A stretch of 43,801 bases of DNA from an uncultured Bacilli bacterium (GTDB taxonomy: Bacteria > Bacillota_I > Bacilli_A > RFN20 > CAG-449): positions 1-43,801 of the forward strand of contig CALVJO010000012.1 of NCBI GenBank assembly GCA_944332225.1, in the 5' to 3' direction. The notes under the pieces are model-generated. The model did no database searches, was not told the origin of the DNA, and was given only the letters and a program-made list of their open reading frames with translations. Both the position numbers and the translations under genes were made by a program. Numbering within the stretch: position 1 is the first letter of the stretch; each line of letters begins with the position of its first letter. Positions 1 through 43,801 of this stretch are shown piece after piece.

Positions 1-4
1 GACC

Positions 5-24
5 TTTTTTCCAAATGGAAAAAA
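5..24. repeat. Short inverted repeat at the left edge
   Basis: Arms TTTTTTCC (5-12) and GGAAAAAA (17-24) form a perfect 8-bp inverted repeat with a 4-nt loop. It lies about 100 nt beyond the stop of the minus-strand operon that ends at 126 and could be a weak terminator for it, but it has few G/C pairs. The rest of 1-125 shows no gene. Confidence 0.35.
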
Positions 25-125
25 TTAATCCCTTAATTATTTTAATTTTATATTTGACTAATGTTATCAAATTTTATTACGTAACTTGTAGGAAAATTAA
101 CAAATTAATAATAATTTGACATATT

Positions 126-1121
126 TTAAACTTTAGCTTTTTTGCATTCTGTTAAAACTATGTCTATATCTTTGTCAGCTTCAGAAATAGTATCTTCTAA
201 TATAACGTTATCTAAAGAACTTCTAATCTCTTCTTGGAGAGAATATTCTTTGTATAAATACTTTCTAGTTAGTATTCCAATTCTTAAGGTTAATAATGCA
301 TTAGCCGCGCCTTGAGTTAAGCTTTTAGCTATCTCATTAACTCCAGGAATGATATTTAAGGCTCCTTTTACTAATTTATTGATCCCATTTATCACAATGT
401 CTTCAAGATGGAGACTTTGTAAAGTATAGGCAATTAAAGCGTTACGCATCACTTTAATTATTAATTTTGCTAATTGAGGATAGGTAGGATGATAACCGCA
501 TCTAACGACAATTTGCATTATTAAACGAATGTTTATAATAATCGTGGTGAAGGCATCAAAGTTATTATTTTGACTTATCGCTGTAGCGAGCAAAGTTTCA
601 GAAGCTCTTTGAATAGTTAATTTAGTAATATCTTTTTTAATTTCATCATCATAAATGCTTTTTAAGGTATCAGATAATGTTTCTTGATCTTTTTTTAAGG
701 CTTCTCTAAGTTTATTTTTAGATTCCTCAGATACATTTTTATTTACTGAAATAATGTTTTTAGCGACTTTTTTTAATTTTCGATAATTAATTTTATTAAG
801 CTTACTTTTATTGCTTTTTGATATATCTAAGGAGAAACAAGGTGTCAAAAGAGCCTGCATCACAGGCTTAATAATAAAGATGATTAATAAAATGATGATT
901 ATAGCTAAGCTTAAATAACCAGCATGAGGATGGAAAGAATAAAAGAATTGATAGATGCTGATGATCGAGGCAATTAAAAATATGATGATGATAACACTTG
1001 AAGCGATGAAAAGATACTTAAAAAACTTTTTATTGCTTTTTTTGATTATTTTTTCTTCGCTGAAATCATCAATATTTCTATTATTCTCGATTTTTGAAGG
1101 TAACGATTTATTCTTTTTCAT
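126..1121 (-). CDS. DUF697 / YcjF-like (UPF0283) membrane protein
   Basis: 331 residues. A charged, lysine-rich N-terminus precedes two adjacent hydrophobic helices (about 33-60 and 69-92), then a long soluble region. Residues about 165-295 match the DUF697/YcjF pattern: an AISQ... NIRLIMQIV segment, a RCGYHPTYPQ turn, then amphipathic helices ending in LTLRIGILTRKY. In Escherichia coli the related YcjF is encoded beside the Psp envelope-stress genes; its biochemical role is unclear. Here it is the last gene of a three-gene minus-strand operon, 8 bp after the epimerase gene. Membrane location is visible; a stress or GTPase-associated role is inference from the family. Confidence 0.75.
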   Translation of the reverse strand: MKKNKSLPSKIENNRNIDDFSEEKIIKKSNKKFFKYLFIASSVIIIIFLIASIISIYQFFYSFHPHAGYLSLAIIIILLIIFIIKPVMQALLTPCFSLDISKSNKSKLNKINYRKLKKVAKNIISVNKNVSEESKNKLREALKKDQETLSDTLKSIYDDEIKKDITKLTIQRASETLLATAISQNNNFDAFTTIIINIRLIMQIVVRCGYHPTYPQLAKLIIKVMRNALIAYTLQSLHLEDIVINGINKLVKGALNIIPGVNEIAKSLTQGAANALLTLRIGILTRKYLYKEYSLQEEIRSSLDNVILEDTISEADKDIDIVLTECKKAKV

Positions 1122-1129
1122 CTCTTAAA

Positions 1130-2149
1130 TTAACTAAATTTATATTTTACAAATGAGGTGTAAGTTTCATTAGGACGTAATATGATATCGTTTAAATCAA
1201 AATTAGGTGTGATAGTTTCAAATGTGATACCATTATTCATCTCTTCAATTGAATTAACTAAATTATATTCTTTAGTTGGGAAGTTATCAGAATAGCAAAC
1301 AACGGCTTTTGAAGAGGTATAAACTGTTAATTTACGTTTAGTCTCTGGATCATAAAGGCTCGCGGCAGGTTTATTTTTATTAACTTCATTTAATAAGAAT
1401 ATATGATCTAAACCATGAGTTGGACCATCTAAAAGGACTTTGGATGTGACGCTTTCTCTTAATTCTTTTCCATCTCTAAAATCTAATAAATCAGATACAT
1501 TATCAAAACCTTGAATGATTAAATGATCATCAAAACGAGCAACTTTATTCGCATTTATAGTTAAGATTTGATTGTAGATAGATTCTTTCCCTCCATTTAA
1601 ATTGAAGTAGATGTGGCTAGTCATATTCATTAATGTAGGTTTATCTACTTTAGCATAGAATTTAACATTTAATTCATTTTTGTTTTCATAGATTGTATAG
1701 ACGACTTTAATCTTTCCGTTTCCAGGGAATCCTCCATCCATATCTTTTTTATCTAAGGTAAAGATTAAATCTACTTTTTTATCAGTTAAATTGATTTGAT
1801 AAGCATAAAATTTATTTCCAAATGAAGCTGAACCGGAATGAAGAGTGTTCTCATGCTCATTTTTATCAAAATGATAGGTAACTCCATCGATATTAGCTTC
1901 CGCGTTTTTAATTCTAATCGCGACAGGACCAATGGCCTTACCGTAATTATTAGATGAGCTAATAAAAGAGTTAATATCTTTTAACGCGCAGGTGACAATT
2001 CCAATATTTCCTTTTTTGTCTTTATAGGAAATAGAATAGACAGCCGCGCCGTAATCGACAAACGATACTGAGAATTTCTTTTCATTAGTAATGGTTATTA
2101 ATTTAACTTCACCTTTAATCGTGTTTACTTTTTCAACATTAATGTTCAT
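1130..2149 (-). CDS. galM: Aldose 1-epimerase (mutarotase)
   Basis: 339 residues, close to the usual 340-350 of the GalM family, which interconverts alpha and beta anomers of sugars such as galactose and glucose in the cytoplasm. Seen in the sequence: NTLHSG (His104) corresponding to the family's first active-site histidine, TSHIYFNLNGG (His179) corresponding to the N-H-x-YFNLxG general-acid motif, GLDHIF substrate-binding Asp region, and GITFET near residue 311 with the catalytic Glu. It sits 4 bp downstream of the coiled-coil gene and 8 bp upstream of the DUF697 gene, so the three are probably cotranscribed. No other galactose genes are adjacent, so the physiological sugar cannot be told. 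Confidence 0.92.
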   Translation of the reverse strand: MNINVEKVNTIKGEVKLITITNEKKFSVSFVDYGAAVYSISYKDKKGNIGIVTCALKDINSFISSSNNYGKAIGPVAIRIKNAEANIDGVTYHFDKNEHENTLHSGSASFGNKFYAYQINLTDKKVDLIFTLDKKDMDGGFPGNGKIKVVYTIYENKNELNVKFYAKVDKPTLMNMTSHIYFNLNGGKESIYNQILTINANKVARFDDHLIIQGFDNVSDLLDFRDGKELRESVTSKVLLDGPTHGLDHIFLLNEVNKNKPAASLYDPETKRKLTVYTSSKAVVCYSDNFPTKEYNLVNSIEEMNNGITFETITPNFDLNDIILRPNETYTSFVKYKFS

Positions 2150-2153
2150 TTAA

Positions 2154-2855
2154 TTACCTCTTTTCATATTTAATCACTGCGTTTTCAAAATCTCCTAATG
2201 TAGAAATTTGATCTTTTGAAACGTGATATTCTTTATATACTTTCTTTAATGTATCTTGGTTTTGTAAAACTGTTTGCATCGTATCATAATGATGGGCTTC
2301 GTTTTCTAATCTTAAGATATTGTTTTCAATAACTTTCATATCTTCAAAGTAACGAATTCTCATAGTTGAATCTTTTTCTTGCAATGCAGTTTTAGTAACC
2401 TTATCAAGCTGCTCTTTTAATTTTTTGATCTCTCCATACGCGCATTCTCTAAGCTTGATAATTAAGAATAAACCTTCTTCAAACTTTCGATATGATTCAT
2501 CTAGTAGAGGAGACTTTCCAGTTTTTCGATCTTCTAAAAAGCCTTTTATTCTATTGAGAGATAAGGTTATTCCATAGGTGGTACCCTTTTGAATCAACTC
2601 TTGGCAATCTAATAATGCAGTTTTAATTAATTCAGTTAGAAAATAGATATCATCAAGGTCATACTCTGAGAAAGATTGAAATCTAATAGATTTATAATCT
2701 AAGTCTAAATCAAGGCTATTCAAAGTTTCTTTAGCGATATCATCATCTATTCCTTTTAATTCTTTTTTGATTTCTTTTTGAAGAAGAATCAATTCTTGAT
2801 TGATTTTTTTAATGTCAGAAATTGTTTTATGATCTTTATTTTTTTTCTTAAACAT
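2154..2855 (-). CDS. Predicted cytoplasmic coiled-coil protein, function unknown
   Basis: 233 residues, highly charged, almost entirely helical, with no signal peptide or membrane segment. Long Glu/Lys-rich stretches at about 14-45 and 125-205 look like coiled coil. It starts with a lysine-rich MFKKKNKD segment. A GAGGA ribosome binding site lies 6 nt before the ATG at 2855, so it is the first gene of the operon with galM and the DUF697 gene. I do not recognise the family. Its length, helical make-up and linkage to a YcjF-like gene recall PspA/ESCRT-III-like or XpaC-like proteins, but no signature of either is visible, so this is only a suggestion. Confidence 0.7.
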   Translation of the reverse strand: MFKKKNKDHKTISDIKKINQELILLQKEIKKELKGIDDDIAKETLNSLDLDLDYKSIRFQSFSEYDLDDIYFLTELIKTALLDCQELIQKGTTYGITLSLNRIKGFLEDRKTGKSPLLDESYRKFEEGLFLIIKLRECAYGEIKKLKEQLDKVTKTALQEKDSTMRIRYFEDMKVIENNILRLENEAHHYDTMQTVLQNQDTLKKVYKEYHVSKDQISTLGDFENAVIKYEKR

Positions 2856-2969
2856 AGTTATTCCTCAAAGATATATTAACATAATAATTCTAGATTTAGT
2901 AAATAATGTGCTAATGATTAATTATATTTTTTTGATAAATTAGGAGTGAGAATTAAATATTTTACAAAG

Positions 2970-2984
2970 TGATAATCATAATAA
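2970..2984. promoter_or_regulatory. Possible Fur-family (Fur/PerR/Zur) box
   Basis: TGATAATCATAATAA fits the Fur-family 7-1-7 consensus TGATAATNATTATCA at 12 of 15 positions. It lies in the 284-bp gap between the divergent coiled-coil operon (start 2855) and the cadC-like gene (start 3140). The gap is very AT-rich, so chance matches are easy. Apart from this and the cadC operator/promoter I see no gene in 2856-3139. Confidence 0.25.
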
Positions 2985-3088
2985 TTAATATAACAAAGAA
3001 GATAATTCTATCATTTCAAGGTATTAAATAAATTTATTCAATTAGCAAAAAATTATTTACTAAAAAAATCTAAAAGAATAAAATTAAT

Positions 3089-3137
3089 ATGTAAATATGA
3101 ACAAGCGTTCATATAATAAAATAACAATCAAGGAGGA
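3089..3137 (+). promoter_or_regulatory. CadC/SmtB-type operator with promoter and RBS
   Basis: A perfect inverted repeat, ATATGAAC (3095-3102) and GTTCATAT (3107-3114) with a 4-nt centre, is the canonical operator of ArsR/SmtB zinc and cadmium sensors. It overlaps a perfect TATAAT -10 box at 3112-3117; a weak -35 (ATGTAA) lies 17 bp upstream at 3089-3094. An AAGGAGGA ribosome binding site at 3130-3137 precedes the ATG at 3140. The overlap implies that apo-repressor blocks RNA polymerase and metal releases it. Confidence 0.88.
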
Positions 3138-3139
3138 AT

Positions 3140-3481
3140 ATGGATAATTTAAATCAAGAACGTGAGCATCTCTCAGTAATCGATCGATATTGTGAAAATT
3201 GTAATGAAGAGACAATTTTAAAGATGGCCAATATTTTAAAAATACTTGGTGAACCATCAAGAATGAAGATAGTTTTAGCCTTATCATATGGAGAACTATG
3301 CGTAGATCATATTGTAAAATGCGTTAATTTATCTCAATCATCGGTATCTCACCAACTTAGAATCTTAAAAGATAATCAAATTATTAAATTCAGAAAGGAA
3401 AAGCAAAATGTAATCTATTATCTATATGATGACCACATCATGGAAATCATCAATTTAGTTAGAGAGCATGTAGAAGAATAG
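3140..3481 (+). CDS. cadC: ArsR/SmtB-family metal-sensing repressor, CadC-like
   Basis: 113 residues. The winged-helix recognition region is about 63-78 (NLSQSSVSHQLRILKD). The C-terminal helix holds D97-x-H99-x10-H110-x2-E113, exactly the spacing of the alpha-5 zinc-binding site, with the same D/H/H/E set as Staphylococcus CadC. The alpha-3 box is ELCVDH: the first cysteine of the CadC ELCVCD box is kept (C54) but the second is Asp. Two N-terminal cysteines (C18, C21) could still contribute a soft-metal site. It heads an operon with the P-type ATPase and is probably autoregulated through the operator at 3095-3114. The altered alpha-3 site suggests Zn may be the main inducer; that is inference. 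Confidence 0.93.
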   Translation: MDNLNQEREHLSVIDRYCENCNEETILKMANILKILGEPSRMKIVLALSYGELCVDHIVKCVNLSQSSVSHQLRILKDNQIIKFRKEKQNVIYYLYDDHIMEIINLVREHVEE

Positions 3482-3490
3482 GTGTATTTT

Positions 3491-5809
3491 ATGAAAGAAA
3501 AGATAAAAATTGAAGGTTTAGATTGCCCTTCCTGCGGCGAGGAATTAAAAGAAACATTATTAAAAGAAGATAATGTTAAATCATGCGAAGTATCTTTCAT
3601 GCATCAAACAATAATAATTGATTATGATGGATCTAGAGATAATATTGATAAAATTATCACCTCGTTTGATGGAGGTTCAATCTGCTTGATTGAAGATTCT
3701 CAAAATTTTGAAAAAGTTATTATTAAAATTAAAAACTTAGATTGTCCGGCATGCGGAGAAGAACTCAATGATGAGATTTTAAAAATAGACGGAATTAAAG
3801 ATTCTAAGGTAGTTTTTTTATCTCAAACAATCGTCCTTACAGGTAACAAAACAGGAATTGAAAAAGCTAAAGAAACAATCTCTAACTTTGAAGATGTAGA
3901 GATTATTGAAGATAAGAAAAAACAAGCTAAATCTATTTATAAGCAGATAATGGCTTTTTTAGGTGATAATAAGGTTTTAGCCATCATTTTAGGGGTAACT
4001 TTCTTGATTATAGGAGTTATCTTAAATTATAAATTAGAAGAAAATTTAATCTTTTTATCCTATATAGCCTTTATTTTATCGTTCTTGATCGCAGGTTTTG
4101 AAGTTATATTAAAGACTATCTCTAATGTAAGTAAAGGCCATATATTCGATGAAAACTTCTTGATGACAATCGCGGCTATTGGAGCCATCGCGATTGGTTA
4201 TTATGAAGAGGCAGCTTTCGTTATGATCTTCTATCAATTAGGTGAATATTTTCAATCTCGCGCGGTGGAGGCCTCTAGAAAAGATATTAAATCTTTGATG
4301 GAATTAAAAGTAGATATAGCCCATTTAATAAACGGTGAAACGATTATTGATACTGACCCTAAAGAAGTAGAAGTTGGACAAACTATCTTAGTTAAAAATG
4401 GAGAAAAAGTACCTTTAGATGGAGTTATTGTCGAAGGAGAATCTTCTTTTGACACGAAATCATTAACCGGAGAAGGATTATATCGAGATTTAAAGATTAA
4501 TGATAACGTGATGGCTTCATATATAAATAAAGGTTCAGTAGTTAAAGTAAAAGTTGAAAAAGCTTATGAAGATTCGTCTCTAAGTAAGATTTTATCCTTG
4601 ATTGAAGATAATCAGGAAAAGAAATCTAAACCAGAAAAATTTATCACAAAATTCTCTAAATATTATACCCCGATAGTTTGTTCTTTAGCCTTGATATTAG
4701 GGCTTATCGTCCCTCTTATCGTATCTTTAGTTCAAGGAGGAAACTACGCTCAAAATTATCAAGATTATCTTTATCGCGCGATGTCTTTATTAGTCATATC
4801 TTGCCCATGCGCGTTGATTATCTCGGTTCCTTTAACCTACTTTAATTCTTTAGGAGTAGCGTCTAAAAATGGAATCTTAATTAAAGGTGCCACCGTGCTT
4901 GATAGTCTTGAACAATGTAAAACATACGCTTTTGATAAGACAGGAACTTTAACTAAAGGAGAGTTTGAAATAATTAATACTAATCTAGATGATGAGCAAT
5001 TAAAGTTAATTGCCTCTTTAGAAAAGAATTCTTCGCATCCTTTAGCTAAAACATTTAATAAATATCAGGGTAATTATGAATTTAATGATGTTGAAGAGAT
5101 TTCCGGAAAAGGAATTAAAGGTATTTATCAAGGAGATACTTATCTAGTTGGTAATGAAAAATTGATGGAAACGATTCCTTCCTTTAATAAAAAAGAATCG
5201 ATATCGACAGTATTATATTTTGCTAAAAATAATGAGTATTTAGGATATGTAGAAATCGATGATTCTTTAAAAGCTGAAGCGAGAGACGCCCTTGAAGAAT
5301 TAAGAAAGATGAAAATTGAAAACATCGTTATGCTTTCAGGAGATAATGTAGCAAGAGCTAAGGTGATCGCTGAATATTTAAAACTAGATGATTATAAAGG
5401 AAACTTGCTTCCAGAAGATAAGCTTTTAGAAGCTGAAAAACTGATGGAACATAATCACGTTTTATATGTTGGAGATGGAATTAATGACGCCGCGGTCATG
5501 TCAACTTGCACGGTTTCAGCTTCAATGGGTAAACTTGGATCAGATGCTGCAAGGGAAGCTTCCGACATCGTCTTAGTTTCTGATAACTTATATTCTTTAG
5601 TGATTGAAAAAAGGATTGCTCATAAAAATAGAGAGATAGTTTTAGAAAATATCATCGGTTCGATAGTTATTAAAGTTATATTGATGATTTTAGGAGTGAT
5701 CGGAATCTTACCTTTGGGAGTCGCTGTATTAGGTGATGTAGGGGTGATGCTCCTCGCGGTATGTAATTCCTTAAGAATGAGATTAATTAAAAATAAATAT
5801 AATTATTGA
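3491..5809 (+). CDS. cadA: P1B-type ATPase, zinc/cadmium/lead exporter
   Basis: 772 residues from the ATG at 3491, chosen because AGGTG lies 6 nt upstream; a GTG at 3482 would add three residues. It exports Zn2+/Cd2+/Pb2+ across the membrane using ATP. Two N-terminal heavy-metal-associated domains carry CPSC (C12, C15) and CPAC (C85, C88). Then come membrane helices, SLTGEG (actuator), the CPC metal-translocation motif (about 438-440), DKTGTLT with the phosphorylated Asp (about 482), SSHPLAK, and GDGINDAA. GDVGVMLLAVCNSLR in the last helices keeps the Asp typical of ZntA/CadA rather than copper pumps. Cotranscribed with the cadC-like repressor (9 bp gap) and acpS. Confidence 0.95.
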   Translation: MKEKIKIEGLDCPSCGEELKETLLKEDNVKSCEVSFMHQTIIIDYDGSRDNIDKIITSFDGGSICLIEDSQNFEKVIIKIKNLDCPACGEELNDEILKIDGIKDSKVVFLSQTIVLTGNKTGIEKAKETISNFEDVEIIEDKKKQAKSIYKQIMAFLGDNKVLAIILGVTFLIIGVILNYKLEENLIFLSYIAFILSFLIAGFEVILKTISNVSKGHIFDENFLMTIAAIGAIAIGYYEEAAFVMIFYQLGEYFQSRAVEASRKDIKSLMELKVDIAHLINGETIIDTDPKEVEVGQTILVKNGEKVPLDGVIVEGESSFDTKSLTGEGLYRDLKINDNVMASYINKGSVVKVKVEKAYEDSSLSKILSLIEDNQEKKSKPEKFITKFSKYYTPIVCSLALILGLIVPLIVSLVQGGNYAQNYQDYLYRAMSLLVISCPCALIISVPLTYFNSLGVASKNGILIKGATVLDSLEQCKTYAFDKTGTLTKGEFEIINTNLDDEQLKLIASLEKNSSHPLAKTFNKYQGNYEFNDVEEISGKGIKGIYQGDTYLVGNEKLMETIPSFNKKESISTVLYFAKNNEYLGYVEIDDSLKAEARDALEELRKMKIENIVMLSGDNVARAKVIAEYLKLDDYKGNLLPEDKLLEAEKLMEHNHVLYVGDGINDAAVMSTCTVSASMGKLGSDAAREASDIVLVSDNLYSLVIEKRIAHKNREIVLENIIGSIVIKVILMILGVIGILPLGVAVLGDVGVMLLAVCNSLRMRLIKNKYNY

Positions 5810-5816
5810 GGTTCAT

Positions 5817-6128
5817 ATGAGCGTTGGAGTCGATTTAGTTAGAATTTCTCGATTTGAAAATAAATCTGATCATTTTATTAAAAGAATCTTAGGGTCAGAA
5901 GAGTATAAAGAATATTTATCTATCGATGATAATAAAAAACCCACTTATCTTGCTTCAAGATTTGCTTTTAAAGAAGCTTACTTTAAGCTAAGTGGAGATA
6001 TACGATACTTATCTTATCAGATGTTAAATGATTGTAAGGGTAAACCTTATTGTTTAGAAGATTCATCCATTCAAGTTTCTCTTTCCCATGAGGATGATTA
6101 TTTAATTGTAATAGCCATTAAGATGTAA
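5817..6128 (+). CDS. acpS: Holo-[acyl-carrier-protein] synthase
   Basis: 103 residues, shorter than the usual about 120. AcpS moves the 4'-phosphopantetheine arm of coenzyme A onto acyl carrier protein. Visible motifs: N-terminal GVDLVRISRFE (Mg-binding D6 region), ASRFAFKEAYFK (Glu53 and Lys of the KEA motif), and the C-terminal VSLSHEDDYLIVIAI strand pair with its His. GAGG lies just upstream of the ATG, 7 bp after the cadA stop, so this housekeeping gene appears to ride on the metal-inducible operon; an additional internal promoter is possible. It abuts the convergent tetR gene with no gap. Confidence 0.92.
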   Translation: MSVGVDLVRISRFENKSDHFIKRILGSEEYKEYLSIDDNKKPTYLASRFAFKEAYFKLSGDIRYLSYQMLNDCKGKPYCLEDSSIQVSLSHEDDYLIVIAIKM

Positions 6129-6701
6129 TTACTTTAAAAATGAATCAAGGTTAAAGGTGATTCCGTTACGGATTATAACTTCAAGACGTTTAGTTAATTC
6201 TTCGATAGTTACTCCGTGAGGATCGCCTTTCCATCCTGCTAAGGCTGAAAAGAAACCGGAAATTAAAAATTTAATTGAAAAGAATGATGGTCGACAATCT
6301 CTAGAGGATATTTCCTCTAGTTTTTGATAGAAATATAAAGTCAGTCGATTTTCAATCTCCGCGGTTAAGGCTCTAGAAAAAGTAGAATTATAGAATAAAG
6401 ACGATACCATCTCATCGTGAATTAAGACATTTGACGCGCGGTAGATTAATAATCTAGGACAATTAATATAGTCTTTAATTGTATTATCATCAAAAGCTTT
6501 AATGAAGGAATTATAAACATCATCGACGATATCTAAAATCACGTCTTCAACCGTCCTGTAATGAATATAGAAGGTATTACGGTTAATCTTACAAGTCTTG
6601 GTGATCTCAGTTACTGATAAATCTTTAAACTTATCGGTTTTTAATTTTTCAATCACCGCGTCTTTGATTTTCTTCTTAGTTTGTTTGGTTCGACGGTCCA
6701 T
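6129..6701 (-). CDS. TetR-family transcriptional regulator
   Basis: 190 residues. The N-terminal 60 residues form a TetR helix-turn-helix (TKKKIKDAVIEKL ... FKDLSVTEITKTCKINRNTFYIHY). The C-terminal half is a helical ligand-binding region of the type in DhaS-like Firmicutes regulators; no ligand can be inferred. It is the third gene of an operon with two CobW-family GTPases (1 bp gap), so it probably regulates that operon; the inverted repeat at 8737-8763 in the operon leader is a candidate operator. Its stop codon directly abuts that of the convergent acpS gene. Confidence 0.88.
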   Translation of the reverse strand: MDRRTKQTKKKIKDAVIEKLKTDKFKDLSVTEITKTCKINRNTFYIHYRTVEDVILDIVDDVYNSFIKAFDDNTIKDYINCPRLLIYRASNVLIHDEMVSSLFYNSTFSRALTAEIENRLTLYFYQKLEEISSRDCRPSFFSIKFLISGFFSALAGWKGDPHGVTIEELTKRLEVIIRNGITFNLDSFLK

Positions 6702-6702
6702 A

Positions 6703-7653
6703 TTAATATCCTCCCTTGGTTAAATCTAAGATAGGGTCTTTTATCTCATCAATCACTTTAATTGAATCAACGATTAAGACAATTTCATCTTCATTATATT
6801 CTTCGTTAAATTCAACGGTGATTTTAGCGACTATATTAGCCCAGGAATCATGTTTTAAATCAATCCCATGCTTGTTTCTTGCCACGAAACCATAGAATTG
6901 CATATCGTTTGAACAGCAAGATATTACTTTTCTACCGATTATGAACTCATCGTCTTTTAATCCTTTGGTAATTACTACCCATCCATTAAATGAGACAACT
7001 TTATTTAAATAATCGTCACGGGAATCAAAGGTATCGATATAGAAAGTACCAAAATCTTCATCTTTGATATTGATTATCTTATCATCTAAAGAGTAAGGAA
7101 GAACTTTTCTAAAAGCATCCATAAGATAATTACCATCCTCATCGATTAAACAATACATGCATGTAGAATTAACTAATCTTAAAGAGGCTTGAAAGAAATC
7201 TAATGATTCTCGGCTCTTTAATTTAGTAAAACAGACGATATCAGAAGTCTTGATGACATCGACAAATTTTTGACGCATGTTTTGAAAGTAAATAGGAAAG
7301 GTAACTCCATCGATCAAGGTGATAATTTGAGCAATTTGAAAATAGTTAGGGAATTCAATTTTAGTCATGTCAAACATGAAATTCATCTCAATTACTATTC
7401 TAGAAGGATCATAATCTTCGACAGCCTCTTTTAAATTCTCTAAAGAGAACTCTTTTTGAGAAGAAAAAGTGATTTTATCGACATTATAACGTTCTAAAGT
7501 TATTGAAGAAATTTCTTCCTCACCTTCTTCAAGAGCAATATAAAGAGTTCTTCCTTTTTGAAAGAAATTATCTTTGGTGATGGTGGATTCAATAAATGAG
7601 GTCTTGCCCGCGTCTAGAAAACCGTTGATTATAAAAACTGGGATATTTTCCAT
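6703..7653 (-). CDS. CobW-like P-loop GTPase fused to a YcgQ/DUF1980-like C-terminal domain
   Basis: 316 residues. The N-terminal half is a divergent COG0523 GTPase: Walker A GFLDAGKTS (11-19) is intact, but the ENEFG switch is replaced by ALEEGEEE, the GCICC metal motif is absent, EPSG is replaced by EMNF, and the (S/N)KxD base-recognition motif reads TKLK. Residues about 200-305 resemble the C-terminal domain of the YcgQ/TIGR03943 family, with YLNKVVSFNGWVV, FIIGRKVISCCSND (vicinal Cys246-247) and YGFVARN. In bacilli YcgQ/YcgR are permease-like proteins linked to zinc limitation. The gene lies 2 bp after the canonical CobW gene, so it may work with it in metal handling. The fusion is seen; the function is inference. 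Confidence 0.78.
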   Translation of the reverse strand: MENIPVFIINGFLDAGKTSFIESTITKDNFFQKGRTLYIALEEGEEEISSITLERYNVDKITFSSQKEFSLENLKEAVEDYDPSRIVIEMNFMFDMTKIEFPNYFQIAQIITLIDGVTFPIYFQNMRQKFVDVIKTSDIVCFTKLKSRESLDFFQASLRLVNSTCMYCLIDEDGNYLMDAFRKVLPYSLDDKIINIKDEDFGTFYIDTFDSRDDYLNKVVSFNGWVVITKGLKDDEFIIGRKVISCCSNDMQFYGFVARNKHGIDLKHDSWANIVAKITVEFNEEYNEDEIVLIVDSIKVIDEIKDPILDLTKGGY

Positions 7654-7655
7654 AA

Positions 7656-8726
7656 TTATAAATTATCAATTAACTTGTTGATTCTATCTTCATCTAATTT
7701 AGAACCAATTACGACTAATTTTCCGATTATATCGACGTCTCCTTCTCTAATTTCGTAGACTCCTCCAACATAATCAAAGTACATCCACTTAGGTGAATCG
7801 ATATTTTTTAAAACTCCTTTAGCCCTGACTACGATGCCTAATGATTCATCTTTTAAGGCTTCTAAGAATTTTATTAAGCTATCTTTAGAATAAGCTTTAG
7901 AAGTTTCTCTTCCAACTGAAACAAAGATTTCATCCGCGTCGTGATCATGGTGATCGTGATGGCAATGATGCTCATGATGATCATGGTCATGGTGGCAGCA
8001 TTCTTCATCTTCATGATGATGACATTCATGAGAATCGTGCTCTTCATGATGACATTCGTGATCGTGATGATGTTCATGATGATGCTCTGAAGCTTCATGA
8101 ATCACTTCAGATAAGAATTTTTGCTCTAGAGAAGTTTTTTCTTCTAATGAAGATAATAGTTTATCAGGATCTAAATCTTGGATAGAAGAAGAGATGATAT
8201 TAGCGTTTTGATTATGGCTTTTCACCATATTGACTACATCATCAACGGTCTCATTATCTATCTTATCTAGTTTAGAGACGATAATTGTATTCGCGGATTC
8301 AATTTGATTAAGGAAGAATTCTCCAAAGTTTCTAAGATAAACTTTAGCCTTGATTCCATCGACAACGGTCGCGACGATGTTTAATGTTAATTCAGGGATA
8401 TCAACATTATGGATAGCTAATAAGATATCGGATAATTTTCCAACTCCAGATGGCTCGATGATGATTCGATCTAAAGGGTAAGTATCGATTAATGATTTAA
8501 TCGAGGAAGCGAAATCTCCGACTAAGGAACAGCAGATGCAACCTGCGTTAATCTCTTTGATGGTGAATCCAGTTTTCTTTAAAAATACTTGATCGATGGA
8601 GATTTCTCCAAATTCATTTTCGATGATGGCTACTTTCTCATCTTTTATTTTAGATTGAAATAATTTTTTTATTAAGGTGGTTTTCCCCGCGCCGAGGAAA
8701 CCAGAAATGACATCAATTTTAATCAT
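7656..8726 (-). CDS. CobW/COG0523 metallochaperone GTPase with His-rich loop (ZagA/YciC-like)
   Basis: 356 residues. It has Walker A GFLGAGKTT (9-17), IENEFGE switch (35-41), the hallmark GCICC metal-binding motif (62-66), EPSGVGK (91-97) and SKLD guanine recognition (151-154). Residues 210-262 are an extreme His/Asp/Glu/Cys-rich linker typical of zinc-binding members, followed by a CobW C-terminal domain (RAKGVLK, KWMYFDYVGG). Such proteins deliver metal, usually zinc, to client enzymes using GTP. A TAGGAGGT ribosome binding site precedes the ATG. It is the first gene of the cobW-cobW2-tetR operon. The zinc assignment comes from the His-rich loop and family; the metal is not proven. Confidence 0.92.
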   Translation of the reverse strand: MIKIDVISGFLGAGKTTLIKKLFQSKIKDEKVAIIENEFGEISIDQVFLKKTGFTIKEINAGCICCSLVGDFASSIKSLIDTYPLDRIIIEPSGVGKLSDILLAIHNVDIPELTLNIVATVVDGIKAKVYLRNFGEFFLNQIESANTIIVSKLDKIDNETVDDVVNMVKSHNQNANIISSSIQDLDPDKLLSSLEEKTSLEQKFLSEVIHEASEHHHEHHHDHECHHEEHDSHECHHHEDEECCHHDHDHHEHHCHHDHHDHDADEIFVSVGRETSKAYSKDSLIKFLEALKDESLGIVVRAKGVLKNIDSPKWMYFDYVGGVYEIREGDVDIIGKLVVIGSKLDEDRINKLIDNL

Positions 8727-8736
8727 ATAGACCTCC

Positions 8737-8763
8737 TAAGGTACAAGAGAAATATATACCTTA
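8737..8763. promoter_or_regulatory. Candidate operator: 7-bp inverted repeat in cobW leader
   Basis: TAAGGTA (8737-8743) and TACCTTA (8757-8763) are perfect inverted arms with a 13-nt spacer. The left arm touches the TAGGAGGT ribosome binding site of the cobW operon on the minus strand. It could be bound by the TetR protein of the same operon or be an RNA hairpin that masks the RBS. No Zur-type box is visible. Arms of this length are not rare in AT-rich DNA. Confidence 0.35.
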
Positions 8764-8858
8764 TCCTATTTCTTTTCAAGTTTTCTAAGATTTATTAAAA
8801 GTGAAGATTTTATGATAAATATTTTGATTTTCGTTGTAAAATAATTCTAGGAGGCCTT

Positions 8859-9707
8859 ATGAACGATTTTTTAGAAAAACTTGAAAATTTTGCCCTATCC
8901 GGGGGAGTTGAACTAGTCAGAGGAATAACCATCATTCTTCTTGGCTATATGATAATTAAGGTTTTTGTTAGATATTTAAAAGGAAAGATAAATAAAAATA
9001 AAAATATTGATAAGACATTACCTAATTTTATTATCTCTTTGGTCAATATCTTATTGATGGCTGTCTTAGTAATATATGCCTTAGTTTTAATTGGAATATC
9101 ATTAGATTCTGTGGTAACTATTGCTTCAGTTATCTCATTAGGTGTTTCATTAGCTTTACAGGATACCATATCTTCTTTTGCCAATGGAATAATCATAATT
9201 GTCACCAAACCATTCGTTGAAGGAGAATATGTTTCTTTTGCTTCAACTGGTAAAGAAGGAAACATCGCTTCAATCACTATGTTTAACTGCGTGATGAAAA
9301 CCGCGGATGGATTGATGGTAACCATTCCTAATTCCACGATCACTAAAGATTCAATAACTAATTATTCTCGCCTTCCTACTAGAAAAATTACCATTTCTTT
9401 ACCTGTATCATATAAAACCGACATCGATTTATTAAGAAAAGTCACCATTGAAACGGTTATGAAGGATAAAAGAGTATTAGAAGATCCTTATCCTATTGTC
9501 GTTTTAACCGGATATGGTGACAGCAATTTAAATTACTCGATGAGGTGCTGGACTCATACCGATGATTATTGGGATACTTTGTTTGCCTTAAGTGAAAGTA
9601 TCTTAAGAGCTTATCGAGAAAATAATATTAGCTTTGACTACGCTCAATATGAAGTTAGCTTAAAGCAAATTAATGTATTAAAACAGGAGGAAACAAAACA
9701 TGAATAA
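8859..9707 (+). CDS. mscS: Small-conductance mechanosensitive channel MscS
   Basis: 282 residues, matching the roughly 286 of E. coli MscS. Three N-terminal membrane helices (about 16-37, 55-82, 85-120) are followed by the family's pore/beta-domain sequence: LGVSLALQDTISSFANGIIIIVTKPFVEGEYV, with the conserved gly/ala-rich TM3 and the P-F-x-x-G-(D/E) turn. Then come PNSTI and a C-terminal alpha/beta domain. It releases solutes when membrane tension rises on hypo-osmotic shock. A TAGGAGG ribosome binding site precedes the ATG. It overlaps the next gene by 8 bp. The last residues are charged and extra to the core fold. Confidence 0.95.
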   Translation: MNDFLEKLENFALSGGVELVRGITIILLGYMIIKVFVRYLKGKINKNKNIDKTLPNFIISLVNILLMAVLVIYALVLIGISLDSVVTIASVISLGVSLALQDTISSFANGIIIIVTKPFVEGEYVSFASTGKEGNIASITMFNCVMKTADGLMVTIPNSTITKDSITNYSRLPTRKITISLPVSYKTDIDLLRKVTIETVMKDKRVLEDPYPIVVLTGYGDSNLNYSMRCWTHTDDYWDTLFALSESILRAYRENNISFDYAQYEVSLKQINVLKQEETKHE

Positions 9708-10224
9708 TCTATTTGTTATTTTAACTTCGGTTTCTTCTTCTGTATCTACTTCAGACAGTAACGTTACCTCTACTCCTCATGTTTATACTTTAACTGAGGC
9801 TATAGTCTATTATTCTATCTTTATAATTGTTGTCGCTTTATTTGTTCTATTCATCATTAGATCAGGGACAAAGAAGAAAGTGTTAACTAGAAAAATTAAC
9901 GCGCTTTCTAGAGATTCAAAAAAATATTTAGATTTAATCAAGAAATATGAAAATAATAAAATCGATAAATTTACGATAAATAAAAAAATCTATCGTTCTA
10001 TATTGGTTTTAAATCGGTTTGATTCATCATTTCAAGAATATAAAGAAAAGACTAGATTAGATGATTTTGATAAGCTCCAAGAGCAAAAAGATACGGTTGT
10101 AACTTATTTAAAAGAATTAGAAAAGAAAGATAATCTCACTTTAGATGATCTAAAAGACGCTCAGTTAAAAATTGCCTCATTAAAAGGACAAATTGATTTA
10201 GTATGGGAGTTAATTAAACATTAA
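9700..10224 (+). CDS. Single-pass membrane protein with cytoplasmic coiled coil, unknown function
   Basis: 174 residues. A short Ser/Thr-rich N-terminus (about 1-30) is followed by one membrane helix (AIVYYSIFIIVVALFVLFII, about 34-53), a basic KKKVLTRK stop-transfer segment and a charged, helical C-terminal region of about 110 residues with predicted coiled coil. The likely topology is a short outside N-terminus with the coiled coil in the cytoplasm. An AGGAGG site lies within the end of mscS, and the gene overlaps mscS by 8 bp and the pseudouridine synthase by 1 nt, so translation is probably coupled. I do not recognise the family. Confidence 0.8.
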   Translation: MNNLFVILTSVSSSVSTSDSNVTSTPHVYTLTEAIVYYSIFIIVVALFVLFIIRSGTKKKVLTRKINALSRDSKKYLDLIKKYENNKIDKFTINKKIYRSILVLNRFDSSFQEYKEKTRLDDFDKLQEQKDTVVTYLKELEKKDNLTLDDLKDAQLKIASLKGQIDLVWELIKH

Positions 10225-10985
10225 TGGAAGTTAGATTACATAAATTAATTGCTTCAAGAGGATATTGTTCCCGTCGTCAAGCTGAAGAGTTAATTAAAGA
10301 AGGTAAAGTTAAAGTTGATGGTAAACTTGTAATCGAGCTAGGTTTAAAAGTTGAAGAAGATTGCTTAATTGAAATTGAAGGAAACAAAATAGAAGCTGAA
10401 AAAGAAAAAGTAAGCTTTGTGTTTAATAAGCCTTTAGGAGTTATTACTTCAGTAAGCGATGATCATAATCGAAAGACGGTTATAGACTTTTTTAAAGATG
10501 TTCCGTATCGAGTTTACCCTGCAGGAAGACTCGATTTTAATACCGCGGGATGTTTAATAGTAACAAATGACGGAGAATTAGCATCTTTGATCACTCATCC
10601 TTCTTCATCTTTAGAAAAAGCCTATATAGCGACAGTTGAAGGATATATAAGCGATGAAGAGTTAAGAAAGCTTCATGATGGAGTAATGTTAGAAGATGGA
10701 ATGACCTTACCTGCAAAAGTGTTGCTTGGAAAAAGAAATCAGGAAATTTCTATTATTAAAATCATTATTCATGAAGGTAGAAAAAGACAAGTTAGAAGAA
10801 TGTTTGAAGCAGTTAATCACCCTGTTAAAAGTCTTTATCGGGAAAGCGTTGGAAAGATAACATGCGATGGGTTAAAACGAGGAGAATATCGAAGATTAAC
10901 TGATGAAGAAGTATCATATCTTAAAAGAGAATGTTTAAAAAATAAAATAAACAACGTTATTCCAGAGATAAGAAAAAATAAATAG
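10224..10985 (+). CDS. rluB: rRNA pseudouridine synthase, RsuA/RluB family
   Basis: 253 residues. The N-terminal S4 RNA-binding domain is at about 4-48 (LHKLIASRGYCSRRQAEELIKEGKVKVDGK). The catalytic domain has the RsuA-family signature PAGRLDFNTAGCLIVTNDGEL with the catalytic Asp in GRLD, then KAYIATV and EGRKRQVRRMFEAVNHPV. The domain order and length fit RluB, which modifies 23S rRNA; RsuA or RluF-type specificity cannot be ruled out from sequence. It overlaps the preceding stop by one nucleotide (TAATG), so it is translationally coupled. A terminator follows at 10991. Confidence 0.93.
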   Translation: MEVRLHKLIASRGYCSRRQAEELIKEGKVKVDGKLVIELGLKVEEDCLIEIEGNKIEAEKEKVSFVFNKPLGVITSVSDDHNRKTVIDFFKDVPYRVYPAGRLDFNTAGCLIVTNDGELASLITHPSSSLEKAYIATVEGYISDEELRKLHDGVMLEDGMTLPAKVLLGKRNQEISIIKIIIHEGRKRQVRRMFEAVNHPVKSLYRESVGKITCDGLKRGEYRRLTDEEVSYLKRECLKNKINNVIPEIRKNK

Positions 10986-10990
10986 TAAAT

Positions 10991-11025
10991 AGTCTATTGT
11001 TACAAGTATGAACGATAGACTTTTT
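10991..11025 (+). terminator. Rho-independent terminator after rluB
   Basis: AGTCTATTGTT (10991-11001) pairs with AACGATAGACT (11011-11021) in an 11-bp stem with one G-U pair and a 9-nt loop, followed directly by a run of T to 11025. It ends the mscS-rluB transcript. Confidence 0.85.
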
Positions 11026-11050
11026 AAATAGCTCTATATTTATTTTATTA

Positions 11051-11083
11051 AAACTTACATGTATAAAAATATATAAGTAAGTT
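11051..11083. repeat. 33-bp repeat, copy 1 (upstream of TA-like module)
   Basis: This 33-bp sequence is identical to 12441-12473. It begins AAACTTACATG and ends AAGTAAGTT. It contains an imperfect dyad: outer arms AACTTAC/GTAAGTT, then a mismatch, then TGTATA/TATATA with a short A loop. Its right end forms the first two bases of the -35 box of the downstream gene, so a protein bound here would control that promoter. Confidence 0.9.
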
Positions 11084-11109
11084 GAAGTTTAAATAATTTT
11101 TTGTATAAT
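11082..11109 (+). promoter_or_regulatory. Promoter of the DUF3990 gene (leaderless)
   Basis: TTGAAG (11082-11087) and a perfect TATAAT (11104-11109) are separated by 16 bp. The expected transcription start is about 11116, exactly the A of the ATG, and no ribosome binding site is present, so the mRNA is probably leaderless. The -35 overlaps the end of the 33-bp repeat. Confidence 0.75.
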
Positions 11110-11115
11110 TTAATT

Positions 11116-11967
11116 ATGAAAAATAAATTTGAGATTAAAAAAGATATCTTAGCAGCTTGCGAAGCGACCTTGATAAGCGAAGAAGATTTCGCTAAAAAAG
11201 CGGATATTTCCCTTGGGACACTTCATGATGCTTATAAGGGTATTTGTAACTTAAGAACTGTAGAAAAAATTTATGGAGCTATTTATAGACTTGGCTTACG
11301 TTTTAATGTAGTTAAAAGCGAACTTTATAAAGAGAGCTTGCTAAAAGATAATATTCTTTTGTTTCATGGTTCAAAGGAAGGAATCAATAAACTTAGTATA
11401 AATGGATCTAGAGATAATTGCGATTTTGGAAATGGATTCTATTGTTCTGAGTCATATTCATCCGCGATTTGTTTTGTTGAGCCTTATGATTACTCTTCAG
11501 TTTATGTCTTATCGATTGATTTAGATGATCTTTCTTATATTAATATACCAGCTTCATTAGAATGGATGATTATTGTTTGTTATTTTAGGGGAATGATAAA
11601 TAAGTATGAAGGGCATCCTTTTTTAAAATCTTGTCTTGATAAGATAAAAGATAAAGATGTGATCATCGCACCTATTGCCGACAATAGGATGTTTCAAATA
11701 ATGAGGGATTTTGGAGAAGGTAATATCACTGATATTGAGGCTATCCACGCCTTATCAGCCTCGCGTTTAGGAAATCAATATGTTTTTAAAAGTGAGAAGG
11801 CATTAAATAAAATTAATTTTCTTGAAAGACTATATTGCTCAAGTGATGAAAGAAAAGATTCTATGCTATCTACCATTGATAGAAAGAATGTAATCGATAC
11901 AAAACTGCGTTTAGCTAAGAGAGAGTTTCGTAATCAAGGTGTATATATCGATGAGGTATTTAAATGA
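11116..11967 (+). CDS. HTH-DUF3990 protein, putative toxin of an ADP-ribosyltransferase-like TA system
   Basis: 283 residues from the ATG at 11116; a TTG at 11101 would lie inside the promoter and was rejected. Residues about 5-60 look like a helix-turn-helix (ISEEDFAKKADISLGTLHDAYKG). From about 80 the DUF3990 pattern appears: LFHGSKEGI, then DFGNGFYCSESYSSAICF, resembling the H-G and Gly-rich-Tyr motifs of ADP-ribosyltransferase-like folds. DUF3990 proteins commonly occur in toxin-antitoxin-like pairs with small partners. Here the partner overlaps by 4 bp. The 33-bp repeat at the promoter may be the operator for this protein's own HTH. Domain assignment is moderately sure; toxicity is inference. 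Confidence 0.72.
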   Translation: MKNKFEIKKDILAACEATLISEEDFAKKADISLGTLHDAYKGICNLRTVEKIYGAIYRLGLRFNVVKSELYKESLLKDNILLFHGSKEGINKLSINGSRDNCDFGNGFYCSESYSSAICFVEPYDYSSVYVLSIDLDDLSYINIPASLEWMIIVCYFRGMINKYEGHPFLKSCLDKIKDKDVIIAPIADNRMFQIMRDFGEGNITDIEAIHALSASRLGNQYVFKSEKALNKINFLERLYCSSDERKDSMLSTIDRKNVIDTKLRLAKREFRNQGVYIDEVFK

Positions 11968-12434
11968 GAGAATTTGACGCGGATGGACTTTTATTAGCTA
12001 AATATCAAGGAAAAATATTCATAGAATCTCTTGAAAGAGAAAACTGCTCTTCTTTAATTTTTTTACGTCGTTTCTTTAAAAGTGATTTTGCTAAAGAGAT
12101 GGATAACGGAAATATTACTTTATTTACTCTAGATATTGATGAAGCTTTTGATTCAATTAATAGTCAATTTGGAAAATCGAATTATGGAAAAAATAAATAT
12201 CCTTCCGAGGTGCTTTATTGGATTGGATATATTACTAGATATATATCTTACACTAGAAATTGTAGCTCGTACTTTGTTTATAAAACCTTTCCGCCTAAAT
12301 TATTATTTGAATGCTATTCAAGTTTTCACACCCAAGGTGAAGAATGGGTGATTGAAAACTTATTAAAGCTTATTCAAAAGTCAGAAGATTATTTTGATTC
12401 TAATTTTCGATTAAAAGAAATTTTAAGAAAATAG
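11964..12434 (+). CDS. Putative antitoxin/partner of the DUF3990 protein
   Basis: 156 residues, soluble, no signal peptide. It overlaps the DUF3990 gene by 4 bp (ATGA), so the two are translationally coupled. The C-terminal half (YPSEVLYWIGYITRYISYTR ... YKTFPPKLLFECYSSFHTQGEEWVIENLL) resembles a family of proteins often paired with such toxins in Firmicutes, with the pattern YWIGY-x-YRY and a terminal HT-x-G-x-EW-x-I-E helix. The N-terminus (DADGLLLAKYQGKIF) looks like a small beta-hairpin. The antitoxin role is inferred from pairing and size. It ends 6 bp before the second 33-bp repeat. Confidence 0.65.
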   Translation: MREFDADGLLLAKYQGKIFIESLERENCSSLIFLRRFFKSDFAKEMDNGNITLFTLDIDEAFDSINSQFGKSNYGKNKYPSEVLYWIGYITRYISYTRNCSSYFVYKTFPPKLLFECYSSFHTQGEEWVIENLLKLIQKSEDYFDSNFRLKEILRK

Positions 12435-12440
12435 GCTTTT

Positions 12441-12473
12441 AAACTTACATGTATAAAAATATATAAGTAAGTT
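12441..12473. repeat. 33-bp repeat, copy 2 (downstream of TA-like module)
   Basis: Identical at all 33 positions to 11051-11083 and in the same orientation, so the two copies bracket the two-gene module. Here the dyad is followed by TTTT, so it could also act as a weak terminator. The flanking bases differ between the copies at both ends. Confidence 0.9.
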
Positions 12474-12641
12474 TTGATAATGGAGTAGATTCATTTAGAT
12501 AGAATAAATTTTAGACTACATTTTCTTCGCTTTTTCATTTTTATAAGTTTCAAAAACATCCATAAATATGTTATTTTTTCTTCTTTTTAACTAAGGTAAC
12601 CTCCAAAGATAATTTGATAAAAATCAAGATGAAATATATTA

Positions 12642-12670
12642 TTGACAGAATTATGGTGAAGGATGATAAT
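12642..12670 (+). promoter_or_regulatory. Promoter of ribU
   Basis: Perfect TTGACA (12642-12647), 17-bp spacer, GATAAT (12665-12670). Transcription would start near 12677, at the 5' edge of the FMN riboswitch. The stretch 12474-12641 before it shows no gene. Confidence 0.88.
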
Positions 12671-12674
12671 TTAA

Positions 12675-12784
12675 TTGCTTCAGGGTCAGGTGAAATTCCT
12701 TCCCGGCGGTTACACCCCGCGCGTCGAAAGACATGAACGAGTGAAATTCTCGTGGCGACAGTACAGGCTGGATGAAAGAAGTAT
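12675..12784 (+). ncRNA. FMN riboswitch (RFN element)
   Basis: It holds the conserved RFN core: CAGGTGAAATTCC, CCGGCGGT, a variable stem-loop with GAGTGAAATTCTCG, GGCGACAGT and CAGGCTGGATGAAAGAAG. The closing P1 helix pairs TTGCTTC-side (12675-12681) with GAAGTAT-side (12778-12784). It senses flavin mononucleotide and here controls ribU, probably by transcription termination through the hairpin at 12804. Confidence 0.96.
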
Positions 12785-12803
12785 ATAACTCCTTTTAGAT
12801 TGG

Positions 12804-12825
12804 ATCCTGAGCTTCAGGATTTTTT
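12804..12825 (+). terminator. FMN riboswitch expression-platform terminator
   Basis: ATCCTGA (12804-12810) pairs with TCAGGAT (12814-12820), followed by a T run. It lies between the aptamer and the ribU start, so FMN binding would favour this terminator and shut off ribU. Confidence 0.85.
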
Positions 12826-12840
12826 ATTTGGGAGGTATTT

Positions 12841-13710
12841 ATGAAAAAAAATTCTAAGCTCGTGAGAAACATTTTCTATGAATTATGCGGATTAGCTTGC
12901 ATCGTTTTGAGTATTGTTTTTCACGTTTTAGCCTATCAAGACATCATAGTCTACACTTTAGATGTCTTAGGTTTAATCTTTTGTCTCTTACCATTTATCT
13001 TTCAGTTTCAGAAAACAGAAACTAAGAAACGTTCAATGAACGTAATTGATATAACTATAGTCGCCTCGATGGGGGCTATAGCTACCATCCTTTATATCTT
13101 TGTTAAGTTTCCTTTACCTATCTTTCCAACATTTTTAGATTTACAGATTTCTGAACTTCCAGCTTTAATCACTGGCTTTGCTTATGGCCCAGTTTCCGGA
13201 ATGTTTGTAATCTTAATTAAATTCATCATTAAATTACCATTATCATCAACTGCGATGGTTGGAGAAATCGGTGATTTAATCTTAGGCCTTTCGGTTGTTT
13301 TAACCTCTTCATTAATCTATCGTAAATGGCATACATTCAAGGGAGCAATCTTTTCTTTAATTAGCTCAGTTATCGTTGGAACTTTAATGGCTTGCTTAAT
13401 TAATTACTCTATATTGATTCCTTTCTATCTTGAATTCTATTTTAACGGAGATATCAATGGATTAATTAGCATGTGCAGCATGATTCCTGGAATCAATCAA
13501 GATAATTTTATGACTCTTTATCTTTTTGGAGGAATCGTTCCATTTAACTTAATTAGATTTGTGATAACTGATGTATTAACAATATTGGTTTATAAATCTT
13601 TGCATAACTTCTTTGAAAAACTTGCGACTAAATCTATCAAGATGAAAAATCATAAATCAAGATGCAAAGAGGTAGAAGACGAAGCATCAAAATCAATTTC
13701 TAAATCTTAA
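12841..13710 (+). CDS. ribU: Riboflavin ECF transporter, substrate-binding S component RibU
   Basis: 289 residues, longer than typical RibU (about 190-200) because of an N-terminal extension with two membrane helices (about 8-57) and a charged linker, plus a basic C-terminal tail of about 30 residues. The RibU core starts near 67 (MNVIDITIVASMGAIATILY) and contains FPTFLDLQISELPALITGFAYGPVSG, the characteristic substrate-binding segment, then ITDVLT. It binds riboflavin outside and works with the shared EcfA/A'/T energising module, which is not in this window. The FMN riboswitch at 12675-12784 confirms the substrate. GGAGGT precedes the ATG. A terminator follows at 13749. Confidence 0.95.
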   Translation: MKKNSKLVRNIFYELCGLACIVLSIVFHVLAYQDIIVYTLDVLGLIFCLLPFIFQFQKTETKKRSMNVIDITIVASMGAIATILYIFVKFPLPIFPTFLDLQISELPALITGFAYGPVSGMFVILIKFIIKLPLSSTAMVGEIGDLILGLSVVLTSSLIYRKWHTFKGAIFSLISSVIVGTLMACLINYSILIPFYLEFYFNGDINGLISMCSMIPGINQDNFMTLYLFGGIVPFNLIRFVITDVLTILVYKSLHNFFEKLATKSIKMKNHKSRCKEVEDEASKSISKS

Positions 13711-13748
13711 TTAATAAATAGTTTATATTCTCTTGTTATTAACATATT

Positions 13749-13770
13749 AGGCTAGTCTTGCTAGCCTTTT
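13749..13770 (+). terminator. Rho-independent terminator after ribU
   Basis: AGGCTAG (13749-13755) pairs with CTAGCCT (13761-13767) across a 5-nt loop and is followed by T residues to 13770. Confidence 0.9.
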
Positions 13771-13784
13771 ATTAAAGGAGGATT

Positions 13785-16241
13785 ATGAGATTATTATTTA
13801 AGTTAATTTCATCTATTGCTAATTCCATGATGAATATCGTGGTTCCTTCATCGCTTTCTCAGCAGATGAATCAAATTGATTCTCATTTTTTAAAACCTAA
13901 TGATTTAGAATTTGAAAAAGATTTAGAAACCGGTTCAAACGAAGGAATCGTCCTTTTAAAAAATAAGGATGGAACCTTACCTTTAATTAAAGACAGCAAG
14001 ATTGCTATATTTGGAAGAACATATATTGATTATTTTTATGTAGGAAATGGTTCAGGAGGTAATGTGATTCCACCTTTTAAACTATCTCCTTATGAAGTCT
14101 TCAATAATCAAGATTATTTAAAAATCGATCAAACTGTTCAAAATTATTATTTATATCAATCATCTTTAAAGAAAAATAAACCGATTCAAGGATTTTGGGG
14201 TCATTGGAATCGTTATCATGAAGAATATAAAATTAAAGAAGAGCTTATTAAAGAAGCTTCCTTAGTTAATGAAACGTCAATCATGTTTATCTCCCGTAAT
14301 TTAGGTGAAGATCAAGATAATATTTTAAAAAAAGGAGGATATTATCTAACTAAAGAAGAGAAAAGAATCTTGCGCTTACTTAGAAAGTATTTTAAAAAGT
14401 TAGTTATTATAATCACTTCAGCTTCATTAATCGATATGGAATTTATTAATGATATTAATCCAGATGCTTTAATTTATTCTTCTTTAAATGGAATGATGGG
14501 AGGAAAACCTATCTATAATGTATTAATCAATAAACATAATCCTTCTGGAAGAATGGTCGATACCGTTTTTAAAAAATATTCTGATAATATTGTTTCGTCA
14601 AATTATGGTAAAAAGAAAGTTATCTATAAAGAAGATATATATCTAGGATATCGTTATGGAGAAACATTTGTAGAAGATAAGATTTTATATAAATTTGGCT
14701 ATGGATTATCTTATTCTAAATTTAAATACGAATTTTTAAGTTATTCTTCATCTTTCGATAAGATGATTATTAAAGTTAAAGTAAAGAATTTAGGTCCATA
14801 TAAGGGTAAAGATGTAATTGAATTATTTGTTTCTAAGCCAAACGATATTATATCTAATCCTAAATATTGTTTAACTAGCTTTAATAAGACAAAAGAGCTA
14901 GAAGTGAATGAAGAACAAATAATCGAATTAGAGTTCACTAAAAAAGAATTAAGTTCCTTTGAAGATAGACACGATTCAAAATATTTTTCTTCATGGGTTA
15001 TTTATCAAGGAGAATATAAACTATATTTGACTGATGACGGAAATAAAAATGAATCATGTTATTCATTAATCTTTAATCATGATGAAGTTATTGAAACTTG
15101 TAATCTAGGATTGTTCCCAGATGATCCTTTCTTTAAAAATAGAGGCTATAATAATCAATCATTTTCTTTAAAAAATACCATTGAACAAGATTTATCGACT
15201 CTTAAAAATAGAGAATTTAATAATTCAGATAAAAATTCAGATAAGCAATTTACTTTAGATATGGTATTAGATAATAAAATTACTCTAGATCAGTTTATTG
15301 ATTCATTATCTCTAGATGAGCTTGAAGCCTTAACTCGCGGTCATGGCTTCATGTCATCTCCTTATGGAATTAAAGGAAACGCAGGAGCCTTTGGAGGAAT
15401 TATTGATTCATTAAATGGAAAAAATGTTCCTCCGTTAATTACTTGTGACGGACCTTCAGGAATAAGAGCGGAAGCCTATACTTATCTTCTCCCTTCAGGA
15501 TCCTCTTTAGCTTCATCGTTTAATTTAGAAATGGTTGAAAAATTATATCAAGATTTAGGTAAAGAGATGAATCGATTAAATGTCGATATTATTCTAGGAC
15601 CAGGATTAAATTTACATAGATCACCTCTATGCGGGAGAAACTTTGAATATTATTCAGAAGATCCTCTTTTAACAGGAAAGATGGCTTCAAGAGCGATTCA
15701 AGGAATTCAAAAATATGGTTTAGGTTGCTCGATAAAACATTTTGCTTGTAACAATCAAGAAAAATATCGAAGCAAAGAAGATTCGATAGTTTCTCTTCGT
15801 GCCTTAAGAGAGCTATATTTAAGAAGCTTTGAAATTGCTATAAACGAAGCGTCTCCAACTTGTGTTATGACTTCATATAATAAAGTAAATGGAACGTATG
15901 CTTATTATAATTATTCATTAGTAAATACAATCTTAAGAAAAGATTTTCATTTTGATGGATTAGTGATGACTGATTGGTGGATGAAATCTAGGCGTTCTAA
16001 AGATTATCCTAAATTAAAGAAAAATGCTTATAGAGTCCGTGCTGGAATCGATGTTTATATGCCAGGAGGTTCAAGAATCGATAAAAAATATCGTTCCGAC
16101 CATACCTTATTAAAATCTTTAAATAAAAAAGATGGAATTACCTTAGAAGAGATTAAATTAAGCGTTAAAAGAACTTTGCTTCTCTGCTTAAAGAAGCTTG
16201 AAAGAGAAAAAGAAAAAGCCCCATCAAACGATGAGGCCTAA
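13785..16241 (+). CDS. Glycoside hydrolase family 3, beta-glucosidase-like, reversed domain order
   Basis: 818 residues. The usual GH3 C-terminal alpha/beta sandwich comes first (about 50-270; NEGIVLLKNKDGTLPL, then YNVLINKHNPSGRMVDT), followed by a fibronectin-III-like domain (about 295-440) and then the TIM barrel (about 505-810). Barrel motifs: TCDGPSGIRAE, GPGLNLHRSPLCGRNFEYYSEDP, KHFACNN, and GLVMTDWW with the nucleophile Asp about 730. This circularly permuted order is known from some rumen Firmicutes beta-glucosidases. An N-terminal hydrophobic stretch (about 3-24) could be a weak anchor, otherwise cytosolic. AAAGGAGGA precedes the ATG. The exact sugar is not predictable. Confidence 0.93.
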   Translation: MRLLFKLISSIANSMMNIVVPSSLSQQMNQIDSHFLKPNDLEFEKDLETGSNEGIVLLKNKDGTLPLIKDSKIAIFGRTYIDYFYVGNGSGGNVIPPFKLSPYEVFNNQDYLKIDQTVQNYYLYQSSLKKNKPIQGFWGHWNRYHEEYKIKEELIKEASLVNETSIMFISRNLGEDQDNILKKGGYYLTKEEKRILRLLRKYFKKLVIIITSASLIDMEFINDINPDALIYSSLNGMMGGKPIYNVLINKHNPSGRMVDTVFKKYSDNIVSSNYGKKKVIYKEDIYLGYRYGETFVEDKILYKFGYGLSYSKFKYEFLSYSSSFDKMIIKVKVKNLGPYKGKDVIELFVSKPNDIISNPKYCLTSFNKTKELEVNEEQIIELEFTKKELSSFEDRHDSKYFSSWVIYQGEYKLYLTDDGNKNESCYSLIFNHDEVIETCNLGLFPDDPFFKNRGYNNQSFSLKNTIEQDLSTLKNREFNNSDKNSDKQFTLDMVLDNKITLDQFIDSLSLDELEALTRGHGFMSSPYGIKGNAGAFGGIIDSLNGKNVPPLITCDGPSGIRAEAYTYLLPSGSSLASSFNLEMVEKLYQDLGKEMNRLNVDIILGPGLNLHRSPLCGRNFEYYSEDPLLTGKMASRAIQGIQKYGLGCSIKHFACNNQEKYRSKEDSIVSLRALRELYLRSFEIAINEASPTCVMTSYNKVNGTYAYYNYSLVNTILRKDFHFDGLVMTDWWMKSRRSKDYPKLKKNAYRVRAGIDVYMPGGSRIDKKYRSDHTLLKSLNKKDGITLEEIKLSVKRTLLLCLKKLEREKEKAPSNDEA
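16213..16237 (-). terminator. Terminator for the minus-strand glycerol operon
   Basis: Read on the minus strand, GCCTCATC, loop GTTT, GATGGGGC forms an 8-bp stem with one mismatch (16218-16237) and is followed by TTTTT (complement of 16213-16217). It lies inside the 3' end of the convergent GH3 gene. The 52-bp intergenic gap also has an AT-rich AATTCTT/AAGAATT dyad. Confidence 0.7.
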
Positions 16242-16293
16242 AAAGGGGAGTTATATTAATAATTCTTAAAGAATTAATAATATTTAATGATTA

Positions 16294-18318
16294 TTATCCC
16301 ATCACGTAGCTAAATGACGCGGCGGTTCCTGATACGGTGATCATTGTAAATAATATTGCGTTAATCAATGAACCAAGATAGATATTTCCAGTTTTCTTAT
16401 AAAGAATACGCGAGATAATCGTCGCGATTATTAGAATTGGAAGAATTGGGAATAATACGATGTAACCTAAATTGAGTTCAGGCTGCCACATTTCTCCAGT
16501 TGCCTTGAATGTAGAATATTGAATGGTGATAACTAAAGCTATACCGAAGATGTTGAAGAATGCGTTTATAGCTATCGTTGCCCATTCTGGTAAGTTTTTA
16601 ACTCGATAAGTTTGGTTAGCTATACCGTTTAATAAATAGAATATTGCAAAGAAGATTAAATATCTCATCGCGGTTGGAATCAGCTCTGGAACATTGAATA
16701 CTTTAATTGCAAAAGTCCAAATTCTAAAGTCAACAGTGAAAATAGCCCAGTTAATAAATACTATTAAGTAAAGAATTATGACTATAGAGAAGGCTACAAC
16801 TATCGTCTTTCCAAAGTTAGGTAGAGATATTTTTGCAGTGTCTAATGGAGAAGTTGGTTTTTCTTCTCTTGATAAAAGAGAATAATCTTCACCTTTATGT
16901 TTATATCTACTTAGAGCATACTTAACGATGAAGAAGAATAAGATGATTAGTAAAGCAAAGATTCCGCAGGCGGCAGACCATAAGGCTACCCAGTTCGTGG
17001 TATCTTGAGGATAGAGTTGAGTGTTAGGGAACCATCTATCACCCCATTCAGTTACGAAATCATGAATTATAAATCCTGAGAATAACGTACAGATAATTGC
17101 AGGAACAAAATATAAGATCCAATCAAGAGGAGATTTTAATGGCTTAGTCTCTTTTTCTAATAATTCGTCAGTAACTTCAACTTCTTCAGTTTTAGTTGAA
17201 CCATCTTCTAAAGCGACAGTTACTTTCTTTCTCTTTAATGATTTAAAGCAAGTGATAGTTAATATTAAAGATACAAGAGGGAATATTAAGAAGAATAAAT
17301 CTAATAAACCGATTCCTGAGAATACTTCTTTAATATACCAAACTTGAGAGTAAGTATCTTTTACAGAATATCCATTTGGAGTTCCAAAGGCGGTGTAGAA
17401 GAAATCAACTAAATTAGCAGTCGAAGGAATTGACCAGTGGTTAAGAGGGTGAATCTCATCAGCTTCATAGATGACTCTGAAAGGTTCGTCTATCGCTGTT
17501 CCTAAAGTTCTATCAGTAGGAACACCATTAACATAATAAGTTCCGTTTCCAATAGAGATATCATCTCCTTCAGAATAAGAAACTTTAACAAAGTTAGCCG
17601 CGCCGGTGGAAGTTAGATAATCTCTACATAAAGTTGGATTACCTGAAGAATCAGTTGAGGCGAAGAAGAATTCATCATCCTTAGCTTTTAAAAGACCGAC
17701 ATCGACATCGCTTCCAGCACCTAAGAAAGTTGACCAGCCTTGAATTAAACCTGCAGATACGAGACCTAAACCTCCGTTATCAGCATTATCTTGCATCAAG
17801 GTCATCGCCGTTGTATATCCTCCCATCGAGTGACCGGAGATACCTATTTTATCTTGATTAACATAATCTAAATTATAGAGATATTTAACAGCTTCATACA
17901 TGCCTGAAGTTGCCATCATCGCGCCTTGATTGCCAGAGTTTTCATAGTTTCCGTGACCTTCACGGTCAACTGCTAAAACGATAAATCCTCGATGAGCTAA
18001 TTCAATAGCAAACGGAAGTTGAAGCTCTCTATTATTTAAATAGCCGTGAGTTAGAACAACTGCAGGAAGAGGATTATCTTCGGAAGCTTTATTAGGAACA
18101 AATAATAATCCAGAGAAAACTTCTCCTTCGATTGTTGTTTCGGTCCCATCTTCGTTAGTTCTAATCGATTCATTAGTTTCATCGCGAAGATCATAAACTT
18201 TAACATTACCTGCTGCGGTTTGGACTAAAGAACCAAACAGCGAGGTTAGTAAGAGAACAATTAGTCCTATGACTAGCATTAGAAGACTTCGTTTGTTGTC
18301 TTGTAAATATTTTTTCAT
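16294..18318 (-). CDS. Membrane-anchored alpha/beta hydrolase with C-terminal multi-helix membrane domain
   Basis: 674 residues from the ATG at 18318, chosen because AAAGGA lies 6 nt upstream; an in-frame ATG at 18366 would overlap glpK and lacks a good site. One N-terminal membrane helix is followed by an extracytoplasmic alpha/beta hydrolase domain: VLTHGYLNN (oxyanion region), DREGHGN, GHSMGG with the nucleophile Ser, and a C-terminal IHPLNHW His. About eight hydrophobic helices make up the second half. It is the last gene of the glycerol operon, 26 bp after glpK, which suggests it releases glycerol from lipids or esters for uptake. Catalysis is well supported; the substrate is inference. 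Confidence 0.85.
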   Translation of the reverse strand: MKKYLQDNKRSLLMLVIGLIVLLLTSLFGSLVQTAAGNVKVYDLRDETNESIRTNEDGTETTIEGEVFSGLLFVPNKASEDNPLPAVVLTHGYLNNRELQLPFAIELAHRGFIVLAVDREGHGNYENSGNQGAMMATSGMYEAVKYLYNLDYVNQDKIGISGHSMGGYTTAMTLMQDNADNGGLGLVSAGLIQGWSTFLGAGSDVDVGLLKAKDDEFFFASTDSSGNPTLCRDYLTSTGAANFVKVSYSEGDDISIGNGTYYVNGVPTDRTLGTAIDEPFRVIYEADEIHPLNHWSIPSTANLVDFFYTAFGTPNGYSVKDTYSQVWYIKEVFSGIGLLDLFFLIFPLVSLILTITCFKSLKRKKVTVALEDGSTKTEEVEVTDELLEKETKPLKSPLDWILYFVPAIICTLFSGFIIHDFVTEWGDRWFPNTQLYPQDTTNWVALWSAACGIFALLIILFFFIVKYALSRYKHKGEDYSLLSREEKPTSPLDTAKISLPNFGKTIVVAFSIVIILYLIVFINWAIFTVDFRIWTFAIKVFNVPELIPTAMRYLIFFAIFYLLNGIANQTYRVKNLPEWATIAINAFFNIFGIALVITIQYSTFKATGEMWQPELNLGYIVLFPILPILIIATIISRILYKKTGNIYLGSLINAILFTMITVSGTAASFSYVMG

Positions 18319-18344
18319 ATCATTCCTTTCTATTTTTTTAATGG

Positions 18345-19847
18345 CTATTCTGAATCTTTTAGACATGCCATACGGACAGCTCTATGCCAACCTTTTAATC
18401 TTCTCTCCCTCCTTTCTAAATCCATTGACGGAATAAATTCTGTTTCGATTATTTTATTATTTTTAATTTCTTCAATATCTTTCCAGTAACCAACTTCAAG
18501 CCCAGCAAGATAGCAGGCTCCTAAGGCGGTTACTTCGACTACTTTTGGCCTTCTAACTTTACAGCCTAGAATATCAGCTTGGAATTGAAGCAAGAAATTA
18601 TTTCTAGAAGCTCCTCCGTCAACATTTAAAGAGTTGAGCTCAACCCCTAAATCTTCTTCCATAGCTTTATAGATATCGTAAACTTGATAGGCGATTCCTT
18701 CTAATGCCGCGCGGATAAAATGTTCCTTTTTGGTTCCTCTAGTAAGTCCGCAGACGACACCTCGAACATCAGGTTCCCAGTGCGGCGCGCCTAAACCGGT
18801 GAAGGAAGGAACAATGTAGACTCCATTACATGAATCAACGGCATTTGCATAACGTTCCGTCTCATCAGCAGTTCTAATTAATCGCATCTCATCTCTTAGC
18901 CATTGAACGATCGCTCCTCCAACGAAAATTGATCCTTCAAGCACATAGGATGGTCTTCCATGATGAAGACAGCATGATAAAGTAGTAATCAAACCATGCT
19001 TTGATTTAATAGGTTTATCTCCAGTGTTAGCTAACATAAAACATCCGGTTCCATAAGTATTTTTAACATCACCTTGATTGACGCATAATTGACCAAATAA
19101 GGCAGCTTGCTGATCACCAACTACTCCGCAGATAGGAATCTTATGACCAAGATAAGTTTCATCCGCGTAGCCATACATAAAAGATGAAGGATGAACTTCA
19201 GGAAGCATCGATTTAGGAATATCGAATAACTTTAATAAATCATTATCCCATTTTAATGTGTGAATATTGAATAACATTGTTCTTGAAGCGTTCGTGTAAT
19301 CAGTTGCAAATATTTGACCATGCGATAATTGATACATTAAATAAGTATCAATGGTACCAAACATAAGTTCTCCTTTATTGGCTTTCTCTCTCGCTCCAGG
19401 AACATTATCTAGAATCCATTTAATTTTGGTTGCCGAGAAATAAGCATCGATTACTAAACCGGTTTTTTCATAGATCATGTCTTGATAACCTTGCTTAATT
19501 AACTCTTCACAGTAGCATGCTGTTCTTCTACATTGCCAAACGATAGCGTTATAGATAGGCTCTCCAGTTTTTCTATCCCAAACTATCGTGGTTTCTCTTT
19601 GATTGGTGATACCGATTGCTTCGATATCTTTAGCTAATACTTTAGCTTTAATTAAAGCTTCGGAAATAACTCCAACTTGTGAGCCTAAAATCTCTAAAGG
19701 ATCATGCTCAACCCATCCAGTATGAGGATAGATTTGAGGAAACTCTTGCTGAGCGATACCCTTTATTTCCCCGTGATAATCAAACACGATAGCTCTAGAT
19801 GAGGTGGTGCCTTGATCAAGAGCTAGAATATATTTTCTTCTTTGCAT
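18345..19847 (-). CDS. glpK: Glycerol kinase
   Basis: 500 residues, as in E. coli (502). It phosphorylates glycerol to sn-glycerol 3-phosphate with ATP. FGGY-family motifs: [15 protein letters not shown] (phosphate-binding), [34 protein letters not shown] and [18 protein letters not shown]. At the position of the histidine phosphorylated by the PTS in enterococcal GlpK (before [11 protein letters not shown]) there appears to be Thr, so PTS activation may be absent; this is from manual alignment. GAGAGGAAA precedes the ATG. It lies 2 bp after the DUF1667 gene within the glycerol operon. Confidence 0.97.
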
Positions 19848-19849
19848 AG

Positions 19850-20209
19850 TTATTTCCTCTCAACATTTTTAGTCACGATGACATCGACTCCAGTATTAAG
19901 AACATTTTTAATTACGATATCATTGATTCTAACTGGAGCTACTAAGCTAACTTTTTTGATTTCATTTAAAACTTCAAATATCAATTTTTTATCTATTGCA
20001 TCATTAGTTTTACATGAAGCAACTTTAATCTCCCCATCGAGAACATTAACGATTGATGTAACTACTCTTTTTGGACAAATTACTTCGTCACGTGCATACT
20101 TTTCACCTCTTATACAGGTATTTCCAGTGACTTTTAAATTATTTAAATCTGAATCATCAACCTTTAAATGACAGCCAAGAGGGCAGCAAATACATATCAT
20201 CTCTCTCAT
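19850..20209 (-). CDS. DUF1667 cysteine-rich protein of glycerol 3-phosphate oxidation operon
   Basis: 119 residues from the ATG at 20209, which has AGGAGGT 6 nt upstream; an upstream ATG at 20239 overlaps the previous gene and is less likely. Cysteines are arranged as CICCPLGC near the N-terminus, then [10 protein letters not shown] and EVICPKRV, a pattern able to bind a metal or iron-sulfur centre. DUF1667 proteins are regularly encoded with GlpA/GlpO-like and NAD/FAD oxidoreductases in Firmicutes, where they probably take part in anaerobic electron transfer from glycerol 3-phosphate. Gap to the upstream oxidoreductase is 1 bp. Confidence 0.88.
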
Positions 20210-20210
20210 C

Positions 20211-21476
20211 TTAAGACCTCCTAAACAAGGTGATTTCAATTTTAGATCCTTGTTTTATTTTCTTAACTAAATCTTCTTTGATATTGAGGGTTTCCATCTC
20301 TCCAGGAGTGACAATCTGTTTATATTTTTTGAAAATTACTTCATCGTCGACAAGAAGACGTATCTCAACATTTTTAAATACGTTTGAGACTCTCATCTTA
20401 AATTGAATCGGAGAGTAGTTATCATCAATATTAATTAATTGAGGAACTGTATAACGAATTCCATTAGTTGGATTAACAGTAAGTACCTTAGATTTAAGAT
20501 TTAATTCTCCATTTAAATATTTAGCAGCCATCTTACCAGCGAGATATGATTCTTCAGAAACATAGTCAACTAAATCGTGAACGTGAAGCACATTTCCACA
20601 TTCAAATATTCCTTCTTTTGAAGTCATCATATTTTCATTAACTATGGCCCCGTTTGTTGTCTTAGATAAATTAACATCATAATTTCTAGCTAGTTCATTT
20701 TCTGGTAATAAGCCAACAGAAAGTAGTAACGTATCACATTCAATTTCAAAAGCAGTGTCTAAAATAGGATTTAAATGTTCATCTACTTTAGCAATTTTTA
20801 CTTTCTCTAAACGATCTTTACCTTTTATTTCAATTACTGTATGAGAAAAATATAAAGGAATATCAAAGTCATTTAAGCATTGAACGATATTTCGGTTTAA
20901 TCCAGATGAATAAGACATTAATTCAACTACGGCTTTAACTTTAGCCCCTTCAAAGGTCATTCTTCTTGCCATGATTAAACCAATATCACCAGATCCTAAA
21001 ATAACAACTTCTTTGCCTACCTTAAGACCATCGATATTAACTAGCTTCTGCGCGGTTCCAGCTGAATAGATTCCTGAACAGCGGCTTCCTGCAATATTGA
21101 TTGCTCCTCTAGGACGTTCCCTGCATCCGCAGGCAAGGACTATCGCTTTAGCTTGAATTAATAATAGTCCATCGCTTTCATTTAACGCGGTGATTACTTT
21201 GTCTCCGTTTAAATCTATTACTGTAGTATTTAATTTATAAGGAATTTTGTATTCTAAAACTTTATTTATATAGCGAGAAGCATATTCAGGACCGGTAAGT
21301 TCTTCTTTAAATGTATGAAGACCAAAACCATTATGAATGCATTGATTCAATATTCCTCCTAGATGCTCTTCTCTTTCAATGATTAAGATATCTTTAATTC
21401 CGCTTTCATAGGCTCCTATAGCCGCGGCTAAGCCAGCAGGGCCTCCTCCAACAATGACCAAATCGTGATTAATCAT
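20211..21476 (-). CDS. FAD/NAD(P)-dependent oxidoreductase of glycerol 3-phosphate pathway
   Basis: 421 residues. The N-terminal FAD Rossmann motif is VIVGGGPAGLAAA (7-19), followed by GGILNQCIHNGFGL. A second nucleotide-binding motif, VVILGSGDIGLIMARRM, is at about 152-168, with ACGCRERPRGA between them. The last 100 residues form an appended domain (KMRVSNVFKNVEIRLLVDDEVIFKKYKQIV). This is the small partner of the GlpO/GlpA-like enzyme, likely passing electrons between FAD and NAD(P)H or an iron-sulfur acceptor. It is coupled by short gaps to the genes on both sides (2 bp and 1 bp). Confidence 0.88.
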   Translation of the reverse strand: MINHDLVIVGGGPAGLAAAIGAYESGIKDILIIEREEHLGGILNQCIHNGFGLHTFKEELTGPEYASRYINKVLEYKIPYKLNTTVIDLNGDKVITALNESDGLLLIQAKAIVLACGCRERPRGAINIAGSRCSGIYSAGTAQKLVNIDGLKVGKEVVILGSGDIGLIMARRMTFEGAKVKAVVELMSYSSGLNRNIVQCLNDFDIPLYFSHTVIEIKGKDRLEKVKIAKVDEHLNPILDTAFEIECDTLLLSVGLLPENELARNYDVNLSKTTNGAIVNENMMTSKEGIFECGNVLHVHDLVDYVSEESYLAGKMAAKYLNGELNLKSKVLTVNPTNGIRYTVPQLINIDDNYSPIQFKMRVSNVFKNVEIRLLVDDEVIFKKYKQIVTPGEMETLNIKEDLVKKIKQGSKIEITLFRRS

Positions 21477-21478
21477 AA

Positions 21479-22915
21479 TTACCTCTTTTCTACCATGTAG
21501 GAATGATGACCATTCTTAGTGATTTCATCGATGTCTTCATGTAATTCTCTTGCTAAAATTTCCATGATTTTAGGGGTGCAGAATCCCATTTGGCAACGAC
21601 CCATTCCTGCTCTAGTTCTACGTTTAATTCCATCAAGATCTTTAGCTCCAGGAACTCTATGAATCGCTTCGACAATCTCTCCTTCAGATACAACTTCGCA
21701 GCGACATATGATGTGACCATATAATGGATTTTCTTTAATTAATTTTTCTCTTACTTCATTTGGAAGAGCTGATATTTGAGGAATTGCTTTTCTAATTGGA
21801 TTAAAGTGAAGATTGATACCTAAATTTAAATAAGTTGCAACTTCTTTTGATACATGTTTAGCAATCGCCGGCGCGGCAGTTAATCCTGGTGATTCAATTC
21901 CCGCTACATCGTAAAAGCCAATTAATTCATTATCGAATCCTATAATGAAATCATCGCTTTCTTTTAAGTGTGATCTTAATCCTGCAAACTGAGTGATAAC
22001 TCCTCGCTTAGGTAAATTAGGCATGGTTAAAGAAGCTTTATCCCATATTTCTTTTAATCCTTCTATCGTGGTATCAACATTAGCGTTATCTACTTCATCT
22101 TGAGCGTTAGGTCCAACTAAAAGATTGCCATGAGTTGTTGGAGTTACTAAGACTCCTTTACCTAATTTAGAAGGAGTTTGGAATAAGGTATGAGATGCCA
22201 TATCTCCATACATCTTATCAAGCAAACAATATTCACCTTTTCTAGAGATAACAGTAAAAGGTGATTTTTTATTACTAGCAAGAGAATGAATTTTATCGGA
22301 GTACACTCCCGCGCAGTTAATTATTACTTTACCGACATAGGTTTTATTCGATGCAGTAGTAACAACATATTCATTCTTATCGCGTTCAATTCTGATAACT
22401 TCAGAATTAAAATCAAATCTAACTCCATTTGATGAAGCATTTTCCACATAAGCAATCGCCATCTCATAAGGAGAGACGATTCCGCTAGTAGGGGCTAATA
22501 AACCATATTTAACATTAGGATTAACGTTAGGTTCTAATTTTAAAATTTCATCTTTAGAAATAATTTTGAGTCTTTCGACTCCGCTAACGATTCCTCGATT
22601 TAATAAATCTTTTAAAATCTCTAAACTTTCCTCTTCAAATCCAAGAACGATAGCCCCGTTTTGTTTAAATGGAAAATCTAGATCGTTAGAAAGCGATGGC
22701 ATCATCTTATTGCCTAACACGTTAAATTTAGCTTTTAAGGTTCCAACTTTGGCATCGAAACCAGCATGAGCAATTCCAGAGTTAGCTTTCGTGGTTCCTA
22801 CTGAAACATCATTTTCCTTTTCCAAAACAACTACAGAACCATTATAAGAAGAGAGCTCTCTAGCGATTGAGCATCCAACGATGCCCGCGCCAATTATGAT
22901 AATATCGTAGTTCAT
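21479..22915 (-). CDS. Glycerol 3-phosphate dehydrogenase/oxidase-like flavoprotein with [2Fe-2S] tail
   Basis: 478 residues. FAD-binding DIIIIGAGIVGCSIARELS starts at residue 4; the DAO/GlpA-type core includes NSGIAHAGFDAK, GPNAQDEVDN and FAGLRSH. The C-terminal 80 residues are a BFD-like [2Fe-2S] domain with four cysteines, ICRCEV and GRCQMGFC. The arrangement equals that of GlpA-type anaerobic enzymes rather than the plain H2O2-forming GlpO. It oxidises glycerol 3-phosphate to dihydroxyacetone phosphate. First gene of the operon; AAAGG precedes the ATG, and a promoter with a cre site lies upstream. Confidence 0.88.
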   Translation of the reverse strand: MNYDIIIIGAGIVGCSIARELSSYNGSVVVLEKENDVSVGTTKANSGIAHAGFDAKVGTLKAKFNVLGNKMMPSLSNDLDFPFKQNGAIVLGFEEESLEILKDLLNRGIVSGVERLKIISKDEILKLEPNVNPNVKYGLLAPTSGIVSPYEMAIAYVENASSNGVRFDFNSEVIRIERDKNEYVVTTASNKTYVGKVIINCAGVYSDKIHSLASNKKSPFTVISRKGEYCLLDKMYGDMASHTLFQTPSKLGKGVLVTPTTHGNLLVGPNAQDEVDNANVDTTIEGLKEIWDKASLTMPNLPKRGVITQFAGLRSHLKESDDFIIGFDNELIGFYDVAGIESPGLTAAPAIAKHVSKEVATYLNLGINLHFNPIRKAIPQISALPNEVREKLIKENPLYGHIICRCEVVSEGEIVEAIHRVPGAKDLDGIKRRTRAGMGRCQMGFCTPKIMEILARELHEDIDEITKNGHHSYMVEKR

Positions 22916-22941
22916 AGAGTTAATTACCTTTCTATATAATT

Positions 22942-22969
22942 ATTTTAAATCAATTTTTCTATTTGTAAA
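22942..22969 (-). promoter_or_regulatory. Promoter of the glycerol operon
   Basis: On the minus strand TTTACA (22969-22964) and TAAAAT (22947-22942) are 16 bp apart, giving a start near 22935, about 20 nt before the ATG at 22915. Confidence 0.6.
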
Positions 22970-22977
22970 CAACAAAA

Positions 22978-22991
22978 TGTAAGCGCTTACC
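22978..22991. promoter_or_regulatory. cre site (CcpA binding)
   Basis: TGTAAGCGCTTACC matches the cre consensus TGWAANCGNTNWCA at 13 of 14 positions; the inner 12 bp are a perfect palindrome. It lies just upstream of the glycerol operon -35, centred about 50 bp before its start, so glycerol use is probably under carbon catabolite control. It is also upstream of the divergent lipoprotein gene. Confidence 0.8.
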
Positions 22992-22999
22992 TATATAAT

Positions 23000-23023
23000 A
23001 AATCGATATTTTTTTATCGATTT
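23000..23023. repeat. Perfect 9-bp inverted repeat in divergent promoter region
   Basis: AAATCGATA (23000-23008) and TATCGATTT (23015-23023) flank six T residues. It sits between the divergent glycerol operon and lipoprotein promoters, so it may be an operator. It has too little G/C to be a convincing terminator. Confidence 0.5.
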
Positions 23024-23046
23024 CAAAACCGATTTTATCATTAATC

Positions 23047-23074
23047 TTGACGTGCGCGCATAATGCAATAAAAT
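23047..23074 (+). promoter_or_regulatory. Promoter of the FMN-bind-repeat lipoprotein gene
   Basis: TTGACG (23047-23052), 16-bp spacer, TAAAAT (23069-23074). The start would be about 23081, giving a 34-nt leader with GAAAGGA before the ATG. The spacer contains GTGCGCGCAT, unusually GC-rich for this DNA. Confidence 0.65.
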
Positions 23075-23114
23075 ATAAATACGAGTTATTAATTTATACT
23101 CAAGAAAGGAAAAT

Positions 23115-24557
23115 ATGAAGAAAAAATTATTATCTAGCCTTCTTGCTTGTGGAGCTATATTAACCTTAGTTGCCTGCGGAGGACCTTCAAGAGCTAACCC
23201 TCCTGTTACAACATCAACACCTGAAAGTCAAAACACTTTTTCTAGTGATATTACTAGCGATCAACAAGCTATTTTAGCTAACATTACTTCTGGAGATTTC
23301 GTTAAAAACGGATCATTCCAAGCCTCAAATGGTTTACAACAAAGATTTGATGTATCCGTATCTGGAACATTAAATGTTATTGTTTACTATGGATCTCAAG
23401 CTAATAGCTTTGGAAATACTTGTGAGATGTATGTTGGTGTTTCAGTAACAGACTTTACTATTGTTGGAGTTGAATTAACAGGTTCATATACTAATGATCA
23501 TTCAGCAAGTGTTTCTGAATCTGATGTAACTTCATTTGAAGAAGCATTTGTAGGAACTGATGGTAACATTGATGGTAATTTATCAGGTGCATCTCAAGGT
23601 TCTGGAATAACCTATAAGACCTTAGCTCAAGCAGCAGTTGCCCAAGCTAAATTAGATGCAGGTGGATCATCAAGCAATAATACCTTCAGCGATGATATTA
23701 CTGCTGAAGAACAAGAATATTTAGCTGCAATTACATCAGGTAACTTTACTAAGGATACTGATTTTACTGCAACAAACGGATTACAAACAAAATATGATGT
23801 TACAGTAGATGGTACTTTAAGTGTTATTGTTTACTATGGATCTCAGGCTAATAGCTTTGGAAATACTTGTGAGATGTATGTTGGTGTTTCAGTAACAGAC
23901 TTTACTATTGTTGGAGTTGAATTAGCAGGTTCATATACTAATGATCATGCAGCAAGTGTTTCTGAATCTGATGTAACTTCATTTGAAGACGCGTTTGTTG
24001 GAACGGATGGTAACGTTGAAGCTACTTTATCAGGGGCTACAAAGGGATCAACACCTACTTATAAAACTCTTGCCCAAGCAGCTGTAGGTCAAGCTAAGTT
24101 AGACGCAGATAGTTCAACAAGCGGTAACACCTTCAGCGATGATATAACTGCTGAAGAACAAGAATATTTAGCTGCAATTACATCAGGTAACTTTACTAAG
24201 GATACCGATTTTACTGCAACAAACGGATTACAAACAAAATATGATGTTACAGTAGATGGTACTTTAAGTGTTATTGTCTACTACGCTTCACAAGCTAATA
24301 GTTACAAACATCCATGTGAAATGTATGTAGGTGTTTCAGTAACCGATTTTACTATAGTTGGAGTTCAATTAGCTGGAACTTATACAAATGATACTAGAGT
24401 AGAAATTTCTGAATCAGATGTAACTTCGTTTGAAGAAGCGTTTGTTGGAACGGATGGAAACATTGAAGCTACTATATCAGGGGCTACAAAGGGATCAACA
24501 CCTACTTATAAAACTTTAGCTCAGGCAGCTGTAGGTCAAGCCAAGTTAGACGCATAA
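23115..24557 (+). CDS. Lipoprotein with three tandem FMN-bind-like repeats
   Basis: 480 residues. A lipoprotein signal peptide with lipobox LVAC (Cys about 21) is followed by a short Pro/Ser/Thr linker and three tandem repeats starting at N40, N189 and N338 (period 149). Each has VSVTDFTIVGV-(E/Q)-L, a FEEAFVGTDGN segment and then SGAS (repeat 1) or SGAT (repeats 2 and 3), followed by YKTLAQAAV-x-QAKLDA. This resembles FMN-bind domains (NqrC/RnfG/PplA type), whose SGAT Thr carries covalent FMN added by ApbE. Parts of the repeats are almost identical in DNA, so duplication is recent. A role as a surface flavin electron carrier is inference. Confidence 0.8.
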   Translation: MKKKLLSSLLACGAILTLVACGGPSRANPPVTTSTPESQNTFSSDITSDQQAILANITSGDFVKNGSFQASNGLQQRFDVSVSGTLNVIVYYGSQANSFGNTCEMYVGVSVTDFTIVGVELTGSYTNDHSASVSESDVTSFEEAFVGTDGNIDGNLSGASQGSGITYKTLAQAAVAQAKLDAGGSSSNNTFSDDITAEEQEYLAAITSGNFTKDTDFTATNGLQTKYDVTVDGTLSVIVYYGSQANSFGNTCEMYVGVSVTDFTIVGVELAGSYTNDHAASVSESDVTSFEDAFVGTDGNVEATLSGATKGSTPTYKTLAQAAVGQAKLDADSSTSGNTFSDDITAEEQEYLAAITSGNFTKDTDFTATNGLQTKYDVTVDGTLSVIVYYASQANSYKHPCEMYVGVSVTDFTIVGVQLAGTYTNDTRVEISESDVTSFEEAFVGTDGNIEATISGATKGSTPTYKTLAQAAVGQAKLDA

Positions 24558-24595
24558 AAATAAAAGCATTTAATTAAGAAATTAAATAATTGCAT

Positions 24596-24618
24596 AAGCC
24601 GTCAATGACGGCTTTTTG
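24596..24618 (+). terminator. Rho-independent terminator after the lipoprotein gene
   Basis: AGCCGTC (24597-24603) pairs with GACGGCT (24607-24613) over a 3-nt loop and is followed by TTTTT. It isolates the next, phase-variable promoter from read-through. Confidence 0.92.
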
Positions 24619-24647
24619 CATGAAATAAAAGCAAAAATTGTTTTGAT

Positions 24648-24685
24648 TTGACAAAATACGGGGGGGGGGGTATATTGAATATACC
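24648..24685 (+). promoter_or_regulatory. Poly-G promoter, candidate phase-variable switch, with palindromic operator
   Basis: A perfect -35 TTGACA (24648-24653) and -10 TATATT (24671-24676) are separated by exactly 17 bp, of which the last 11 (24660-24670) are all G. Slippage in the tract would change the spacer from the optimal 17 and switch expression. The -10 lies inside a perfect 17-bp palindrome, GGTATATT-G-AATATACC (24669-24685), that ends right at the ATG. The predicted start (about 24683) gives an almost leaderless mRNA with no ribosome binding site. Confidence 0.85.
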
Positions 24686-25285
24686 ATGGTTAAATCAAAA
24701 GTATTTACCCTTTGTAATTTATTAATGTACGTTTCCTTGTTGGGAATTGGTTTTTCATCTTTTGTTATCTCATCTAATGATAATAATAATTTAAGTTTTT
24801 ATGCATCTTTTGGTGATGTTAATGACATATTATTATCTCAAAGATTTAATAATGAAATAACCATAACACCATATGGATTTTATAATGATGAGACATTTAA
24901 TTTATCGGCTACTTTAAATTGTGAAGTTAATTTAGATATTGATAAAGCAAGAGAGGAAATAACTTCATTTAATAATGCATTATCGTTAAATGTCTTATTA
25001 TCAGAAAAGGATAATCTAGTTACAAATTTTATAGATCCTAATAAAATAACTGTTTCTTTTGATAAAGCAGTTACGTCAAATATATCTAATTCGCTTGATA
25101 ACAACAGTTTTATTTCAACGATAGATATATCTAATATTGATGATAACGATTCAACATTATTAATAAATATTAATTACTTAATAGATACATCGACTTCTAT
25201 TACTACAAATTTTAATACTGATATTTATCCTTCATTACAAAATGGATTAAATTTTGTATTTCAAACGGAGATAATATATGGCTAG
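24686..25285 (+). CDS. Exported surface protein, first gene of poly-G-controlled locus
   Basis: 199 residues. An N-terminal hydrophobic helix (about 8-28, LCNLLMYVSLLGIGFSSFVIS) is a signal peptide or anchor without a lipobox. The rest is Asn/Ser/Thr/Asp-rich, mostly beta-strand in character (LSATLNCEVNLDI, LLININYLI, LNFVFQTEIIYG). The GFSSFVISS turn recalls the GFGAFLINS sequence of the next gene and the N-termini of TasA/CalY-like secreted fibre proteins, but I do not recognise the family. It overlaps the next gene by 8 bp. Translation probably starts on a leaderless mRNA from the poly-G promoter. Confidence 0.75.
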   Translation: MVKSKVFTLCNLLMYVSLLGIGFSSFVISSNDNNNLSFYASFGDVNDILLSQRFNNEITITPYGFYNDETFNLSATLNCEVNLDIDKAREEITSFNNALSLNVLLSEKDNLVTNFIDPNKITVSFDKAVTSNISNSLDNNSFISTIDISNIDDNDSTLLININYLIDTSTSITTNFNTDIYPSLQNGLNFVFQTEIIYG

Positions 25286-28148
25286 GCTTCAAACTAAGAT
25301 TTTATTAGTTTTATCATTAACTGGTTTAGCTACCACGATTGGCTTTGGAGCCTTTTTAATTAATAGTAAAACGATAGAAGCTTCTTATGGAGTTAATGAA
25401 AATTTAAAGCCAGTTGCTTATATAGAAGGTAGTAACGTTCAATACTCTTCAATTGAAAAAGCTCTTGAAGTGGCTAATACTTTAGCTCAATCAGGAACAA
25501 TTCAAAATGTTTATGTTATTCCAGGAACTAATCCAACTATATCTAGACAATGTATAGTTGGAAGTAATGTAAATCTTATTTTACCTTATGAAGGGACTAC
25601 TTATTATAATGAGGAAACAGGTAAAGAATCGGAGTATAATGGGTCTAATTTTGCAGATAATAATCCAGATACTTTTAGAAAAAATTCTGTAAAAGTCAGC
25701 CATTTAACAAATGAAAATGGAAGCACAATTCCTACTATTATAGTAAATTCAGGTGGAACGATATCTATAGGAGGATATCGAGGATATAACATTCAAGGTG
25801 GAACTTCAGGCAGATATTGTGAATTAGTTTTAGATGATAACGCATTGATACAATGTGATGGTAAGATTGATTGTCGTGGTTATATTAAAGAGACAAGAGA
25901 CAACAATGGATCAATGATAGAAGTAAGTAATACTGGGACTATATCTCAACCTGTAATTGTTTATGATTGGGGATCATCAAAATACGCAGACGCCAACATT
26001 GAAAAGAATGTATTTCCTTTTAATTTATTTGATTTAATTCAGGTCAACCCTATCATTCGCTTATATTCTGGGTCAAGATTAGAAGGATTGTTTTGGATAT
26101 ATGGAACAACCGTAAAGGATAATCCTATTCAAGCCTATGTTATTGGAGGAGAAGACGATACTGCTTTAATTAAATCTAAAAACTCTGATGGCACTTATTA
26201 TATTGATTGGAAGTCTTATGACTCTAATAGCGGGACAAGTTCGACTAAGACTTATAATAATCATCATATAAATATAAATGTATATGGCGATTGGAGTTTT
26301 GAAAGTTTAGAAATATCAATAAAAAGTATGGTAACTATCAACAGCGCGGACTATGAGATGCCTTTATCAGGGCCTTTTAATATTACTTTGAAACAATTTT
26401 CTACTTTTGACATTAATAATAAAATAAAATTTTTGCCTGGATCAAAAGTTACTATTGAAAGAGGAGCCACGGCAAACGTAAATGCTAATGTGTCTATTTA
26501 TGCTTCTAATATAGATAAATATGGAAATAAAATTATTAATTATCCAACGAATACACCTTCAGAATTTATTAATAACGGAATCTTAAATATCAACAGCGGA
26601 TTTGGGGGTAATATTGTTGCTGGAACTGAAGGAGATACTTCTTCAGTCATAAACACTAGTCCAAATTTAATAGGTACTAATACTAAAGATACGATTGCAA
26701 GATTAACAGGAGACAATCTTGCCCCTTCAAATTCTATTGTATCTGTTTTTTCTTATAATCCTACGAGTAACATATTAGTCAATCAAGATGATTTAGATTA
26801 TGTTGAAAATGCTGAATTAGAACCAAGTAAAACATATTCTTATACAAAAGACAATAATGAAGCATATTGGTCAATTGATGGTTATTTAATCAATTTTATT
26901 AAAGAGGACTCTGATTTATCAAAAATTGATTCTAATTCTACTTATAATATTGAGGTAACTAGAAGTGATGGAACTATAGAAACATTTTCGAATCCAACAT
27001 CAATAAGAATGTATGATGGTGATACTTTCAAATTTACTGATAGCTCTACTTCAATTGATAAGATTATAATTGAAGACCAAGAAATTACAGATTTCTTAGA
27101 TCAAGAATATTTAATTGATCATAGCTTTGATGTGACTATCTTTCCAACTCAAATAGAATCTTCGAAAATTCAATCAATGTATATAGAATATTCAACTGAT
27201 AATGGAGAAACATGGTCTAATGCAGACACTCTTGATTCAAATGGAGACATTTTAATTTTTAGAGCGGTAATTACTACAGTAGATGGAAATACAAGTTTCT
27301 CTCCATTAACCACGTATCAATGGGAAAGTGACAATGTAGTTGTTGGAAATGATAAAGAATATGCTGGTACATTTAAAAGTGAGAAGAGTACAACAATTAA
27401 ACTTACCCTTGTTGATGGATTAGACTCTAATAATATTTTTGAAGATAGTTTTACAATTAAAGTTACAAAACCAACCTGCATTCTCTATGATACGATGATT
27501 ACTATGGGTGATGGTTCGACTAAACCAGTTCAAGATATTAAATTACATGAAAATATCATCGCGTATGACTTCGTATCTGGAACATATATTCCTAGAGAAG
27601 TTGTCTATTTTAAAGAAGTTGAATGTGAAAACGCATATATCATAACAATATATTTTGATGATGGAACTAAATTAGAAACATCAGGAGGTCAAGGCTTCTT
27701 TGATGTTGATAAATTAGAGTATTTCGTAATCGAAAAATACGATGAATCGTTCTTGTCTAGAAAAGTGTTAGGTTTCAATAATAATGATAAATCTATTAAA
27801 ACCATCGTAAATATAGAAACTGAATGCAGAAGGGCTAAAGTTTATGAAATTGTAACCGCGTATAATTATAATTTTGTCGCGAATAATATTTTGACGGTTG
27901 AACCTTTAATTGGTAAGACTAATATTTTCAAGATAAATGAAAATTTAATGTGTGATCAGCAAGAGATGATGAAAGATATCATGAAATATGGTTTATATGG
28001 ATTAGATGATGTTAAGGATTTCTGTTCTAAACAACAATTTGTAATGTATAATGTTGCCTATTTAAAAGTCGCGGTTGGAAAGAGTTTATTAACTTTAGAT
28101 GATATTAGAAATATCGTAGATACTTATAGACAATATTCTATTGATTAG
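25278..28148 (+). CDS. Large exported protein with beta-rich repeats and degenerate C-terminal Hint domain
   Basis: 956 residues. It has an N-terminal signal/anchor (about 6-29, LLVLSLTGLATTIGFGAFLI), then an Asn/Ser/Gly-rich beta-rich ectodomain (about 45-480) with beta-helix-like stretches (GGTISIGGYRGYNIQGG), then Ig/PKD-like segments (about 640-732). From C734 a Hint (intein/hedgehog-like) fold is apparent: CILYDTMITMGDGSTKPVQD, IITIYFDDGTKLETSGGQGFF and YNFVANNILTVEP. The N-terminal Cys is present, but the TxxH histidine appears as Gln and the terminal His-Asn as Glu-Pro, so self-splicing looks impaired. A helical tail of about 80 residues follows. GGAG precedes the ATG inside the previous gene. 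Confidence 0.78.
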   Translation: MARLQTKILLVLSLTGLATTIGFGAFLINSKTIEASYGVNENLKPVAYIEGSNVQYSSIEKALEVANTLAQSGTIQNVYVIPGTNPTISRQCIVGSNVNLILPYEGTTYYNEETGKESEYNGSNFADNNPDTFRKNSVKVSHLTNENGSTIPTIIVNSGGTISIGGYRGYNIQGGTSGRYCELVLDDNALIQCDGKIDCRGYIKETRDNNGSMIEVSNTGTISQPVIVYDWGSSKYADANIEKNVFPFNLFDLIQVNPIIRLYSGSRLEGLFWIYGTTVKDNPIQAYVIGGEDDTALIKSKNSDGTYYIDWKSYDSNSGTSSTKTYNNHHININVYGDWSFESLEISIKSMVTINSADYEMPLSGPFNITLKQFSTFDINNKIKFLPGSKVTIERGATANVNANVSIYASNIDKYGNKIINYPTNTPSEFINNGILNINSGFGGNIVAGTEGDTSSVINTSPNLIGTNTKDTIARLTGDNLAPSNSIVSVFSYNPTSNILVNQDDLDYVENAELEPSKTYSYTKDNNEAYWSIDGYLINFIKEDSDLSKIDSNSTYNIEVTRSDGTIETFSNPTSIRMYDGDTFKFTDSSTSIDKIIIEDQEITDFLDQEYLIDHSFDVTIFPTQIESSKIQSMYIEYSTDNGETWSNADTLDSNGDILIFRAVITTVDGNTSFSPLTTYQWESDNVVVGNDKEYAGTFKSEKSTTIKLTLVDGLDSNNIFEDSFTIKVTKPTCILYDTMITMGDGSTKPVQDIKLHENIIAYDFVSGTYIPREVVYFKEVECENAYIITIYFDDGTKLETSGGQGFFDVDKLEYFVIEKYDESFLSRKVLGFNNNDKSIKTIVNIETECRRAKVYEIVTAYNYNFVANNILTVEPLIGKTNIFKINENLMCDQQEMMKDIMKYGLYGLDDVKDFCSKQQFVMYNVAYLKVAVGKSLLTLDDIRNIVDTYRQYSID

Positions 28149-28151
28149 ATT

Positions 28152-28175
28152 GGCTATATTTACGATATAGTTTTT
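28152..28175 (+). terminator. Terminator after the Hint-domain gene
   Basis: CTATAT (28154-28159) pairs with ATATAG (28165-28170) over a 5-nt loop, followed by TTTTT. It starts 4 nt after the stop. The stem is AT-rich and weak. Confidence 0.6.
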
Positions 28176-28206
28176 GTTTTTGAAATATTTGATTTATGAT
28201 ATAGGC

Positions 28207-28647
28207 ATGAATAAAAAACCTTCATCTTTTGTAATTTTATCAAGAAGTTTCTTAATAATCGGGATTGTTAGTTTAATTCTCACGATTATTAATTCTTTTA
28301 CATTGTTGACTCTTGATGAAATTCGTTATCATATAGCCTTTATTCCCCTATCCCAGCTTTTGATTGCTTTACTTTGTTTATTGATGTTTTTGTTTTTAGC
28401 CTTGGATGATATTTTTTCTTTAAGGAATTTAAAGGTTAATATTTATGTTTCGATCGCTTTAGTTATTTTTTGCTTAATCAATTTAATTTTTAAGATAGTT
28501 TTGATTGAACCTACTAATGATTTTTATTTTATGTTTATATCTTTAGGAACTATTTCCTTCTGCGGAGGAATTAGTCTTTTGATCACATTTATTGTTGAAT
28601 CATATAACAATAAAATTAATGAAAAGAATAATTCAAATAGTAAATAA
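28207..28647 (+). CDS. Small four-helix membrane protein, unknown function
   Basis: 146 residues from the ATG at 28207; a TTG at 28174 would begin inside the preceding terminator and was rejected. Four hydrophobic helices are visible (about 7-30, 39-65, 71-96 and 106-132), with a Lys/Asn-rich cytoplasmic tail. No strong ribosome binding site is seen (only ATAGG). No family recognised. It lies between the phase-variable surface locus and the polysaccharide cluster and may belong to either or neither. Confidence 0.65.
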   Translation: MNKKPSSFVILSRSFLIIGIVSLILTIINSFTLLTLDEIRYHIAFIPLSQLLIALLCLLMFLFLALDDIFSLRNLKVNIYVSIALVIFCLINLIFKIVLIEPTNDFYFMFISLGTISFCGGISLLITFIVESYNNKINEKNNSNSK

Positions 28648-28677
28648 TTGATAAAAGAGTAATAATTATAATATAAA
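28648..28677 (+). promoter_or_regulatory. Possible promoter of the polysaccharide cluster
   Basis: TTGATA (28648-28653) and TATAAA (28672-28677) with an 18-bp spacer lie about 110 nt before the sugar transferase start. The region is AT-rich, so this is tentative. The rest of the 28648-28789 gap shows no gene. Confidence 0.4.
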
Positions 28678-28789
28678 ATGCAATAATAAAAACATTTTGC
28701 AATATAGATATATCCATTAAAGCGATTTCAAAAATCTTTCAAGGTTAAATCTATATAGAGTGTATGTTAAAATTAAAAACGGAACTCTT

Positions 28790-29569
28790 ATGAAAATTAA
28801 TTTGAAAGAATTTGAGAAGTTTAAAAACTTAGATCTTGAAGCAATAGATGAATTAGACGAAAAAACTCGTTTAAAAGCTTTATATGTTAAATGCTATTGT
28901 CATCGTGATTTAGTGATAGATGAAGATTATAAAAATTATAAGATTAAACGTAAGGCAGTATATGCTTTCTTTAAAAGATTTTTTGATATTTTTTGTTCGT
29001 TATTAGGACTTATCATCTTAAGCCCAGTTTTTTTGATTATCGCTTTAGGAATTAAGATTACTGATAGGGGTCCAGTTTTCTATCGTTCAATTAGAATTAA
29101 AAAAGATGGTAAACCTTTTGTCTTTTATAAGTTTAGATCGATGTATGTAAACGCGGATAAAGATAAAAAGAAGTTAAAAGAGGAAAATGAGATTAAAGAT
29201 GGACCAACTTTTAAATGTGAGCATGATTTTAGAATCACTAAATTCGGTAACTTTTTAAGAAAGACTTCTTTAGATGAGCTACCTCAACTTTTAAATATTC
29301 TAAAGGGTGAGATGACTATCGTAGGACCTAGACCATGCACCCATGATGAATTTTTAATTTATCAGAATTATGATAATGTCAAATATCGTTTAAAAGTAAA
29401 GCAAGGATTAACTGGAATGTGGCAAGTTAACGGAAGATCAGATACCGATTTTAAAACGATGATTAATTATGATTTAGATTATATTAATAAAAAGAGGGGT
29501 TTCTTTTATGATATCTATCTTATAATCAAGACAGTGTTCGTGGTTATTTTAAGCAGGGGAGCTAAATGA
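28790..29569 (+). CDS. Initiating sugar phosphotransferase (polyprenyl-phosphate glycosyl-1-phosphate transferase)
   Basis: 259 residues from the ATG at 28790; a GTG at 28760 would add ten. It belongs to the bacterial sugar transferase family (WcaJ/CpsE-like), which starts a surface polysaccharide by moving a sugar phosphate onto undecaprenyl phosphate at the membrane. A reentrant membrane helix (FFKRFFDIFCSLLGLIILSPVF) precedes the catalytic region: GPVFYRSIRIKKDGKPF, FYKFRSM, TSLDELPQLLNILKGEM with the catalytic Asp-Glu, and VGPRPCTHDE. The extra N-terminal about 50 residues are soluble and charged. First gene of a long plus-strand cluster that runs to 40736; overlaps the next gene by 4 bp. 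Confidence 0.93.
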   Translation: MKINLKEFEKFKNLDLEAIDELDEKTRLKALYVKCYCHRDLVIDEDYKNYKIKRKAVYAFFKRFFDIFCSLLGLIILSPVFLIIALGIKITDRGPVFYRSIRIKKDGKPFVFYKFRSMYVNADKDKKKLKEENEIKDGPTFKCEHDFRITKFGNFLRKTSLDELPQLLNILKGEMTIVGPRPCTHDEFLIYQNYDNVKYRLKVKQGLTGMWQVNGRSDTDFKTMINYDLDYINKKRGFFYDIYLIIKTVFVVILSRGAK

Positions 29570-30672
29570 TGAAAATATTAATGATGGGGCATAAAGTTAT
29601 TCCTTCTCGAGATGGGGGAATTGAAGTAGTTGTCACTAATCTAGCTACTGAATTAGTTAAACAAGGACATGAAGTAACTGTCTTTAATCGAAAGAGAAAA
29701 CATGATAAAAATCACAAACCTTTAAAAGAATATAATGGAGTTAAATTAGAAGAAGTATTCACGATTAATAAGAAATCATTAGATGCTTTAGTCTATTCGT
29801 TTTTTTGCTTTTTAAAAATTAGATTTTCGAGAAAGAAATATGATGTGATTCATATTCACGCGGAAGGACCTTGCTTCTTTCTTTGGATGTTAGGTAAACA
29901 TAAAAACACCAAAGTGGTCGTGACTATTCATGGATTAGATCATTTAAGAAGCAAATGGTCTAAAATTGGTTCTCATATTCTTAGAAAAGCTGAAAGATCC
30001 GCGGTTAAGCATGCTGATGAAATAATCGTCTTAACTCAGGTTGAAAAGAGTTATTTTAAGAATAGATATAATAGAGATACGATTTTGATTCCAAACGGAG
30101 TTAAAAAGGCTACCTTAATTAAGCCTGATATCATCTTAAATAAATATAATCTTCATAAAGATGACTATATTTTATTCTTAGGTAGAATTGTTCCTGAAAA
30201 GGGAGTCCATTATCTTTTAGAAGCATGGAAGAGAGTTAAAGAACAAATTAATACTGATAAAAAGCTAGTTATTGCAGGAAGCGAATCTCATTCTCAAGAA
30301 TATTATGATAAGATTGTTAAAACATCTAAAGAAATGGATTCAGTTATTTTAACTGGTTTTGTTGAAGGACAAGAACTTCAAGAATTATATTCAAATGCTT
30401 ATTTATATGTTTTACCAAGCGATATTGAAGGTATGGCGATGTCGTTTTTAGAAGCTATGAGTTATGGAAATACTTGTCTAGTGTCTAATATTCCAGAGAA
30501 TCTAGAAGTTATTGATGAAGGATGTTTTGTTTTTGAAGCTGGCAATGTTGATAGATTAAGACATCAGATAAAAAAGATCATTAATTTAAATTTAAAGACT
30601 CATGAGAATATTAAACTTCCTTATAATTTTGAAGAGGTAACTAAGATGACTGAGGAGGTGTATAAAAAATAA
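29566..30672 (+). CDS. Glycosyltransferase family 4
   Basis: 368 residues. A GT-B fold is indicated by the N-terminal GIEVVVTNLATELVKQGHEVTVFNR (a Gly-rich acceptor loop) and the C-terminal nucleotide-sugar domain: ILFLGRIVPEKGVHYLLEAW, LTGFVEGQELQELYSNA and the E-x7-E motif in DIEGMAMSFLEAMSYG. It adds a sugar to the lipid-linked oligosaccharide on the cytoplasmic face. It overlaps the initiating transferase gene by 4 bp (ATGA) and the next gene by 1 nt. The donor and linkage cannot be told. Confidence 0.93.
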   Translation: MMKILMMGHKVIPSRDGGIEVVVTNLATELVKQGHEVTVFNRKRKHDKNHKPLKEYNGVKLEEVFTINKKSLDALVYSFFCFLKIRFSRKKYDVIHIHAEGPCFFLWMLGKHKNTKVVVTIHGLDHLRSKWSKIGSHILRKAERSAVKHADEIIVLTQVEKSYFKNRYNRDTILIPNGVKKATLIKPDIILNKYNLHKDDYILFLGRIVPEKGVHYLLEAWKRVKEQINTDKKLVIAGSESHSQEYYDKIVKTSKEMDSVILTGFVEGQELQELYSNAYLYVLPSDIEGMAMSFLEAMSYGNTCLVSNIPENLEVIDEGCFVFEAGNVDRLRHQIKKIINLNLKTHENIKLPYNFEEVTKMTEEVYKK

Positions 30673-31862
30673 TGAAAGTATTATTAGTTAATAAATATCA
30701 TTATTTAAAAGGTGGTTCGGAAAGATATTATTTTACCTTAGCTTCCTTATTAAAAGAATCAGGTCATGAGGTAATTTTCTTTGCAATGGAGAATGAGAGA
30801 AACTTTCCATGCAAACAAGAAAAGTATTTTGTAAAAAATGCTTCTATGGATGGAGATTTATCTTCTAAAATTCGCTTAGTTTCCCATTTAAAATATTCTT
30901 CAGAAGCTTATAAAAAGATGACTAAACTATTAAATGATGAAAAACCAGATCTAGTAATTCTTAATTTAGTTCATAAGCAATTAACTTTATCTATAGTTAA
31001 AGCTATTAAAGATTATGATCCATCTTTAAAGATAGTTTGGCTGATGCATGATTTAATTACCGTTTGTCCAACGTACACGATGCTAGATGGGAATAATAAT
31101 ATCTGTTCAAAATGCTTAGATAAGAATTTTTATCACTGCGTAGAGAATCGTTGCATCAAAGGATCTAAATTAAAATCTTATCTATCATATATAGAAGCTA
31201 AATATATTTTAAAAAAGCAATATTATAACTTAGTTGATTTATATATAACTCCGTCTCAATGTTATCAAAAGATCTTAAAAGACGCGAATTTCTCCACGTC
31301 TAGAATTGAATATTTACCTAATCCATTATCTATAGACTTTCCTTATGGAGTGAATGATGATCATGATGATTATTATTTATATTTTGGACGTCTTTCTTTT
31401 GAAAAGGGAGTGAGTTTATTAACTTCAGTATTTAAAGAGCTTCCTTATAAATTAAAAATCGCGGGTGAAGGAGATATTAAGATTAATAATCCTCCTTCTA
31501 ATATTGAATATTTAGGTTATAAATCTGGTGATGAATTAATTTCTTTAGTTAAGAAAGCTAAAGCGATAATAGTTCCGTCTATTTGGTTAGAAAACGCACC
31601 TTATTCGGTGTTAGAAGCTTTAGCTTTAGGCAAGATATTAATTGTTTCTAATTATGGAGGATTACCTGAATTAGTCGATGATGGAGTCAATGGGTTTATC
31701 TTTAAAAATAAAGAAGAATTGATTATTTCAATTAATAAAGTTGAAAATTTATCTAAAGATGAATATAAAAAAATGTCTAAAGCTTCTTTAGATAAAGCAT
31801 TAAAGATCACAGATGGTAAACAGTATGTTTCAAAATTATTAGATTTAGTAAATAGGAGGTAA
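30672..31862 (+). CDS. Glycosyltransferase family 4 with cysteine-rich insertion
   Basis: 396 residues. The N-terminal GT-B half begins KVLLVNKYHYLKGGSERYYF, a loop typical of GT4 capsule enzymes. The HDLITVCPTY region is followed by an insertion with several cysteines (CSKCLDKNFYHCVENRCIKG), possibly a small metal site common in this subfamily. The C-terminal half has YFGRLSFEKGVSLL and the E-x7-E in WLENAPYSVLEALALG. Starts on the last base of the preceding stop (TAATG) and is followed 2 bp later by the radical SAM gene. Donor sugar unknown. Confidence 0.93.
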   Translation: MKVLLVNKYHYLKGGSERYYFTLASLLKESGHEVIFFAMENERNFPCKQEKYFVKNASMDGDLSSKIRLVSHLKYSSEAYKKMTKLLNDEKPDLVILNLVHKQLTLSIVKAIKDYDPSLKIVWLMHDLITVCPTYTMLDGNNNICSKCLDKNFYHCVENRCIKGSKLKSYLSYIEAKYILKKQYYNLVDLYITPSQCYQKILKDANFSTSRIEYLPNPLSIDFPYGVNDDHDDYYLYFGRLSFEKGVSLLTSVFKELPYKLKIAGEGDIKINNPPSNIEYLGYKSGDELISLVKKAKAIIVPSIWLENAPYSVLEALALGKILIVSNYGGLPELVDDGVNGFIFKNKEELIISINKVENLSKDEYKKMSKASLDKALKITDGKQYVSKLLDLVNRR

Positions 31863-31864
31863 TC

Positions 31865-33034
31865 ATGAAAGAAAAAAAGTTAAATGGTACAGTGATTGTA
31901 ACTTATAGATGTAACGCGCGTTGCACGATGTGTTCTAGATATAAAGCACCTTCTCTTCCTGAAGAGGAAATCTCTTTAGATACTATTAAGAAGTTACCTA
32001 AGATGTATTTTACTAATATAACTGGAGGGGAGCCTTTCATCAGACAAGATTTAAAAGATATAGTTAGAGAACTCTATAAAAAATCTGATCGAATCGTTAT
32101 CTCGACTAATGGATTCTTTACCGATAGAATCATTGATTTATGTAAGGAGTTCCCTAAAGTTGGTATTAGAATCTCAATTGAAGGCCTTGAAGAAACTAAT
32201 AATGAAATAAGAGGATTACCTGATGGATTTAATCGAGGCTATTCAACCTTAAAAAAACTTGTTGAGATGAAGCATCCTGATGTAGGTTTTGGAATGACAG
32301 TTCAAGATAAAAACTGTGATGATTTAGTTCCTTTATTTAAAAAAGCTGAAGAATTAAATATGGAATTTGCTACAGCTTCATTACATAATTCGTTCTACTT
32401 TGTTGAAAATAAAAATATTATTCATGATAGAGAAAAAGTAGCTAAGAACTTTGAGATGTTAGTTAATGAATTATTAAACACTAATTCTCCTAAGAAATGG
32501 TTTAGAGCTTACTTTAATCATGGCTTAATTAATTATATTTATGGGCAAAAGAGATTGCTTCCATGCGACATGTCTTTTGATACATTCTTTATTGATCCTT
32601 ATGGAGATGTTATGCCTTGTAACGGGACTAAGGATAAAGAAGTCATGGGTAATTTAAATACTCAATCTTGGGATGAGCTTTGGAATTCATCTCAAGCTGA
32701 TGAAGTGAGAAAGAAAGTAAGACATTGTTCAAGGAATTGTTGGATGATTGGTTCGGTTTCTCCTGCAATGCATAAATATATTTGGGTGCCTTTATTCTGG
32801 GTAATCAAACATAAATTAAAATTCTGGACTAAACATAAATATTCAATGTTTGAAAATAAAGTTGTTAAAGATTATCACGATGGAAAGATCACAAAGGAAG
32901 AACTTGATAAATGCTCAACTTGTGATTTAGTTTCTAAGATTAATGATGGTTTATCTGAAGCTTCTAAAGCTATGTTAAAGGATAAATCAGGTGAAGAATT
33001 TGTTAAGGAAGATTTAAAGAAGCAGGGAGAATAA
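31865..33034 (+). CDS. Radical SAM protein with SPASM-like C-terminal cluster
   Basis: 389 residues. C16-x3-C20-x2-C23 (CNARCTMC) binds the [4Fe-4S] cluster that cleaves S-adenosylmethionine; the GGEP motif follows in NITGGEPF. The C-terminal half carries cysteines in a SPASM-like layout: LPCDMSF, VMPCNGTKD, HCSRNCWM and CSTCDL, suggesting auxiliary clusters. An AGGAGGT site precedes the ATG. It lies between glycosyltransferase genes, so it may modify a sugar, lipid carrier or linked peptide. The last 70 residues are charged and extra. A weak AAAACTT/AAGTTTT hairpin with a T run follows at 33033-33059. Confidence 0.88.
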   Translation: MKEKKLNGTVIVTYRCNARCTMCSRYKAPSLPEEEISLDTIKKLPKMYFTNITGGEPFIRQDLKDIVRELYKKSDRIVISTNGFFTDRIIDLCKEFPKVGIRISIEGLEETNNEIRGLPDGFNRGYSTLKKLVEMKHPDVGFGMTVQDKNCDDLVPLFKKAEELNMEFATASLHNSFYFVENKNIIHDREKVAKNFEMLVNELLNTNSPKKWFRAYFNHGLINYIYGQKRLLPCDMSFDTFFIDPYGDVMPCNGTKDKEVMGNLNTQSWDELWNSSQADEVRKKVRHCSRNCWMIGSVSPAMHKYIWVPLFWVIKHKLKFWTKHKYSMFENKVVKDYHDGKITKEELDKCSTCDLVSKINDGLSEASKAMLKDKSGEEFVKEDLKKQGE

Positions 33035-33059
33035 AACTTTTGCAATAAACTAAGTTTTT
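33033..33059 (+). terminator. Weak hairpin with T run after radical SAM gene
   Basis: AAAACTT (33033-33039) pairs with AAGTTTT (33052-33058) in a 7-bp AT-rich stem followed by T. If active it would attenuate transcription into the downstream half of the cluster. The next gene has no clear ribosome binding site. Confidence 0.35.
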
Positions 33060-33067
33060 GATTATGT

Positions 33068-34099
33068 ATGAATAATATTAAAATTTCTATTGTAGTAGCT
33101 ATTTATAATATCGAAAAATACTTGCCAAGATGTTTAAATTCTATAGTTAATCAATCATATAAAAATTTAGAAATAATCTTGATTGATGATGGATCTATAG
33201 ATAATTCATCTTCTATTTGTGATGCTTTTTCTAGAAATGATAAAAGAATTAAAGTAATACATAAACAAAATGAAGGCTTAGGATTTGCAAGAAATACAGG
33301 GCTAGATATTGCGACAGGCGACTACATAGCTTTTTTTGATGGAGATGATTATATCGTTTTAGAATTAGCCTCAAAATGTGTAGAGATTATTGAAAAATAT
33401 TCGCCTGATATAATAGATTTTGATAATTATGATGTTGACTCAAATGGCAATGTTATAGAAGGTGCATCTAGAGTTAAATATGGTGATGTTCTAATACAAA
33501 AAGAAGGCATCGATGAATTAGTATCAAATATCATTTATAATTATAAAAACAAGTTTAGACTTCATAACAGCGCATGGAATAAATTATATAAGCTTTCAAC
33601 TTTGAAAAATAATAAATTTAAATATGTTTCTGAGAGAGAATTTATTTCTGAAGATTATTATTCAAACTTGATTTTATATAAAATTGTTGAAACTTACTAT
33701 TTAATGAAAGATAAGCTTTATTATTATTGTTCAAATGCATCATCATTATCTAGATCATTTAAACAAGATAGATTTGAAAAAAATGTCTATCAATATGATG
33801 AAAGTGTAAAACTAGCCAAGAAGCTAGGATATAGTGAAGAAGTAATTAATAAAATATATTTAACAATCTTCTTTAATATTTTGGGACATTTTAAAAATAT
33901 ATTTGAAAATATAGAAATTGACGATAAAGAAAAAAAGAAAAAAGTTATAGGTATGCTTACAAGTGATTTTTTAACTAATGGTTATAAAGAAACTAAGAAA
34001 CTCAAAATATCTTTTAAATTTAGATTATTTTTCTTTTTAATAAACATACACTTATATTTACCAGCATATTTAATGCTCAAGATTAACTATGGGAGATAA
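33068..34099 (+). CDS. Glycosyltransferase family 2
   Basis: 343 residues. The GT-A nucleotide-sugar domain fills the first 220 residues: KISIVVAIYNIEKYLPRCLNSIVNQSYKNLEIILIDDGS, GLGFARNTGL and the metal-binding FDGDDY. A C-terminal hydrophobic helix pair (about 315-335) may attach it to the membrane. No ribosome binding site is visible before the ATG at 33068, unlike its neighbours. Base and codon use (more A-ending codons, no CGCG) differs from the core genes, suggesting the block from here on was exchanged horizontally. Confidence 0.92.
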   Translation: MNNIKISIVVAIYNIEKYLPRCLNSIVNQSYKNLEIILIDDGSIDNSSSICDAFSRNDKRIKVIHKQNEGLGFARNTGLDIATGDYIAFFDGDDYIVLELASKCVEIIEKYSPDIIDFDNYDVDSNGNVIEGASRVKYGDVLIQKEGIDELVSNIIYNYKNKFRLHNSAWNKLYKLSTLKNNKFKYVSEREFISEDYYSNLILYKIVETYYLMKDKLYYYCSNASSLSRSFKQDRFEKNVYQYDESVKLAKKLGYSEEVINKIYLTIFFNILGHFKNIFENIEIDDKEKKKKVIGMLTSDFLTNGYKETKKLKISFKFRLFFFLINIHLYLPAYLMLKINYGR

Positions 34100-34100
34100 A

Positions 34101-34883
34101 ATGAAGATAAAAATTATAGTTGCCTGTCATAAACCATACAATGTACCAAAATCGAATATTTTTTACCCTATAGAAGTAGGAGCCATTAATCATCAAAACA
34201 ATTTTTTGCAGTTAAGAGATGATTTAGGTGATGATAATATATCTAAGAAAAATAGTTCTTATTGCGAACTAACTGCGATTTATTGGGCTTGGAAAAACAT
34301 GGATTATGACGTAATTGGATTGTGTCATTATCGTAGGTATTTCTCAATAAAGAGAAAAATATTTTTTGATAACATAAAATATATTATTGGCGAAAAACAC
34401 ATAAAAAAAGCATTAGATAAATATGATTTTATTCTACCTAGATTAACCAAGATGAAAGTCTCTAATTATGACCATGGTAATTTTTATATGGAAAATGGAA
34501 AAGTAGTAATTTACAACGATCACCATTTTGACATTACAAGAGACGTCATAAAAGAGTATTATCCAGATTATTTGGAAAGCTTTGATATTGTTATGTCGAA
34601 AAAATCTGGGCACTTTTTAAATATGTTTATCGCTAAGAAAGAAGTGGCAAACAAATATTTCGAATGGCTCTTTGATATATTAAGTAAAGTCGAGGAAAGA
34701 TATGAATTTACAAATCCTTATCCTGCGTCGGAACGAGTTTTTGGCTATATAGCTGAAAATATGATAGATGTTTTTATTTTAAAAAATCATCTCTCTTTCA
34801 TAGAAAGAGATTTAGTTTATCTAGAAAGGAAAAACATTTTTATTAGAACTATTGATAAAATTAAGAAGAGGTTCAAAAAATGA
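34101..34883 (+). CDS. DUF4422 glycosyltransferase-like protein
   Basis: 260 residues from the ATG at 34101. GGGAG lies 5 nt upstream of it; an ATG at 34089 overlaps the previous gene and contains that site, so is less likely. DUF4422 hallmarks: IIVACHKPYNVP at the start, SYCELTAIYWAWKN, and IGLCHYRRYFS. Such proteins occur in capsule and exopolysaccharide clusters and are thought to be galactosyl or related transferases. No membrane helix. It overlaps the next gene by 4 bp. Confidence 0.9.
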   Translation: MKIKIIVACHKPYNVPKSNIFYPIEVGAINHQNNFLQLRDDLGDDNISKKNSSYCELTAIYWAWKNMDYDVIGLCHYRRYFSIKRKIFFDNIKYIIGEKHIKKALDKYDFILPRLTKMKVSNYDHGNFYMENGKVVIYNDHHFDITRDVIKEYYPDYLESFDIVMSKKSGHFLNMFIAKKEVANKYFEWLFDILSKVEERYEFTNPYPASERVFGYIAENMIDVFILKNHLSFIERDLVYLERKNIFIRTIDKIKKRFKK

Positions 34884-35863
34884 GAGAGAAATTGTGTTTA
34901 TTTATTCTCCCTTACTTTGGAAAATTTAAAAATTATTTTCAAATTTTTTTAGATTCTTTTTCATTTAATAAACATTTTGATTTGTTGATCATTACGGATC
35001 AAGATATGGTAAATTATACTATTCCTGAAAATGTAATTATTCATAAAACAACCTTTGATAAATTTCGAGAGTTCATAAAGAAAAAATTCGTTTTTTCTAT
35101 TTCTTTGAATAACCCATATAAATTATGTGATTATAAGCCAACCTTCGGTTATCTATTAGAAGGGTATGATTTCTTTAAAAAATATAAATATTGGGGACAT
35201 CTTGATAGTGATATGATTATCGGTAATCTTGATGTTATTATTCCTTTATTAGATGAAAATCAATACTTAAAATTATTTGCTAACGGTCATATGACAATTT
35301 ATTTAAATAACAAAGATAATAATGTAAGATTTATGAATAAATTAAATAATAGGGTTATTTATAAAGAAAGTTTCACGCTTGACAAAATTTATGGTTTTGA
35401 TGAAGGTGGCAACAATTATAATAATGAATTGTTAAGTGTTCACGAGATCTTTATGAATGAAGTACCTAATCAAACATATACTAATGATTTGTGCTTTAAT
35501 TCATCCACTAAATACTATAAATTGCGTAGTACGAATTACGTTGAAGAGAAAAAATGCTGGGTTACCGATAAAAAATCTCATGTTTTGAGGTTTTCGAATG
35601 GAAGAATTTTGGATGAAAAAAGCAATAATTATATATATTGTCATCTTCAAGGGAGATATATGAGCATTCGCCATTATGATAAAAACAGCTTTTTTATTTT
35701 GCCAAATGCAATAATGAATGGAAATAAATTGCAAATTTGGCTTAAAAACAATATCTCTCTAAAAAGAATTGTATTATTCTTTAAAAGATTAGCAAAAAGG
35801 AGTATATTTCTTAGACACAAATTAATTAAGGAATCAAAGAATGAAAACGAACGCAGATATTAA
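34880..35863 (+). CDS. DUF6625-like glycosyltransferase
   Basis: 327 residues. The pattern FILPYFGKFKNYFQIFLDSF, NPYKLCDYKPTFGYL and YWGHLDSDMIIGNL, with a DxD-like LDSD, matches a family of capsule-cluster proteins with a GT-A-like fold (DUF6625). The C-terminal end is basic. It overlaps the DUF4422 gene by 4 bp and the polymerase gene by 23 bp. Substrate not predictable. AT-rich with frequent rare codons compared with the first 30 kb. Confidence 0.82.
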   Translation: MREKLCLFILPYFGKFKNYFQIFLDSFSFNKHFDLLIITDQDMVNYTIPENVIIHKTTFDKFREFIKKKFVFSISLNNPYKLCDYKPTFGYLLEGYDFFKKYKYWGHLDSDMIIGNLDVIIPLLDENQYLKLFANGHMTIYLNNKDNNVRFMNKLNNRVIYKESFTLDKIYGFDEGGNNYNNELLSVHEIFMNEVPNQTYTNDLCFNSSTKYYKLRSTNYVEEKKCWVTDKKSHVLRFSNGRILDEKSNNYIYCHLQGRYMSIRHYDKNSFFILPNAIMNGNKLQIWLKNNISLKRIVLFFKRLAKRSIFLRHKLIKESKNENERRY

Positions 35864-37151
35864 AAGCACAATGCTTGATATTGAAACAAAAAAGCAATCT
35901 TATTATTTCAAGTTCAAATACTTGGTTCTTTTTATCTTGTTTTTCTCATGCTTTATGGGAATGCTCATCGATGAATTTAAATTGCCTAGTTCTATTAATT
36001 ATGTATTAGATTTAGCAAATATTTTTATATTGATTTTCTTAATTGTAAAGAATAAATATTTGATTCAAATATATAGAACATTACCGATGATATTTGGATC
36101 AATTATTGTTTTTAGCGCTATTGCATTAGTGTCTGGATTAATTAATTTAGAATCACCTATTTTATTTTTATATGGTGCTAGAGTTTTACTCCGTTATTTT
36201 GTCTTCATTTTTGGATGCATATCGTTATTAAAAAAAGAAGATTTGCCTAAAATATTTAATGCTTTTTTTATTATCCAAATAATTAGTTTTATTTTAGCTT
36301 TATATCAACGATTAATTTTAAATTTAAGTTGGGATTACTTAGGGGGTATTTTTGGTCATGGTAATGGGACTATTTTAAACCCGTTTCAAACAATGATATA
36401 TACCTATTTCTTGCTTAGCTATTTAAATAACAATAAAAACGCAGCAAAGTTAATCTTTGTAGCTCTATCTTCGTTAATTATTGCTGGTTTAGCTGAAGAA
36501 AAAGCCTTTTTCCTATATTTCGTTATTGCTACAGCTGCTTGTCTTATTTTAGCTAAGAAAAGTTATAGATCAATCTTGATTATCGGCTTTAGCGTTGCTT
36601 GTATTTTTGTTGGTATAATAATGCTCATTTCTATTGGAGGAGTAGAGTCTATATTGGCTATGATTGACTGGAAACATATATTAGATTACTTGCAAATTCA
36701 ATCTTCTAAAATGAATAGAATTAATCCTTATTTACAAATAAATAGAGACTTTTTCAAAACAGACATATCAAAATATTTATTTGGATATGGATTAGGAAAT
36801 TGTTCCGCTAGCGAAAGTTCTATATTTACAAGTAATTTTTATCTTCAAAATAGTGATTTAAGCTATCAATATTACACACATTCTTTTGTATTATTAGAGA
36901 CAGGATATTTAGGATTTATATCATTCTTATTAATTTTGATCTCCACGTTATTCTTTAGTATAAAACATAGAAAAGTTAATAAATTCTATTCTTTGCTCTC
37001 AATAATAATGTCTATCATTGCTTTATTATCAATGATGTTTGCTCCGTCTCTTATCAATGGATTATCATACATAGTTTATTTTGGAGTTTTTATTTTTCCT
37101 ATATACTATTTTCAAAATAAAAATGGCTATGGGGGGAAATTAGGTTTATAA
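35841..37151 (+). CDS. wzy: Wzy-like polysaccharide polymerase (O-antigen polymerase/ligase type)
   Basis: 436 residues with about 11-12 hydrophobic helices and a large hydrophilic loop at about 275-345 (KMNRINPYLQINRDFF ... YGLGNCSAS ... YQYYTHSFVLLETGYLGF), the layout of Wzy polymerases and O-antigen ligases. Wzy links repeat units at the outer face of the membrane. The start overlaps the DUF6625 gene by 23 bp; the flippase gene starts on the last base of its stop. Wzy proteins have little sequence conservation, so the call rests on topology and neighbours. Confidence 0.82.
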   Translation: MKTNADIKSTMLDIETKKQSYYFKFKYLVLFILFFSCFMGMLIDEFKLPSSINYVLDLANIFILIFLIVKNKYLIQIYRTLPMIFGSIIVFSAIALVSGLINLESPILFLYGARVLLRYFVFIFGCISLLKKEDLPKIFNAFFIIQIISFILALYQRLILNLSWDYLGGIFGHGNGTILNPFQTMIYTYFLLSYLNNNKNAAKLIFVALSSLIIAGLAEEKAFFLYFVIATAACLILAKKSYRSILIIGFSVACIFVGIIMLISIGGVESILAMIDWKHILDYLQIQSSKMNRINPYLQINRDFFKTDISKYLFGYGLGNCSASESSIFTSNFYLQNSDLSYQYYTHSFVLLETGYLGFISFLLILISTLFFSIKHRKVNKFYSLLSIIMSIIALLSMMFAPSLINGLSYIVYFGVFIFPIYYFQNKNGYGGKLGL

Positions 37152-38680
37152 TGCAATTAAATTTTTCAAGTAAAAAGAAAAAAAACATTTTAAATTTTGT
37201 TATTAGTTTAGTGGCTCAGCTAATTATTATTTCGCTTGGAATCATAATTCCTCGGCTAGTAATGGATAATTATGGTTCAGATACTAATGGACTAGTAAAC
37301 ACTGTAACACAGGTGTTTTCTTATATGTCTTTGCTTCAAGCAGGAGTGTTTGCCGCCGCGGTAGTTGAATTATATAAACCCGTGATGGAAAACGATGCGG
37401 AACAAATTTCTAAAGTTGTTTCGTATTCAAAATCTTATTATAAGAAGATAGCTATAATTTATGGCCTTTTAGTAATTGTAGTATCTTTTGTTCTTCCTTT
37501 GATTATGAAAACTGAAGTAGATTATTTTACGGTATTTACTTTAGTTTTTTTTGAAGGATTAACAGGTGTTGTATCGTTTTATTTTTTGAGCTCATGGCAA
37601 ATAGTTTTAAGAGTGCACGGCAAGAACTACATTATTGACACTTTGAATTTGCTTCAAAAAGTAATGTGCTATGTAGTTAAAATCATTCTAGTTTACTTGA
37701 GCGTAAATATAGCTTTCGTGCAAGTTGCGTACTTTTTAGCATCATTGGTGATAATAACAATTTACAAAATCTATATGACTAAAAAATATAGTTACATTTC
37801 ATACAATATAAAGTCTGATTATAAATTAGTAAATCGGAATGCTTACTTTGTGAATGAATTGGCAGGTACTCTCAATAATTCTACAGATTTAATAGTTTTA
37901 TCTATTTTTCTATCAACTAATCTTTCTAGTGTTTATTCAGTTTATAATATGGTTATTACATATATTGTAACTATTGTGACTAGCGTTTATAATTCAACAA
38001 GTTATATATTGGGACAAGACTTTACGGAAAATATTGAAAAATATAAAAGGACTCATGATATTTTTACTTCAATATTTATGATTTTTATTACAACATTGCT
38101 GTGCGTTTGTTTTTTATTGATGATTCCTTTTGTAAAACTATATACAGAAGGTATCACTGACGCGAACTATCTCAATATTTGGTATCCGGTATTGTTTTGT
38201 TCGATTAGCTTAATAAACTGGATAGCAAATCCACCTAGAGAAGCATTAGGCGTTGCAGGATATGCCAAACAAATGTCAATTGCTTCTATAATTACTGCGA
38301 TCATTAATCTAGTTATATCAATTTCTTTAGTTTATTTTTTAGGTATTTTAGGCGTTTTGATTGGAACAATTGTATCAGCTCCAATTAGATCAATTTATTA
38401 TAACTATTTAATGGAAAAGAAACTTTTAAAGCGCTCAGGCCTGAAGACCATTATTATAAATGGTGTTAATATTTTAATCTTTATTATCACAGGATTATTT
38501 TACTTTTTATTGCCTATATCGATTGATAACTATTGGACATTTATTTTATATGGCATTTTATTAACTATAGGTTATTTTATAGTTATTTTATGTGTTAATT
38601 TATTAGTAAATCGAGATTTAGTTTTCCTGATTAAGCAGTTACTAGTTAAAGTAAAAATAAAGAGAAACAGCCATGAATAG
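37151..38680 (+). CDS. wzx: Wzx-like lipid-linked oligosaccharide flippase
   Basis: 509 residues with about 12-14 hydrophobic helices, typical of the MOP/polysaccharide export superfamily. The start KNILNFVISLVAQLIIISLGIIIPRLVMDNYGSDTNGLVNTVTQVF matches the family's first two helices with a Gly-rich turn. It flips undecaprenyl-linked repeat units from the inside to the outside for the Wzy polymerase encoded just upstream (1-nt overlap). It overlaps the next glycosyltransferase gene by 8 bp. Confidence 0.92.
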   Translation: MQLNFSSKKKKNILNFVISLVAQLIIISLGIIIPRLVMDNYGSDTNGLVNTVTQVFSYMSLLQAGVFAAAVVELYKPVMENDAEQISKVVSYSKSYYKKIAIIYGLLVIVVSFVLPLIMKTEVDYFTVFTLVFFEGLTGVVSFYFLSSWQIVLRVHGKNYIIDTLNLLQKVMCYVVKIILVYLSVNIAFVQVAYFLASLVIITIYKIYMTKKYSYISYNIKSDYKLVNRNAYFVNELAGTLNNSTDLIVLSIFLSTNLSSVYSVYNMVITYIVTIVTSVYNSTSYILGQDFTENIEKYKRTHDIFTSIFMIFITTLLCVCFLLMIPFVKLYTEGITDANYLNIWYPVLFCSISLINWIANPPREALGVAGYAKQMSIASIITAIINLVISISLVYFLGILGVLIGTIVSAPIRSIYYNYLMEKKLLKRSGLKTIIINGVNILIFIITGLFYFLLPISIDNYWTFILYGILLTIGYFIVILCVNLLVNRDLVFLIKQLLVKVKIKRNSHE

Positions 38681-39668
38681 TATGCAAAGCAATGAATTAA
38701 TAACTGTGATAGTTCCTACCTATAATGTTGAACAGTACATTGATCAATGTTTAACATCAATTTTAGAGCAAACCTATAAAAATCTTGAAATTATCGTGAT
38801 TGATGATTGCTCTAATGATAATACCTATGAAAAGATAACAAAATTTCAAAATATAGATTCTAGAATTAAAATATTTCGGAATCCAGTTAATAAAGGTGTT
38901 AGCTACAGTCGTAATATTGGATTAGATAACATGAATGGTGCATATGTTTGCTTTGTCGACAGCGATGATATCATTGATAAGCACCAAATTGAATATTTGC
39001 ATAGATCGATAAAAGCGAATATATGCAAAATTGCATATATTGGAGGTGTGTCTTTTTGTGATAATAATGTACCTAAAGATTTGCAAGATGAATTCGAATA
39101 TGAATTCATGGAACTTGATAAATTTTTTGGAAAATTCATTTTAAATAAAGTCAGCTGTGCGGTAACTCGTTATTTATATATTGTAGACATAATAAAAAAA
39201 ACCAACATCTTTTTTAGAGAAGGAACTTTTGAAGATTATAAGTTTAATTTTGATTATATAAATTTCTTATTTTCTATCGGTGTGAATAAGATTGGATATT
39301 GCAAAAATAAAACATATTTTTATCGAAAGCATCCAGAATCTATAACGGCCAAAGGCACAAATTATTCATTGATTAATGTTATTGATGTGTACAAACAAAC
39401 ATTAAATATGCTAAGCAACAAAAAATATAAAAAACTGTATAAATTGGCAATGTATAGCAGCGCGTCCAATTTTGTTTATGAACTATACGATACGACGATG
39501 AATAAGCATGTTTCTATTGATAAAAAATTAATCAATATAGTATTAAATTACTATCGTGATAATATAAGTGCTTATCCATATTTAACATTTCGTTTTACTA
39601 TAAAACAAAAGTTGGTTTTCTTTAGAAACTATTTAATTTATCACTACATCAAAAATAAACTAAAATAA
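38673..39668 (+). CDS. Glycosyltransferase family 2
   Basis: 331 residues. GT-A domain motifs: ITVIVPTYNVEQYIDQCLTSILEQTYKNLEIIVIDDCSND, GVSYSRNIGLD and FVDSDDII. The C-terminal third is basic and hydrophobic (FRFTIKQKLVFFRNYLIYHYIK), likely lying on the membrane. A further in-frame ATG nine bases downstream is possible. Overlaps the flippase gene by 8 bp. It probably adds one sugar of the repeat unit. Confidence 0.92.
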   Translation: MNSMQSNELITVIVPTYNVEQYIDQCLTSILEQTYKNLEIIVIDDCSNDNTYEKITKFQNIDSRIKIFRNPVNKGVSYSRNIGLDNMNGAYVCFVDSDDIIDKHQIEYLHRSIKANICKIAYIGGVSFCDNNVPKDLQDEFEYEFMELDKFFGKFILNKVSCAVTRYLYIVDIIKKTNIFFREGTFEDYKFNFDYINFLFSIGVNKIGYCKNKTYFYRKHPESITAKGTNYSLINVIDVYKQTLNMLSNKKYKKLYKLAMYSSASNFVYELYDTTMNKHVSIDKKLINIVLNYYRDNISAYPYLTFRFTIKQKLVFFRNYLIYHYIKNKLK

Positions 39669-39728
39669 TATGATAAGTTGCTCACAATGATAGAAAACAA
39701 ATTTTAAAAGTAAAAGAGGTAAAGTAAG

Positions 39729-40736
39729 ATGGATAATGCAGTAAGTAATCAACTTCAAAATAATACGCAGTTAGTTTCTGTAATAGTTCCTATTTATAAC
39801 ACTGAAAAATATTTGGATAGATGCTTAATAAGCATTGTTAACCAAACTTATTTAAATCTAGAAATAATCTTAATAGATGATGGTTCACAAGATGACTCTA
39901 TTAAAGTGATTAATAGATATGCAAATAAAGATAAACGAATTTCTGTATATCGACAGGAAAATAAAGGTCTCTCAGACGTTAGAAATTTTGGATTATCAGT
40001 AGCAAAAGGTGATTATATTCTATTTGTCGATTCTGACGATTTCATAGAATTAAATTTAGTAGAATCTTGTTTAAAACTTTTAACTGAAAATTCTGTAGAT
40101 ATGGTTATTTTTGCATATAAATATGGAGATTTTGAATCTAACAATATAGCCCTTAATGTATACCCAAAGACAGGTATTCTAAATACAAAAGAAACTATAA
40201 AATATACAATCACAGAGCAAATTCAATCTTATGCTTGGTCTAGGATTGCTAAAAAAGAGGTATTTAAAGGTATTACTTATCCTTCAAGGAGAAATTTTGA
40301 AGATACTATAACTACATATAAGATAATATTGAACTGTAAATCCATTCTAGTTATAAACGAACCTTTTTATAATTATTATTCACATAGGTCATCTAGTATT
40401 ACTAATAATTATAACTCTAAAAATATGGAAGATTGTTTTGCTTTTCGTCTTGAACGTTATAGAAATATAAAAAAAATATATTCGGATTTAGATGATTATG
40501 GAACACAATTGGTTATAAATGATTTAATTCATTTTGCTTTGACTTTATCATATAAAGATAATAAAGCATTAAAAACTGAAGGTGAAAAAATAATAAAAGA
40601 AGACAACTATGTTTTTACTAAGAGATTAGAAAAATTATTTTTTAAACATAATTTTTTATTGTACTACGGCAATAAGTTTAAATTTATTGTTAGAAAAATT
40701 CCGTTTCTATATAAGTTTTTTAAAGGAAAAAACTAA
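39729..40736 (+). CDS. Glycosyltransferase family 2 (last gene of polysaccharide cluster)
   Basis: 335 residues. Motifs: VSVIVPIYNTEKYLDRCLISIVNQTYLNLEIILIDDGSQDDS, GLSDVRNFGLS and FVDSDDFIEL. It resembles the two other GT2 genes of the cluster in length and C-terminal basic region (FKFIVRKIPFLYKFF). AGAGG precedes the ATG; the 60-bp gap to the previous gene shows nothing else. No clear terminator follows. Confidence 0.92.
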   Translation: MDNAVSNQLQNNTQLVSVIVPIYNTEKYLDRCLISIVNQTYLNLEIILIDDGSQDDSIKVINRYANKDKRISVYRQENKGLSDVRNFGLSVAKGDYILFVDSDDFIELNLVESCLKLLTENSVDMVIFAYKYGDFESNNIALNVYPKTGILNTKETIKYTITEQIQSYAWSRIAKKEVFKGITYPSRRNFEDTITTYKIILNCKSILVINEPFYNYYSHRSSSITNNYNSKNMEDCFAFRLERYRNIKKIYSDLDDYGTQLVINDLIHFALTLSYKDNKALKTEGEKIIKEDNYVFTKRLEKLFFKHNFLLYYGNKFKFIVRKIPFLYKFFKGKN

Positions 40737-40777
40737 TAGAAAGTTGTTTTAATAAGAGAAAATGTATAGGCAGGTAA

Positions 40778-40993
40778 CCTAAATATCCTGTAGAAACTAC
40801 TAATTATACTATTACTTTTGATTGACAGTATGATGATAAAAAAGGATTAGTTATCACTTATTCAGGCTTAGATATAGTTTATGAAGATGATCATGATGAT
40901 ACTAAGTTTGATAAAAATAAGTTATTTAAGAATCAATTTTCTATAACTAAAGATGTCATTATTAATCCTTATGATAATGCTTTTTATTTTTAA
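40778..40993 (+). pseudogene. Decayed ORF fragment with internal TGA
   Basis: In one frame this stretch reads as a protein-like sequence (PVETTNYTITFD, stop, QYDDKKGLVITYSGLDIVYE...) broken only by one TGA at 40832-40834 and ending at TAA 40991-40993. It has no start codon or ribosome binding site. TGA is a stop elsewhere in the window, so this is probably the remnant of a surface-type protein gene at the edge of the polysaccharide cluster. The rest of the 393-bp gap (40737-41129) shows only the conserved leader of the next gene. Confidence 0.4.
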
Positions 40994-41066
40994 TCATATG
41001 TTCGTTATAAATATAGCTCAATAAAGCTTGATTAAGGTTTAATAAACAAATTTTCATATTTTAAAT

Positions 41067-41104
41067 CTATAAATTACTTTTCCTTTTAATCATGGTATTT
41101 TTTT
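41067..41104 (+). repeat. Conserved leader, copy A
   Basis: About 37 bp starting CTATAAATTACTTTT and ending in a T run recur at 43247-43283 with one internal base change and a one-T length difference. Each copy lies 25-26 nt before the start codon of a related gene, so it is probably a shared promoter or regulatory element duplicated with the gene's 5' end. Confidence 0.85.
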
Positions 41105-41129
41105 AATGCAAAGTTAGGAGAGATAATTA

Positions 41130-43196
41130 ATGAGATACTTTGATTCACTAAAAAAATTAGACCCAATTAAATTTGAAGAAGATCAATCTTTACCTATTTT
41201 AGAGATGATTGCTTTAAGTGAGCTTCAAGCAAACATTTATTCTTTAGATAATAAAGCTTTCTTTGATTTAGCTAAAAATACTCTTATTAATAAAAGAATA
41301 GATAAAGACCTATTTAATGATGATTTAGTGTTAATAGGGATTAAAGATATAGACTATAAAACTATCTTTTCTAATATTCAGTATCTTTTAGAAAATGCTG
41401 AAGATGTAGAGATGGTTAAATTAGCCTTCTCATTATTTATTAATATTCATAAATTCATTAGTCATCTAAATCATATTAATAGAAATACCTACGGAGTTTT
41501 AAATAGCAAAGAGTTTAAAAATCTTACGACTATTGTTAAATTATATTTATTAGATGCTCATGTTGAAGAAATAATTCTTAGTTATAATTTAGATATTAAA
41601 GGTATCTTAAAGAAGTTCTATAAAGAGAAAGAACAATATTATCAATATTTAAAAAAAGATAAAAAAATCTATGAAGTCTATGAAAAACTTTGTCCTGATA
41701 CCATCAATTCTCTTAAAGAGATTTGCTCTAGAGAAGAAGCAGATTATTGTAAAAATTTATTTGATTATCTTCCAGATCAAATAAAAAGACTTAAAGATTC
41801 ATTTGGATATCAAAGCTTTTTAAAATGCGTTTTCTCTATTATTAATTTCTATGATAATTATCCTAGTAAGAGCAATGCTTTTTTTAGACAATTAAGCATC
41901 GCATTTGAATATCTTTCCTTTACGGTAGTTAGATATTTAGATTTTGATAATGATAAGGTTACTACCTTTATCACCTTACTTTTCAATGTTTCTGATCAAA
42001 ACGATGGTTTATATATATTAATGTGCTTATTAATATCTTTCATGTCCAAGGAACAAAAGTTGATGAGCCTACAATCTATGGCGATATTCCATCATTTCTA
42101 TTATGTATTATTTGAAGGATTGAGCCTTAAAGATGATATATATCGCTTCTTCTTTGTAACTGCTTTTAGAAGATATTTTGATTTATATAAAGATATTTTC
42201 AAGAAATTAGATAATGAGGCTATATTATCGTCAGCTTTCTTCTTCATCCATAGTTTAACCTTTAACGAGTCTCTTGATTATTATATTCTAGGTTATATTT
42301 ACTCCCAAGCGAGAAATGAAAGCGATAGATGCTTATTATTAGGAGGCATGTTATCTCCTCAAGAGATAAATAAAAGTACCTTTGAACATATTATCTCTTT
42401 AGGAAAGCGAAAAGATCGATATGTTTCTAAAGGAATATCATTATATATCTATTCTTACATACTAAATATGGATGAGCCAAAACTTACTCAAGATGAAGGT
42501 GAAGTAATTGTTTCTATTCTTAATAAGTTTCCTCCTCAAGACGTCTTCACTTTAGATCTAAATTGTTTTTTCCTTATGTATTTAGACAAAGATGAAAAGA
42601 AGACTTTATCAAATTTATTGAATACTATAGATGGAGTTAAGCTTGTAGAACAAGCTCTTAAAGCTAAAAAACCTTTAGACACTTCTTTATTCCATATTAG
42701 ATCTTTTTATTCATACACGGATAATACTTTATTTATAGAAAGGTTCAATAAATCTCCTCATGAAAACATGACATTAATTGAATCAATAGCTATGTATTTA
42801 GGAGATGATGAGTTAGATTCATTATTTCAAACTTTAGACAAGGATTTAGAATCCAATTCTGTTCCAACATTAAAAAATTCCTTGTATCTTATCCCTGGTA
42901 GTTTAAATTGTTACTCCTTAGCTATAATTCCTAATTTGTTAAAAATTACGGGTAAATATTATCCTAACATCTATCGTTATGGAGTAATTTCTCCTATGTT
43001 CCTTCTATGTGAAAAATATGTAGAAAATCTTCTTTCCTTTGATGTTAATTTATTTATTAATGATGATGTCTTATTTGATAATGTTGCTCTTGCTATACAT
43101 TGTTTTGAAGTAAATCACGAGGTTGTATCAAGATACTATGAAAATGTAGATACCCTTTATGAATTTATGAAGTTAAAGAATTTATCTTTAAATTAA
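41130..43196 (+). CDS. Large helical protein of unknown function
   Basis: 688 residues, no signal peptide and no convincing membrane helix; almost entirely alpha-helical, rich in Leu, Lys, Asp, Tyr and Phe, with many paired helices that recall HEAT- or TPR-like solenoids, though no repeat consensus is clear. AGGAGAG precedes the ATG. The first 65 residues (MRYFDSLKKLDPIKFEEDQS ... NKRIDKDLFND) are nearly the same as in the small gene at 43307, with the same leader. It probably acts in the cytoplasm. I do not recognise the family. Confidence 0.75.
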   Translation: MRYFDSLKKLDPIKFEEDQSLPILEMIALSELQANIYSLDNKAFFDLAKNTLINKRIDKDLFNDDLVLIGIKDIDYKTIFSNIQYLLENAEDVEMVKLAFSLFINIHKFISHLNHINRNTYGVLNSKEFKNLTTIVKLYLLDAHVEEIILSYNLDIKGILKKFYKEKEQYYQYLKKDKKIYEVYEKLCPDTINSLKEICSREEADYCKNLFDYLPDQIKRLKDSFGYQSFLKCVFSIINFYDNYPSKSNAFFRQLSIAFEYLSFTVVRYLDFDNDKVTTFITLLFNVSDQNDGLYILMCLLISFMSKEQKLMSLQSMAIFHHFYYVLFEGLSLKDDIYRFFFVTAFRRYFDLYKDIFKKLDNEAILSSAFFFIHSLTFNESLDYYILGYIYSQARNESDRCLLLGGMLSPQEINKSTFEHIISLGKRKDRYVSKGISLYIYSYILNMDEPKLTQDEGEVIVSILNKFPPQDVFTLDLNCFFLMYLDKDEKKTLSNLLNTIDGVKLVEQALKAKKPLDTSLFHIRSFYSYTDNTLFIERFNKSPHENMTLIESIAMYLGDDELDSLFQTLDKDLESNSVPTLKNSLYLIPGSLNCYSLAIIPNLLKITGKYYPNIYRYGVISPMFLLCEKYVENLLSFDVNLFINDDVLFDNVALAIHCFEVNHEVVSRYYENVDTLYEFMKLKNLSLN

Positions 43197-43246
43197 AATT
43201 ATAATTATTGATTAAACTTATAAATAATATTTTTAATATTCATAAA

Positions 43247-43283
43247 CTATAAATTACTTTTGCTTTTAATCATGGTATTTTTT
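43247..43283 (+). repeat. Conserved leader, copy B
   Basis: Second copy of the element at 41067-41104, with G in place of C after CTATAAATTACTTTT. It precedes the truncated paralogue at 43307. Confidence 0.85.
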
Positions 43284-43306
43284 AATTATAGCAAGGAGAA
43301 ATAATA

Positions 43307-43564
43307 ATGAGATACTATGATTCGCTTAAAAACTTAGAACCAATTAAATTTAAAGAAGATGACTCTTTACCTATTTTAGAAGCTAATAATGTAACTAAGC
43401 TTCTAGCCAATTTTACTTTAGATAATAAAGCTTTTTTTGATTTAGCTAAAAACTCACTTATTAATAAAAGGATAGATAAAGAATTATTTAATGATGGTTT
43501 AACCTTAGATAATGTTAAAGCCCGTTTTAAGGATTTAACACCTCAAAATTTAGAATTTAGATAA
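43307..43564 (+). CDS. Short paralogue of the 688-residue protein (N-terminal fragment)
   Basis: 85 residues. MRYYDSLKNLEPIKFKEDDS and the DNKAFFDLAKNSLINKRIDKELFND segment match the start of the 41130 gene at most positions. After about residue 65 the sequence diverges (LTLDNVKARFKDLTPQNLEFR) and stops. AAGGAG precedes the ATG and the reading frame is open, so it could be expressed, or it may be a truncated duplicate cut short before the insertion-sequence-like gene to its right. Confidence 0.65.
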   Translation: MRYYDSLKNLEPIKFKEDDSLPILEANNVTKLLANFTLDNKAFFDLAKNSLINKRIDKELFNDGLTLDNVKARFKDLTPQNLEFR

Positions 43565-43578
43565 GAAAAAAAGAATTT

Positions 43579-43610
43579 ATCCATATTATTAATAATATGG
43601 ATATTTTTAT
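43579..43610. terminator. 24-bp perfect palindrome, probable bidirectional terminator
   Basis: 43579-43602 is a perfect palindrome (arms ATCCATATTATT / AATAATATGGAT) with A-rich sequence to its left and ATTTTTATTT to its right, so it can end transcripts from either side. It separates the short paralogue from the transposase gene. Confidence 0.7.
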
Positions 43611-43688
43611 TTGAAAAAAGTTTTTATAAATGCTAATATTGAGGTGTTAAGGTGTTAAGGACACTTTAAAGAAAGTAATGGTGAAATT

Positions 43689-43801
43689 ATGTCGTATTTT
43701 TTAAAGAAAACAAAGCCGTCAAAACGTGGAGAATACTTACAAATTTATGAAGGATATTATGTTCCAAAAGTTGGGAAAAGAAATAGATCTTATAAGAAGA
43801 T
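43689..43801 (+). mobile_element. Transposase, IS1634-like family (5' part, cut by window end)
   Basis: The open frame from the ATG at 43689 runs off the window after 37 codons. MSYFLKKTKPSKRGEYLQIYE, then GYY, PKVGKR and RSYKK match the N-terminal signature of IS1634-type transposases common in Firmicutes. GGTGA lies 7 nt upstream. A short tandem GGTGTTAA repeat at about 43642-43660 may be near the element's end, but the terminal inverted repeat cannot be confirmed without the right side. Confidence 0.75.

Follow-up and report, generated by a model that had tools for sequence, protein, structure and literature searches.

A poly-G promoter spacer ahead of a two-gene exported module in an uncultured Bacilli bacterium, one member of a recurrent promoter class and a probable site of phase variation

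Does a run of eleven guanines between the two boxes of a promoter control the genes behind it through its length? The question is raised by a locus in the window analysed here, a stretch of 43,801 nucleotides from an uncultured Bacilli bacterium, in which a promoter with a poly-G spacer precedes two genes for exported proteins. In our view phase variation by spacer-length slippage in this tract, similar to that of porA, is the best explanation and a probable one. The proposed mechanism is of a known kind, and the locus exemplifies a promoter class that is widespread.

Architecture of the locus

The 17 bp between the two promoter boxes (24654-24670) consist of AAATAC followed by the G11 tract, which makes up 11 of the 17 spacer bases (Table 1). 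A sequence-only reading had described the boxes as perfect and 17 bp apart; this holds for the distance and for the -35 box, a full consensus match, and fails for the -10 box, which matches TATAAT at five of six positions. The poly-G promoter is nevertheless the top sigma-70-type match (11/12) in a promoter scan of 22.9-28.8 kb. Its tract is unique in the window, as had been stated, the second-longest G/C run being 6; a first-order Markov model of the window leads to an expectation of 0.0002 runs as long as G11. The terminator that had been placed upstream is also present. Its hairpin ends about 30 nt 5' of the -35 box and the folded stretch has a free energy of -16.2 kcal/mol (z -5.4).

The two genes overlap by 8 nt and both encode hydrophobic leaders, in agreement with their earlier description as overlapping genes for exported proteins; together with the class-wide export bias described below, these leaders mark the products as exported or surface proteins. 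ORF1 matched no family model in family searches, nor did it match the models for TasA/CalY and SipW-cognate signals, so that the resemblance of its leader to SipW-type leaders is one of motif only. A single-sequence structure prediction of ORF1 (pLDDT 33) was unusable. The capsule cluster that had been noted nearby corresponds to a polysaccharide cluster with a sugar transferase, glycosyltransferases and a Wzy-like gene, which begins at 28760. Between ORF2 and this cluster (28148-28760) a convincing terminator was not found, and read-through from the poly-G promoter into the polysaccharide genes is therefore possible. Just upstream of the locus (23115-24557) lies a gene for a putative lipoprotein with about three tandem repeats of about 150 aa, whose self-matches show 70-86% identity.

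Table 1. Features of the poly-G promoter locus, in positions of the window
Feature	Position	Strand	Basis or description
Intrinsic terminator, upstream of promoter	24596..24617 (approx.)	+	8-bp stem AAGCCGTC/GACGGCTT, 3-nt loop, then T's
-35 box TTGACA	24648..24653	+	sequence check, promoter scan
G11 tract, proposed slippage site	24660..24670	+	sequence, Markov expectation, recurrence of class
-10 box TATATT	24671..24676	+	sequence check, promoter scan
ORF1, 199 aa, exported, SipW-type-like leader (GFSSF)	24686..25285	+	hydrophobic leader; aligned with small partners of relatives
ORF2, 956 aa, large exported protein	25278..28148	+	hydrophobic leader; homologues in 11/40 relatives
Hint-fold domain, near ORF2 C-terminus	27477..27905	+	profile match; first Cys codon 27477-27479

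Briefly, the promoter would be of sigma-A type, and slipped-strand mispairing at its G11 tract would determine how far apart the -35 and -10 boxes lie. Each G added or dropped when the DNA is replicated would alter the spacer, 17 bp as assembled, and the altered spacer would turn transcription of the two-gene exported module up or down. Tract length would thus influence transcription and vary within the population, and the 17-bp form might be the active state. The sequence-only reading had gone further and equated 17 bp with ON, which was not supported, as the most common spacing in the class is 18-19 bp.

One feature of ORF1 counts against the reading as a switch promoter. Its ATG lies 9 nt past the -10 box, and transcription from near 24683 would give a leader of about 3 nt and hence an unusual, nearly leaderless mRNA. 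The predicted transcript contains no Shine-Dalgarno sequence ahead of ORF1, most neighbouring genes carry one, and what was scored as one for ORF1 is the G run, which is located before the predicted transcript begins.

A promoter class ahead of exported proteins

The source genome (1.33 Mb in 48 contigs) contains five tracts of at least nine Gs, and four of these lie between TTGAC(A/G) and a TATA-like box. Besides the promoter of this locus (contig C12; TTGACA-AAATAC-G11-TATATT, spacer 17), these are TTGACA-GCATAC-G10-TAAAAT on C22 (spacer 16), TTGACA-TAAC-G10-TATACT on C44 (spacer 14) and TTGACG-AC-G9-T-TATAGT on C13 (spacer 12). The locus is hence one of four such promoters in its genome and not the single, isolated switch that had been proposed. 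Promoter activity usually requires a spacer of 16-18 bp, and because their spacers of 14 and 12 bp fall outside this rule, the C44 and C13 promoters would be off in the assembled state. The fifth tract (L075:1521-1529; G000:C5:25020-25028) is a G9 that lies in frame early in the gene for a LytTR response regulator; the two alternative frames run into stops after 24 and 8 aa, so that this tract could switch a regulator at the level of translation.

The poly-G spacer design is also found in related and in other uncultured gut Bacilli and Clostridia. With the pattern TTGAC-N(1-12)-G8-N(0-3)-TAWA we found more than 50 poly-G promoters in 19 of 58 genomes (the source genome and its order), and a scan of the phylum gave about 63 in 29 of 392 genomes. 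The reversed pattern matched nowhere in either set of 58 or 392 genomes, and poly-C in the same spacer position occurred 0 and 1 times in the two scans. More than 110 sites thus carry G on the non-template strand, as opposed to a single poly-C site. Such promoters are absent from two sister species of the genus. A scan of named species with the pattern TTGACA-N(3-9)-G9-TATA, which is a sample and no census, yielded at least 119 stretches, largely from uncultured gut Clostridia and Bacilli and, among the matches listed, scattered Saccharibacteria, Streptococcus, Streptobacillus and others. Viral contigs with the pattern numbered only five; two of them from different metagenomes (L196, L198) share an identical poly-G spacer promoter with G10 in both.

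In a small-genome relative (G241; L203-L205), TTGAC is joined directly to G15, G15 and G13 tracts followed by TATATT, ahead of genes for exported proteins. Three genomes of two families (G005:C1:106243, G009:C21:17227, G024:C22:17350) contain a near-identical stretch in which G11, G12 and G11 follow ...AAAGCATTTTTGAT; the stretch is probably a mobile gene whose tract is unstable. A recurring element ...CCTTGC(C/T)..CTC.. precedes G13, G18 and G10 tracts in L219 (G002:C27), G043:C2:34-139 and G046:C8:6079-6184, and TAATATTAT follows the tract in two of these three genomes.

Genes behind poly-G promoters appear to encode mostly exported proteins. Strongly hydrophobic N-termini, a heuristic used in place of a signal-peptide predictor and applied to first genes with a Shine-Dalgarno sequence, are predicted for 75 of 90 first genes (83%) as compared to 152 of 478 other genes of the same loci (32%; p=4e-20); within the order alone, the respective counts are 15 of 21 and 13 of 40 (p=0.006). 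Many of the first genes are lipoprotein-like or have SipW-type-like leaders.

It is tempting to extend these observations to a clade-spanning phasome, a proposal to which we give slightly better than even chances. Uncultured gut Bacilli and Clostridia would use TTGACA-N(4-10)-poly(G)-TATAAT promoters, whose Gs invariably lie on the non-template strand, as a standard design to make several unrelated exported proteins of a genome phase-variable, among them SipW-linked and Hint-bearing surface modules, and the strand polarity would stem from a mechanistic need such as a G kept at -14. A G at -14 is the key base of an extended -10 element. A G run keeps this base in place at any length, unlike a C run, which we suggest as a possible reason for the G-only polarity. 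Leading-strand GC skew, considered as another cause of the polarity, was rejected; it should give poly-C at lagging-strand promoters, which the single such site does not bear out.

Tract length and competing explanations

Some copies of poly-G promoters with closely matching flanks differ in tract length. Within genome G359, two copies identical over 59 flanking bp (0 mismatches) have G9 and G10. Among five Streptococcus genomes (L220-L224), the poly-G promoter of a surface-protein gene, presumably PspA-like as judged from its leader, has G9 in four and G10 in one, and the flanks of the G10 copy match those of a G9 copy from another genome with 0 mismatches over 250 bases. G8 and G9 are found at tandem lipoprotein genes in G029:C1 and at the orthologous module promoters of G052 (G8) and G041 (G9). 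These differences come from members of the class other than the present locus, and in runs of 9-11 Gs a difference of a single base can stem from sequencing error. The sequence-only reading had suggested comparing tract length in relatives, and the outcome is divided, with these G9/G10 and G8/G9 differences on one side and, on the other, equal G numbers in all but one of the 12 pairs whose flanks are at least 72% identical, an equality that is partly a product of selection by the search pattern, as the named-genome scan demanded at least nine Gs. Given this agreement in 11 of the 12 pairs, tract length does not vary wildly from species to species.

Total spacing in the class ranges from 9 to 22 bp around its mode, and the number of Gs is partially compensated by the remaining spacer (r=-0.40, p=0.0004). 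Such compensation and wide spread are as expected of selected but mutable spacers and are no proof of switching. The earlier proposal of a probable phase-variable promoter gains support from the recurrence of the design with empty controls, from the export bias, from the length differences between copies with identical flanks, and from a relative in which the homologous small gene carries the poly-G within its coding sequence.

An alternative hypothesis, which we regard as unlikely, is that the poly-G spacer is a fixed structural or regulatory element, such as stiff A-like DNA, a supply of G at -14 or a regulator site, that marks co-regulated promoters of surface proteins and whose length is no switch. 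The strict polarity fits this hypothesis, as slippage alone requires none, and so do the equal lengths in most related pairs and the mutual compensation of tract length and remaining spacer. However, a fixed element should not differ in length between copies with identical flanks or tolerate the observed range of total spacing, and it would be senseless within genes, yet in-frame poly-G is also found in the coding sequences of the response regulator and of the small gene homologous to ORF1.

We consider it very improbable that the tract acts in the transcript, as part of a 5' leader or as a distant Shine-Dalgarno sequence, with the promoter further upstream. This would account for the lack of a Shine-Dalgarno sequence downstream of the -10 box of ORF1, but the space between the terminator and the -35 box holds no better promoter, the G run, at 15 nt from the ATG, is too distant for a Shine-Dalgarno sequence, and most relatives have their own Shine-Dalgarno sequence downstream of the run. 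It is hardly credible that the G runs are artefacts of sequencing or assembly, such as spurious runs produced by two-colour chemistry: most sites do come from metagenome assemblies, and some are near contig ends, but an artefact would have no reason to fall between promoter boxes yet leave the reversed and poly-C patterns empty, and the design is also present in named-strain records of Streptococcus and Streptobacillus.

The exported module and known systems

Phase variation, if it operates as we propose, would act at this locus on a recurrent module, composed of a small exported protein with a SipW-type-like leader and a large protein that ends in a Hint-fold domain. Upstream of ORF2 homologues there is often a gene for a small exported partner, with leaders of the kind GFSSW, GFSAW or GFSTW. 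Modules behind poly-G promoters are located on C12 and C13 of the source genome and on G029:C8, G041:C4, G052:C3, G056:C3 and G034:C12, and copies without such a promoter on G038:C2, G010:C40, G014:C31, G021:C7 and G029:C2. On G021:C4 (L068:1364-1372), the ORF1 homologue has an in-frame G9 in its coding region rather than in the promoter, and the alternative frames stop after 1 and 6 aa.

SipW/TasA-type modules of Bacilli resemble this arrangement in their small exported proteins with a similar leader motif. A gene for a SipW-like signal peptidase follows the second pair, on C13 of the same genome, and such peptidases are also encoded within the G041 and G034 operons. Their position beside these modules suggests that ORF1 is a SipW-processed exported protein. 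Unlike in SipW/TasA-type modules, however, ORF1 fits no family model, and the operon in the window lacks an adjacent gene for a SipW-like signal peptidase.

The Hint domain of ORF2 matches the profile of the solved chains 6y75/6tmm (E 1.3e-10) and, more weakly, those of hedgehog proteins and inteins. It shares with the Hint superfamily (inteins, hedgehog and bacterial intein-like domains) a profile match of about 145 residues with an invariant first Cys. Self-splicing or autoprocessing Hint domains combine this Cys with a block-B His and a terminal His-Asn, whereas the block-B His is lost in ORF2 (Gln instead) and in L061, and the terminal His-Asn is missing in the aligned ORF2 homologues. Because both are absent from ORF2, splicing by its domain is unlikely and other autoprocessing doubtful.

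Homopolymer promoter switches that we found described are mostly from Gram-negative pathogens and mycoplasmas. In our search, mostly of non-subscription literature and thus weak evidence of novelty, we came across no description of promoters with poly-G spacers from gut Bacilli or Clostridia. If these promoters switch, many uncultured gut bacteria would express some of their surface proteins heterogeneously within a strain, with relevance to phage resistance, to the targeting of antibodies and to expression studies at strain level. That the non-template strand almost always carries G and hardly ever C further raises the question of how RNA polymerase tolerates variable spacers.

Known systems with other repeat units include vlp of Mycoplasma, in which transcription of surface proteins changes with the length of a poly-A tract in the promoter region. 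TA repeats in the promoter region have the same effect for Haemophilus hifA/hifB (PMC3899988), as does, according to a title cited in PMC5084427, a poly-C promoter repeat for the surface protein Opc of Neisseria; poly-C is nearly absent from the class described here. The closest likeness is to porA of Neisseria meningitidis, for which the transcript level was reported to follow the number of Gs in the -10/-35 spacer, a one-base change altering transcription of a surface protein (PMC3899988). As in porA, a homopolymer of Gs lies between the -35 and -10 boxes of the present locus. In contrast to porA, the predicted poly-G promoters described here belong to a Gram-positive-type lineage, have a consensus TTGACA, number at least four in one genome and extend over many genera.
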